Source: Bacteroidota bacterium
GTDB lineage: Bacteria; Bacteroidota; Bacteroidia; Chitinophagales; Saprospiraceae
Direction: 5' to 3'
Assembly (NCBI GenBank): GCA_029572935.1
Contig: JAKQHM010000003.1
Location: 1 to 49,369, forward strand
Length of the DNA stretch: 49,369 nt
Part shown: piece by piece, positions 1-49,369 of the stretch
How positions within the stretch are numbered: the first letter of the stretch is position 1
How the letters are laid out: every line of letters starts with the position of its first letter
Translations under genes and position numbers: made by a program
The notes under the pieces: generated by a model
The model's input: only the letters and a program-made list of their open reading frames with translations
What the model was told of the DNA's origin: nothing
The model's database searches: none

Positions 1-327
1 GTCCAATTATGAAAGCCGGTTTTCATGTATTTTGAATGCGGCCTAAGACCCCGCAGCTCGGGGCCCAACCAGCGAATGTCGCGGCCATGCTAAAAACTGT
101 ATGAGCCCAACTGAGCAGCTTAAACAAATACCGAGTTGACGAAGTGGCGATAGAAATGCCCTGAGGGAGGACATAACGGCGAGTTTTTTTAGCATAGCGA
201 CAAAGCTGATGTTGGGTGAGTGAGGGGTCTAGCCGCGAGTTTTCTTTGGTTGCTTTCTTTTGACGGCCAAAAGAAAGTAACATACATGTATTTCTAATTC
301 TGAGGAATTGACATTAAAGGTAGGGGG
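1..327. repeat. repeat-like non-coding stretch with a strong hairpin
   Basis: I recognise no gene here. The minus strand is open from 283 to 23 (86 codons), but the product is basic, has no domain and looks like translated non-coding DNA. A perfect 10-bp inverted repeat, CTTTCTTTTG at 253-262 and CAAAAGAAAG at 268-277 with a 5-base loop, lies just inside that frame. Similar arms occur in dispersed repeats of many bacterial genomes, so a genome-wide repeat is the likeliest reading. That is inference, because only one copy is in this window. Confidence 0.35.
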
Positions 328-636
328 TCAATTCCAAAATCGCAATATTTCAAGAGGTAACTTATTGTAAATCAATTCTGCATTTTTAAAATAAAAATTA
401 TTTAGGACAGGTGTGATCTTATATCTCAATTTAATCCCAATCAAAGGACTGTTATACGAAAACCCTGAGTGTGAAATTTTAAAAGCATGATCAGATTCTG
501 AAATAACCCTTTGAAAATCATATCCGATGACTGGACTTATGTAAGTTTGAGCATTGAGCTTACCTTGCAGTACTCCCAAAACAAACAGAGTTAAATAAAA
601 TATAACTTTCAGATTATTCAATTCTATATTCTGCAT
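328..636 (-). CDS. small exported protein, possible fragment of an outer-membrane protein
   Basis: A 102-residue protein with a clear signal peptide: a hydrophobic stretch at about residues 10-27 followed by KLNAQ, a typical signal peptidase I site in Bacteroidota. The mature part alternates polar and hydrophobic residues (SPVIGYDFQRV, PLIGIKLRYKI), as in the first strands of an outer-membrane beta-barrel. At about 75 mature residues it is too short for a complete barrel, so it is either a small secreted protein or the 5' remnant of a larger one. The frame ends in a stop at 328 next to the repeat-like stretch. The function is unknown. Confidence 0.5.
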   Translation of the reverse strand: MQNIELNNLKVIFYLTLFVLGVLQGKLNAQTYISPVIGYDFQRVISESDHAFKISHSGFSYNSPLIGIKLRYKITPVLNNFYFKNAELIYNKLPLEILRFWN

Positions 637-973
637 TGAATCTTGAACTTAACTATTCAACGATATTCAAAGGAAATAAATTTCAATATTCAAATCTGAT
701 GATACTTGCCAATTGGAGTAATTCCAAGTCTTGTGCCTTTTCATTTCCACACTGCCTACCAAGTACCTGAGCGAATCATCGCTGGCCTATTAAACCCTGC
801 TCAGCCATAAACGGAGCTCTGCATGAGCCATAAATGACCAGTCAATTTAAAATACGAAGTCGGTCTTTAAGATTCTATTCATATTTTTTTCAATTTTGCA
901 CCGAAATCCTGCTTTTTAATACCACGATCGAAACCTATAAAGGGTCTATGTGGGAACGATACAAACATTGCCG
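637..973. other. intergenic region upstream of the GH2 gene
   Basis: No gene is supported in this stretch. A short open frame at 834-1019 overlaps the start of the GH2 gene and shows no domain or signal peptide. I see no TAnnTTTG box close to the ATG at 974. Confidence 0.4.
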
Positions 974-3900
974 ATGCAAAAAACAATCAGCTTACTCTTA
1001 CTGTCCGCTCTTTGGATAGCCGGGTGCAAAAATACGGAAAAGCAGGATGCCGCCGGCATGGCTGCAGAAAACTACCGGATTTACAAGAACTCCACCATTC
1101 CCACTTTTTGGAAGGAGCCCTCGGTATTTGAATATGGCCGGGAAAAAGCCCGGGCTGAATTCATGCCCTTTGAGACCGAGCCACTCGCCATCGCAGCGCA
1201 AGCTGCCAACAGCCGTTATTTCAAGTCCCTGAACGGATTTTGGAAATACCAATACTTCCCGGGTCCCGACTATGTACCTGCCGATGTCGAAAAAGCCTCC
1301 TGGACCCAGGTTACGCAGCAAACAAGCTTTCCGGGTTTTATGGAGCTGAAAGGCTTTGGAAAACCCGTTTTCAAATATTACGACCTTCCCTTCCCCCACC
1401 GGTTTCCGGAAGTACCTTCCGACAGCAATTCTGTCGTCCTGCTGCAGCAAAACCTGCAGATACCGGACCATTGGAAGGACAGAGAGGTCTTTGCCGTTTT
1501 TGAAGGGATCAGTTGCGCGTATTTTGTCTACGTCAATGGCAAACTGGCCGGATACAACGAGGACAGCAGGGCCGTCTCCGAGTTCCTCCTCAGTCCCTTC
1601 CTGACAGATGGACCCAATACACTTACCCTGGTCCTGTACCGTTGGAGTGACGGCAGCTATTTTGAATCCCATAACCAATGGCACCTCACCGGCATCGGAC
1701 GTGATGCTTATCTGCTGGCCAGACCCAAACTCAGGATTTCAGACTTTTTTGCTCAAACGGACCTGAACGGCAACAAAGGCGAACTGGATCTCGAGGTCTT
1801 GTGCAAAAACAACAGCAGCTCGGATGGAAAAGAACTGATCCTGAATGCAGAGATCCGCAACGATTCCAACAAGATTCTAGCATCCGTCAGCCTGCCGGTC
1901 ACTCTAAGCCCGGGTGCCGAGGTCTCCTCCAAAGTAAAATTAACGGCGGACCGCATCAAAGGATGGAGCGATGAAACACCGGAACTATACCAGCTGGCGC
2001 TGTCCCTTAAAAATTCATCCGGCGAAGTGCTGGAAGCCATCCGCCAACCCCTGGGGTTCAGATCCCTCCGGATAGACAGGTCTGGTATGAAGATTAATGG
2101 CCGAAGGGTTATGATCAAAGGTGCCGTATGTCATGAATTCCATCCTACCAATGGCAACAGCCTGGATAAAAACTGGATCGAAAACGATGCCGACGTACTC
2201 AAACTTCAGTCCATCAATGCCGTGCGCAACAACCACTACCCGTTTCCACCCTACTGGTATCAGTTCATGCAGAAATTCGGTCTCTACGTACTGGATGAGG
2301 CCAACTTCAACCTGAGTTCTTTCTTTAGGAACCAAAAGCCTCTGCCTCCGGACACCCTGATGGAAAGGATCTTTCTGCAAAGGGTGAAAAACATGTTCGA
2401 GCGCAATAAAAACTACGCAAACATATTTGCATGGTCCCTGGGATTCGAATGCGGAAATACCCGTGCAGCGCGGGCGGTCTTTCAGTACATCAAAAACAGG
2501 GATCCCCGACGCGCCGCATCGCTTTACACCGGCAGCGGTTCCCCCGGAGACCTGATCCTGAGTACCTCTGCCAACACAGGCGAGAGAAACGACGCCCCTG
2601 AGCTGGTTTACCGGATGAGTACCCACCAGGGCAATGGAATGGGAGGATTCGATGAGACCTGGCGCAAAATAAGTTCGGATCCCAGGATCATCGGAGGATT
2701 CATCGAAGACTTTACGGATCAGACTTTTTATATGAAAGACCGGAATGGCAAGCTCTTCTTTGCCTATGGCGGCGATTTCGGCGAACAAAAATCCGATTCG
2801 TTCCGCTGCGTCAGCGGGATTATGACCTCCAACAAGACGCCCAAACCAGCCTGCAAGACCGTCGCAGAGGCTTTTTCCAATTTTACCATCACAGCCTCGG
2901 ATCTGACATCCGGAATCCTGGAAATACGAAACAACCATGTCTTTTTCAGCGACACGGTTTTTAAATATTTCTGGTTCATCGAAGAGAACAACGAGAAGGT
3001 GAGGGAAGGCCAGATCCAGGGTTTGCAGCTCAAAGCCGGAGAAAAGCGAAAAATCAGGCTGGATCTGCAGGGATACCGTCCCGCAAAGGGAAAATACTGT
3101 GTGTTGAACATTATTGTCAACAAGGCAAGCCGGGTCAACAACATGTTCAGATTTCAGGATGTGGCCCGCGTTCAGTTTGAATATCCCGTCCTTAAGTCCA
3201 GTCCCCTGACTCCTTCTGCCGGATCTGCCCTGAACCTGAACCGGAAGGGTAAAGAGCTGGAAATTACAGGCAAGGATTTCAGCCTGGCCATTGATACCCT
3301 GGCCTGTACCATCCGTTCGATCCGGTACAAAGAAACCGAATTGCTGGATTCTCCCCTGATGCCGCTGATGGCCAGGGCTCCGGTGGACAATGACATCTAT
3401 AACGGTCTTTCGATATCCTACAGCTCCTGGTTGAATGCCTGGCAGAGCTTTAAATGGTCCTCCTGCTTGGTGCAGGCAGAATTACCGGGCAAAATCGATG
3501 TGAGCATACAGGGAAGCCTGGAAGGGAACGGACAAAGTACTTTCCAGATGCACATATCAGTACGGGCAGATGGGGACATCCTTCTGAGCAGCGAAATAAA
3601 GCCGGGTCCAGGAACCCGACTGCCTCCCCGTCTGGGATGGATCTGCACCATGCCCGCCAGATTCGGCAACATAAAATGGATGGGCAGGGGTCCATATGAC
3701 GCATTCCCTGACAGGAAAGCGGGCTTGCTGACCGGAGAATTTAAGACCACGGCATCAGAATTCAACGTTCCCCTGGTAAGGCCTCAGGAAATGGGGGTCA
3801 AGACGGATCTGCAATGGTTCGGGGTATCCACTTTTGAAGGCCTGACTCTGGCAGCTTATAGTTCCGGACCTTTTGAGGCCTCTGTGCTGCCTTTTGCCTA

Positions 3901-4111
3901 CTCCGAACTTTTCGGACGGTACAAACACGGCACGGACATACCTCAGGCAAAGAGCAATACCGTTATTTTTTCCTCCCTGCAGGCAGCTGTTGGCGATGGC
4001 ATCAGGGCACCAGGCCCAACCTCCGGTGAAAAAACCGGATTCCGCCTCAGGCTTAAACTGACGGAAGACCGCTCATCCACGCTTTGGAGTCATTTTGCCG
4101 AGAGTTGGTAA
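974..4111 (+). CDS. LacZ-family GH2 lipoprotein with degenerate active site
   Basis: A 1045-residue protein aligning over its full length with LacZ-type beta-galactosidases (E. coli, 1023). In order it has a sugar-binding domain (RWSDGSYFESHNQWHLTGIG), an Ig-like domain, the TIM barrel (GLYVLDEANF, FAWSLGFECG) and a C-terminal beta-sandwich (WMGRGPYDAFPDRKAG). I chose the ATG at 974 rather than 950 because it gives a lipoprotein signal ending LWIAGC, which implies a lipid-anchored envelope protein. The acid/base Glu is kept (E492, equivalent to E461). The gapless match around QGNGMGGF puts Arg547 where the nucleophile E537 belongs, the magnesium ligands E416 and H418 are Asn and Ser, and N460 is Phe. 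Canonical beta-galactosidase activity is therefore unlikely. It may be a binding protein or a diverged enzyme. Confidence 0.9.
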   Translation: MQKTISLLLLSALWIAGCKNTEKQDAAGMAAENYRIYKNSTIPTFWKEPSVFEYGREKARAEFMPFETEPLAIAAQAANSRYFKSLNGFWKYQYFPGPDYVPADVEKASWTQVTQQTSFPGFMELKGFGKPVFKYYDLPFPHRFPEVPSDSNSVVLLQQNLQIPDHWKDREVFAVFEGISCAYFVYVNGKLAGYNEDSRAVSEFLLSPFLTDGPNTLTLVLYRWSDGSYFESHNQWHLTGIGRDAYLLARPKLRISDFFAQTDLNGNKGELDLEVLCKNNSSSDGKELILNAEIRNDSNKILASVSLPVTLSPGAEVSSKVKLTADRIKGWSDETPELYQLALSLKNSSGEVLEAIRQPLGFRSLRIDRSGMKINGRRVMIKGAVCHEFHPTNGNSLDKNWIENDADVLKLQSINAVRNNHYPFPPYWYQFMQKFGLYVLDEANFNLSSFFRNQKPLPPDTLMERIFLQRVKNMFERNKNYANIFAWSLGFECGNTRAARAVFQYIKNRDPRRAASLYTGSGSPGDLILSTSANTGERNDAPELVYRMSTHQGNGMGGFDETWRKISSDPRIIGGFIEDFTDQTFYMKDRNGKLFFAYGGDFGEQKSDSFRCVSGIMTSNKTPKPACKTVAEAFSNFTITASDLTSGILEIRNNHVFFSDTVFKYFWFIEENNEKVREGQIQGLQLKAGEKRKIRLDLQGYRPAKGKYCVLNIIVNKASRVNNMFRFQDVARVQFEYPVLKSSPLTPSAGSALNLNRKGKELEITGKDFSLAIDTLACTIRSIRYKETELLDSPLMPLMARAPVDNDIYNGLSISYSSWLNAWQSFKWSSCLVQAELPGKIDVSIQGSLEGNGQSTFQMHISVRADGDILLSSEIKPGPGTRLPPRLGWICTMPARFGNIKWMGRGPYDAFPDRKAGLLTGEFKTTASEFNVPLVRPQEMGVKTDLQWFGVSTFEGLTLAAYSSGPFEASVLPFAYSELFGRYKHGTDIPQAKSNTVIFSSLQAAVGDGIRAPGPTSGEKTGFRLRLKLTEDRSSTLWSHFAESW

Positions 4112-4167
4112 AACATCGGTCCTGTTCTTAGCTGGTGAGTTGCGGCAAATGATGTCCGAAATCGCCT

Positions 4168-4175
4168 TATCTTTG
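4168..4175 (+). promoter_or_regulatory. candidate -7 box TATCTTTG
   Basis: TATCTTTG matches the Bacteroidota -7 consensus TAnnTTTG and lies 69 bp upstream of the ATG at 4245, in the gap after the GH2 gene. I see no TTTG at the usual -33 spacing, so the call rests on the -7 box alone. Confidence 0.4.
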
Positions 4176-4244
4176 CGCCTCAGAGGAGAAATGCATCCCC
4201 AATCCTTGCCATTGGCTTTTCTCCATTAAAAAACCGAACCATAC

Positions 4245-5375
4245 ATGTCAAAGAAAACCATTATCTACCTTGCCGCCTTTTTGGCGGGACTTTTTGGATT
4301 GTATGTCCTGGCTTGTCTTTTTTCGCCATCGACCATGTCCACAAAGGATGAGATCAAAATAAACACATCCAAGGGCCTCCTGTACGTCATGATCAATGAC
4401 ATCAAAGAGTGGCCTTTCTGGTTGAGCTGGAAAAACGAAGATGCAGAATTGACCACCAGTCTGGGTGGCAGACATGTCAACCAGGGAGCCAATTTTACTT
4501 TTGAAGGACCTAAGTTCGGAAAAGGCAAGGTAGAGATCGAAGAATCGCTCAAGGATTCGCTGATGGCAGCATTCATCACCAACGAAGCCTGGCCGGGCAA
4601 GGTGTCCATCACCTTTCAGCTGATCCCCGAGAACAAAACCTCCGTTCTGTTGACCACCCGAAGCAGGATCTCCAAAAAGATCCCGTTCCTGAAGAGATTT
4701 CTGTACCGGAATTTTGCTTCTGAATATGAAGCAAGACATCGTGCAGACCTACAGGGTCTCAAAACTTATATTGAAGGAATGATCAGCTCAAAATTCGGAG
4801 TGGAGACAGGCAATTTCAGCAAAAAAATGTACATCGGGATCAAAGCGCCCATTTACAATATGAACATTCCAAAATTCTATTCCGAAAATTACCCCAAGGT
4901 GTACAAGTTACTGGATTCACTGCAAATTACTCCCTCCGGGCCTCCCGTGGGCATGATCTTTGACTGGGAAGGCGGCTCAAACTATGTGTACATTATGGCT
5001 GCATTACCGGTGGATCAAAAGATCAAGCCACCGGTTGGATTTGATTTTGAAGAAGTGCCTGACATTCCCTGTCTGAAGATGCCTATGTATGGTCATTACA
5101 ACAACCTCAAGACCGCGCATGCCAAAATGGATTACGTCATCAGTGCTTCTGCTTTTACCCTTTATCCTCCGATCATTGAGGAATACGTGACCAATCCATC
5201 GGAAGAGCCGGATACATCCAAATGGCTTACCAATATTTACTACCTGCTCGACAACACTGGATCCTATTCCAAGGCGCTGGAGAGGAAGAGAAGTATGGAG
5301 GAAATGATAAAAGAAGAAGAAGAACAAAGGAGACGCACCCTTGAATCTGAAAACAAACGAAACAGCCGCAGATAG
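4245..5375 (+). CDS. membrane-anchored SRPBCC plus GyrI-like effector-binding protein
   Basis: A 376-residue protein with one N-terminal membrane segment (about residues 5-26). Next comes an SRPBCC/polyketide-cyclase-like fold at about 36-180 (EWPFWLSWKNED, GGRHVNQGANFTF) and a GyrI-like small-molecule-binding domain at about 190-345 (IPKFYSENYPKVYKLLDSL, DIPCLKMPMYGHYNNL). A highly charged helix rich in Glu, Lys and Arg ends it. Both folds hold hydrophobic ligands in a cleft, but the ligand cannot be read from sequence. No DNA-binding domain is present, so it is not a GyrI-type transcription factor. The stop TAG at 5373-5375 overlaps the apparent upstream start of the M15 peptidase, which suggests coupled translation. 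Confidence 0.75.
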   Translation: MSKKTIIYLAAFLAGLFGLYVLACLFSPSTMSTKDEIKINTSKGLLYVMINDIKEWPFWLSWKNEDAELTTSLGGRHVNQGANFTFEGPKFGKGKVEIEESLKDSLMAAFITNEAWPGKVSITFQLIPENKTSVLLTTRSRISKKIPFLKRFLYRNFASEYEARHRADLQGLKTYIEGMISSKFGVETGNFSKKMYIGIKAPIYNMNIPKFYSENYPKVYKLLDSLQITPSGPPVGMIFDWEGGSNYVYIMAALPVDQKIKPPVGFDFEEVPDIPCLKMPMYGHYNNLKTAHAKMDYVISASAFTLYPPIIEEYVTNPSEEPDTSKWLTNIYYLLDNTGSYSKALERKRSMEEMIKEEEEQRRRTLESENKRNSRR

Positions 5376-5416
5376 CCATCAAAACCATCATAGCATTATG
5401 TCTGACCTTCATCCCG

Positions 5417-6154
5417 ATGCTGCATGTGCCGGCTCAGTCGGATTATTTGCCTCCTGAAAATGAAATTGAATTGATCCCTTTTGACAAATCGGAATTCAAG
5501 GACATTCTGCAGGGCCGTTTTAGTCCCTCAGAGCATATGGCATTCGTGTGTATTGATACAGCTCATTGCAACCGGGATATGTACATGCTCGAAGAAGCCT
5601 ATCAGGCATTCGTTTCCATGGCGGAAGCCGCACTCAGGGATTCCATCCGACTGACCATCGTTTCAGCCACCAGAAATTTTGAATATCAGAGGATGTTGTG
5701 GGAGGATAAGTGGACCGGCAAAACAAAAGTGGAGGGACGCAAATTACCGGAGTGGTTTCGCGATGCGGTGGACCGTGCACTGAAAATCATGGAATATACC
5801 GCCCCACCGGGTTTCACCCGGCATCATTGGGGTACAGACATCGATATCAATTCCGTAGAACCCGAATATTTCGAATCCGAAGAAGGAAAACGGGTGTACG
5901 AATGGCTCAAAATGAATGCCCCTTCTTTTGGTTTTTGTCAGACTTATCCGGCTTTGGATGAAAACCGTCCGGAAGGATTCAACGAGGAAAAATGGCATTG
6001 GTCCTATGCACCCATTGCAGACGAACTCTGGCGTGAACAAGTGCGCACTTTCACTGAAAAAGAAATTTCAGGATTCAAGGGCCACCATGCCGTACGCAAA
6101 ATTGATATTCTGAACAAATATCTTCTTTCGATCCAAAGATGCGGAGGAGACTGA
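5417..6154 (+). CDS. M15 (VanY/D-Ala-D-Ala carboxypeptidase-like) peptidase
   Basis: Zinc peptidase of the M15 family, expected to cut D-Ala-D-Ala peptide bonds in peptidoglycan. From the ATG at 5417 (245 residues), visible motifs are SATRNFEYQ, HHWGTDIDI with probable zinc ligands His136 and Asp143, and EKWHWSY supplying the third ligand. The ATG is probably not the true start. The frame is open back to 5351, and codons 5372-5416 encode a hydrophobic run (KTIIALCLTFIPML) that with VPAQS would be a good signal peptide. No ATG, GTG or TTG is available there. An ATA at 5372, overlapping the upstream TAG, is the likely start unless the base is misread. Export to the periplasm fits the substrate. 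Confidence 0.85.
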   Translation: MLHVPAQSDYLPPENEIELIPFDKSEFKDILQGRFSPSEHMAFVCIDTAHCNRDMYMLEEAYQAFVSMAEAALRDSIRLTIVSATRNFEYQRMLWEDKWTGKTKVEGRKLPEWFRDAVDRALKIMEYTAPPGFTRHHWGTDIDINSVEPEYFESEEGKRVYEWLKMNAPSFGFCQTYPALDENRPEGFNEEKWHWSYAPIADELWREQVRTFTEKEISGFKGHHAVRKIDILNKYLLSIQRCGGD

Positions 6155-6205
6155 TCTTCCATTCTTTTTTCAAATAAATTTTTCACATTCGTTAAATCGG
6201 AACAA

Positions 6206-6766
6206 ATGGCTTTGACTGAATCCAATATGCTGCCACTGGGTACCCGCGCACCGGAATTTTCACTCCTGGATGTGATGACCGGCGATGAAATCCAGGCTCC
6301 CGCACCGGGCGATTTTCCTGCTACGCTGATCATGTTCATCTGCAATCATTGTCCTTACGTGGTGCATGTATTGCCCGGACTGCTCGCACTTTGCCAATCC
6401 TATACAAAACAAGGGGTCAGGATCATCGCCATCAGTTCCAACGATGCGGTGCGGTATCCTGCTGATGCTCCGGATAAAATGAAGGATTTGGCCATGGAGC
6501 AAAAATTCCCCTTCCCCTATTGTTATGATGAATCACAGGAAGTAGCCAGAGTCTATGACGCGGCCTGCACGCCCGACTTTTATGTTTTTTACCGGGACAT
6601 GCGACTGGCCTATCGCGGCAGGATGGATGCCTCCAGACCTGGCAATTCAATCCCCGTTACCGGTTCTGACCTCAGCACCGCCCTGGATGCGGTTTTGCAA
6701 GGCAAATCCGCACCCGAAATTCAATATCCAAGCGCGGGCTGCAACATCAAATGGAAAACGGACTAA
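6206..6766 (+). CDS. thioredoxin-fold (AhpC/TSA-like) protein with CNHC site
   Basis: A 186-residue thioredoxin-like protein of the family often labelled thioredoxin family or peroxiredoxin-like. The redox pair is Cys46-Asn-His-Cys49 in MFICNHCPYV. The cis-Pro region is ACTPDFYVFY, and the C terminus has another Cys in PSAGCNIKWK. No signal peptide is visible, so it is probably cytoplasmic. Homologues of this form are thiol oxidoreductases of uncertain substrate. It follows the M15 gene by 51 bp on the same strand and is convergent with the GH97 gene. Confidence 0.85.
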   Translation: MALTESNMLPLGTRAPEFSLLDVMTGDEIQAPAPGDFPATLIMFICNHCPYVVHVLPGLLALCQSYTKQGVRIIAISSNDAVRYPADAPDKMKDLAMEQKFPFPYCYDESQEVARVYDAACTPDFYVFYRDMRLAYRGRMDASRPGNSIPVTGSDLSTALDAVLQGKSAPEIQYPSAGCNIKWKTD

Positions 6767-6797
6767 GCGACCCAAGCTCAGAGCAGCCTGTACTTGC

Positions 6798-8933
6798 TCA
6801 CCGGTTTCTTTTCTGACCTGCGGGTGCAAAGTGTATAGCACATCCACCTCCCGGTGCCAGTCTCACCCTGATGAGCTCATTGGAACGGATGGTTTTCTTG
6901 ATGATTTTATAATTCATGGGATCTGATTCCCAGTGAGCCTGATCTCCGTCGCGGTAGAGGAACATATTGTACTTGCGGTTGGGTAGGAGAAAGCTGGGCT
7001 CGAATTCAAAAATCCGTTCCTGCTCGTCTGTGATGGCACCTACGAACCAATCTTCAGAGTCCCTGCCCTTTCTGGCCATATAGATGAAATCTCCAGGTTC
7101 TGCACCCAGTACCAGGGTGGTATCCCAGTCTGTCGGGACGTCTTTGATGAATTGAAAGGGTTCGGGCATTTTCTCATAGTTTTCGATCAGATCAGCGGCC
7201 ATCTGGAGCGGACTGTACATCGTTACGTAAAGGGCCAGTTGCTTGGCCAGGGTGGTGTGTACCTGTTCCTTTTTTTCTTTTCCATAGGCATTCATTTTAA
7301 TCTGGAAAATGCCTGGTGTATAATCCATGGGACCACCCAACAAGCGGGTGAAGGGCAGGATCGTTTCGTGTTCAGGAGGATTTCCTTTGCTCCAGGCATT
7401 GAATTCATTGCCCCTGGCCGCTTCATTGGTCCACCAGTTGGGGTAGGTCCGATGCAGACCAGTAGGCCTGACCGGTTCGTGCAGGTCCACGGTGAGGCCC
7501 TCACGGCTCAGCTTGAATGCCAGGCGCTCGTAGTGGTCTACCATCCACTGTCCGTCGTGGTGCTCGCCACGAGGGATGATCCGCCCGACATAGCCTCCCT
7601 TGATGCCCGCATAGGGATACCGCTGCATCAGCGCGAGCGAACTGTCGAGTTGCCTTTCGTAATCCGTCACTGCTCCTGAGGTCTCATGATGCATGATCAG
7701 TTTTACGTTTTTGGACTTCGCATGTTTGTGGATGTCATCCAGATCAAAATCGGGATAAGGCTTAGTAAAACTGAAAATTCTTTCTTTCCATATTCCATAC
7801 CAGTTTTCCCAACCCTTGTTCCAGCCTTCCACCAGAACGTAGGGAAACCCATGTTTAGCAGCAAAGTCGATGTGTCGTTTTACGTTGGCCGTGTGGGCAC
7901 CATGATTGGTTACGGGCTGCCAATCCCCAGGATTGCCCGAACCTTTGCGATCCCAGTACTGCCATTGACTTTTTCCGACATGCATTTCCCACCAAACGCC
8001 TATGAACTTGCCAGGTCTGATGTAATCTGCGTTTTCCAGCACAGAAGGTTCATTGAGGTTGAGAATGACCCGGTTGGTCAGCAGGTCTGCCGCCTTGCGG
8101 GCATACAGCAGGACCCTCCAGGGCGTTTTGTCGCCATCCTCCAGGTAGGCCTTATTACCGAGCGCATCGGGCACCAGGGAGGTGTTGAGAATGAACTGTT
8201 GACGGTCCACGGTCAGGTTCATCGCAGGATAATGCCGCAGTGCTGCTTCGTGGATGGCCATATAATATCCCTGATCGGAAATAAGCAGCATGGGTGTCTG
8301 TACCATGCTGTCGTGAACCAGATATCTATAATCCAGTCCTGTGTCTTCTCCAACCTTGAGGGCCTGGATACGGCTGAGACGGGACCGGGTATAAGGATAT
8401 TCATTGGAATCAAAATCTCCCGGCATCCAGTACGCTTCGTAGTCCTGTTGAAGTGGCAGACGGGTCCGTTCTTCCAGCACGGTAAAGTGGCCATTGTTCC
8501 CTCCCCTGGGAAAAATATACCGGAAGCCGAGGCCATCGTTGAATAACCTGAATTCAATATCCAGCCTGCGGACTGTGCCCTGGCTGTTTTGACTGAGATG
8601 GACCATCATGAGGTGATGATGATCCAGGATCTGCCTCTGTTCGCCCCAGACTGTATTCCAGCTGCCTTTGTATTCGCCCTGCCGGATGCTGTCCACCTTG
8701 AAACCGGAGGAGAAGTCCTTATCTTTTGCCAGGGCAAATCCCAGGCTTGCTCCTTTGACAATGGGCAAACCTTCCGCAAAAAAATCAAATCCTGGTTTGC
8801 CAATAGTATCCAGCTGAAATTTCAACTCCATGACCTTATTGGGCGACCTGAGATTTTGAGCAGAGATCAGCGCGATGTCACCTCCCCAAAGGCAAAAAGA
8901 TAAAATGACGATCCGGAAAAATGATGAAATCAT
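6798..8933 (-). CDS. GH97 glycoside hydrolase, inverting SusB-like type
   Basis: A 711-residue exported alpha-glycoside hydrolase of family 97. I chose the ATG at 8933 over 8966 because it starts a clean signal peptide ending ALISAQ. The N-terminal beta-super-sandwich is followed by the barrel with VLVEGWNKGWENW, IMHHETSG, VDLHEPVRPTGL and EAARGNEF. Counted from 8933, Glu417, Glu486 and Glu510 fall where the SusB residues E439, E508 and E532 are expected. The HHE and HEP motifs mark the inverting alpha-glucosidase branch rather than the retaining alpha-galactosidase branch. A periplasmic role in releasing glucose from alpha-glucans is likely. No susC/susD pair is present in the window. Confidence 0.92.
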   Translation of the reverse strand: MISSFFRIVILSFCLWGGDIALISAQNLRSPNKVMELKFQLDTIGKPGFDFFAEGLPIVKGASLGFALAKDKDFSSGFKVDSIRQGEYKGSWNTVWGEQRQILDHHHLMMVHLSQNSQGTVRRLDIEFRLFNDGLGFRYIFPRGGNNGHFTVLEERTRLPLQQDYEAYWMPGDFDSNEYPYTRSRLSRIQALKVGEDTGLDYRYLVHDSMVQTPMLLISDQGYYMAIHEAALRHYPAMNLTVDRQQFILNTSLVPDALGNKAYLEDGDKTPWRVLLYARKAADLLTNRVILNLNEPSVLENADYIRPGKFIGVWWEMHVGKSQWQYWDRKGSGNPGDWQPVTNHGAHTANVKRHIDFAAKHGFPYVLVEGWNKGWENWYGIWKERIFSFTKPYPDFDLDDIHKHAKSKNVKLIMHHETSGAVTDYERQLDSSLALMQRYPYAGIKGGYVGRIIPRGEHHDGQWMVDHYERLAFKLSREGLTVDLHEPVRPTGLHRTYPNWWTNEAARGNEFNAWSKGNPPEHETILPFTRLLGGPMDYTPGIFQIKMNAYGKEKKEQVHTTLAKQLALYVTMYSPLQMAADLIENYEKMPEPFQFIKDVPTDWDTTLVLGAEPGDFIYMARKGRDSEDWFVGAITDEQERIFEFEPSFLLPNRKYNMFLYRDGDQAHWESDPMNYKIIKKTIRSNELIRVRLAPGGGCAIHFAPAGQKRNR

Positions 8934-8992
8934 GGGTATAAAGGGTTTGGGCGCAAACAGAATCAAACGCGAAAATGCCGGTTTTCTTTATG

Positions 8993-9025
8993 CAAAACTA
9001 AGACCTTTCTGAAAGCTTGGTCAAA
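8993..9025 (-). promoter_or_regulatory. promoter of the GH97 gene
   Basis: On the minus strand TTTG (9022-9025) is followed after 21 bases by TAGTTTTG (8993-9000), matching the Bacteroidota consensus TTTG-N19-21-TAnnTTTG. Transcription would start near 8988, giving a leader of about 55 bases before the ATG at 8933. This is the best complete promoter match I found, and it also supports the chosen start. Confidence 0.6.
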
Positions 9026-9086
9026 AGTACCAACAAGAAGCCTAAAGTTCTGTTTTAACTAATTTATACTTTCAAATTTCACACTG

Positions 9087-10436
9087 ATGTCAAAACAAAT
9101 TAAATCAGAATTCAGGCAGGGAGAGCGGGTAAGTCCGGTAGACCGATGGGTCATCCAACCTGTTCAGCAATTTATTCACAATTCCACCACATCAGGCATT
9201 GTGCTTTTTACATCAGCCCTGCTGGCCCTCATCCTGGCGAATTCTTCATGGTCCGATCAGTACCATGAGTTCTGGAAGCACAGGTTTGTTGTGGGATTTG
9301 ATACCTGGGTCATAGACAAAGACCTGCATCACTGGATCAACGATGGTCTGATGGCTGTGTTCTTTTTTGTGGTGGGCCTGGAATTGAAACGCGAGATCAT
9401 AGCAGGTACCCTCAGCAAACCCAGGGATGCAGTGTTGCCATTGGTTGCAGCCGCAGGCGGCATGTTGTTTCCGGCGATCCTGTACTGGCTGATCAACCCC
9501 ACCGGAGAGGCTTCTAACGGATGGGGTATCCCTATGGCTACCGATATAGCATTTGCGCTGGGCGTCCTATACCTTTTAGGGGACCGTGTCCCTGCCACAG
9601 TGAAAATATTCCTGACCGCGCTGGCCATTGCAGATGACCTCGGTGCTGTACTGGTAATCGCTTTTTTTTATACTTCGGAGATCAATGCTAACAGCCTGAT
9701 CTTTGCGGCAGGATTTCTGGGGCTGCTGATCCTTTCAAACCTGGTCGGTGTGCGCAACACGGTGTACTATGGAATAATCGGAATAGGAGGTCTGTGGGTC
9801 GCTTTTCTGATGTCAGGAGTGCATGCTACCATAGCAGCCGTCCTGGCTGCCTTTACCATACCGGCCAATACCAAAATCTCGGAACTCCCATTTGCCGACA
9901 ATCTATCGAGGCTGATCGATCGTTTCCGAGCCGAAGAACCCAACCAGCATCCGACAGTGACGGACGAACAATACCAGCTACTGACCGAAATCAAAGCCCT
10001 TGCGGTCCATGCCATGACTCCGCTGCAAAGGCTGGAACATGCCATGCACCCTTTCGTAGCATTTGTAGTGATGCCTGTGTTTGCTTTCAGCAATTCGGGT
10101 ATCAGCTTCACTGGTGACATCACAAGTGTGGTCACCCATCCGGTGACTTTGGGCATTATCCTGGGTCTGGTGGTCGGAAAAATTGCCGGTATTTACCTCT
10201 TATCTAGGCTGGCTTTGTGGAGCGGGATCGGGAATTTGCCGCAAGGAATGAACTTAAGACACCTGCGGGCCATAGGTTTTTTGGGGGGAATCGGATTTAC
10301 CATGTCCCTTTTTATTTCGGGCCTGGCTTTTGAACACGAGGAATTGCAGCATGCTGCCAAACTCGGCATTTTGATCGCATCCCTGATCGCCAGCCTGTGC
10401 GGATACATGGTCATGCGGAGTGCCTTGGACAAATAA
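9087..10436 (+). CDS. nhaA: Na+/H+ antiporter NhaA
   Basis: A 449-residue inner-membrane antiporter exchanging sodium or lithium for protons, used in pH and salt homeostasis. It matches NhaA throughout: HHWINDGLMAVFFFVVGLEL, MATDIAFALG (Asp153, equivalent to D133), TALAIADDLGAV with the ion-binding pair Asp183/Asp184, and the Lys in LVVGKIAGIY equivalent to K300. It is longer than the 388-residue E. coli protein because of an N-terminal extension and a hydrophilic loop at about 280-310. It is convergent with comF, leaving a gap of only 22 bp. Confidence 0.96.
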   Translation: MSKQIKSEFRQGERVSPVDRWVIQPVQQFIHNSTTSGIVLFTSALLALILANSSWSDQYHEFWKHRFVVGFDTWVIDKDLHHWINDGLMAVFFFVVGLELKREIIAGTLSKPRDAVLPLVAAAGGMLFPAILYWLINPTGEASNGWGIPMATDIAFALGVLYLLGDRVPATVKIFLTALAIADDLGAVLVIAFFYTSEINANSLIFAAGFLGLLILSNLVGVRNTVYYGIIGIGGLWVAFLMSGVHATIAAVLAAFTIPANTKISELPFADNLSRLIDRFRAEEPNQHPTVTDEQYQLLTEIKALAVHAMTPLQRLEHAMHPFVAFVVMPVFAFSNSGISFTGDITSVVTHPVTLGIILGLVVGKIAGIYLLSRLALWSGIGNLPQGMNLRHLRAIGFLGGIGFTMSLFISGLAFEHEELQHAAKLGILIASLIASLCGYMVMRSALDK

Positions 10437-10458
10437 GTTTCAGTCATTCCGGATCCGG

Positions 10459-11169
10459 CTAGTAGCCCATGGCAATGGTCGCCATTCTGATCTGAGCCGG
10501 TCCGGCCTGCAACAGGACTGAAGCGCATCCGTCCAGGGTCGCACCCGTGGTGAGTACGTCATCCACGATCAAAATCTGTCGGTTGGTGATTTTTTCCGGA
10601 TTTTTCAGAATGAAGACATCCTGCATGTTCTGAGCCCTGTGGCTTCTGTCGCGCGCAGTCTGAGTCTCGGTATGTCGTTTTCTGCCGATCACATCTTCTT
10701 CCACCTGAATCTGCATGGACTCAGCCAGTCCCCTGGCAAATTCCAGGCTTTGGTTATAACCCCTTTTCTTTTCGCGTAGGGGGTGCAAAGGCACCGGGAT
10801 GATCAGTTCAGTACCATGGAACAAGGGAGATTCCCTCAATTGCTCGCCGTAATACAAACCCAGCTTGTACGCCAGATCCTTCCTGCCTCTGTACTTGATC
10901 TGGCCGATCAGAGCAGAGACCACCCCGCCCGAAACGTAATAGTACAAGGCCGCTCCGGCTGCCACAGGGACTCTGCCCTCAAAATGTCTGACGAACTCAT
11001 TGTCCTTCTGCATGTGCTGGCCGGTGGGCACGGTGAGGCTTCTGCAGGAAAGACACAGAACATCTCCGGACGTTTCGATCCGGCCCGAGCAGGCCAGACA
11101 TAGGGGAGGATACAACAAGTCCAGCAGGGATTCCAGGCCATATTTCAGTTTATCTATCCAGGGGCTCAT
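10459..11169 (-). CDS. comF: ComF-family phosphoribosyltransferase-like protein
   Basis: A 236-residue ComF/GntX protein. The N terminus has a zinc-binding set of cysteines (Cys24, Cys27, Cys39, Cys42 in LCLAC and LCLSC). The C terminus is a type I phosphoribosyltransferase fold with the PRPP loop ILIVDDVLTTGAT. In naturally competent bacteria ComF takes part in DNA uptake. Here no other competence gene is nearby, so that role is only a family inference. It stands alone between nhaA (convergent) and the degP-like gene upstream, whose terminator separates the two transcripts. Confidence 0.92.
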   Translation of the reverse strand: MSPWIDKLKYGLESLLDLLYPPLCLACSGRIETSGDVLCLSCRSLTVPTGQHMQKDNEFVRHFEGRVPVAAGAALYYYVSGGVVSALIGQIKYRGRKDLAYKLGLYYGEQLRESPLFHGTELIIPVPLHPLREKKRGYNQSLEFARGLAESMQIQVEEDVIGRKRHTETQTARDRSHRAQNMQDVFILKNPEKITNRQILIVDDVLTTGATLDGCASVLLQAGPAQIRMATIAMGY

Positions 11170-11197
11170 CGGATCAACGCATCAGTTGCGGCACAAA

Positions 11198-11226
11198 ATA
11201 AAAAATCCCCCCCTTTCGGGGAGGAT
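11198..11226 (-). terminator. rho-independent terminator of the degP-like gene
   Basis: On the minus strand ATCCTCCCC-GAAA-GGGGGGGAT (11205-11226) forms a 9-bp stem with one G-U pair and a tetraloop, followed by a run of T interrupted once (11198-11204). It lies about 50 bp beyond the stop of the protease gene and directly before comF. Confidence 0.8.
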
Positions 11227-11275
11227 CTTCAAACAAAACGAAAAACCAACTTTATAGAAAGCTACAAAAACCTTG

Positions 11276-12490
11276 TTACAAACCTTTGCGGATTTTCACA
11301 GGAATTTCCTTTGGCGATCCGTCCCGGATAATTTTTACGTTCAGTGTTTCTCCTACCTTGGTTAATCCGACCGCTTTAGAGAGGTCATCATAATTTTTAA
11401 CAGGCTTGCCGTTGATACCGACTATAACGTCTTTGGGCCTAAGGCCTGCATACTTGGCAGAACTATTATCCTCCAGGTTTTCGATTATAACGCCTTCTTT
11501 TGAGGAAAGGTTCAATTCTTTTTTACTTTCTTCATCTATTTCAGAGACCAAAACACCCAGCCTTCCTCTCTCAAAAGAACCATTGGCAATGAGTTCTTTG
11601 ACGATCTTGTTCATCAGATTCACCGGGATGGCAAAAGAATACCCGCTGAAGTAACCCGTTTTGGTGGCGATCGCGGAATTGATGCCGACCAACCTGCCCT
11701 GAGCATCTACCAGGGCCCCACCGCTGTTGCCCGGATTAATGGCAGCATCCGTCTGGATGAACTCTTCAATACCCTTTTGGGTCTGATTTTGGTTCTGTCC
11801 ATAGAACTGGTAGGGATCCTGATTTTCATCCAGGAGATTTAAGTTGCGACCTTTGGCTGAGACGATTCCGGCGGTGACCGTGGAAGTCAGGTAGCCGAAT
11901 GGGTTGCCGACCGCGAGGACCCATTCTCCCACACGCAGGTCATCCGAGTTGGCGACTGGCAGGATGGGTAATCCTGTTTCTTCAATTTTCAAAACGGCCA
12001 GATCCGTGCGAGGATCCGTTCCTATTTTCTGGGCTTTGTATTTTTTGTCGTTTTTGAGGATGACCTCTATGTCGTCTGCGAATTCCACGACGTGGTTGTT
12101 GGTGACGATGTATCCGTCATTGGAGATGATCACGCCGCTTCCGCTGCCTTTTCTGGGTTGAAACATGTTGCCGAAGCCAAAGAAATCGCGGAACATGGGA
12201 TTGCCAAAAAAGGGATCATTGCGATAATACTGCTCTTCCTTTTGTCTGACCCTCTGCTCGCTTTCCTGGGCATTGATCTGCACCACCACTTCCAGAGCCT
12301 TGTTGGCAGCCAGGGTAAAATCGGGTCCTGTGTTAACCGTACCTCCCAGAGGAGATTCGTTGACCTGGTAAACAGGAGCCGGCTGATGCTCCTGATGTAA
12401 TCCCAAGCGGGAGCCCGCGAGGTGTAAACCAGCGAAAACCACGGCTCCACCGGCTACTCCGGCTAAAATGTTCGTCCAAATGTTTCTCAT
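11276..12490 (-). CDS. degP: DegP/HtrA-type periplasmic serine protease
   Basis: Trypsin-like protease and chaperone for misfolded envelope proteins. The ATG at 12490 starts a membrane anchor or signal (ILAGVAGGAVVFAGL). In-frame starts at 12541 and 12499 exist but add an atypical N terminus. The catalytic triad is visible as TNNHVV, TDLAVLK and GNSGGAL, being His133, Asp163 and Ser256 counted from 12490. One PDZ domain follows (GVIIENLEDNSSAKYAGLRP). A second PDZ, present in E. coli DegP, is missing, so the architecture is closer to DegS or to the single-PDZ Bacteroidota HtrA. A Q/N-rich loop (YGQNQNQTQ) sits before the active Ser. Confidence 0.92.
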   Translation of the reverse strand: MRNIWTNILAGVAGGAVVFAGLHLAGSRLGLHQEHQPAPVYQVNESPLGGTVNTGPDFTLAANKALEVVVQINAQESEQRVRQKEEQYYRNDPFFGNPMFRDFFGFGNMFQPRKGSGSGVIISNDGYIVTNNHVVEFADDIEVILKNDKKYKAQKIGTDPRTDLAVLKIEETGLPILPVANSDDLRVGEWVLAVGNPFGYLTSTVTAGIVSAKGRNLNLLDENQDPYQFYGQNQNQTQKGIEEFIQTDAAINPGNSGGALVDAQGRLVGINSAIATKTGYFSGYSFAIPVNLMNKIVKELIANGSFERGRLGVLVSEIDEESKKELNLSSKEGVIIENLEDNSSAKYAGLRPKDVIVGINGKPVKNYDDLSKAVGLTKVGETLNVKIIRDGSPKEIPVKIRKGL

Positions 12491-13076
12491 GATCTTCATA
12501 GATTTATAACTGAAAAACCAAACGACTACCCATTTCTTCAAGTTTTATGGGCATTCCATTTTAACATAGTTTTAACCCCGGCATACTTTAAAATCCTCTA
12601 AAGGCTGATGCTGGATGAATGGCAGTTTCTTTTAAAAGCACACATACCAATTAGGACGCTATAGATCAGTGAATTAAATATTTGGAATTACGAACATGGA
12701 GGAAGGTTTCGTAGCAATAAGTTTTTGGAATCCTTTTTTAACCTTTTTTAAGGTTTAAATGAAAAATCCAAATCTCATTACTGATGAGCGGTTATCCGCT
12801 GCCTGAATCTGGCCAAATAGAAACAAGATCGGACGGTACAATTGGAAAATTGGATGGCAGGACTTTTCTGAAATTTTAAAAAAAATTCAATTTAAATAAA
12901 AAAAAATAACTAACTTGCAAGCGGAATGAAGATTAAAACCGTTTTTACTTAAACTGTCGGTTTTCTTAAGAACTCGGGAATTTTATTTTTCGAATTGGCG
13001 AATAAGGGGAAGATCTATTTTTATTTTTTAACCAATAAATTCTTTCTTATGAAACTTGCTTTATTAAAATTGGAAA
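12491..13076. other. AT-rich intergenic region before the T9SS cargo pair
   Basis: No gene is supported. A short palindrome AACCTTTTTTAAGGTT lies at 12740-12755. The stretch from 12870 is extremely A/T-rich. A frame from a TTG at 12995 runs into the heptamer repeat but codes for nothing recognisable. The region must hold the promoters of the divergent protease and cargo genes, but I cannot place them confidently. Confidence 0.4.
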
Positions 13077-13101
13077 ATGTATCTTTACAATTCCTCTATT
13101 C

Positions 13102-13185
13102 ACCCAGTACCCAGTACCCAGTACCCAGTACACAGTACCCAGTACCCAGTACACAGTACACAATACACAGTACCCAGTACACAGT
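13102..13185 (+). repeat. 12-copy heptanucleotide tandem repeat (ACCCAGT/ACACAGT)
   Basis: Twelve consecutive 7-bp units, read directly: ACCCAGT four times, ACACAGT, ACCCAGT twice, ACACAGT, ACACAAT, ACACAGT, ACCCAGT, ACACAGT. The unit length is not a multiple of three, so copy-number change shifts any frame that crosses it. The array sits between the ATG at 13077 and the signal-peptide codons of the cargo gene. Confidence 0.95.
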
Positions 13186-13226
13186 TTTCAAATCAAAATT
13201 TGACTAAATGGAGATGGTTTCTAAAA

Positions 13227-16200
13227 TTGATTCACTTCAAAATTGACTTTAGGTATATTTCCATCTTACTAACCTTTTTTTACTTTCAAACTTATTCATT
13301 TTCCCAAAATTGCTGCCATTCGGTATATTTTCATTCTGGTGTAAGCTCAACGGATTTATTGAGGGTGGGATGTGATAAACTGTACCGGAAATACGAAATT
13401 GTCCACAACCAGAGTTGTACGGAATCTCCTCTTCAAATCGCAGTTGGCTCGAGTTTCGCAATTATGTATGAACTGGAATTCTTTAAGGTAACGTACCAAA
13501 GTATTATTGATGCCAGCGAGATTACGATTACCCCATCTTATATAAATGATCCTCCCTCGGCAGGATCCTTTAATTATATACTGGATCCCCTGCCATTATA
13601 TTACCCTGCTGACAACGATTATGTCCTGGTGTTTTTTGAATACCAATTTAATCTGAGTTTTGGCAACCCAAATGCCGGCTCGGGTCTGCCTCCTCCATCA
13701 AACATTGGATTAGGCCTCGCTACACGTTGTTCATCAAATGACTCGTTTAATCAGACCGATGTATACAGTGCTTCTGGGGCATCTGGCGTAAGGGTAAATG
13801 GCAACTGGTCAGATCTTAAAAACGATCCGGATATATCTGTTTTTTTGAACCAGGCGCCGGGTTTCCATATAACAGAAGAACTTGTCATAGACGATATCCA
13901 GGAAGTAATTGGGGGATTTGCATCCGCTTCAAATATCACGGGAGATCCGGGATACAGGATTACTGCTCTCGCTGATGTTGACTTTATCAATTGCATTGTT
14001 TCCGGCTGTGAAGAAATGTGGAAAGGATTTGACGTAAAGCAAGGTGTCCAGCTAGGTATGAGGGACTGTCAAGTAAAGGATGCAGAAATTGGCGTTCGGC
14101 TTCAGCAGGGATCTAAATTTACAGCTAGCAACTCTAGTTTCATAAACAACTGTTATGGAATATGGGATGATCATGGAATTTTTGTCGATCTTGGCACGGT
14201 TACTTTTACATCAATTCCTGAATCCTGGCTTCCTTCATTTTCTGGTCAAACCTATTTCCCTGTGGCTGGCATTGGATTGGCGGGATTGGTTTCTCACGGT
14301 GGATTAATATTAGAGAGAGAAGGGCTCTATTCCAATCTTTACAATGGAATAGTGGCCACTGATGCATCCCTGGATGTGAATCAATCAGAATTCAAATCCA
14401 TCCATCATCTGGTCCCTTTTGATCAAGGTAACGGAATCCTTTTGTATAATCCCAGCGGATCCAAAACTGCTCATATAAGCAATAGATCAAAATTTGAAAA
14501 CTGTCAAACCGGTATTAGAATTTCAGGCCAAAGGACTAAAGTCTTAAATTCAGATTTTGCTGATGTAGCATACGGAATAAGTGCTTCAAATACTTCAGCC
14601 AGTCTGACGATGGATTATGATACGATTCAATCCACCATTTATGGAATTCAATTAAACAATTGTTCGGGTGCATTAAAAACCATTCAAAACAGCATATTTA
14701 TCAATAGCGGTAATTCCACGATTGACGACGGTTGTATCTACATCCAGAATCCTGCATCGTTTTCACTTATAAGAAACAACCAGATGACTGTACAAGGAGG
14801 AATTTTTGGATTCAGAACCACACCGGGTGCTCCTTCAAGCCTGTACAACAATACCAGCACATTAGACAATACTTCGCGCTCCCATGGATTTGGTTTTCAT
14901 CTGTCGGGAAATAGATCCAACCTTAGCTGTAATACAGCCGCTGGACCCTCCTCCACCAATAAAGATCTATATGGGTACCAGGTAGTGATGGCCAATGCCA
15001 ACTTTAACTGCAATCTTTCAGATGGAGGCCGTAGGGGTTTCAATGTATCTGGAAGCAATGCCATGTCGGCTTTCAGAGGAAATGAAATAGGTGGAATCTA
15101 TGGCATGCGGGTTGAATCCAACGGAAGGCTTGGTCTCAGTGCTACACTGATGCACCAGGGCAACTGCTGGCCAGGGTCTTCTATAAAAGATGCATTAAAT
15201 GATAATAGTGATCCATCAATTGTTGAATTTTCGCAGTTTACAGTGGACGAACAGGAAATGGCATGCTATATGCCAGATTGGGAGGCACATGGAAATGCAG
15301 TTTGGTTTAAAAATGAAACAGACCAAATTGGCTCTTATGCATGTGGATCACTATGTCCCAATGGCGGAGCAGGTGCCGGATTTGGTCCGGATATTTGTGA
15401 TTATGCTGAGGAATTGATTCCATTGACCAATAATTCTGTAAGTTATGCCGCCTATCAAAACGAGATGCGTTGGTTGGATAGATACCAGGTCTACAAACTG
15501 CTTACAGAAGCAGATTGCTCAGGATTGAGTCAAACCTTACAGAATTTTCTCAGCGCTATGGCCACTTCTGAAATCGGCAAGTTGGCTGAGATCGACATCA
15601 GATTGAATGCATTGGCAGCCTCTTCTGAAGATGCTGACCAAATCCAACTTGATTCATTGCACCAGATCCATGATAGCTTAATCATCCAAATCAAAGATTT
15701 ATCGGAGGAGACCTGGTTTAAATGGGATACAAGTATTGTAGTGGAATTGTTGGATGAAATGGCCATCGTCCAGGCAGAAATTGATACGTTGGTTGAAGTC
15801 AAGAATGATTGGTATATTGGACAACTTGAAGAATTGCAGGTGGACAATGCTGAAATAAGTACCAGTAGCACCATAGCTGCACAGCTCAAGTGGGTCAATG
15901 GTTTAATGATCACCACCATGCTCAGTGATACTCTGCTACATTTGGACAGCGAAGATGAAAATGATTTGTTGGACATTGCTTTTTTATGCCCTGAAGAAGG
16001 CGGTTACGCCACCCTGAAGGCACGTGGTTTGCTTCACTCTTTGGGTTATACAGAAGTTTTTGATGACCGACATTGTTATGACAGTTCATTGCAGGCTTTA
16101 AAAACTCCAATCATGCCGTTAGGATTGACTTTAACTCCCAATCCAACTTCAACTTTTGTTTATATTGAAGCATCTGGCCAAGCCATCAATTCTATTCAAT

Positions 16201-16358
16201 TTATAAGTACAATGGGTCAACTGATCTTTGAACAAAAAGGAGGAGGGGCAAATTATGTCTATTCTAAAACAGATCAATTAGCCCTTGGTACCTACATGGT
16301 AGTATGTACACTAATTGACGGAACAGTGCTTAGATCAAAACTAATCGTAAACCGATGA
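13227..16358 (+). CDS. T9SS cargo: right-handed beta-helix surface protein, type A sorting domain
   Basis: A large secreted protein of about 1043 residues. The frame can start at an ATG at 13077, but that puts the heptamer repeat into the protein and the signal peptide some 60 residues in. A TTG at 13227 gives a conventional signal peptide (FRYISILLTFFYF, then SFSQ). Residues of about 200-650 are Asn/Ser/Gly-rich beta-helix turns (NNCYGIWDDHGI, LNNCSGALKTIQNS). About 770-950 is helical and acidic (LDSLHQIHDSLIIQIKDL). The C terminus is a type A sorting domain (LTPNPTSTFVYIEA through SKLIVNR), so export through T9SS to the cell surface is expected. A truncated paralogue lies at 47858-49369. 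It may be an adhesin or a glycan-binding protein; no catalytic site is evident. Confidence 0.8.
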   Translation: MIHFKIDFRYISILLTFFYFQTYSFSQNCCHSVYFHSGVSSTDLLRVGCDKLYRKYEIVHNQSCTESPLQIAVGSSFAIMYELEFFKVTYQSIIDASEITITPSYINDPPSAGSFNYILDPLPLYYPADNDYVLVFFEYQFNLSFGNPNAGSGLPPPSNIGLGLATRCSSNDSFNQTDVYSASGASGVRVNGNWSDLKNDPDISVFLNQAPGFHITEELVIDDIQEVIGGFASASNITGDPGYRITALADVDFINCIVSGCEEMWKGFDVKQGVQLGMRDCQVKDAEIGVRLQQGSKFTASNSSFINNCYGIWDDHGIFVDLGTVTFTSIPESWLPSFSGQTYFPVAGIGLAGLVSHGGLILEREGLYSNLYNGIVATDASLDVNQSEFKSIHHLVPFDQGNGILLYNPSGSKTAHISNRSKFENCQTGIRISGQRTKVLNSDFADVAYGISASNTSASLTMDYDTIQSTIYGIQLNNCSGALKTIQNSIFINSGNSTIDDGCIYIQNPASFSLIRNNQMTVQGGIFGFRTTPGAPSSLYNNTSTLDNTSRSHGFGFHLSGNRSNLSCNTAAGPSSTNKDLYGYQVVMANANFNCNLSDGGRRGFNVSGSNAMSAFRGNEIGGIYGMRVESNGRLGLSATLMHQGNCWPGSSIKDALNDNSDPSIVEFSQFTVDEQEMACYMPDWEAHGNAVWFKNETDQIGSYACGSLCPNGGAGAGFGPDICDYAEELIPLTNNSVSYAAYQNEMRWLDRYQVYKLLTEADCSGLSQTLQNFLSAMATSEIGKLAEIDIRLNALAASSEDADQIQLDSLHQIHDSLIIQIKDLSEETWFKWDTSIVVELLDEMAIVQAEIDTLVEVKNDWYIGQLEELQVDNAEISTSSTIAAQLKWVNGLMITTMLSDTLLHLDSEDENDLLDIAFLCPEEGGYATLKARGLLHSLGYTEVFDDRHCYDSSLQALKTPIMPLGLTLTPNPTSTFVYIEASGQAINSIQFISTMGQLIFEQKGGGANYVYSKTDQLALGTYMVVCTLIDGTVLRSKLIVNR

Positions 16359-17890
16359 AAGAAATCAAGTATTATTTTCCAAAGGAGAGGCTTATTAAGC
16401 CTCTCCTTTATATAATTTACTATTTCATTTATTGTCACTCCATTTTCAGTCAAAGTTTGGTTCCAAAATATGACTATAATTGGGTGCTGGATTCATATGG
16501 TACACCCTGTTTGGTAATCCAATTTGGGAATGACACAATTGTTTATGATAGTCTCAATATGGACTTTGGTTATACCAATGCATGCATCAGTGATATTGAT
16601 GGAAAATTAATATCGTATTCAAATGGATGTCAAATTAATAATTCAACTTTCGGGCCTATGGAAAATGGCCAACAAATAAACCCTGGTCAAGTGCATAGAG
16701 AAAATTGTCCAGCAGGCAGATATCCTGCTGGAGAACAAGGTGCTGTGTTTATTCCTGATCCGGGGGATTCGATGAGATATTATCTGCTTCATGCCTCAAT
16801 TGCCATTCAGGATTTTCCAATTTTAAAAACTTGGGTTGATGCTATTAGTTACTCGATTGTTGATTTAAAATATAATAATGGTTTAGGTAAAGTTATTTTA
16901 AAAAACAATCCAATTATCACTGACAGTTCGATTTGTGCTGAAATGGCAGTTGTAAAAAATATTAATAATAAAGATTTTTGGATTTTATCAAAAGTTGCTT
17001 ATGAAAATGCTTATTATAGAATGTTACTAAATTCAAATGGTATTTCAGTTATTGGTAAACAAAATAATCTTGGAGATACTTCTTCTATAAAAGACTTTCC
17101 TCTTGGCGTTTGTATTTTTTCCCCTAATGGTGAAAAATTTATCAGGTATTCTGTCTATTTAGACAATATTAGTTTATTTGATTTCGACCGCAGCACAGGT
17201 TTACTAAGTAATTACCGTAGTATTCCAGTCATTGACAGCATGATGCTTGATGGAGGCGCCTGCTTTTCACCTTCCGGAAGATTTCTGTATGTCGGCACCT
17301 ACTGGGATTTATACCAATACGATCTGGAAGCAGTTGATATTAAAGCCAGCGAAGTACACATCGCACACTGGGATGGATTTCGTTACCGAAATATTTTCAG
17401 CCATATGATCGGACGGATGCAATTAGGTCCTGATTGCAAGATTTACGTCAATTGTCGCAACAGCATGAAATACCTGCATGTCATCAATAAGCCGGATGAA
17501 AAAGGTTTGGCCTGTGATTTTCACCAAAATCAGCTTGAACTCCCTCAAACTCATGGTGGATTTCTTCCCTCATTTCCCAACTACCGCCTAGGTGTGGCTC
17601 CGGTCTGTGACCCCAATCTGGCAGTGTCTGTTTATGAAATCCAGATCCATCGGTATTTGTCAGTTTATCCCAATCCTGCATCAGATGAAGTTACCCTGGA
17701 TGCCGGCGATCTTGGGATTAAATCTGTACAGATACTAGATCTCTTAGGTCAAATGGTTTATCATCAAAAAATCAATCCCACGCCATCTATTAGATTGAAG
17801 TTGGGAAATTTTAATCCCGGTACTTATATCGTAGTGTGCGTGTTGAATAACGGCACAAGCCTTAGGGCTAAGCTCATAATTCATAAATAA
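16355..17890 (+). CDS. T9SS cargo: propeller-like surface protein, type A sorting domain
   Basis: A 511-residue exported protein. Its ATG overlaps the stop of the preceding cargo gene (ATGA at 16355-16358), so the two are translationally coupled. A hydrophobic segment LLYIIYYFIYCHSIFSQ ends the signal peptide. The body carries repeated blade-like segments (GVCIFSPNGEKFIRYS, GACFSPSGRFLYVGTYWDLY, MQLGPDCKIYVNCRN), as in WD40 or PD40-like propellers. A type A sorting domain follows (LSVYPNPASDEVTLDA to AKLIIHK). Its last 25 residues resemble those of the upstream protein (GTYIVVCVLNNG, GTYMVVCTLIDG). The ligand is unknown. The gene is visibly AT-richer than the housekeeping genes around it. Confidence 0.8.
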   Translation: MKEIKYYFPKERLIKPLLYIIYYFIYCHSIFSQSLVPKYDYNWVLDSYGTPCLVIQFGNDTIVYDSLNMDFGYTNACISDIDGKLISYSNGCQINNSTFGPMENGQQINPGQVHRENCPAGRYPAGEQGAVFIPDPGDSMRYYLLHASIAIQDFPILKTWVDAISYSIVDLKYNNGLGKVILKNNPIITDSSICAEMAVVKNINNKDFWILSKVAYENAYYRMLLNSNGISVIGKQNNLGDTSSIKDFPLGVCIFSPNGEKFIRYSVYLDNISLFDFDRSTGLLSNYRSIPVIDSMMLDGGACFSPSGRFLYVGTYWDLYQYDLEAVDIKASEVHIAHWDGFRYRNIFSHMIGRMQLGPDCKIYVNCRNSMKYLHVINKPDEKGLACDFHQNQLELPQTHGGFLPSFPNYRLGVAPVCDPNLAVSVYEIQIHRYLSVYPNPASDEVTLDAGDLGIKSVQILDLLGQMVYHQKINPTPSIRLKLGNFNPGTYIVVCVLNNGTSLRAKLIIHK

Positions 17891-17992
17891 ACCCACATAC
17901 ACTTGGGCAATCATTGTAATATTCAAACCTGTAAGTTAAGTCCCGGCTAAATTTTTTATCCTAATGCATATTAAAAAACAAAGACTCACTCC

Positions 17993-20900
17993 TCATCGGA
18001 TCAGTGACACATCCACCGTGAGCTCCACCAGGACACCATCAATTCTACGCGCCACTGCACGACACAGGTAAACACCCGGATTCAGTAGCTGTCCTTTGTA
18101 TCTGCCGTCCCACCCGGACGTGGGATCGTTGATATCAAAATTTTTCTGCTCATACAGAAGCTCCCCCCAGCGACTGTACACCTGCAATAAATCGACCTGG
18201 CGGAAAGCCGGTCCTGAAAAAACCCTTACGCGGTCATTGACTCCATCGCCGTTTGGAGTGAACGCATTGGGAATGAAAAGATCTCCCTCCAGACGCACCT
18301 TCACGAGCACCCGTGCGGTTTGGGTACAGCCGTTTTCGTCAGTCAACTCTATGGTATACCAGGTATCTGTGATGGGTGAGGCAAGGGGATTGAGGCAATC
18401 GGTGCAACTCAAACCGGTAGACGGTCTCCACGTGATACGGGCAGGTACAAAATTCAGGAGCGGCTCCAGACTGATCTTATCACCCAGCAGGATAATGATT
18501 TCAGCAGAGAGTTCTGTTTCGAGTTTAAATGGAACCGGCAGACTGGCGCGCAGCTCTTTCACACATCCCAGAGAATCCCGAAAATAAACCTGATAATCAC
18601 CCGGAGGGAGTGCTGACAGCCTGGATTGAACAGACCAGGGACCATTGGCATCCAGGGAAAATTCAAATGGTGGAATACCGGATACCGGCAGACATTCCAA
18701 CTCGCCATCGTCTATGCCAAAACAAAGAGCCGGCTTGACATTCAACAAGGCCTCCAACGTGTCTTTGCGCAGGGTGGTCTGAATGATGCTGTCACATCCA
18801 TATTGGTTGACAAAGGTATCCACATAGACACCAGGCACTTCGTAAGTATTATTTCCCACGCGCACCGAGGCATATTCGCAGATCAAATGAGCTTTGGATT
18901 CAAGGCTGGATGGTTTCACAATCAGATGGGTCTGCACGATGCTGTCACAGCCTCTGAAGCTGCGCAGGGTATCGGTATAAAAACCATTTTGTTGATACTG
19001 CCTGCCGCCCACCTCTACATATTCTCCCGGACAAATTTCAGGTGACCAGTTGCTGCCTGCCGGTGTCAGAACGGTGAGCGTGGTTTGAATAATACTGTCA
19101 CATCCCAAGGCAGATGTCAAAGTGTCCAGATACATGCCCGAGCGATCGTACACGCGATTGCCCACGCGGTAATTTCCTCCGGGACAGACATAGGGTTCTG
19201 TCCGGCTGATGTTTTCCGGATAAACAAAAAGATCAGTCCGGACCAGGCTGTCGCAACAAAATCTGTTTTTGAAAATATCGAAGTAACTTCCGGTTTTCCA
19301 CAGTTTTCTGCCATTGTAATCAAAGCTATCCCTTGCACATATCGCTATGGACTGAATGCTGGTATCTGGCCGCCTGTGGTCCAGGACCTCCAGCTCTATA
19401 GAGTCCGACACACAACCATATTCGTCGCGGGCCAGAAATTTGTGTCTGCCTGCTGACAATCCCGTAAAGCGGGACTCAATGTTCCAGGGACCTTCGTTCA
19501 GGCTGTAGTAATAATAGGGCACGCTGCCTTCAGCACGCAGAACTACGAAAGCATTCGGATCACAACAATCCATGGACAACCGGGAGGAATCCACATTCAG
19601 GATCAGTTTTCGTTTGAAATCTTCTATGGTGATATCTCTTTCCACCTTGCATCCCAGTGCATCGCGTATGGTGATTTTGTGATTGCCGGGAGTCAGCCCT
19701 TTGAATGTTCCTTCAGGGTTCCAGTTTTGTAAATCCAAACTGTACTCATAAGGGGTTTTTCCTCCCTTGCCGGTCACCACGATAATGCCCGAATCACGGC
19801 AGGTCTGCGCCTGAAGGAAGATCAGGCTGTCGCCCAGGGGCACCCTCCTGTCTGACAGATCCACGACACGCGAAGCAATGCAATTTCCGGCCTGTGCATA
19901 GACCGTGATCCTGTTCTGGTATCGGGTGCGAAAAATATTATCTTTCGAATAGCGCTGACCATCTATGGAAAACAATGCATCGGGGTAAGACCCTGCATTG
20001 CTCACTTCCAGAATCACGTCATTCGCCGGTGCGCAGGAATCTGCCAAACGCGCGGTCACATCCAGGCTTATATCGCGGACTTCGATGAATACCGTATCGG
20101 AATATTGCTGTCCGCATTCATCGGTCATTCTCAAAAAATACCTGGCTGAGGAATCAGGAGCAAAAACAGGATTGGACGAAGCCGGATTGGAAACGCCCAG
20201 TGTTGGGGTCCAGCTGTAATTTTTAAAAACGGGCGAAGCTGCCAGTTGAATTTTTTCTCCCCGGCAGATGATCTGATCCGGAATGTCATTGATCCCGGTG
20301 ATGTATTTCAGACAGACCTGATGCACATTGACCGCTCCACCTGTAGCTGAGGTAAATCCGAAATAGACATTGGGATCATTGGAGAAAATTTCTTTCACCA
20401 GGTCTATGTTGAGCCTCAATCTACGGTCACAATCCACATACACTTCGATGATCCTGGAAGGTGCGATCCACCGGATGAGTCCCTTGTGCCATTGACAGTC
20501 CTCTGCGTTTTGCTGAGTGGGCAGTATGTGTACCGGTCCGGCCAGATTGTCGGGATTGTTGTGGCTGGTATTGCCATTTTTCATGATGGCCAGATGATCA
20601 TAGGAAGGATCGCTGTACTCACCGTTTTCCCAGGTGTCAAATTCTATAGCCAGACTGGGTCGCACTCCGGCATATCCGATGCCTCCTCCAGCGACTCCGA
20701 TCGAAGTAGAAATGGGTTGCAATACAAAAGCCATTCCGTCCGCCCCATTGCGGTCGTAACATCCCAGATTGAAATCAAAGAAGACATCAAAGCTTTTTCC
20801 AAAATCGACTTTGTCTTCGTACCACATGGACCCGGCCTGATAATTGGCTGCATCAGTCAGGCGGTAACAGTCCCCGCCGGTGTTGACGGCATCGTTGTTG

Positions 20901-22534
20901 AGAATGAATTTTTTATTGGACTCTGTGGTGCAACTGTCCGGGACCACAACAGTCAGTGTATCCGTACATCCATTTGCATCCGTCACCTGAGCAAGGTAAC
21001 TGCCTGAAGTAAGCAGCTGAAAAAATGGATCGGTCTGCACGTAATTTCTGCCCGAAATGGAGTAATCATACGGAGCTGTTCCTCCCATAGCCGACAAGGT
21101 GATCGTCCCATCGCTTTTACAACGGGTAGGGCTGAAAGATGCCAGACCTAATTCTGGTCTGGGGAAATTGGAAAAAGAAAGGCGTATGCTGTTGTTATCG
21201 GGATAGAGATCTGCCTGTTGATTGGGATCCAGTAAAGTGACCACCAGAACATGTGCGCCATACGGGAGACGTATGCAGGGCAGTTGTATGGTCACACTTT
21301 GCAGTGGATCCATGCTGCCGGTCCACTGGGAGACACTGTCCGGGCCTCCGTCAATGCTGTATCGCAAGGTCATGCTGTTGATCCGGACGAGTCCGTCATT
21401 GGAAAACACGATCACCGGGCAAAGTGTGTCGCTGCAAAAATCTCCGGACATGGTCACGGAGCGCAGCGCGAGATCGTAATCTCCGACGATCTGACAGGCA
21501 TTGGACTGGATCAGTCCGCTCCGCGCCGATTCCAGTGCAGCAATCATCCGGGTCGCCTGGCCCTGGGTAAACCGTGCCGGACGGCAGCCTGAATAATCCA
21601 TGAAGTTGTAATTGTCATCCGGCAGGTCGGGCTGATCTGTATTGCAGGAATTGGTATTACAAGCCGCAAAGGAAGCGGAATTATCCGGAGGAGTATCGCA
21701 AACCAGATCGCCGTCCCTGAGACAGTCTGCATTGGTGCATCCTCCGTTGAAGGTATGGTGCAATCCCAGATAATGTCCCATCTCATGAGCCGTGACGACG
21801 GCGCCTCCCGGAGTGTTCCAGTATCTGGACTCCTGCACGATTCCATCCACTGTACAGGGCGCTCCCGGAAAATAGGCATATCCGGCCAGGCCACAGCCGA
21901 ATGCACCGTTGAACAGATCCGTGACGAGCCATACGTTGATGTATCTCCTGCAGTCCCAGCTGACGATCTGTTTGATCTGACCATCGCTCCCTGAATTGGT
22001 ACCGGGATTGCACATCGGATCGTTGACCAGTATGTTTTCATTTCGGGTGATCCCGCTGGTCGGGCGACCCATGGGATCCCTGCGGGCCAGACAGAACTGA
22101 ATGCCTACATCCGTGCCGTTCGGAGAAACAAAGGCTCCCGTGTTGGAAAACGCCTGGTTCAACAAATCTATGCCCCGTGCCACTTCCTGGTCACTCAGGT
22201 TGTTGGCGACTCCGACAGGTGTACCCGGCGGAGTGATGATGTGTACGACTACAGGCAGGGTATAGTTTGGCTTTGCAAATGATTCCTGATCCCTTTCCAG
22301 CATGGCTCGCTCATAGATCCGATCGTTCAGTTGCCTGACCTGACGGGCATAATCCGGATCTGAGGCCATCAAACGCAGGTGCAGTTCGTCAAATCCACAA
22401 GGTCCCTGGGCTTGTAGTTTCAGGCCGGAAATGGGCAGGAACAAGCTTAAAATCACCCCTAGGCATACCAGAAAATATCTCCCTGGGTCGGTGTACGATC
22501 TGTTAGATTTTGAAAGTTCTGCTTTGCCTGTCAT
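17993..22534 (-). CDS. M43-type metalloprotease, L-type lectin and SprB-repeat protein with type B sorting domain
   Basis: A 1513-residue secreted multidomain protein. The signal peptide ends near residue 43 (LKLQAQG). A pappalysin-like M43 protease occupies about 90-350, with zinc motif HEMGHYLGLHH (His250, Glu251, His254, His260) and Met-turn NFMDY. SprB-like repeats lie at about 463-530, 905-970, 985-1050 and 1265-1330 (GGTAPYDYSISG, GNHKITIRDALGC). An L-type lectin domain is at about 540-745 (GADGMAFVLQ, LAIEFDTWENG). Four tandem repeats of about 50 residues at 1060-1258 share the pattern C-P-G, VG-x-x-x-Y, DT and GCDSI. The end is a gliding-associated type B sorting domain (IPNAFTPNGDGVNDRVRVFS). 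It probably acts outside the cell, binding glycans and degrading protein. Confidence 0.9.
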   Translation of the reverse strand: MTGKAELSKSNRSYTDPGRYFLVCLGVILSLFLPISGLKLQAQGPCGFDELHLRLMASDPDYARQVRQLNDRIYERAMLERDQESFAKPNYTLPVVVHIITPPGTPVGVANNLSDQEVARGIDLLNQAFSNTGAFVSPNGTDVGIQFCLARRDPMGRPTSGITRNENILVNDPMCNPGTNSGSDGQIKQIVSWDCRRYINVWLVTDLFNGAFGCGLAGYAYFPGAPCTVDGIVQESRYWNTPGGAVVTAHEMGHYLGLHHTFNGGCTNADCLRDGDLVCDTPPDNSASFAACNTNSCNTDQPDLPDDNYNFMDYSGCRPARFTQGQATRMIAALESARSGLIQSNACQIVGDYDLALRSVTMSGDFCSDTLCPVIVFSNDGLVRINSMTLRYSIDGGPDSVSQWTGSMDPLQSVTIQLPCIRLPYGAHVLVVTLLDPNQQADLYPDNNSIRLSFSNFPRPELGLASFSPTRCKSDGTITLSAMGGTAPYDYSISGRNYVQTDPFFQLLTSGSYLAQVTDANGCTDTLTVVVPDSCTTESNKKFILNNDAVNTGGDCYRLTDAANYQAGSMWYEDKVDFGKSFDVFFDFNLGCYDRNGADGMAFVLQPISTSIGVAGGGIGYAGVRPSLAIEFDTWENGEYSDPSYDHLAIMKNGNTSHNNPDNLAGPVHILPTQQNAEDCQWHKGLIRWIAPSRIIEVYVDCDRRLRLNIDLVKEIFSNDPNVYFGFTSATGGAVNVHQVCLKYITGINDIPDQIICRGEKIQLAASPVFKNYSWTPTLGVSNPASSNPVFAPDSSARYFLRMTDECGQQYSDTVFIEVRDISLDVTARLADSCAPANDVILEVSNAGSYPDALFSIDGQRYSKDNIFRTRYQNRITVYAQAGNCIASRVVDLSDRRVPLGDSLIFLQAQTCRDSGIIVVTGKGGKTPYEYSLDLQNWNPEGTFKGLTPGNHKITIRDALGCKVERDITIEDFKRKLILNVDSSRLSMDCCDPNAFVVLRAEGSVPYYYYSLNEGPWNIESRFTGLSAGRHKFLARDEYGCVSDSIELEVLDHRRPDTSIQSIAICARDSFDYNGRKLWKTGSYFDIFKNRFCCDSLVRTDLFVYPENISRTEPYVCPGGNYRVGNRVYDRSGMYLDTLTSALGCDSIIQTTLTVLTPAGSNWSPEICPGEYVEVGGRQYQQNGFYTDTLRSFRGCDSIVQTHLIVKPSSLESKAHLICEYASVRVGNNTYEVPGVYVDTFVNQYGCDSIIQTTLRKDTLEALLNVKPALCFGIDDGELECLPVSGIPPFEFSLDANGPWSVQSRLSALPPGDYQVYFRDSLGCVKELRASLPVPFKLETELSAEIIILLGDKISLEPLLNFVPARITWRPSTGLSCTDCLNPLASPITDTWYTIELTDENGCTQTARVLVKVRLEGDLFIPNAFTPNGDGVNDRVRVFSGPAFRQVDLLQVYSRWGELLYEQKNFDINDPTSGWDGRYKGQLLNPGVYLCRAVARRIDGVLVELTVDVSLIR

Positions 22535-22881
22535 ACCAGCAAAGATAGGATTTTGTCAGCAGAAAAACAGCTCGGTGCTTTGATTCATGGAAGCCGGATG
22601 GAGACAAAAAAATCCCTTCTCTGAGGAGATGGATCGGAGTCTTCCTTCGCCGGAAATAATTGGGAATAAAAACCTGAAAGGATCCCTATAAATGAAGGCA
22701 TCATTGAAAAAGAAAAGTGACTTTTGTATTCAGATGAAACCTTTTAATTTCTGAAAAAGTGAATTGACATTTCTTGAATGAAAAAAGTGAAAACGCGTTT
22801 ACTATACAGGCTTTTCACATGGCTTGTGATTCCATAAATTCATCTTTGACTCAATCTTGCTTGAAATAAATTTCCTGAATT
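22535..22881. other. intergenic region between the protease and flippase genes
   Basis: Apart from the -7 box next to the protease ATG I see no gene or clear terminator. The stretch separates two minus-strand genes and presumably holds the end of the flippase transcript. Confidence 0.35.
22540..22547 (-). promoter_or_regulatory. -7 box TATCTTTG five bases before the protease ATG
   Basis: Reading the minus strand, TATCTTTG matches TAnnTTTG exactly and ends five bases before the ATG at 22534. Transcription would begin at or beside the start codon, implying a leaderless message. No -33 TTTG is seen at the right distance. Confidence 0.5.
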
Positions 22882-24474
22882 TCACTTTCCACTTTCTGCC
22901 CCACTCTGCTCCGACCGTACTGCCTTCAGGATCAATTTGAATAAACCAAAAAGAGAAATGAGCAGCACAAAATTGGAGATCAAAAAGCGCAGGACCAGTC
23001 CCTCAGGCAATAGGGATCGGGTAAGGGCAGAGATCAAAACTGAACCAATCAAAACCAGCACCATGGTTCCGAGATCATAGGGTATGGGATAATGCTTTTG
23101 TCCCTGAAAGTAAGAAAGGACGCACATCAGAAAATAAACGATCAACATGATCCATGCTGAAGCTTCAACCCCCATCACCGGCACGAGGATCAGATACAAA
23201 ACCGTATTCACCAGGAGACCTGTCAGTGAAATTCCTGCCGCCATTTTCGTTTTATCCGTCAATTTGTTCCAGGCACCCAGATTGTAATACAGTCCGGAAA
23301 AAATATTGGCCATCAGCAGGATGGGCACCAGGTAGAGGGATCCTCTGAAGCCGGGTCCCAGAAGCCGTGAAAACAAATCCAGGTTGAGCGTGGTGGCCAG
23401 GTAGATCCCACTACAACAGATGATGAAAACCAGTGAAAGCGCGGCAAAGTGTCGTCGTGCGTCCGTCTGCCGGGAGTGCCGGAAGAAAAAAGGTTCTGCG
23501 GCATACTGGAATGCGGTGAGGAAAATATTCATGATCACTGCCAGCCGGTAGGCTGCATTGAGCGAATCGCTTGCCTTGAGGTTGGATGCAGGATCATCGG
23601 ACAGAAGATATTTCAGATAGCTGGTGTAACCACTTTGGATGATGGTAAAAGAGAGCGTCACCACGACCAGGGGCCAGCTGTAGGCCAGGATCTTTTTCAC
23701 AGGAGACCAGTCCGCCTGGGTCAGCGAGGGCAGAATTTCCCGAAGGAGCAAAAGCAGATTCAGACCACTGGATATGAAATTGGCCAAAAGTACGTAATAG
23801 AGTTTTTCCTGACTGGAAAGCCGGGCCGGATCGAAACCGGAACCAAGCCATTTCATCCCCTCAAAAATGAACAAAACGGCCGCGATGTTGGTGATCAGAC
23901 TGCTTAGCTTGATCCAGGAGTATCGGACAGGTTTTTTGTCGTACCTCAGCTTGGCAAATGGAAGCGACACCACCACATCCAGGACCAGGATCCCTGATGC
24001 CAGCATCAGATGAGGACCCAGATCATCACCGTATTTGAGAAAATCTAGGAGTTCCGCTCTGAACAAAAAGACCAGAACCAGAAAAAAAAGACTGAGGATC
24101 CAGACCAGCCTGGAGACCAGGGGATAGATACCGGGACCATAATTTTCGTCAGAAGCAAATCGGAAAAAGGTGGTTTCCATCCTCAGGGTAAGCACGCTCA
24201 GCAAAAGACCGATGTAGAAATAAAGATCCTGATAAATGGAAAAATAACCATCCTCGCGGGTGAAAATACGATAGGTCAAATAGGACGTGATCAGCAGAAA
24301 ATTGATCACCCGGCCGGCAGAATAGCTCAGCCCGTAGATCAGGGTTTCTTTGGCCAGGGATTTGAATACCGACAATGCTGTTTGGCTTTGGAGCTGTAAA
24401 TATCCATAAAAGCCGCCATGGGAAGTCAGGTAAATAGGATTTGGGCGGTATTTAAAATTTTGAAACGGAACCAT
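22882..24474 (-). CDS. polysaccharide flippase-like membrane protein (MATE/MOP superfamily)
   Basis: A 530-residue integral membrane protein with about 12-14 hydrophobic segments starting near residue 40 (AKETLIYGLSYSAGRVINFL). It has the form of Wzx-like polysaccharide transporters, which flip lipid-linked sugar units across the inner membrane. Typical features are the amphipathic N-terminal helix, SWPLVVVTLSFTIIQSGYTS, and a Pro in the sixth-seventh segment region. The roughly 35 residues before the first helix are unusual, but no other ATG is nearby. No glycosyltransferase genes flank it, so the substrate is unknown. It is divergent from the M42 peptidase gene. Confidence 0.85.
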   Translation of the reverse strand: MVPFQNFKYRPNPIYLTSHGGFYGYLQLQSQTALSVFKSLAKETLIYGLSYSAGRVINFLLITSYLTYRIFTREDGYFSIYQDLYFYIGLLLSVLTLRMETTFFRFASDENYGPGIYPLVSRLVWILSLFFLVLVFLFRAELLDFLKYGDDLGPHLMLASGILVLDVVVSLPFAKLRYDKKPVRYSWIKLSSLITNIAAVLFIFEGMKWLGSGFDPARLSSQEKLYYVLLANFISSGLNLLLLLREILPSLTQADWSPVKKILAYSWPLVVVTLSFTIIQSGYTSYLKYLLSDDPASNLKASDSLNAAYRLAVIMNIFLTAFQYAAEPFFFRHSRQTDARRHFAALSLVFIICCSGIYLATTLNLDLFSRLLGPGFRGSLYLVPILLMANIFSGLYYNLGAWNKLTDKTKMAAGISLTGLLVNTVLYLILVPVMGVEASAWIMLIVYFLMCVLSYFQGQKHYPIPYDLGTMVLVLIGSVLISALTRSLLPEGLVLRFLISNFVLLISLFGLFKLILKAVRSEQSGAESGK

Positions 24475-24496
24475 AGCGCCAATCCGGGTCGAAGAT

Positions 24497-24504
24497 TACC
24501 TTTG
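24497..24504 (+). promoter_or_regulatory. -7 box TACCTTTG upstream of the M42 gene
   Basis: TACCTTTG matches TAnnTTTG and ends 15 bases before the ATG at 24520, in the 45-bp gap between divergent genes. It supports 24520 as the start rather than 24418. No well-spaced -33 element is visible. Confidence 0.5.
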
Positions 24505-24519
24505 TTTAAATTAAAGCTT

Positions 24520-25563
24520 ATGGAAAGAATCGATGTCTTGGGCAAGTTGTGTTCCTTGCCGGGCGTACCCGGCTACGAATCTGCCATAAGGAATTATCTG
24601 AAGGAACAGCTCACACCCCTGGCCGATGTGCTGGAAACGGATGCCATGGGCAATCTCATCGCGCTTCACAAGGGCGGGGACAAAAAACTCATGCTTTCTG
24701 CGCATATGGACGAGATCGGATTCATGGTCCAGCATGTGGACGATGAAGGTTTCATCCGCTTTGTGCCACTGGGCGGATTTGACCCCAAGACACTGACTGC
24801 GCAAAGGGTCATCATCCACGGGGTCCGGGAGCTGATCGGAGTGATGGGCTCCAAACCTGTCCACCTCATGAGCCCGGAAGAAAAAAACAAGGCCCCTCAA
24901 CTCAGGGATTATTTCATTGACACGGGATTGCCGGCAGAACAGGTCAAATCCCTGGTCAGGGTGGGAGACCCGATCACGCGCGAGCGGGAACTGATCCGCA
25001 TGGGACCCTGCATCAATGCCAAATCCCTGGACAACAGGATATCTGTATTTGTCCTGCTGGAAACCTTCCGAAAGATCTGCGAATCCGCGTCCAAACTGGA
25101 TGTTTATGCCGTATTTACCGTACAGGAGGAGGTAGGGCTCAGAGGAGCCCGGACCGTGGCACACAGGATCTGCCCCGACTTTGCCATCAATGTGGATACG
25201 ACCATAGCCTTTGACCTGCCGGGAGCCCAGGCGCATGAAGTGGTCACTCGGCTGGGACAGGGAGCGGCCATCAAAATCATGGACCAGAGCGTCCTGTGCG
25301 ATTACAGGATGGTACGTTTTCTCAAGGATCTGGCCACAAACAAAGGCATCCGATGGCAATCTGAAATACTCCCTGCGGGTGGGACAGATACGGCCGTCAT
25401 CCAACTGGCGGGCAATGGTTGCATTGCAGGCGCTGTTTCGATTCCTACGCGACACATCCATCAGGTCATCGAAATGGTCCACGAGGATGACGTACGCGCT
25501 GCCATAGACCTGCTGGTGTTGGCTTCAGAGCAACTTACTGTGCCCTCCTGGGATCATGTTTAA
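24520..25563 (+). CDS. M42-family metallo-aminopeptidase
   Basis: A 347-residue dinuclear zinc or cobalt aminopeptidase (M42, FrvX/endoglucanase-M-like), cytoplasmic, trimming peptides from the N terminus. From the ATG at 24520 the ligands are His62 and Asp64 (SAHMDEIG), Asp171 (AKSLDNRIS), Glu203/Glu204 (TVQEEVGLRGA), Asp226 (NVDTT) and the His of IPTRHIHQ. A longer frame starts at 24418 but overlaps the divergent flippase gene and adds residues without homology. The family is sometimes misnamed cellulase. It is followed after 11 bp by the pterin dehydratase gene. Confidence 0.93.
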   Translation: MERIDVLGKLCSLPGVPGYESAIRNYLKEQLTPLADVLETDAMGNLIALHKGGDKKLMLSAHMDEIGFMVQHVDDEGFIRFVPLGGFDPKTLTAQRVIIHGVRELIGVMGSKPVHLMSPEEKNKAPQLRDYFIDTGLPAEQVKSLVRVGDPITRERELIRMGPCINAKSLDNRISVFVLLETFRKICESASKLDVYAVFTVQEEVGLRGARTVAHRICPDFAINVDTTIAFDLPGAQAHEVVTRLGQGAAIKIMDQSVLCDYRMVRFLKDLATNKGIRWQSEILPAGGTDTAVIQLAGNGCIAGAVSIPTRHIHQVIEMVHEDDVRAAIDLLVLASEQLTVPSWDHV

Positions 25564-25574
25564 ATTCAAAATAT

Positions 25575-25820
25575 ATGTGGACAGAAACCAATGACAGACT
25601 GACCATTCATCTGAGCTTCCGGGATTTTGCAGAAGCCATGGGCTTTATCCAGGAGGTAGCCCTCCGGGCTGAAAAAATGGACCACCACCCCACCTGGACC
25701 AACAGCTGGAATAAGGTGAGCATCGAGCTATGCACACATTCTGCGGGAAACAAAATAACCGAAAAGGACCGCAAACTGGCCCTGGAAATCGAAGAAATTT
25801 ACAGAAAATACAGGATCTGA
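25575..25820 (+). CDS. phhB: 4a-hydroxytetrahydrobiopterin (pterin carbinolamine) dehydratase
   Basis: An 81-residue PCD/DCoH protein that dehydrates 4a-hydroxytetrahydropterin formed by aromatic amino-acid hydroxylases. The catalytic signature is EKMDHHPTW, NKVSIELCTH and a final acidic helix starting ITEKD. It is shorter than the usual 95-115 residues because the first helix is missing, a form common in Bacteroidota. No phenylalanine hydroxylase gene is in the window. It probably shares a transcript with the M42 peptidase. Confidence 0.92.
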   Translation: MWTETNDRLTIHLSFRDFAEAMGFIQEVALRAEKMDHHPTWTNSWNKVSIELCTHSAGNKITEKDRKLALEIEEIYRKYRI

Positions 25821-25848
25821 AGGCTCGGATCCCGGTGAGAAATCAAAA

Positions 25849-26607
25849 TCAGGCTTCCATTTCCTGAATCAGATCATCCACCAACACCCTTCCACAGTGT
25901 TCACAGGCGATGATCTTCTTGCGCAGACCGATTTCCAGCTGCACCTGAGGAGGGATCTGATTGAAACAGCCCCCGCATGAATTCCTTTTGACCATGACGA
26001 CGGCCAGCCCGTTGCGGTAACGGTGGCGGATGGTATCGTAAGCATGCAGCAGTCGGGTCTCGATCTTCTTGCGAAGCTTATCGACCTTGCCCTGCAATGC
26101 GGCTTCTTCCTTGTCCGTTTTTTCCAGGATCTTTTCGAGTTCTGATTTCTTTTCCTCGAGCTCCTTCTCTTTGGCTTCCAGACGTTCTTTTACGGAATCC
26201 AGGTTGAGCTTTTTGGTTTTCAGCTGCTCGGCCGATTCCTTCATCCTTTTTTCAGAAAGCTGGATCTCGAGTCTCTGGAGGTTGATTTCTTTATTGAGCG
26301 CCTCGTATTCGCGGTTGTTTTTGACGCTGTCAAGTTGTTTTTCGTACTTCTTGATATTGTCCTCAGAAGTCTTGATGTTGGTCTTGTGATTGGAAATTTC
26401 CTTTTCCATTTCTGAAACAGAAGAAGAAACTTTGTTGATTTTGACGTTGAGGCCAGAAATCTCGTCCTCCAGGTCGCTCACGATCATGGGCAATTCTCCC
26501 TTGAGTATCTTGATCTGATCGATCTCGGAGTCAACGAGCTGCAGCTCATATAACTGTTTGAGTTTCAAGCCTATAGGAACCTCGGAAACTGGTGCTGTTT
26601 TTGCCAT
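25849..26607 (-). CDS. coiled-coil protein with C4 zinc ribbon
   Basis: A 252-residue protein: a long charged coiled coil (about residues 15-200), then a zinc ribbon with Cys pairs CGGC and CEHC near the C terminus (MVKRNSCGGCFNQIPP, KKIIACEHCGRVLVDD). This is the CT398/DR0291-like family, commonly encoded beside Nif3 as here, with 3 bp between the genes. Its molecular role is not established. A link to nucleic acid or envelope assembly has been suggested for homologues. It is the last gene of the pan-nif3 operon. Confidence 0.88.
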   Translation of the reverse strand: MAKTAPVSEVPIGLKLKQLYELQLVDSEIDQIKILKGELPMIVSDLEDEISGLNVKINKVSSSVSEMEKEISNHKTNIKTSEDNIKKYEKQLDSVKNNREYEALNKEINLQRLEIQLSEKRMKESAEQLKTKKLNLDSVKERLEAKEKELEEKKSELEKILEKTDKEEAALQGKVDKLRKKIETRLLHAYDTIRHRYRNGLAVVMVKRNSCGGCFNQIPPQVQLEIGLRKKIIACEHCGRVLVDDLIQEMEA

Positions 26608-26610
26608 ACG

Positions 26611-27405
26611 TCAGAAGTATTGTATTGGATTTGTAACAATTTTGGTACAATGGGTCGCAAAATTAGGGAATTTGCCTGAAATCAGCTCATATAATAATTC
26701 AATGGTGAATTGTTCGCTTTCGTAATGTCCTATATCGATCAGGACGATCCTGCCTTCTGCATCAAAAAAGTCGTGGTATTTAAAATCCGCCGTCACCAGG
26801 GCATCGGCACCCTGCAGGATGGCTTCCCGGGTCAGAAAGGATCCTGATCCCCCGCAGGCGGCAACCGTCCGAATGACTTTGCCGGAATCGAGGGTATGTC
26901 TGATGCCCCGGCAGCCAAACTGGAGTTTCAGATGTTCCAGAAACTCAGTCAAGGGAAGGGGCCGGATCAGTTCGCCGATCACACCGGCACCCTGGTCCTG
27001 AAGGCCCGCCATGCGTGGAGCCAAAACCCTTTGCCCGCTGAGCCCTATCTTTTGGGCGATCCGGCCATTCACACCGGGACCGAGGACATTGTCCAGATTG
27101 GTGTGGATGGCATAGATGGCGATGTCGGCCTTGATAGCGGCAATGAGGGTCCTGTTTACATAGTTGTCGAGGGCCAGACTCTTGACGCCACGGAAAATCA
27201 CCGGATGGTGACAAATGACGACATTGCATCCCAGATCCGACGCTTCTTTGATGACCTCTTCCGTACAATCCAGGCTGCACAGCACAGAACGTACCGACCA
27301 GTCCGGATTTCCGGTCAAAAGCCCGCTGTTATCGTAGCTCTCCTGAAGGTTTAAAGGAGCCAGTTCTTCCAGGAAGCGGGTGAGGTCTGATATTTTAACC
27401 ATCAT
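26611..27405 (-). CDS. Nif3-like dinuclear metal centre protein
   Basis: A 264-residue Nif3/YbgI-family protein, often annotated GTP cyclohydrolase I type 2 although the true substrate is unknown. Metal-ligand motifs are VICHHPVIF, YAIHTNLDN and LIDIGHYESE. This is the short form without the central PII-like insert found in many Bacteroidota homologues (about 365 residues). Two ATGs lie in tandem (27405 and 27402). The start overlaps the flippase gene by 11 bp, which indicates translational coupling. Confidence 0.92.
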   Translation of the reverse strand: MMVKISDLTRFLEELAPLNLQESYDNSGLLTGNPDWSVRSVLCSLDCTEEVIKEASDLGCNVVICHHPVIFRGVKSLALDNYVNRTLIAAIKADIAIYAIHTNLDNVLGPGVNGRIAQKIGLSGQRVLAPRMAGLQDQGAGVIGELIRPLPLTEFLEHLKLQFGCRGIRHTLDSGKVIRTVAACGGSGSFLTREAILQGADALVTADFKYHDFFDAEGRIVLIDIGHYESEQFTIELLYELISGKFPNFATHCTKIVTNPIQYF

Positions 27406-28489
27406 AGGGTTGAAACGTTGATGAGTCCTTTGGTATTTGGCTTTGTTTTGCCTTTCTCCTGGAACGATTGAAAAAATACAAAACGATCAGCGCACTGACG
27501 CCCAGCAGGAGGTTGTTGGCAAATTGTGCACAGAAAAAGGAAATATTGGCAAAAGAAAAGGCATCCACCGGATGAATGTTGTAGTAGGCCAGAGACAGGA
27601 TCACCAGGTAGTGGTAACTGCCCATGCCACCCGGCGTGGGGATCAGCATGCCCAAAGAACCAAACACATAGACCACCAGTGCTGCTGAAAGAGAAAGATG
27701 GGCGGTGGGTTCAAAGGACTTGAGGGCGGAAAAGAGCATGACGTAAAACCAAACCCAGATCATGACCGTGTAAAACAGGAAAGCTCTGGGCTCCTTAATC
27801 CGCTTGATGGAGGACATTCCTTCGTAAAATCCCTTGATCCTGTGTCTCAGGCTGCGGATCAGGGGTAAATGCTTGATGGAATGCCGGGCCAGATAGATGG
27901 CGATCAAAGCCACCAGGCCGGTCAGGGGCAGGATGACCTTCTGATAGAGGGGCACCTCGGCCAGGTGCTTGTCGTACAAGGCACTGAATGCAGGGATTTG
28001 GGTCAAAACGGTGATCACAATGATCAGGCCCATCGCGATCAGATCGACGATCCGGTCGATGGCCACCGTACCCAGAGATTTGTCCAGGGGAATACCTTCA
28101 TAGCGGCTGATCATGGCCGCCCGGATGAATTCTCCGCTTCTGGGCAGACCCAGGTTGGCAAAATAGGACACGAGTATGGTCCCGATGGCATTGTACTTAT
28201 GAGGTTTATAACCCATTGGCTCAAAGATGATCAGCCAGCGAAGGGCCCTGAAGTAATTGCTCAGGTAAAAGGCCAGAAAGATCAACAGAACATAGTACCA
28301 TCTGACTGCAAGCAGATCCTTCCAGAGTTTTTTCCAGAGGATGCAATCTTCCGATGCGATGCCGGTCTCAGCGCAATAGGCCTGATAGGAGACCTCCTGT
28401 TTGAGGAATACCCAATAGAGGATGGCCACGCCAAGGCCAAGAAAAAGAATGAACTGTCCCGTTTTTTTGAGGAAGGAAGCCAAAATCAA
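27395..28489 (-). CDS. UPF0104/lysylphosphatidylglycerol synthase TM-region family protein
   Basis: A 364-residue polytopic membrane protein of the flippase-like (LPG synthase TM, UPF0104) family. It has about eight hydrophobic segments with hallmarks [27 protein letters not shown] and [13 protein letters not shown]. The family moves lipids or supports glycolipid transport; the substrate is unknown here. The first codon is TTG at 28489, and it overlaps the panD stop by four bases. No ATG is available near the first helix. The panD-flippase-nif3 order recurs in Bacteroidota, supporting an ancestral operon. Confidence 0.88.
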
Positions 28490-28839
28490 AGTTCTTTGAT
28501 CCGGTTCTTTTCATCGACAAAAATGGAGATCGGATGAAAATGCCTGGCTTCTTCAGGGGTCATGATGGCATAGGAAATGACGATGATGATGTCGCCGATT
28601 TCCGCTTTGCGCGCTGCAGCCCCGTTAAGGCAAACCATACCGGATCCTCGCTCGCCCTTGATGACATAGGTTTCAAAGCGCTCGCCGTTATTGTTGTTGA
28701 CGATCTGCACCTTTTCGCCCTCGTAGAGGTTGGCAGCTTCCATCAATTGTTCGTCGATGGTGATGCTTCCGACATAGTGAAGGTTAGCTTCGGTGACGGT
28801 AGCCCTGTGAATCTTGGATTTAAAAAATTGCAAAAGCAT
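28486..28839 (-). CDS. panD: aspartate 1-decarboxylase
   Basis: A 117-residue pyruvoyl-dependent enzyme making beta-alanine from L-aspartate for pantothenate and coenzyme A. The precursor cleaves itself at Gly24-Ser25 in YVGSITID, and Ser25 becomes the pyruvoyl group. Other family residues are [13 protein letters not shown] and SYAIM. The next pathway enzyme, PanC, is encoded 1.6 kb upstream on the same strand across an insertion. panD has its own -7 box, so it may be expressed independently now. Confidence 0.96.
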
Positions 28840-28843
28840 GGCG

Positions 28844-28851
28844 CAAAGTTA
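28844..28851 (-). promoter_or_regulatory. -7 box TAACTTTG four bases before the panD ATG
   Basis: On the minus strand TAACTTTG fits TAnnTTTG and ends four bases before the ATG. It would yield an essentially leaderless panD transcript. It lies on the panD side of the insertion, so it could keep panD and the genes after it transcribed. Confidence 0.45.
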
Positions 28852-28895
28852 TGAATTCCTTACGGATAGCCTATTTAAGTCAAAAAATCTCATAA

Positions 28896-28915
28896 AGTTC
28901 AATGCAATCAGGGTT
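28896..28915 (+). repeat. left copy of 20-bp direct repeat bounding the insertion
   Basis: AGTTCAATGCAATCAGGGTT occurs here and again at 30464-30483 in the same orientation, with no mismatch. The sequence to its left is the native panD leader. Flanking bases differ on both sides, so the match is exactly 20 bp. Confidence 0.9.
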
Positions 28916-29412
28916 ATCAGGTGAGCTGTCATGGCAATAATCTGGCTTAAAAATCATATGTAATTGATATTCTGATAGTTAAAATTGATTGGGCATAATA
29001 TTTGTTTTTCCATTAAGTCAATACCAAAGCCCTGTCTGTTCGCGATGATCCTTATTACTAACCGAAAGGAAGGTATGGGTAAATTTGTACTGGCAGTTTG
29101 GGAGAAAGCCAAAAGGCGCCAGGCGGTGGCGACGACCCTAAAGGGAGGTTTTGTGGGGATTACCAGGCAGAACTTGAGTCCAGAGGTTTTTGCTGTAATC
29201 AGACATCTGTGTTTAGCTGGGTTTTGTTGGGGCAAGTAATAACTAACTGACAAAATATATCAAGCAGATGTTTGGACAAAAAGAGAATACAAATGTGGTC
29301 CTTCAGATTAACGGAAAAGTTTTGGAACCATATGCAGTTTTTGACCTGGAGTGGCTTATTTTTGGTGCGTCCAGTGTCCTTTTTTAATTATAAAAAAAAA
29401 CTATAAGATACA
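28916..29412. other. left part of the insertion, no convincing gene
   Basis: Open frames at 28985-29239 (+, 84 codons) and 28954-29253 (-, 99 codons) oppose each other over the same DNA and have no domain; at least one is a shadow, probably both. A 39-codon frame at 29268-29387 (+) starts MFGQKENTNVVLQINGK and ends VLF. It looks protein-like but matches nothing I know. An A-rich run follows at 29388-29401. Confidence 0.35.
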
Positions 29413-29470
29413 ATTGACGCCGCCCTTTAGGGCGGTGATTGGGAAAAGAAAGTTTAACGGGCTTCAGCCC
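29413..29470 (+). repeat. left REP-like unit (two hairpins) before the transposase
   Basis: The first hairpin is CCGCCC-TTTA-GGGCGG (29420-29435) and the second GGGCT-TC-AGCCC (29459-29470), ending 14 bp before the transposase ATG. The first 25 bp of the unit (29413-29437) recur exactly at 30260-30284, where the second hairpin also recurs with one change. Confidence 0.85.
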
Positions 29471-29484
29471 TGAAAAAAACCAGT

Positions 29485-29916
29485 ATGGCTTACGTGAGAA
29501 TAATGATCCACGCAGTATGGGGAACCAAAAACAGAGAACCTCTTCTAAGCAAAGAACTTCGATCTAAAGTGATCGAACACATTATTGAAAATGCCAGAAC
29601 CAAAGACATTTTTATTGACCGTATAAATGGGTACACGGAACATTTGCATTGCCTGATTGGGCTTCATGCCGATATGAGCATTGCAAAAGCCATGCAACTT
29701 ATCAAAGGCGAATCAGCTTTTTGGCTGAACAGACAAAATTTTATGAAATCTAAGTTCGAATGGGCAGATGAGTATTTTGCAGTTTCAGTAAGCCCATCCA
29801 ACCTGAATAAAGTAAGAGCATATATCGACAGACAAGAGGAGCATCATAAGGGAAGAACTTTCCAACAGGAATATGAGGAGTTTCTTAATACATACCGTTT
29901 TAATGGTTTGGGCTAA
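29485..29916 (+). CDS. Y1 transposase, IS200/IS605-like or REP-associated (RAYT-like)
   Basis: A 143-residue single-strand DNA transposase of the HUH Y1 superfamily. The metal-binding pair is His53-Leu-His55 in GYTEHLHCLIGL, and the catalytic tyrosine is probably Tyr113 in KVRAYIDRQEEHHKG. The length equals that of complete IS200-like TnpA proteins, so it appears intact. Hairpins flank it on both sides: GGGCTTCAGCCC upstream, and GGGCTAAAGCCC (29910-29921) which contains the stop codon. Together with the many REP-like palindromes this points to a RAYT-type domesticated or REP-mobilising enzyme. No TnpB gene accompanies it. Confidence 0.88.
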   Translation: MAYVRIMIHAVWGTKNREPLLSKELRSKVIEHIIENARTKDIFIDRINGYTEHLHCLIGLHADMSIAKAMQLIKGESAFWLNRQNFMKSKFEWADEYFAVSVSPSNLNKVRAYIDRQEEHHKGRTFQQEYEEFLNTYRFNGLG

Positions 29917-29921
29917 AGCCC
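29910..29921 (+). repeat. hairpin GGGCTAAAGCCC containing the transposase stop codon
   Basis: A 12-bp perfect palindrome overlaps the 3' end of the transposase gene, and the TAA stop (29914-29916) is at its centre. It matches the second hairpin of the flanking REP-like units apart from the loop bases. Confidence 0.75.
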
Positions 29922-29940
29922 TGTTTTTTGCGATGGATTC

Positions 29941-30208
29941 CATCTCTCCGCCCTGTAGGACGGTGTTACTGTGGGCATCTCACCACCCTGAAGGGTACAG
30001 TTATTGTGGGCATCTCTCCGCCCTGAAGGGCACTGTAATTGTGGGCATCTCTCCGCCCTGTAGGGCGGTGTTACTGTGGGCATCTCACCACCCTGAAGGG
30101 GGTTGTTACTGTGGGCATCTCTCCGCCCTGAAGGGCGTTGTTACTGTGGGCATCTCTCCGCCCTTTAGGGCGGTACTGTGGGCATCTCACCACCCTGAAG
30201 GGCGGTGT
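29941..30208 (+). repeat. 35-bp palindromic tandem array, eight units
   Basis: Units begin at 29941, 29976, 30011, 30046, 30081, 30116, 30151 (32 bp) and 30183 (partial). Each begins CATCTC, carries a palindromic core related to CCGCCCTGAAGGGCGG, and except for the last ends GTGGG. Units 2, 5 and 8 share a CACCACCCTG variant; units 1, 4 and 7 share a TAG core; units 3 and 6 share a GAA core. The array therefore has a higher-order period of three units (about 105 bp). There are no variable spacers. Confidence 0.95.
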
Positions 30209-30259
30209 ATCAGAATTGCAGAGTTCGTATGCTCTGGTTCTGGGTTAGGCTGGCTTAGG

Positions 30260-30316
30260 ATTGACGCCGCCCTTTAGGGCGGTGCTTTGAAAGCTGAGCT
30301 TTACGGGCTTTAGCCC
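30260..30316 (+). repeat. right REP-like unit (two hairpins)
   Basis: This repeats the left unit: the same 25 bp with hairpin CCGCCCTTTAGGGCGG (30260-30284), then GGGCTTTAGCCC (30305-30316). The DNA from 30317 to 30463 holds nothing I recognise. Confidence 0.85.
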
Positions 30317-30463
30317 TGAACCTTGTACTTTAGGCGATTATCACCTTGATGGAGTACTTTGCTGGATGGGGCACTGCTAAGAATCCAGACTTATGATAGA
30401 GCCTTCTGAATTTGTACTATTATCGACTTGCTTGAAGGTATTTTCTCTCTCAGTTTCGTTTCC

Positions 30464-30483
30464 AGTTCAATGCAATCAGGGTT
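30464..30483 (+). repeat. right copy of 20-bp direct repeat, overlapping the panC 3' end
   Basis: This exact copy of AGTTCAATGCAATCAGGGTT covers the panC stop codon (30476-30478) and its last two codons or so. The sequence to its right is native panC. Confidence 0.9.
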
Positions 30484-31324
30484 TTAACACCAGATTGTCT
30501 ATCAAACGGACTGCTCCGGCCCAGCAAGCCACGCAGGCGACCACGTTGGGGTGACGAGCCGGATCGCTGACCGCTGTCAGGCTATTCCCATCGACCAATT
30601 CAAAATACTCGGGCTTCAATCCTTCTGCAGCGATCATGGACAGACATTCCTCCTGTATTTTACTGACCGGTATCAGCGGCAGTTGTGCCCGTGCATGATT
30701 CAGGGCCCTGAAGATGACGGGTGCTTTTTGCCTGAATTCCGGGGTGAGACGCAAATTTCTGGAGCTCATGGCCAGGCCATCGGGTTCGCGGAGGGTTTCT
30801 CCGATCCTGAGCACCGGAGACAGGTTCAGCATCCGCAACATATGAGCCACCAGACTGTATTGTTGGAAGTCCTTTTGACCCATATAGAGAAAATCGGGTT
30901 CTACGATATCGAGGAGCCTTTTCACCACTTCGAGCATGCCCTTGAAATGACCTGGTCTGAAAACACCTTCCATGACCTGGTCTTTGCCTTCGAGGTCGAT
31001 ATGAAGACTGACGTCCAGACCGGGAGGATAGACTTCTTCTACGGAGGGAATGAACAACAGACTGCATCCTGCCCGGACCAACAACTGACTGTCCTTTTCC
31101 GGCATGCGCGGATAATGGGCCAGATCTTCCTGATTGTTGAACTGGCTTGGGTTGACAAAGATGCTCACTACAGCCTCACATCCATCCTGCACTGCCATCC
31201 GTACCAGACTGATGTGGCCCTCGTGCAGGGCCCCCATGGTGGGAATAAACGCGATCCTGCGTCCCTGTGCTTTCAGCGAAGCAATCGATCTTCTAAGCCC
31301 ATTGACGGTCTTGTAGCTTTTCAT
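30476..31324 (-). CDS. panC: pantothenate synthetase
   Basis: A 282-residue enzyme that joins pantoate and beta-alanine using ATP, giving pantothenate. It belongs to the HIGH-motif nucleotidyltransferases: FIPTMGALHEGHISLV contains the HxGH motif, MGQKDFQQ lines the active site, and LAMSSRNLRL is the KMSKS-like loop. The length is typical. The stop codon lies inside a 20-bp repeat that marks the edge of the insertion separating panC from panD, so coding capacity is untouched. Confidence 0.96.
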   Translation of the reverse strand: MKSYKTVNGLRRSIASLKAQGRRIAFIPTMGALHEGHISLVRMAVQDGCEAVVSIFVNPSQFNNQEDLAHYPRMPEKDSQLLVRAGCSLLFIPSVEEVYPPGLDVSLHIDLEGKDQVMEGVFRPGHFKGMLEVVKRLLDIVEPDFLYMGQKDFQQYSLVAHMLRMLNLSPVLRIGETLREPDGLAMSSRNLRLTPEFRQKAPVIFRALNHARAQLPLIPVSKIQEECLSMIAAEGLKPEYFELVDGNSLTAVSDPARHPNVVACVACWAGAVRLIDNLVLKP

Positions 31325-31394
31325 ATCCGCGAAAAAGGGATTTAAATCTGAATGTATGGGCTGTTTTCTGAATGAGGAGAGAGTTTATAGTTGC

Positions 31395-32000
31395 TCATCT
31401 CATACGGGGCATTCTTCTTTTGCCACCCGGACGAAACATCATCCTCTGGTCCATCTGCCCCATGGATTTGACCTTGCCTTGCTGAGCCATCACCTGATCG
31501 ATCATTTTGATTTGTTCTTTGAACAATTCTTTTGAATAATCCAGCTTTTTGAGCTCGCGATAGGTATTGGTCGCCTGCGTCCATCTGTTTTTCTGAATGT
31601 GTATGTTGATCATCTGGATGAGGATCATCGCCCGTTCATTGTCGCTGGGCAGTTTGAGCGAGAGGGCCTTGTTGAACCACTGCTCCGCCTCGTTGGATTT
31701 TTCCCGCTGCATGTCCACGGATCCGCGGATCAAATAGTAATATGCGCGGTTGGTCACGTACAGCCATTCCGGCTTGAAGGTCAGGGCCAGCCTCTTTTCA
31801 CAGCCATCCAGATCCATGGTTTGCATCATTTGGGCTGCCGATTGGATGGTACCCAAAAAAATATAGCTCGCCAAAAAAAGCAGGCCGATCAGGATCAGGG
31901 GAAGGGCATACCAAAAACCCACCAGGAATGCCAGCACGGTCCCACCCAAAAGAAAAACCGCGATCAGGGCAAACTTCAGGTATATATTGATCGTGTACAT
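31395..32000 (-). CDS. TPR-containing membrane protein
   Basis: A 201-residue protein with two N-terminal membrane segments (about 8-28 and 31-52). A soluble helical region follows with TPR-like pairs (AYYYLIRGSVDMQREKSNEA, WFNKALSLKL) and a basic Met/Arg-rich tail (MMFRPGGKRRMPRMR). It is first in the operon, 70 bp upstream of panC. I do not recognise a specific function; TPRs suggest protein-protein contacts at the membrane. Confidence 0.75.
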   Translation of the reverse strand: MYTINIYLKFALIAVFLLGGTVLAFLVGFWYALPLILIGLLFLASYIFLGTIQSAAQMMQTMDLDGCEKRLALTFKPEWLYVTNRAYYYLIRGSVDMQREKSNEAEQWFNKALSLKLPSDNERAMILIQMINIHIQKNRWTQATNTYRELKKLDYSKELFKEQIKMIDQVMAQQGKVKSMGQMDQRMMFRPGGKRRMPRMR

Positions 32001-32023
32001 AGCTCGTCTTCTCGATTTACGCC

Positions 32024-32031
32024 CAAAGGTA
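32024..32031 (-). promoter_or_regulatory. -7 box TACCTTTG upstream of the TPR-panC operon
   Basis: On the minus strand TACCTTTG fits TAnnTTTG and lies 23 bases before the ATG at 32000. It is a plausible promoter for the TPR gene and panC. No TTTG is present at -33 spacing. Confidence 0.45.
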
Positions 32032-32105
32032 AAAATAAATCACAATCAGCCGTTTGAGGGCCTGTCGCATAACAAAACCGCCTCCAGTCCGTTTGAAACA
32101 TTTAA

Positions 32106-32113
32106 TAGTTTTG
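32106..32113 (+). promoter_or_regulatory. -7 box TAGTTTTG upstream of the GH20 gene
   Basis: TAGTTTTG fits TAnnTTTG and ends 34 bases before the ATG at 32148. A TTTG at 32092 is too close to serve as the -33 element. Confidence 0.4.
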
Positions 32114-32147
32114 CAGTCTGGTTCAGATTTTCCACCATTTCATTATT

Positions 32148-34445
32148 ATGAAGCAATTATTCACTGTTTTCCTTATTTGTAAGGCTCTCTTATTCACTGT
32201 TTCCGCACAAAATGCGCCTGCGATCATCCCCAAACCCAAGCTGGTAAAAATGGCCGGAGGTCAGGTGACTGTTTCCGATATCACCCAGCTGGTCATCCCT
32301 CAAAAAAATCCGGGTCTGTCCCGTCTCGCAGAACAATATGCCGGTGTGCTGGGACTACAGAAATACAAAATAACCGAATCGGCGACTCCTTCTTTCGCGC
32401 AGGATAAGTCTCTGGTTTTCCAGCTCATGCAGCGCGAATCCAGTAAAGAATACTATAGCCTTACGATCACCAAAAACGGCATATTGGTCCTGGCCACCAC
32501 CGAGCGTGGATTTTTCTACGCCCTCCAAACCCTGATCCAATTGCTCGAAAGTCAGGATCCGCAGAAAGGAGCCCTCATTTTGCCATTCATTTACATTGAA
32601 GATGAGCCCGCTTTCTCCTATCGCGGCATGCATCTCGACGTAGCCAGGCATTTTTTTACTGTGGAGCAGGTCAAGCAATACCTGGACCTGATGGCCCGCT
32701 ACAAGATGAACTATTTTCACTGGCACCTGACAGATGATCAGGGATGGAGGATCGAGATCAAAAAGTTTCCCCTGCTGACGGAAGTCGGCGCCTGGAGAAA
32801 AGGCACCCATCAGGGCCACGCACACGATAAAAAAGCGGGCAGTGACAACAAGCCGTATGGTGGATACTACACCCAGGCCGAGATCAGCGAGGTCGTCCGG
32901 TATGCTGCCGAAAGACAGATCGAGGTAATCCCGGAGATCGAAATGCCGGGACACAGCAGCGCTGCTCTGGCCGCCTATCCCGAATTCGGCTGTACCGGTG
33001 GGCCCTACGCAGTGGAAACGCGCTGGGGCGTATTCTCCGATGTGTTTTGCACCAAGGATACTAGCCTGTGGTTTGTAAAAGAGATCCTCAATGAAGTATG
33101 CTCCCTCTTTCCCGGCAAATACATCCACATAGGTGGAGACGAGGTGCCCAGGGACCGCTGGAAAGCCTGCAACAACTGTCAGGCGATCCGCAAAAGACTG
33201 GCGCTGAAAAACGAAGATGAATTGCAAAGCTATTTCATCGAGCAGGTGGGCAACCACCTCTTCAACAAAGGAAAGGCCCTGATCGGCTGGGACGAGATCC
33301 TGGACGGAGGTCTGGCTCCCAATGCCACCGTCATGTCCTGGAGGGGTGTAAAAGGAGGCATCGAAGCGGCCAAAATGAAACACAACGTGATCATGTGTCC
33401 CGGCTCTCATTGCTACTTTGACCACTACCAGTCAGAGTCGCCCAGAGAGCCCCTGGCTATTGGTGGTTTTACCAATCTGGAGAAGGTTTATTCCTTCAAT
33501 CCGGTGCCCGAAGAACTCAAACCGGCAGAAGCACGCTATGTGCTCGGAGCCCAGGGCAATCTGTGGACAGAATACATACCCGACGTCAATCATTTGCTCT
33601 ACATGGCATTTCCCCGGGCCATCGCCCTGGCAGAAGTACTCTGGACCCCTGCTTCCGAGCGAAACTATCTCGAGTTTGCGGACAGACTGCGGCTGCATGC
33701 CCGATGGTTTCAGAAAAACAAGATCAATTTCAGTCATTCCTACCTGGATCTGGGATACCGCACCCATACCGGAAAGGATGGGGTTGAATTCAGCTTCGTC
33801 CGCCCGCCTGTGCCCGGGCGCATCCTGATCGAATCAGAAAAACCGGAAGAAGGCATCGTGCAGGATTACACGCTTTCGGATACCTTTCTGCTGGACAAGA
33901 GCATAGAATTTGCCGCCTGGTATCAGCTTCCCGACAACAGCCTGGGACGTTCCCTCCGCCTCAACTACCAGCATCACCTCGCTGCAGGAAAAAATATCAA
34001 CTTACTCAACAGCCCTTCCGAGCGCTATCCGGGCATGGGCGTACAATGCCTGGTCAATGGATTTTCAGCCCCGGAGACCCGCTACGGAGGCAACGAATGG
34101 ATCGGCCTGGAGGGCCAGGATCTGGAAGCCACCATCGATCTGGGCGCAGTCAAAGATCTGAGCCAGGTCAGCGTCCAGTTTTTCAATGCGGCCTCTTCCT
34201 GGATCTACCTGCCCGTCTCTTTGGTGATCCTCTCCTCTGAGGATGGAAAAAATTATAAGGAAATCGCGCGCACTGTACTGGCAGAGACCGAGGACCGAGT
34301 CATACGTCCGTCTGTCAGCATGCCGGAAGGCAGCAAAAGCCGATACCTCAGGATCAGCGCCCCCAACTATGGCCTCATCCCCAAAGGCAAACCGGGAGGA
34401 GGACACAAGGCCTGGCTATTCATAGGGGAAATTATAGTGGAATAG
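32148..34445 (+). CDS. GH20 beta-N-acetylhexosaminidase
   Basis: A 765-residue exported exo-hexosaminidase removing terminal GlcNAc or GalNAc by substrate-assisted catalysis. The signal peptide ends TVSAQ. The N-terminal GH20b domain (about 25-150) precedes the barrel with HWHLTDDQGWRIEIKKFP, EIEMPGHSSAALAAYPEF and the catalytic pair Asp331-Glu332 in HIGGDEVPRDRW. After about residue 520 come beta-sandwich domains of the chitobiase/discoidin kind (VQFFNAASSWIYLP, RYLRISAPNYG). Likely substrates are chitin oligomers, peptidoglycan fragments or host glycans. It stands alone, convergent with a small membrane-protein gene. Confidence 0.95.
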   Translation: MKQLFTVFLICKALLFTVSAQNAPAIIPKPKLVKMAGGQVTVSDITQLVIPQKNPGLSRLAEQYAGVLGLQKYKITESATPSFAQDKSLVFQLMQRESSKEYYSLTITKNGILVLATTERGFFYALQTLIQLLESQDPQKGALILPFIYIEDEPAFSYRGMHLDVARHFFTVEQVKQYLDLMARYKMNYFHWHLTDDQGWRIEIKKFPLLTEVGAWRKGTHQGHAHDKKAGSDNKPYGGYYTQAEISEVVRYAAERQIEVIPEIEMPGHSSAALAAYPEFGCTGGPYAVETRWGVFSDVFCTKDTSLWFVKEILNEVCSLFPGKYIHIGGDEVPRDRWKACNNCQAIRKRLALKNEDELQSYFIEQVGNHLFNKGKALIGWDEILDGGLAPNATVMSWRGVKGGIEAAKMKHNVIMCPGSHCYFDHYQSESPREPLAIGGFTNLEKVYSFNPVPEELKPAEARYVLGAQGNLWTEYIPDVNHLLYMAFPRAIALAEVLWTPASERNYLEFADRLRLHARWFQKNKINFSHSYLDLGYRTHTGKDGVEFSFVRPPVPGRILIESEKPEEGIVQDYTLSDTFLLDKSIEFAAWYQLPDNSLGRSLRLNYQHHLAAGKNINLLNSPSERYPGMGVQCLVNGFSAPETRYGGNEWIGLEGQDLEATIDLGAVKDLSQVSVQFFNAASSWIYLPVSLVILSSEDGKNYKEIARTVLAETEDRVIRPSVSMPEGSKSRYLRISAPNYGLIPKGKPGGGHKAWLFIGEIIVE

Positions 34446-34446
34446 A

Positions 34447-35019
34447 TCAGGCCGGCCTGCTCTTCAGAGAGAACCACAATCTCAGCAAAAAACCGGCGAG
34501 TACCGAAAACACGGTGATTCCCACCAGAATCCATTTGATGGACGTCAGACCTGAACCCAGACGGATCAGTCCATCGCTTATGTCCGGAAATTTAGTGAGC
34601 ATATTGATCACGCAAATGTTCTCCAGGTAATCAAAGATCAGGATCACCAGAGGCAGCAGGTGAATGCTCCGGCAGGCAGGCAAAGTTTCGCGAAGCGGCT
34701 TATAAACCCATGCCAGAAGGATGGCGAAGAAGAAAGCATAGCTGATGGGATAGATCGTATCCGCGATCAGGTTGAAGTTTGCAGCAAAAATTCTCGCCTC
34801 GGAACTGTATTCAGACAGATACTGTCTGGCCTCTGCGGGCGAATAGGAAAAACAAAGATCCAGGATCTGCACTTTCCTGCCCGACATATCCTGAATGTTT
34901 CTTTCGCCCCAGGACATGAGACCGCCCGCCATGGCCATATACACCAAAAGAGCAATGATCACTACAGGACCGCTTGACCATCGCAGAAAGAATCCGGAGA
35001 GTTTATTGAAAACAGACAT
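34447..35019 (-). CDS. conserved-looking four-TM membrane protein of unknown function
   Basis: A 190-residue protein with hydrophobic segments at about 17-36, 85-107, 118-138 and 158-182. The loop after the first carries MSWGERNIQDMSG and LDLCFSYSPAEARQYL, features seen in hypothetical Bacteroidota membrane proteins. I cannot assign a function. It starts at an ATG at 35019 and ends 2 bp from the end of the GH20 gene. Confidence 0.65.
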   Translation of the reverse strand: MSVFNKLSGFFLRWSSGPVVIIALLVYMAMAGGLMSWGERNIQDMSGRKVQILDLCFSYSPAEARQYLSEYSSEARIFAANFNLIADTIYPISYAFFFAILLAWVYKPLRETLPACRSIHLLPLVILIFDYLENICVINMLTKFPDISDGLIRLGSGLTSIKWILVGITVFSVLAGFLLRLWFSLKSRPA

Positions 35020-35470
35020 AAATGAAATTTTGGGGTAAATAAAAGTAGATGGATCTAGGTTTCAAAAATACATTATTCGATAATAAGAAAACAGAAATAA
35101 ATTTTTGAAGCATGCAGGGATATGAAATTCTTAAAATGATAATTATAAACCAATGTTAATGTAATCTACAGTCTTTACCTTCTTTACTTAAATCAGCTCA
35201 ACAAAAGGAAAAATAGCTCAATTTTTCCACCTTAGCAGGGACAGGCAAATGCTTTGACCTACAAAGCATTGATCAATTAATTTCATTTCAACCCAAAATT
35301 TCGGCTTTCTGCTAAATTAAATCACGTCATTCTATAAATAATACAATATAAAATTACAAACAAAGCAAATTTCCAAACTTATATAATTTCATTAATAATT
35401 TTTAAAAAACTATTAGAATGAGGCAACCCTTCTTTAGTTTCCCTCGTTTGGACCCTTACACATAGCTATC
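35020..35470. other. AT-rich intergenic region upstream of the sigma-factor operon
   Basis: No gene, hairpin terminator or convincing TAnnTTTG/TTTG pair found. A minus-strand frame at 35434-35649 lies mostly inside the sigma gene and is a shadow. An autoregulated ECF promoter could lie here but cannot be identified from one copy. Confidence 0.4.
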
Positions 35471-36019
35471 ATGACAGGAGAAGAGACGGAATACTTACTT
35501 GAACGATGCAAAAACCAGGACAGAAAAGCCCAAAAGTTAATATATGAATCCCTGTATGGATTTGTGTTCTCAATTGCAAGAAGATACTGCAAATCCACAG
35601 AGGAGTCAAAAGAATGTACAAACGACATTTTCTTTAAAATTTTTGACAAAATTGATTCTTACCTGCCGGGTACGCATTTTAAAGCATGGGCTTCCAAAAT
35701 TGCAGTGAGAACTGCTATTGACAGATACAGGACTGAAATAAAAAAAACTCAGCTTATCACCAGCCAGGAAATACCGGAACAATCCATGCGAATGGATTTT
35801 CAAATTCTCGATAAAATTGAAATCGAAGAAAAAATAAAATTGATCCAAAAATTAAGTCCTGCCTACCGTACTGTTTTTAATTTGTACGTATTTGAACAAT
35901 ATACCCATGAAGAAATCGCGGCACTATTGAATATTTCAGAAGGAACATCCAAATCAAATCTTGCCAAAGCAAGACAACAACTGAAACAGCTTTTTACACA
36001 ATTTTCTTTTATAGACTAA
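35471..36019 (+). CDS. ECF-type RNA polymerase sigma factor
   Basis: A 182-residue sigma-70-family protein with only regions 2 and 4. Region 2 is at about 25-95 (AQKLIYESLYGFVFSIARRY, DIFFKIFDKIDSYLPGTHFKAW). Region 4 is at about 120-175, with helix-turn-helix YTHEEIAALLNISEGTSKSN. It directs polymerase to a small regulon, usually in response to an envelope signal. The next gene starts 9 bp downstream and encodes a membrane protein that is the obvious candidate regulator. Confidence 0.93.
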   Translation: MTGEETEYLLERCKNQDRKAQKLIYESLYGFVFSIARRYCKSTEESKECTNDIFFKIFDKIDSYLPGTHFKAWASKIAVRTAIDRYRTEIKKTQLITSQEIPEQSMRMDFQILDKIEIEEKIKLIQKLSPAYRTVFNLYVFEQYTHEEIAALLNISEGTSKSNLAKARQQLKQLFTQFSFID

Positions 36020-36028
36020 AAGCACAAC

Positions 36029-37483
36029 ATGGACCATAATAGCGAAAAACAATTTGATGAATATTTCAGGAAAGGATTTGATGAAAAACTTCATAAAATT
36101 AAACCTGAGAAGGGTGAATGGGAATCTCTTTCTTCAAGGTTGGACCATCAACAAGGCAAGAAAAACCATTTATCAGGTTCATGGCTATGGGTATTGATCC
36201 CACTTTTTCTTTTCACCCAAACATGGACTGTGGCTCAATGGTTTCAAACAAAGAAATCTCTTGATGCTTTTATCGCTCAAACTGAACAACAGCAACAGCA
36301 ATACCATACAGCCAGGCTCACAAATAAAGTTACGACCACTCAATATGATACAATATTTAAAACAATCATCATCGAACAAAAAATATTTCAAAGCGTCATA
36401 CAACCACAAAAATTCTCAACTATAGCTGAAATGAAAAGCGATTCAGGCTGGATTAGAGAGGTAGATAGAGCAGTGGGATCCATTCAAAAGGCAAACATTT
36501 CAAAAGTATACAAAAATGATGATCCGAGACAGAACAAGATGGATGATAACATCAGGATGGCCAATATGAATAATCAATCCTATGATTCCATACAACATGT
36601 CAATGAAACTAATAGTCTTGCCCAAAGTGAACCTTCTGACAATTATCAAAAAGCAAGAGATGAACAGAGACAAGGCTACGAAATGACCCAGACCCAATCG
36701 GAATCCCCGATGATAACCCCTGATCAGGCAAAGGAAGCAGTCATTCCATCCGATTCAGATAAAACAAAAGTGCTCAAAGATTCAACAACAGGCAGAACTG
36801 CATTAATATCTAGAGAAGACATAACGAGTAGGAAAAAATCTCCCACAGCATTTAAGAAATTTCTATCAAACATTATTCCTGATAATGACGAACATGCATT
36901 CAGACTTGCATTTGCTGCCGGCAGCATTTTACCTCTTGCAAAAGGTGAACTCGAAATAGTCAACCCATTCACAGTTCACGCCAATGCAGAATGGCTGGCT
37001 GGTAAGCATATTTCTATAATTCCATCAGTTTCATACGCCCAATATGAGTTTGAAGCCGAGCAAGCATTTTTATCCAAATTAGGAATACCCCAACCGGAAA
37101 ATATCGGTACGAACATTTCTTTTTCAGAAGCAGATGGCATTCAGCGATATATTATGCCATCCTTCCAATTGCGGTACAGATTACAACCGGATAAAATCTG
37201 GACATGGTATTCAGGAGCGGGTGTAACAGCTTTCTTTCCACTCCGAATAAATTTAGAATACGATTACCTTGACCAAAACCTGAATGAAATCACACGGAAT
37301 GTAAACCGATTCCAACCGGCAAATAAATTTGCTATTTTGAATCTTCATTCAGGAATACAGTACAATTTCTCTCAAAACGCATCGCTGTATGCTGATATAC
37401 AGACACATTGGGACCTCAGGAAATCAAATCAAGGCTTTCACTACATAAATCCCCAACTGGGTATAAAATTTTTTATAAAATAA
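36029..37483 (+). CDS. putative anti-sigma-like membrane protein fused to an outer-membrane barrel domain
   Basis: A 484-residue protein. Residues 1-50 are soluble and charged (FDEYFRKGFDEKLHKIKPEK), one membrane segment covers about 51-69 (SWLWVLIPLFLFTQTWTVA), and about 70-285 is a polar, Gln/Lys/Ser-rich linker. Residues of about 290-484 have outer-membrane beta-barrel character (FRLAFAAGSILPLAKGE, SFQLRYRLQPDKIWTWYSG, GIQYNFSQNASLYADIQTHW). Its position right behind an ECF sigma gene makes the N-terminal part a candidate anti-sigma domain, although no zinc-type HxxxCxxC motif is present. If the C terminus really inserts in the outer membrane, one chain spans the envelope. Confidence 0.7.
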   Translation: MDHNSEKQFDEYFRKGFDEKLHKIKPEKGEWESLSSRLDHQQGKKNHLSGSWLWVLIPLFLFTQTWTVAQWFQTKKSLDAFIAQTEQQQQQYHTARLTNKVTTTQYDTIFKTIIIEQKIFQSVIQPQKFSTIAEMKSDSGWIREVDRAVGSIQKANISKVYKNDDPRQNKMDDNIRMANMNNQSYDSIQHVNETNSLAQSEPSDNYQKARDEQRQGYEMTQTQSESPMITPDQAKEAVIPSDSDKTKVLKDSTTGRTALISREDITSRKKSPTAFKKFLSNIIPDNDEHAFRLAFAAGSILPLAKGELEIVNPFTVHANAEWLAGKHISIIPSVSYAQYEFEAEQAFLSKLGIPQPENIGTNISFSEADGIQRYIMPSFQLRYRLQPDKIWTWYSGAGVTAFFPLRINLEYDYLDQNLNEITRNVNRFQPANKFAILNLHSGIQYNFSQNASLYADIQTHWDLRKSNQGFHYINPQLGIKFFIK

Positions 37484-37601
37484 TAATAGCAGAGGCAACC
37501 CGATTAAAAAATGCATCGTTTCGCTTTATAGATTTCGAAATCAAAACAATGGAGTTATCCCGAAAATCCTTAAGAGTAGGGCTCATTTAAACAACTTAAA
37601 A

Positions 37602-38024
37602 ATGTATAGATTAATTTTCATTTTCATTCCCCTTTTTTTCGTAAGTTGCACAAAGGACATTGCATTGTCAGAACAAGATGTCAACTCCAAAATCACTCAA
37701 TTTATTGAATTGCATTTCCCTGGTCATACCATTATTCAGGCAATAAAAGACAGGGACTTTATGTACAAATCATATGATGTCTGGTTGAGTGACAACGTAA
37801 AACTCGAATTCAATCGAAAATATGAAATCATCGATATTGAATCCGCGTCCAAATTGCCCGATTCTGTGATTCCCGCAAAAATCCTTGACTATATAAACAT
37901 GCGCTATCCACAATTATTCATTAAGGAATGGGCAAAAGACGATAATCGTCAGGAAGTGGAGTTAAACAATGAGTTGACTTTGATTTTTAGCAAATCAGGA
38001 GATTTTATCCGTATAGACGATTAA
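37602..38024 (+). CDS. PepSY-like lipoprotein
   Basis: A 140-residue lipoprotein. The signal ends FFVSC with Cys16 as the lipidated residue. The mature part has two PepSY-like units, each a helix followed by a three-strand sheet (INSK-type ITQFIELHFPGHTIIQAI, YDVWLSDNVKLEFN; ILDYINMRYPQLFIKEWAKD, VELNNELTLIF). Such domains inhibit or bind other proteins in the periplasm. It is 118 bp after the barrel gene and is followed by a terminator, so it is probably the third gene of the sigma operon. Confidence 0.8.
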   Translation: MYRLIFIFIPLFFVSCTKDIALSEQDVNSKITQFIELHFPGHTIIQAIKDRDFMYKSYDVWLSDNVKLEFNRKYEIIDIESASKLPDSVIPAKILDYINMRYPQLFIKEWAKDDNRQEVELNNELTLIFSKSGDFIRIDD

Positions 38025-38056
38025 TTGTCCAATCTATTTTGAGTCAAAGTATAATA

Positions 38057-38090
38057 AGCCTCCTGCCATCTGTGCAGGGGGCTTTTTGTT
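38057..38090 (+). terminator. rho-independent terminator of the sigma operon
   Basis: Stem AGCCTCCTGC (38057-38066) pairs with GCAGGGGGCT (38074-38083), ten pairs with one G-U, with a 7-base loop and then TTTTTGTT. It lies 33 bp after the lipoprotein stop. Confidence 0.88.
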
Positions 38091-38457
38091 AAATATAAGC
38101 TAACCGTACTAAAAACTGGTGGTAGTTAAGAAGCTGTGTCATTCTTACATCCTTACTTCCACAAACCTAATCTTTTCATTTGCTGAAACAAGTTTCCCTC
38201 AATAAGGTACAGGTAAAATCTTGCGCCACAGAGCCTTGATCCCTTTCATTAAATTACTTTTTATTGAATATTTAAACTCCGCATTTACATCAGGCTACAT
38301 ATTAATTTAAATTAATTGGTTCATTTTCAAGCCTTTTTACAAAATATTTGCAATTCCAAGCTATTTTATTCCGATCTTTGTAATTCGTCCTCTTTTTTGC
38401 GAGGGTTCAGAAAACGCAAACTGATCCAGACTTTCAAGGTATTTCGTACAAAAACGG
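38091..38457 (+). promoter_or_regulatory. intergenic region with candidate promoter at 38347-38380
   Basis: No gene is seen. TTTG at 38347-38350 is followed after 22 bases by GATCTTTG (38373-38380), one mismatch from TAnnTTTG at slightly long spacing. It lies 77 bp upstream of the TPR gene and is the best promoter candidate in this stretch. Confidence 0.4.
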
Positions 38458-39561
38458 ATGCTGATGAGGTTTGAAAAAGAGCGGGGGACGAAGAGACGGA
38501 TATCACACAGACAAAACTTTATGCAGGTTCAGAACTTATTCAAGGTCATTATTCAGGGCAAGCTTGACTTCGGCAACGAAAGATCTTATCAGAAATCGCT
38601 CCATTTGTTCAATCAAAGGCTTGAGACTTTGTACAAAAAAGAACTGATCTTCAAACTTCCCGAACAGATTTTTTCCGAACCCGACCATGCCCTGGTCGTC
38701 AACCGCTACATCGGCAACGTCACCGAGAAGCTTTGGAAAAATACGGTTTCCTGTCTGGAGCACACCGCTCAGTTCAGCCTGTCGGGCAGCATCAATTGCT
38801 GGATGACCGACAACGGCAAGATCCTGCAGCACTTTCACATCGAACCCCTGGGCGAAAAATCCAGCGTCATGCTGTATCAGGAGGGCAAGCGCATGCTCGA
38901 CGAGGGCGGATCGAAAGAAGAAGCCTACAAGCTGCTGACCGAAGTGATCGAGAAATACGAGAAGCATTCTCAGGCCTACGAGCGCAGGGGATATGTCAAC
39001 TTTACGCTGAGAAATTACGACGATGCCCTCTACGATTTCAAAAAGAGCATCAGCTTTGATCATATGAACGCTTCATCCTGGTATGGCGTGGGCCGTTGCC
39101 TGATGTTGAAAAAGAAATACCAGGAAGCAATCGATGCGTTTGAGGAAACGACCAAACAGTCTATTGCTCTACAGCCTATATACTGGGCAGCACGCCGCTT
39201 CAAAGGGCTGGCCCATATGGAGCTCAAGGAATTTGAAAAAGCAGCTACAGAATACAAATTTTTCACAGCCCGCCCATACACCAAGGAAGACCCCAACTTC
39301 AAGCACCAATCCATGGCCTGGTTCAACTACGGCAAGGCCTTGTTTGCCCTTGGCCGCATAGACGAAGCACTTTCTGCTTTTGACAAAAGCGTGTCCCTGG
39401 AGTCTTCTGCCCACCCCGAGACCCATGCTGAAATCCTGATGCACAGAGGGCTGGCACGCAAGGCGCTCGGCAAGGCGGACTTCATCCTCGACATCCAGAA
39501 GGCATCCGAGATGGGCTATGCCGCTGCCACCCGGCTGCTGACTGAAATAAATCCTGCCTGA
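38458..39561 (+). CDS. tetratricopeptide-repeat protein
   Basis: A 367-residue soluble protein without signal peptide. About residues 1-145 show no known domain (LEHTAQFSLSGSINCWMTDN). From about 145 to 360 there are TPR units (AYERRGYVNFTLRNYDDALY, SSWYGVGRCLMLKKKYQEAI, AWFNYGKALFALGRIDEALS, ILMHRGLARKALGKAD). Met22 at 38521 is an alternative start that would remove a basic leader. It probably acts as a scaffold; partner unknown. The PorE-like gene follows after 34 bp and may be cotranscribed. Confidence 0.8.
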   Translation: MLMRFEKERGTKRRISHRQNFMQVQNLFKVIIQGKLDFGNERSYQKSLHLFNQRLETLYKKELIFKLPEQIFSEPDHALVVNRYIGNVTEKLWKNTVSCLEHTAQFSLSGSINCWMTDNGKILQHFHIEPLGEKSSVMLYQEGKRMLDEGGSKEEAYKLLTEVIEKYEKHSQAYERRGYVNFTLRNYDDALYDFKKSISFDHMNASSWYGVGRCLMLKKKYQEAIDAFEETTKQSIALQPIYWAARRFKGLAHMELKEFEKAATEYKFFTARPYTKEDPNFKHQSMAWFNYGKALFALGRIDEALSAFDKSVSLESSAHPETHAEILMHRGLARKALGKADFILDIQKASEMGYAAATRLLTEINPA

Positions 39562-39595
39562 TACGACCGGGACAGGCTCTTCCGTTTTAATAGCG

Positions 39596-41521
39596 ATGAG
39601 AATTCTATTTGTTTTGTTTTGGCTGTATAGTCTGTACGCCCCTCTGTACGCTCAGACCGCTGCGCTCCATCTGAAAGATGCCCCCTCCAGACTGAAATCG
39701 CAATACTCCAAAGCGCTCAAACTCTATCAGACCAATCGCTACGAAGAAGCCGTTACAGCATTCAGCAAAATCACCCGGAAAAACGATGGCTTCGTAGACG
39801 CGCACCTGATGCTGGGTTCCCTATACTTTGAAAAGAAAGACTTCAGCCTTGCGGAAAAGTCCTTTCAGAAAGTGATTTTATTGGATTCTGCCTTCAACCC
39901 CAAAGTTTACTACACACTTGCACTCTGCCAGTACCGGATCCTTCATTTTGAAGAGGCCAGAAAAAATCTGGAACAATTTCTCTCCAGGGAGTCCTCCAAC
40001 CAGGATCTGATCTCAAAGGCAAACAAACTTATGCCTGCCTACCGTTTTGCGGATTCTGCCTCTCGACGGCCCTGGCCTTTGAAACTGATGAAGCCTGAAA
40101 ACATCAACAGTGCGGTATCAGAATACCTGCCCAGTCTCACGGCAGACGGCAACACCATGGTCTTCACCCGAAGGGTGGGGGTGCGCAATGAAGATATTTA
40201 CATCAGCTACAAGGACGGACAGGGAGTCTGGTCCACTCCGGTCCCCCTCGAGGAGGTAAACAGCGAATTCAACGAAGGAGCCCCTGCGATTTCCGCCGAT
40301 GGGAACACCCTGTTATTTGCCAGTTGCGACCGACGCGAAAGTTTTGGAGGCTGTGATCTGTACATAAGCCGCAAAACAGCCAAAGGATGGTCACGACCAG
40401 TGAATATGGGAGATAAGATCAATACCCCGGCCTATGAATCCCAACCCTGTCTGGCCGACAATGGCAGACTGCTGCTTTTTGTCAGCAACCGGCTGGGTAC
40501 GCTGGGAGGGCTGGACATCTGGTACAGCCGCCGATCGGAGGACAACAGCTGGACCGTACCCAAAAATCTTGGCGCTCCCGTGAACAGCAGCGGCAACGAG
40601 GAATGCCCCTTCCTCCACCCCAATGGCATCCATTTGTTCTATAGCTCGGACGGACACACCGGCATGGGTGAAAACGACATTTTCTATTCCAAAAAGAACG
40701 ACAAAGGGCAATGGTCTGAGCCCGTCAATCTGGGATTTCCGATCAACGGGATCCTGGATGAATCCTCCTTTATCACCGACTTTACGGGAGAATGGGCCTA
40801 TATGGCCAGCGACCGGAGCGATTTTTCGAGCGCCGAGTCCATGCAGCAAACGGATCTTTTCGTTTTTCGGATCCCCGAGCTGATCCGCCCGGATGCGGCT
40901 GAATTTCTCGAACTGACCATCCTCGACGAACAAAGTAAAAAACCCGTACCGGGACAGGTCCGGATCTACCGGCTGGAAAACAGAAAAATCCTGCTCTCCG
41001 GGACGGCCGATGCACAGGGAAGACTGCTGGCATCCCTGCCTGGATCCGGAGCATATGCCGCACACATCGCTGGAGAAAACTACCTGCCCCATACAGAGCA
41101 CATCAATACGGGTTCCACGCCAGGCAGCTACCTTAACCCACGCAAGCTTACCATTCTGCTGCAGCCCATCCTCGCTTCGCACAAGCCCGTTATATTGAGA
41201 AATGTATTTTTCGAATTTGCTTCCGCAAGTCTTAAAGAAGAATCCCGTGTGGATCTCGATCAGCTCTCGGCCTGGCTGACCCAACATCCGGAGATCAGGA
41301 TCCGCATCACCGGTCACACGGACAGCACGGGAGATGCAGCTTACAATCTATCCCTGTCGGAAGACCGCGCAAAAAGTGTGACGGATTATCTGGTATCCAA
41401 AGGAATTACACCATCCAGGCTGATGTACGAAGGCAAGGGTGCAGAAGAACCTCTGGAAAGCAACAGCACGGAGGCCGGCCGGCAAAAAAACAGAAGGACA
41501 GAATTCGTCATCATTCCCTGA
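39596..41521 (+). CDS. TPR-PD40-CRD-OmpA protein, PorE-like architecture
   Basis: A 641-residue exported protein with signal peptide ending PLYAQ. Domains in order: TPR at about 30-135 (YQTNRYEEAVTAFSKI), PD40 propeller at about 150-420 (EYLPSLTADGNTMVFTRR, NEECPFLHPNGIHLFYSSDG), a carboxypeptidase-regulatory-like beta domain at about 430-510, and an OmpA peptidoglycan-binding domain at about 530-641 (ITGHTDSTGDAAYNLSLSED, RAKSV). This is the order described for the T9SS component PorE, which ties the system to peptidoglycan. PorE itself is a lipoprotein and this one has no lipobox. Many Bacteroidota carry several such paralogues, so PorE identity is not certain. Confidence 0.85.
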   Translation: MRILFVLFWLYSLYAPLYAQTAALHLKDAPSRLKSQYSKALKLYQTNRYEEAVTAFSKITRKNDGFVDAHLMLGSLYFEKKDFSLAEKSFQKVILLDSAFNPKVYYTLALCQYRILHFEEARKNLEQFLSRESSNQDLISKANKLMPAYRFADSASRRPWPLKLMKPENINSAVSEYLPSLTADGNTMVFTRRVGVRNEDIYISYKDGQGVWSTPVPLEEVNSEFNEGAPAISADGNTLLFASCDRRESFGGCDLYISRKTAKGWSRPVNMGDKINTPAYESQPCLADNGRLLLFVSNRLGTLGGLDIWYSRRSEDNSWTVPKNLGAPVNSSGNEECPFLHPNGIHLFYSSDGHTGMGENDIFYSKKNDKGQWSEPVNLGFPINGILDESSFITDFTGEWAYMASDRSDFSSAESMQQTDLFVFRIPELIRPDAAEFLELTILDEQSKKPVPGQVRIYRLENRKILLSGTADAQGRLLASLPGSGAYAAHIAGENYLPHTEHINTGSTPGSYLNPRKLTILLQPILASHKPVILRNVFFEFASASLKEESRVDLDQLSAWLTQHPEIRIRITGHTDSTGDAAYNLSLSEDRAKSVTDYLVSKGITPSRLMYEGKGAEEPLESNSTEAGRQKNRRTEFVIIP

Positions 41522-41526
41522 TCAGC

Positions 41527-42951
41527 ATGCCCAGAAAGAAAAATACCAAAGAGATCGAATTGAACATCACCGGGATCGGCCACAAAGGCACTGCGGTGGG
41601 ACGCACGGATGAAGGCCTGGTGGTCTTTGTGCGCAAGGCAGTTCCGGGAGACCGGATCCGTGCCCTGTTGTACAAAAAGAGCAAGGGCGTCTGGCAGGGT
41701 CAGGTGCGCGAGATCCTTCAGAAATCAACCCACAGGACCGATGCCTTCTGCAGGCATTTTGGAGATTGCGGCGGATGCAGCTGGCAGGAACTCAGCTACG
41801 CAGAACAACTCAGGCAAAAAGAATCTCAGGTACACGATGCCGTAAAAAGACTGGCCGGATTGGAAGCTCATACATTTGAGCCCATCCTGGCTGCACCCGA
41901 TACGCGCGCTTACCGCAACAAACTGGAGTTCACCTTTTCCAGCCACAGATGGCTCACTACAGAAGAATTACAAAATCCGGATCTCAAAATGGATTCCAAA
42001 GCGCTTGGATTTCACAGACCCGAGTCCTTCAGCAAGGTGATCGACATCCAGACCTGTTATCTCCAGGACGACATCAACAACCGGATACGCAATTTCATCA
42101 GATCCTACACGGCAGGAGAGGAATGGAGCTACTACGACATTAAAAAACAAAGCGGACAGCTTCGCAATATGATCGTACGCACCAACCAAAAAGGCGAGGT
42201 GATGCTGGCTCTTTCTGTTTCCGATCGCGAAGACGAAAAGCTACCCGGCTTGTTTGATGCACTCCGGAATGAGTTTCCGGAGATCGTGTCCTGCCATCTG
42301 GCAGAAAACAAAAAAACAAATGACTCCTGGTACGATCTGGAATGCCGGCTGGTGTTTGGCGAACCGGCCCTGACGGAACAATTGAACCACGTTTCCTTCC
42401 GGATCGGACCCAAATCTTTTTTCCAGACCAATTCCCGTCAGACGATCGGATTATACGATGTAGTGAAGGAATACGCTGCCCTGACCGGCAGTGAAAATCT
42501 CTACGATCTCTACTGTGGCGTGGGAAGCATCGGTATTTACCTCGCCAAAGATGCAGCCAAACTGACCGGCATCGAAGAAGTGGAAGCAGCCGTGCGAGAT
42601 GCGCACGAAAATGCAGCACTGAATGGAATAGAAAATGCAGAATTTCTGGCAGGCGATGCCCGCATCATACTCGATCAGGAACTCATCGCCCGCAGAGGCC
42701 ATCCGGATGTGGTGATCGTGGATCCTCCTCGTACAGGACTGCATGCCGATGTGGTGAACAGCATCATGCAGTTCGGACCGGATCGCATCGTCTATGTCAG
42801 CTGCAATCCCGCTACCCTGGCGCGCGACCTGAAGCTTTTCTCCGAGCAATACGATCTGATCAAACTGAGGGCCGTGGACATGTTTCCTCATACCAGTCAC
42901 GTGGAAGCCGTCTCCCTGCTGGTGAAAAAACAGAATCTATCCGGAACCTGA
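41527..42951 (+). CDS. rlmD: 23S rRNA (uracil-C5)-methyltransferase, RlmD-like
   Basis: A 474-residue SAM-dependent RNA methyltransferase of the RlmD/RumA/TrmA family, making 5-methyluridine in 23S rRNA. An N-terminal TRAM domain (about 8-65) precedes iron-sulfur cysteines 75, 81 and 84 (FCRHFGDCGGCSW) and a fourth in IQTCYL. The catalytic domain has SFFQTNSRQ, LYDLYCGVGSIGIYLA, VIVDPPRTGLH and the nucleophile Cys in YVSCNPATLARD. The exact uridine is inferred from the family. It follows the PorE-like gene by 5 bp on the same strand. Confidence 0.94.
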   Translation: MPRKKNTKEIELNITGIGHKGTAVGRTDEGLVVFVRKAVPGDRIRALLYKKSKGVWQGQVREILQKSTHRTDAFCRHFGDCGGCSWQELSYAEQLRQKESQVHDAVKRLAGLEAHTFEPILAAPDTRAYRNKLEFTFSSHRWLTTEELQNPDLKMDSKALGFHRPESFSKVIDIQTCYLQDDINNRIRNFIRSYTAGEEWSYYDIKKQSGQLRNMIVRTNQKGEVMLALSVSDREDEKLPGLFDALRNEFPEIVSCHLAENKKTNDSWYDLECRLVFGEPALTEQLNHVSFRIGPKSFFQTNSRQTIGLYDVVKEYAALTGSENLYDLYCGVGSIGIYLAKDAAKLTGIEEVEAAVRDAHENAALNGIENAEFLAGDARIILDQELIARRGHPDVVIVDPPRTGLHADVVNSIMQFGPDRIVYVSCNPATLARDLKLFSEQYDLIKLRAVDMFPHTSHVEAVSLLVKKQNLSGT

Positions 42952-42991
42952 TTCGGGAAAACCAATTGCAAATTGCCATGTTTTAGCAGAT

Positions 42992-43378
42992 ATGAACAAA
43001 CCGAGTATTGATAAATATTTGGCCCTGGAAGAGGATCTCAGACGCTACAGAAAAGCCATGAACGAGGCCCTTGAAATCATGCTCGATCAGGAGGTGAGCC
43101 TTTATCCGATCTTCATCATGCACCAGCAAAATCTGGAGATGGGCGTGCCGCTCATCGAAGCATCAGAAAAAACCGGACTTTGGTCTGTGCACGCGTCCAG
43201 TCTCGAGGAATTTGTGATCAAAAACATCGTGCACGAAGACAAGGTGGCAGAATTCAAACTCCTGTACAAAAAACACGACAGGCATCTCTGTCTTTTTGTT
43301 TTGTCTGAGCTGGGTGCACAATTCATTTTTTATCCCAGACAGGAAGAGATTTTCAGAGAATATGGAAATCTCAATTGA
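42992..43378 (+). CDS. small soluble protein of unknown function preceding an Hpt gene
   Basis: A 128-residue acidic, mixed helix/sheet protein without signal peptide, TM segment or recognisable motif (YRKAMNEALEIMLDQEVSLY, FVIKNIVHEDKVAEFKLLYK). It overlaps the start of the Hpt gene by 17 bp in another frame, so the two are almost certainly made together. A partner or regulator role for the Hpt protein is only a guess from context. Confidence 0.7.
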   Translation: MNKPSIDKYLALEEDLRRYRKAMNEALEIMLDQEVSLYPIFIMHQQNLEMGVPLIEASEKTGLWSVHASSLEEFVIKNIVHEDKVAEFKLLYKKHDRHLCLFVLSELGAQFIFYPRQEEIFREYGNLN

Positions 43379-43670
43379 CCTCTCCTATCTGGACCGGATC
43401 TGCTTCGGCGATAAGAACATCAGACAGGAACTGATCGCATCCTGGTCAGAAGATACAGCAGCGCTCATAGGTGAACTTAAAAACATAAAAGAACCTTCCG
43501 ATCCCAAAAAAATATTTAATCTGCTGCACACCTTAAAAAGCAATTTCCAGATGGTCGGATGTGGTGTAGGAATTCAGCTGTGCGAAAGAATGATCCATGA
43601 AACATCCGAAACAGATGCGGAACAGTTGGAAGAGATCAGTATGAGGATCAGGCAGCTGCTAAATATCTAA
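43362..43670 (+). CDS. histidine phosphotransfer (Hpt) domain protein
   Basis: A 102-residue single-domain Hpt protein. The phosphoacceptor is the His in IFNLLHTLKSNFQMVGC, matching the H-x-L-K-x-x-x-x-x-x-G pattern. The domain is a four-helix bundle that shuttles phosphoryl groups between receiver domains in multistep phosphorelays. I chose the ATG at 43362, which begins the domain and overlaps the previous gene; a frame from 43296 adds 22 unrelated residues. No kinase or response regulator is in the window, so its partners are encoded elsewhere. Confidence 0.85.
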   Translation: MEISIDLSYLDRICFGDKNIRQELIASWSEDTAALIGELKNIKEPSDPKKIFNLLHTLKSNFQMVGCGVGIQLCERMIHETSETDAEQLEEISMRIRQLLNI

Positions 43671-43923
43671 TGAGCCAAGGCCTTGGCTAATGGCTTAGGC
43701 TATGGCTTAAAGCCTCAATCCATGAGCTTTCTACCAATGGCTATAGGCTATCTGCCTTATGCCATAAGCATAGGAAATTGGCCAAGGCTAAAGGCTATCC
43801 ACCTTCTTAGGTTGCGGGCAGTTGGCTACTGCAAAATAGAATTACCAAGGGCTTAATTTCCATATATCTTCAGCAATAGATTAAATACGAATCTTACCAA
43901 TCAGAATTCCAAGCTGACTTCCT
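43671..43923. other. GGCTA/GCCTTA-rich low-complexity intergenic stretch
   Basis: No gene is seen. 43675-43688 is the perfect palindrome GCCAAGGCCTTGGC, and variants of GGCTA, GGCTT and GCCATA recur to about 43830. It separates two converging transcription units, so some of the structure may act in termination, but there is no clear T-run. Confidence 0.45.
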
Positions 43924-45684
43924 TTACTCCACCACCACCCGCGACACACTGCTCCTTCCTTCTATATCTTGATACCTTACGAAATAAACTCCCGCAGGCC
44001 AATCGCGCACATCAATAGTAGTAGATGTAGATCCTTTACCTATATTGATTGATTTCATTAGTGTGCCAGTAGTTGTCAATATCTCTACGCTGTCATCTAC
44101 ACTCAGATCTTCATCAAAAAGTATCTGTATTAAATCTCTGGCTGGGTTGGGGTGGATTGAAATTGCCTTGCTATGAGAAGGTCCAGGATTGTTAGTACCT
44201 ACGCCCACTCTTGGTGTAAATCTGCCGATAAAAGAATCATATGCTTTTTTCTTGAATGAGCCATCCCAGGACTCACAATGAACTTTATCTTCCCCTATGG
44301 TTAAAGAATCACCAGTAAAGAAACTTCCAATTACAAGATCCCCATTGTTCATGACTTCAATGGGTCCGGTTGCCATCAGATTATTTTCACCTCCAAGGCT
44401 AAATGTATCAATCAAGGTTCCCTCAGAATTGAATTTTAAATATGCACAATCCAACACACCTATTGGCTTAAATGTATAACCATACCAATCCATTCTTGTA
44501 GCAAATTGCATATTAAACCATACATTATCAATTTTATCAATTGCTATTCCTCCAAATTTTCCTTGTGAATACATAGATTCAAATTGCCGATACCATCTAA
44601 AGCTTCCGTCTGAATCAAACGAAATCAAAGCACTGTTATATCTCAATCCTCCATTACGCTCCCCAAAATGAAAAATGGTATCCCGGCCGATCGCTAATTT
44701 AGGGCTGTAAAATGCTATGCTGGCATAAAGGTTTCCCTTCGAGTCGGATTTAACTTCCCAAACTTGATCATCCCTAGTTCCGCCAAACGAAATGAGCCAT
44801 CTCACTTTACCAGTCACAGGATCTAATGTAGAAATAAAAGATTCATTTCCATAATTGCCATTATAAGGTAATGAGCAATATACTCTCTGGCCATCAATGG
44901 ACATCCATTCAGAAGAATATATTCCACTGACGATCAATTGTTCTGTTGGAGTAATAGAAATATTATATGCCAAAACCCAACTACCCTTTCGGCTATTACC
45001 TATAGGTGTCACCCACTGAATTATTCCTTCAGCATTCATCTTTACAATAAAAGAGGAATAAAATATACTATCTTGTTTGGTGTAGTACATTCGATTTCCG
45101 ATTAATATAGAATCATCTTGAGTTGCTAAATCAAAATAGATATTGTTGTATCTGTCTGTTGAAATAAATCTACACGCAACTCCATTAGGTGAAAATGGAT
45201 GATATTCCTTATGCCACAATAACTTTCCATTTTGATTTAATTTCAATATAACTCCAGTTCCAATCCCTTTACCCGGGAAGCCAATAGTCTGACCATCGAT
45301 TTCAATCCCTCCATTGAGATAACCAGGGATTAAAATATTGTCTTCCGAATCAATGGTAATTTTTTCTGCGCCTAAAATCCCTTCTCCAATTAAATTAATA
45401 GACCAAAGACACTTGCCATTAGGATCCAATTTTATAAGTAGTCTACCATTGTCTCCAAATTGTGAGGACTGTTGGTGGAAAATACTATCGCAGAGATACA
45501 TGCCATGATCTTCAGTGTTCTGACTATAAAATAGCAATACAATGGTATTGTCTTTATTGTCTTTTTCTATATCCAGAACCCCATTATTAGTTTTACCAAA
45601 AGACTCTAGGACCCAATTCCACTCCTGGGCATTTACAATTTGTGCAAGAATCAATATCAATCCAAATAAATATATCCGTATCAT
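43924..45684 (-). CDS. T9SS cargo: propeller-like repeat protein, type A sorting domain
   Basis: A 586-residue exported protein. The signal peptide ends QIVNAQ. The body has recurring blade motifs of the SBBP/PQQ-like kind (GRLLIKLDPNGKCLWSINL, GVILKLNQNGKLLWHKEY, SFIVKMNAEGIIQWVTPIG, SALISFDSDGSFRWYRQF). A type A sorting domain follows (ISIHPNPARDLIQILF to SVSRVVVE). The protein is expected on the cell surface or in the medium. Length and layout equal those of the paralogue at 46035-47789, and a 63-bp piece of the sorting domain is nearly identical to it at DNA level. No catalytic residues are evident. Confidence 0.85.
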   Translation of the reverse strand: MIRIYLFGLILILAQIVNAQEWNWVLESFGKTNNGVLDIEKDNKDNTIVLLFYSQNTEDHGMYLCDSIFHQQSSQFGDNGRLLIKLDPNGKCLWSINLIGEGILGAEKITIDSEDNILIPGYLNGGIEIDGQTIGFPGKGIGTGVILKLNQNGKLLWHKEYHPFSPNGVACRFISTDRYNNIYFDLATQDDSILIGNRMYYTKQDSIFYSSFIVKMNAEGIIQWVTPIGNSRKGSWVLAYNISITPTEQLIVSGIYSSEWMSIDGQRVYCSLPYNGNYGNESFISTLDPVTGKVRWLISFGGTRDDQVWEVKSDSKGNLYASIAFYSPKLAIGRDTIFHFGERNGGLRYNSALISFDSDGSFRWYRQFESMYSQGKFGGIAIDKIDNVWFNMQFATRMDWYGYTFKPIGVLDCAYLKFNSEGTLIDTFSLGGENNLMATGPIEVMNNGDLVIGSFFTGDSLTIGEDKVHCESWDGSFKKKAYDSFIGRFTPRVGVGTNNPGPSHSKAISIHPNPARDLIQILFDEDLSVDDSVEILTTTGTLMKSINIGKGSTSTTIDVRDWPAGVYFVRYQDIEGRSSVSRVVVE

Positions 45685-45701
45685 GTCAATAAAATTAAGA
45701 A

Positions 45702-45736
45702 GTGTGTGCAGAAACGGATTAAATTACTGCACACAC
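45702..45736 (-). terminator. hairpin, possible terminator
   Basis: A perfect 10-bp inverted repeat GTGTGTGCAG (45702-45711) and CTGCACACAC (45727-45736) has a 15-base loop. Read on the minus strand it follows the sorting-domain remnant, with a weak T-rich tract after it. It also precedes the next gene by only 18 bp, so it could be regulatory instead. Confidence 0.5.
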
Positions 45737-45749
45737 ACAAACAATATGA

Positions 45750-45962
45750 TTATCTTGTTATGACTAAATTCCTATTGTCAAAATGTTTACCTTGACGAAT
45801 AGATAAATTATAAAGGCCTGATGACAATGAATTGAGATTAAGATCAACAATAACACTGACAGGGCTAAGTGTTTGTAAATAAACTTCCTTTCCGTTAAGG
45901 TTCGTAACTTTAAGGCCATCTCTGCTTTCATTTGTGATTTTTAAATCTTCTCTTTGATTCAT
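45750..45962 (-). pseudogene. orphan T9SS sorting-domain remnant
   Basis: A 70-residue frame whose product is essentially the second half of a type A sorting domain: LKVTNLNGKEVYLQTL, then LNSLSSGLYNLSIRQGKHF and NLVITR. It has no signal peptide and no cargo domain, so it cannot be a functional T9SS substrate alone. It lies in the same frame as the gene ending at 46035 (the stops are 285 bp apart) with no stop codon between them, so it looks like a displaced older C terminus of that gene. Confidence 0.65.
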
Positions 45963-46034
45963 ATGGAAATATTTTACTATTTTAAAAATACAAAGAAGTC
46001 CAAATATCTCAAAATTAGTTCCAATATGAATTTC

Positions 46035-47789
46035 TTATTCAACTATCACCCGCTCCACACTGCTCCTTCCTTCTATATCTCGATACCTTACGAAATAAAC
46101 TCCCGCAGGCCAATCGCGGACATCGACTGCGGTAGATGTAGAACCTTTATTAATTTGTTTTATTGTCATTGTATTACCAGTTGTTGATATTATTTCAATT
46201 ACACCTTCAGTAATAATATCTTCACCTAAGTGGATCTGGATTAAATCTTTAGAGGGGTTAGGAAGGACGCAAAATAAACTAACTTCTTGGTCTTTTAAAT
46301 CTATAGACCCAACCATCCCTTCCGGAGAGATTCTAGCGATGAAAGCAGCAGATGTGTATTGGTCTCCTATTTGCTTCCTTGCAACAGTAGGCAGAGCATA
46401 ATCACCAAAATACAAAGTATCCGATGTAAACGTGCCACTGATTACCAGCCCTCCATCGGGATGAAGACCTCCAGACCAATGCCCATAGTTGCCATAATCG
46501 CGCCCCTCACCATGTATCTGGAATACCTGACTAATTTCTCCTTTAATGTTCATACGCAGATACAAAATATCAGGTGAGGAATTTGAGTGACTGAAATAAG
46601 GAATGTTGTTGAAATAAAATGTATCTGGTTCTAATTTACAACTTACCCATAAATCTTGATTCTTATTGAGAATAATATTATAAATTCCAAAATGTCTAAA
46701 GACTTGCTGATCGTCAAAGATCCAATCAAGCTGAAAATCTGGCCTAATTTTTACTACATAATTATTCCATTCACGATTGGGCTTTAACCTCCTAATCTTG
46801 CCTGTTAGGATTTCAATCTCATCGCTTAGAAAACTTGTGCCACCAATATAGATATTGTCATAATTATCAATTTCTAGCGTCATTAAATAATCACTGCCCA
46901 AACCTCCCAGTGACTGGAAATAGACTACATTTCCATTCTGGTCTAAAACGGTCAAAACGGCGTCTGATGATTCCTCTGGCTTTATTTTATTCCTGTTTTC
47001 AATTACATTACTATCTACTGTAAGGCCTGATCCTGAAAATGAACCGGCTAAAACGACCTGATTCTTACTATTTATTTTAATTTCTTGAAAAATGCTACTG
47101 TAGGCTTCAAATTTTTTATACCATAACAAATTTCCTTCTGGATCTAATTTAAAAAGAGTAGACTTATAATAGCCAGAATTAGAAGTGTATTCAATCGGGA
47201 TACCTTCAAAAAACAATTGGCTTTGACTGTGGTAGGCGGAAAAATATATATTTCCGTTAAGATCTGATCTTAATCCATGCACTGATACATCTCCTAATTT
47301 ACCTTCTTCAAGTTTTAGCATTTTAGACCACATAAGTTTTCCATTGGAATCAAGTTTAGCCACAAAGGCTTCTCCGATTCCATCTGGGGATTTTATGAAA
47401 TTTAAATCATCTAGCCAAATCGTGCCTGTAAAAGCAGCACCAATAAAAATATTTGCATTAACATCGGTAGTCAGAAAAATTCCACTACCAGTACCCCCTG
47501 TGAAATTATCAGTGAATTGATGTTGCCAAATACACTGACCTTTATTATCATACTTGATAAGATACTCTATATCTATATACTCTGAATTGGAATTAAATTG
47601 ATCACCACAAATTTCATAAGGAGAAAGCCCAAAATTGATTATAGCTAAAGTATTTTTAAAAGGATCAGTGGTGATCAATGAAAAACCTACATCACTTCTA
47701 TGCCCTTCAGCAATAATCCAATCAAACTTAGGGATCTGGGCTTGAATTAAAGAATTTGAGTATAAAAAAACAAAAATAAAAATGCGCAT
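46035..47789 (-). CDS. T9SS cargo: propeller-like repeat protein, type A sorting domain
   Basis: A 584-residue exported paralogue of the 43924-45684 protein. I take the second Met (47789) as start; one two codons earlier (47795) is equally possible. The signal peptide ends SLIQAQ. Blade motifs include EYLIKYDNKGQCIWQHQF, AFVAKLDSNGKLMWSKML and STLFKLDPEGNLLWYKKF. The sorting domain runs from FCVLPNPSKDLIQIHL to SVERVIVE. Body sequences of the two paralogues are clearly diverged while the last part is nearly identical in DNA. A spare sorting-domain remnant follows in frame after the stop. The function is unknown; surface display is expected. Confidence 0.85.
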   Translation of the reverse strand: MRIFIFVFLYSNSLIQAQIPKFDWIIAEGHRSDVGFSLITTDPFKNTLAIINFGLSPYEICGDQFNSNSEYIDIEYLIKYDNKGQCIWQHQFTDNFTGGTGSGIFLTTDVNANIFIGAAFTGTIWLDDLNFIKSPDGIGEAFVAKLDSNGKLMWSKMLKLEEGKLGDVSVHGLRSDLNGNIYFSAYHSQSQLFFEGIPIEYTSNSGYYKSTLFKLDPEGNLLWYKKFEAYSSIFQEIKINSKNQVVLAGSFSGSGLTVDSNVIENRNKIKPEESSDAVLTVLDQNGNVVYFQSLGGLGSDYLMTLEIDNYDNIYIGGTSFLSDEIEILTGKIRRLKPNREWNNYVVKIRPDFQLDWIFDDQQVFRHFGIYNIILNKNQDLWVSCKLEPDTFYFNNIPYFSHSNSSPDILYLRMNIKGEISQVFQIHGEGRDYGNYGHWSGGLHPDGGLVISGTFTSDTLYFGDYALPTVARKQIGDQYTSAAFIARISPEGMVGSIDLKDQEVSLFCVLPNPSKDLIQIHLGEDIITEGVIEIISTTGNTMTIKQINKGSTSTAVDVRDWPAGVYFVRYRDIEGRSSVERVIVE

Positions 47790-47800
47790 GATCATTATAT

Positions 47801-47851
47801 TAAATAATAAAAATAAGGCCCACCCACAAGAATTATTAATGGGTAGGCCTT
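47801..47851 (-). terminator. terminator of the beta-helix cargo gene
   Basis: On the minus strand AAGGCC-T-ACCCA pairs with TGGGT-G-GGCCTT (47815-47851), 11 pairs around one mismatch with a 13-base loop, followed by a T-rich tail down to about 47801. It lies directly after the stop at 47858. Confidence 0.75.
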
Positions 47852-47857
47852 AGTAAT

Positions 47858-49369
47858 TTATCTATGGATCATAATTCGTTGAGTGGAAAGGGTTTTTCCT
47901 TTTACATCAAGCAATTCGACGATATATATTCCTGAAGATAATGAAGAGAAATCTAAAACTATAGATCCATTTTTATTTAATATTGGACTGTGATTCTGAT
48001 GGCGGCCATATAGATCTGTGATCCTCACATTTTGGATAAGTTCAGCATTTAAATCACTATCAATCAAAACAATACCCGTAGACGGATTTGGATAAAAGCC
48101 AGTAGGAGTGAATTTTTTAAGTCCTAGCTGTTGTCCTCCAAATTCTTCTTCTTCACAATTGAATAAGGGTATATATTTGTCAAGCAAAGCCAAGGTAAAC
48201 CCGCGGGAATTATTGACAGCTATTCCTGCACTATCCCTACACATTGCTGCAAGAACCATTAATTCTGCCAAAGCTGTGGAATCAAGGGCAGTACCATTAA
48301 GTAACTTCAGCCTCTGTTCGGTGACCCATTGGTCATATTCTTCTGCATCATTTTGCGGATCCAAACCATTGTTGGAAACTTCTAATGCTTCAATGGCTTC
48401 TGCATTCAAACTATCACATAAGTAACGATAATTACCTATTGCTTCTTCAAGATCAGCCAATTGAGCTTGGAGAGAATCCAAAAGAATTTCATATAGAGCC
48501 AATGTGTCCAAGTCTGTTTCTATTTCAATTAATTCTTCAATAATGAACATTGAATCGACTACACCAGAATGTAAAACATCCAAAGAATCAAATACAAGCT
48601 GTTGCACTTCAATCTCCAAAAGTAATGAGTTAATATCAGTATTAAGCACAGAACTTTCACCTACGTATTCATTTTCCAATGCATCGTAAAAATCTGAAAG
48701 AGTGTCAGATAGACTAGTCCAATGAGGATTTTGTAAAATTTCTGCGTATATAGATTGATACAATGCTGTTCTTAGTGCTTCTGTTAAGCTATCTAAACCT
48801 GCACTGTCTGCTAATATGGTTGCGTACCCATATGCTGATGTGGTATCGGATTGCAACATCACAGGTCCAGCATTGCAGACAATAGTCTGTGAGCCCAATG
48901 AAGGTCCTGATGCATCAATCATACCCGGAGTTCTATAAGGATGATGTTGAGAACTTTCTGTAGATCCTGTAGGTGCTAGAAATAAACAGAAAAATCTATT
49001 TGGAGAGTTTGGAAATTCATATTTTATTTCACCATTCTGATTTATATTATTATTTTGCGCAGTCCATGAATTATATTGAGAATGTAATTGAGCACCAGAG
49101 AATGCGTCACTTTTATACCAATTACTATTCGAAATACTATTGTTAAAGCTGTTTCGACGTATTAGGCTTCCTGGAGAGCCCTGACAATCACCATGCATTT
49201 CAATGCAGTGTAATATGTTAGCATGAAACAGGTTGTCACTAATGGTCGTTTCAGGATTGTTCACAATTAAAAGGCCATTACCACCTTCTAGTACTCGATT
49301 GCAAGTGATCACACTTTTCCGACTATGAGAAATATCAATCCCTGGTTTGGGATTGTTGGTAGTAATGGT
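47858..49369 (-). CDS. T9SS cargo: beta-helix surface protein, 5' end outside the window
   Basis: The frame stays open to the window edge, so the start and signal peptide lie beyond 49369; a GTG at 49312 is not a credible start. Visible are the last beta-helix turns (GLLIVNNPETTISDNLFHAN, SLIRRNSFNNSISNSNWY), then a long acidic helical region (DSLDVLHSGVVDSMFIIEEL, LLDSLQAQLADLEEAIGNYR). A type A sorting domain ends it (FYPNPSTGIVLIDS to TQRIMIHR). Architecture and local similarity (LAAMCRDSAG with LAFLCPEEGG in the other) make it a paralogue of the 13227-16358 protein. It is probably a large surface adhesin or binding protein. Confidence 0.82.
   Translation of the reverse strand, partial: TITTNNPKPGIDISHSRKSVITCNRVLEGGNGLLIVNNPETTISDNLFHANILHCIEMHGDCQGSPGSLIRRNSFNNSISNSNWYKSDAFSGAQLHSQYNSWTAQNNNINQNGEIKYEFPNSPNRFFCLFLAPTGSTESSQHHPYRTPGMIDASGPSLGSQTIVCNAGPVMLQSDTTSAYGYATILADSAGLDSLTEALRTALYQSIYAEILQNPHWTSLSDTLSDFYDALENEYVGESSVLNTDINSLLLEIEVQQLVFDSLDVLHSGVVDSMFIIEELIEIETDLDTLALYEILLDSLQAQLADLEEAIGNYRYLCDSLNAEAIEALEVSNNGLDPQNDAEEYDQWVTEQRLKLLNGTALDSTALAELMVLAAMCRDSAGIAVNNSRGFTLALLDKYIPLFNCEEEEFGGQQLGLKKFTPTGFYPNPSTGIVLIDSDLNAELIQNVRITDLYGRHQNHSPILNKNGSIVLDFSSLSSGIYIVELLDVKGKTLSTQRIMIHR

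Follow-up and report, generated by a model that had tools for sequence, protein, structure and literature searches.

The panC and panD genes of the window (the whole stretch of DNA that was analysed, 49,369 nucleotides) are separated by a 1,548-bp insert that carries a Y1 (HUH) transposase gene together with its own palindromes and that lies between two copies of a 20-bp sequence. The insertion, the accompanying duplication, the content of the insert and its lack of terminal inverted repeats are either directly visible or strongly indicated in the sequence, and comparison with relatives supports a single ancestral copy of the 20-mer that would have been doubled by the insertion. As to how the segment arrived, we lean, at somewhat better than even, towards the capture of a cassette-bearing 1,548-bp segment at a staggered cut in the 3' end of panC and away from standard IS200/IS605 transposition.

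The 20-bp Repeat and the Layout of the Locus

The 20-mer AGTTCAATGCAATCAGGGTT is found, letter for letter, at both 28896-28915 and 30464-30483, the two copies being 1,568 bp apart, and the exact repeat reported in an initial annotation of this DNA is thereby confirmed. As a control, 3,716 random pairs of 600-bp flanks were drawn from beyond the insert; exact direct repeats within these pairs were at most 13 bp long, no pair having one of 15 bp. The genes follow the order panC, gap, panD, LPG_synthase_TM, and the features of the locus are as follows:

27395-28489, minus strand: LPG_synthase_TM gene, beyond panD
28486-28839, minus strand: panD (Pfam PF02261, E 1.3e-53)
28840-28859, minus strand: promoter-like TAnnTTTG motif, TAACTTTG, some 8 bp ahead of the panD start codon
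28896-28915, plus strand: left 20-mer copy, separated from the panD start codon by 56 bp and interpreted as the duplicated target
28916-30463, plus strand: insert, 1,548 bp, between the two 20-mer copies
28916-29412, no strand: left arm, 497 bp, 38.6% G+C, without a recognised gene
29413-29474, plus strand: left palindrome pair, P1 CCGCCCTTTAGGGCGG at 29420-29435 and P2 CGGGCTTCAGCCC at 29458-29470, single-stranded DNA fold z -2.25
29485-29916, plus strand: Y1 (HUH) transposase, 143 aa (PF01797, Y1_Tnp, E 2.7e-25)
29909-29922, plus strand: palindrome P2' TGGGCTAAAGCCCT, spanning the transposase stop codon
29941-30208, plus strand: tandem array, 35-bp period, 7.7 copies, with a P1-like palindrome in each copy
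30260-30320, plus strand: right palindrome pair, P1 at 30267-30282 and P2 at 30304-30317, a direct repeat of the left pair, fold z -3.67
30328-30463, no strand: right arm, 136 bp, longest match 20 bp among the loci compared
30464-30483, plus strand: right 20-mer copy, read as the native panC 3' end and including the panC stop codon
30476-31324, minus strand: panC (Pfam PF02569, E 2.3e-86)

As the initial annotation had it, the right copy contains the panC stop codon and the left copy lies beside the panD leader. The gap between the two genes is 1,636 bp in the window, and once 1,568 bp is removed, the distance from the panC stop to the panD start would be 68 bp, which bears out the earlier estimate of about 70 bp. 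Identity between the surroundings of the two copies ends at 20 bp on both sides. When up to three mismatches are allowed, the two copies are the only occurrences of the 20-mer in the window (shuffled sequence averages 0.04), and the genome assembly searched (2.26 Mb in 61 contigs, 67% complete) holds the two exact copies and one match with three mismatches. The 20-mer is thus not a common dispersed repeat, a possibility that had been raised earlier, as it has no other close copy in this 67% complete genome.

The Probable Ancestral panC-panD Junction

The panC and panD genes are adjacent in six of eight other genomes of the same genus, with gaps of 67, 75, 75, 170, 250, and 478 bp, and in the remaining two, panD falls outside the stretch examined around panC. 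In a scan of the wider family, panD adjoins panC on the same strand at 26 of 80 panC loci (gaps of 18-486 bp), while at the other 54, panD is absent from the stretch examined, partly owing to contig ends. The 32 linked relatives therefore have gaps of 18-486 bp against 1,636 bp in the window; the insert is absent from all 32, and no match to the transposase was found at any of the 88 panC loci (8 same-genus and 80 wider-family). The operon layout proposed for the pair should be treated with caution, as panC and panD are linked at only 26 of the 80 wider loci and a promoter-like motif precedes panD in the window and in 21 of the 32 linked relatives.

Comparison with relatives indicates that panC natively ends in the 20-mer. 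The panC end of one same-genus genome (G003), TTGCATTGAACT, agrees with the 3' part of the 20-mer at 12 of 12 bases, and a second (G005) has its panC stop context in common with the 20-mer; other relatives diverge more. On the other side of the insert, the panD-side flank resembles the panD leaders of six relatives above shuffles (z 3.7, 1.6, 4.2, 2.1, 4.5, and 4.4), scores that lean on the common promoter-like motif and of which that for G003 is weak (z 1.6), while insert DNA of equal length gave z 0.7, -1.4, -1.2, 0.9, -0.8, and 0.4 against the same six leaders. PanC identity to the same-genus relatives is 53-57%, and no close relative with an empty site is among them.

With the 20-mer placed by relatives at the original 3' end of panC, we interpret the second copy as a product of the insertion, in preference to two repeats that predate it. 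The earlier suggestion of recombination between pre-existing repeats was rejected on two grounds, namely that the 20-mer has no further close match in the assembly and that relatives suggest a single copy. Conversely, the claim of an insertion that separated a conserved panC-panD pair and produced a 20-bp duplication is supported by the adjacency within the genus, by the panC ends resembling the 20-mer in two genomes, and by the similarity of the panD-side flank.

The Transposase and Its Relation to Known Systems

The transposase harbors an HLH motif (EHLHC) and the motif YIDRQEEHH, the Y---Q--HH signature of subclass 1.2. It passes the NCBIfam model NF033573 (transpos_IS200) with 63.4 bits against a cut-off of 55 and remains below the cut-off of REP_Tyr_transpos (21.3 bits against 80). 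In Quentin et al. 2018 (PMC6006769), subclass 1.2 is characterized by Y---Q--HH, by low copy number, and by being generally without terminal structures of the IS200 type. Consistent with low copy number, the protein has one match in the genome assembly. Two other, distant genes with a Y1_Tnp domain are also present in this genome, at C19:461-676 and C40:44273-44491; they are longer, in open frames of 189 and 206 codons. Palindromes on both sides of the gene depart from the lack of typical terminal hairpins, and since PMC6006769 states this lack as holding "generally", the hairpins here do not exclude membership. Judged by its motifs, the transposase carries the subclass 1.2 TnpA-Y1 signature, and it resembles the members described there also in its short protein and in belonging to Bacteroidetes; it differs from them in having palindromes, in being carried on DNA flanked by a 20-bp target duplication, and in its W motif, which is WA and is given as WQ in a table of PMC6006769.

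The window insert has in common with IS200/IS605 elements (subclass 1.1) the Y1 domain and a gene flanked on each side by hairpins of one orientation. Unlike those elements, it has a 20-bp duplication set apart from the hairpins, and multiple near-identical copies were not found in this genome, which is 67% complete. We know of no target duplication in the IS200/IS605 mechanism, and the view in the initial annotation that such Y1 transposases do not normally make one agrees with this. REPtrons, in which a RAYT gene is associated with REP sequences, are similar in that a single-copy Y1 gene is flanked by palindromes, but the palindromes of the window were encountered only beside the gene, its Y motif ends in Q--HH and not in NP, and its REP_Tyr_transpos score is below the cut-off.

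The Insert and Its Palindromes

The palindromes delimit a core of approximately 0.9 kb (about 29413-30320), with a further 497 bp of DNA on its left and 136-143 bp on its right. The 20-bp duplication bounds a longer segment than this core, and the 20-mers do not adjoin the hairpins. The P1 palindrome has six matches with at most three mismatches in the genome, all of them within the insert, and the dispersed REP implied by the initial annotation was consequently rejected for this genome. Neither were other inserts with the same ends encountered: both the insert DNA and the 20-mer lack a further close copy, and no second copy of insert DNA is present in the 67% complete assembly. Terminal inverted repeats were sought at ends of 30, 60, and 100 bp and none was found, as 946, 971, and 844 of 1,000 shuffles, respectively, equalled the ends of the insert.

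The two arms resemble little in the collections searched. The left arm has short, weak matches alone in other genomes of the family (32 of 397; best E 5.8e-5 over 27 bp), and no extended match to either arm was found among 167 loci compared. The left arm was considered as a gene fragment and this was rejected, its Pfam matches being sub-threshold only (PAC4, E 0.0038; Cry1Ac_dom-VII, 0.28; DUF3825, 0.13) and taken as chance. PHROGs gave no match for either arm, and Rfam a single match far below its gathering score. A plasmid source of the insert was likewise rejected after blastn against plasmids returned no match. Terminators and sigma-70 promoters are predicted within the insert at about the level of shuffled sequence.

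Homologues in the Family

A homologue of the transposase is present in 116 of 199 genomes of the family. Thirty loci were compared, comprising the window and the 29 best-scoring loci from these 116 genomes, a sample that leans to close relatives. Both the HLH-type motif and Y---Q--HH are found in 29 of these 30, and the remaining locus (L036) has an interruption close to its start. In 26 of the 30 loci, the gene has perfect palindromes no more than 300 bp away; 54 were counted in 16.8 kb of near flank and 52 in 62.1 kb of more distant DNA, the density being higher near the gene in 25 of the 30 (Wilcoxon p about 1e-5); L036, whose frame stops after 10 residues and whose right flank is misplaced in the palindrome count, was retained in these counts. 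Tandem arrays occur near the gene at 10 and further out at 5 of the 30 loci. In two loci of other genera (L037 and L028), subclass 1.2 genes are flanked on each side by very long palindromes, perfect over 46-76 bp. One palindrome was sought in seven genomes and found in three, belonging to three genera, at five distinct places, all at most about 670 bp from a transposase gene. In those genomes, palindromes accompany the gene and are not spread. In the open-access literature searched, no paper was recognised that reports a cassette of this kind with a target duplication, or palindromes of subclass 1.2.

The closest homologue examined is found in a genome of the same genus (G002) and has 67% identity over 134 residues. 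The G002 element has the order P1-P2-gene-P2'-P1-P2, as does the window core, and its right end is weakly matched by the right palindrome pair of the window (E 0.012). The G002 transposase gene has 300-bp direct repeats (91%) on both sides; these form part of a large array at L168 5600-7525, in which 180-bp tandem units and the 300-bp direct repeats surround the gene, with palindromes in each. Next to the G002 element lie genes for a pterin-dehydratase-like protein and an M42 peptidase (L168 6769-8841), the counterparts of which in the window lie 3.7 kb from the transposase (window 25575-29916), and in G003, panC and these two genes are within 9 kb of one another. The window and G002 elements thus appear to occupy one ancestral neighbourhood, a coincidence that may reflect chance or short-range movement.

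How the Insert Arrived

In the reading we prefer, the target at the 3' end of panC would have been cut on its two strands about 20 bases apart, a segment with the subclass 1.2 Y1 gene and its own palindromes would have been joined into the opened site, and gap filling would then have left the 20-bp duplication. On this view, a cassette-bearing fragment would have been captured, in place of the core being moved as single-stranded DNA by the Y1 enzyme that it encodes. Capture is favoured because the duplication does not abut the core, because the insert lacks terminal inverted repeats, because no DDE or integrase gene was recognised in Pfam and PHROG scans of its reading frames, and because Ku, the usual end-joining protein, was found in none of the nine genus genomes searched (0/9). 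The lack of Ku also tells against this reading in one respect, in that end joining would need another route, and neither arm of the insert has a source that could be traced. A probable substrate of the transposase is the set of palindromes next to its gene, on which it would work as HUH enzymes do on DNA hairpins and which would have multiplied locally. It is improbable that subclass 1.2 Y1 proteins form compact cassettes, their palindromes multiplying at the gene alone, and that these cassettes, or DNA carrying them, move by an undescribed route that leaves duplications of about 20 bp; the G002 element, in which no flanking repeat was found, disfavours such a duplication as a general property.

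The two 20-mers might be the attL and attR sites of a small element placed at the panC 3' end by a tyrosine recombinase and mobilised in trans, with which the position at the 3' end of a still intact gene, the 20-bp identity at the ends, and the lack of terminal inverted repeats would agree. This is unlikely, given that the insert, in contrast to tyrosine-recombinase integrative elements, contains no integrase or other recombinase gene that was found, and that the 20-mer has no exact match in viral contigs and, beyond its two copies, no close match in the genome; panC is, to our knowledge, not a known attachment site. Similarly unlikely is a decayed DDE transposon with a long target duplication, as in the IS1202 group, that made the repeat and was later entered by the Y1 cassette. 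PMC10132070 gives duplications of 16-28 bp for this group, a size comparable to that seen here, and the arms of untraced origin do lie outside the palindrome-ended core. Nevertheless, the inverted ends and DDE transposase described there are not seen in the window insert, where no DDE remnant was recognised and the ends are not TGT/ACA.

The subclass 1.2 Y1 transposase may itself have moved the segment and, unlike IS200/IS605 enzymes, duplicated about 20 bp of target. The Y1 protein is the only enzyme recognised in the insert, palindromes are tied to the gene in relatives, and the G002 element beside a gene that lies 3.7 kb from the window transposase could mean short-range movement. We consider this quite unlikely: no direct repeat of at least 9 bp was found at the outer edges of the G002 element (160-bp stretches on either side compared), and in a comparison of filled loci alone, a direct repeat of at least 13 bp across the gene was found in 15 of the 30 loci including the window, mostly consisting of palindrome units, although target duplications may exist at others of these loci. 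For one of the loci (L021, in G120), an empty site was sought in six same-genus genomes, which gave no usable pair. Recombination or template switching that imported a segment already bearing the panC end, for example from a circle or a fragment of a related genome, would yield direct repeats without inverted ends, and the genes around the same-genus G002 element are indeed linked to panC in G003. This route is very unlikely, as it would need a donor with 20 bp of the panC end, none of which was found, and as the homology extends no further than 20 bp on either side. Least probable of all is an assembly artefact in which a loop was joined at a shared 20-mer. In its favour, another contig (L019) ends in a 22-bp repeat, the genome is 67% complete, and a 20-bp repeat corresponds to k-1 at k=21, a value that assemblers often use. 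However, the insert lies inside a 49-kb contig, a close relative of the cassette is chromosomal in the same genus, and the chance sharing of a 20-mer would be very unlikely.

Expression of panD and Significance of the Locus

The promoter-like TAnnTTTG ahead of panD, which may be a Bacteroidota-type promoter, is found before panD in 21 of the 32 linked relatives (6 of 6 in the same genus and 15 of 26 others), in comparison with 3 of 88 panC loci before panC and 85 of 6,400 random 25-mers (1.3%). Its position suggests that the panD transcript would be leaderless or near-leaderless. The split of panC and panD is probably tolerated because panD keeps a promoter-like motif that is common in relatives, and if this motif is a promoter, panD could be expressed despite the insert.

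According to PMC8266576, mobility of tnpA-REP has no evidence in its favour and the mechanism of dissemination is unknown. The present locus bears on how single-copy, apparently domesticated Y1 transposases change place together with their palindromes: the two junctions of a relocation can be read in it, albeit in the case of the related subclass 1.2. Subclass 1.2 genes in the family do have local partner palindromes, which provides a defined test substrate.

Elsewhere in the window (13102-13185), 12 copies of ACCCAGT are repeated in tandem within a long reading frame, the 7-bp unit not being a multiple of three.
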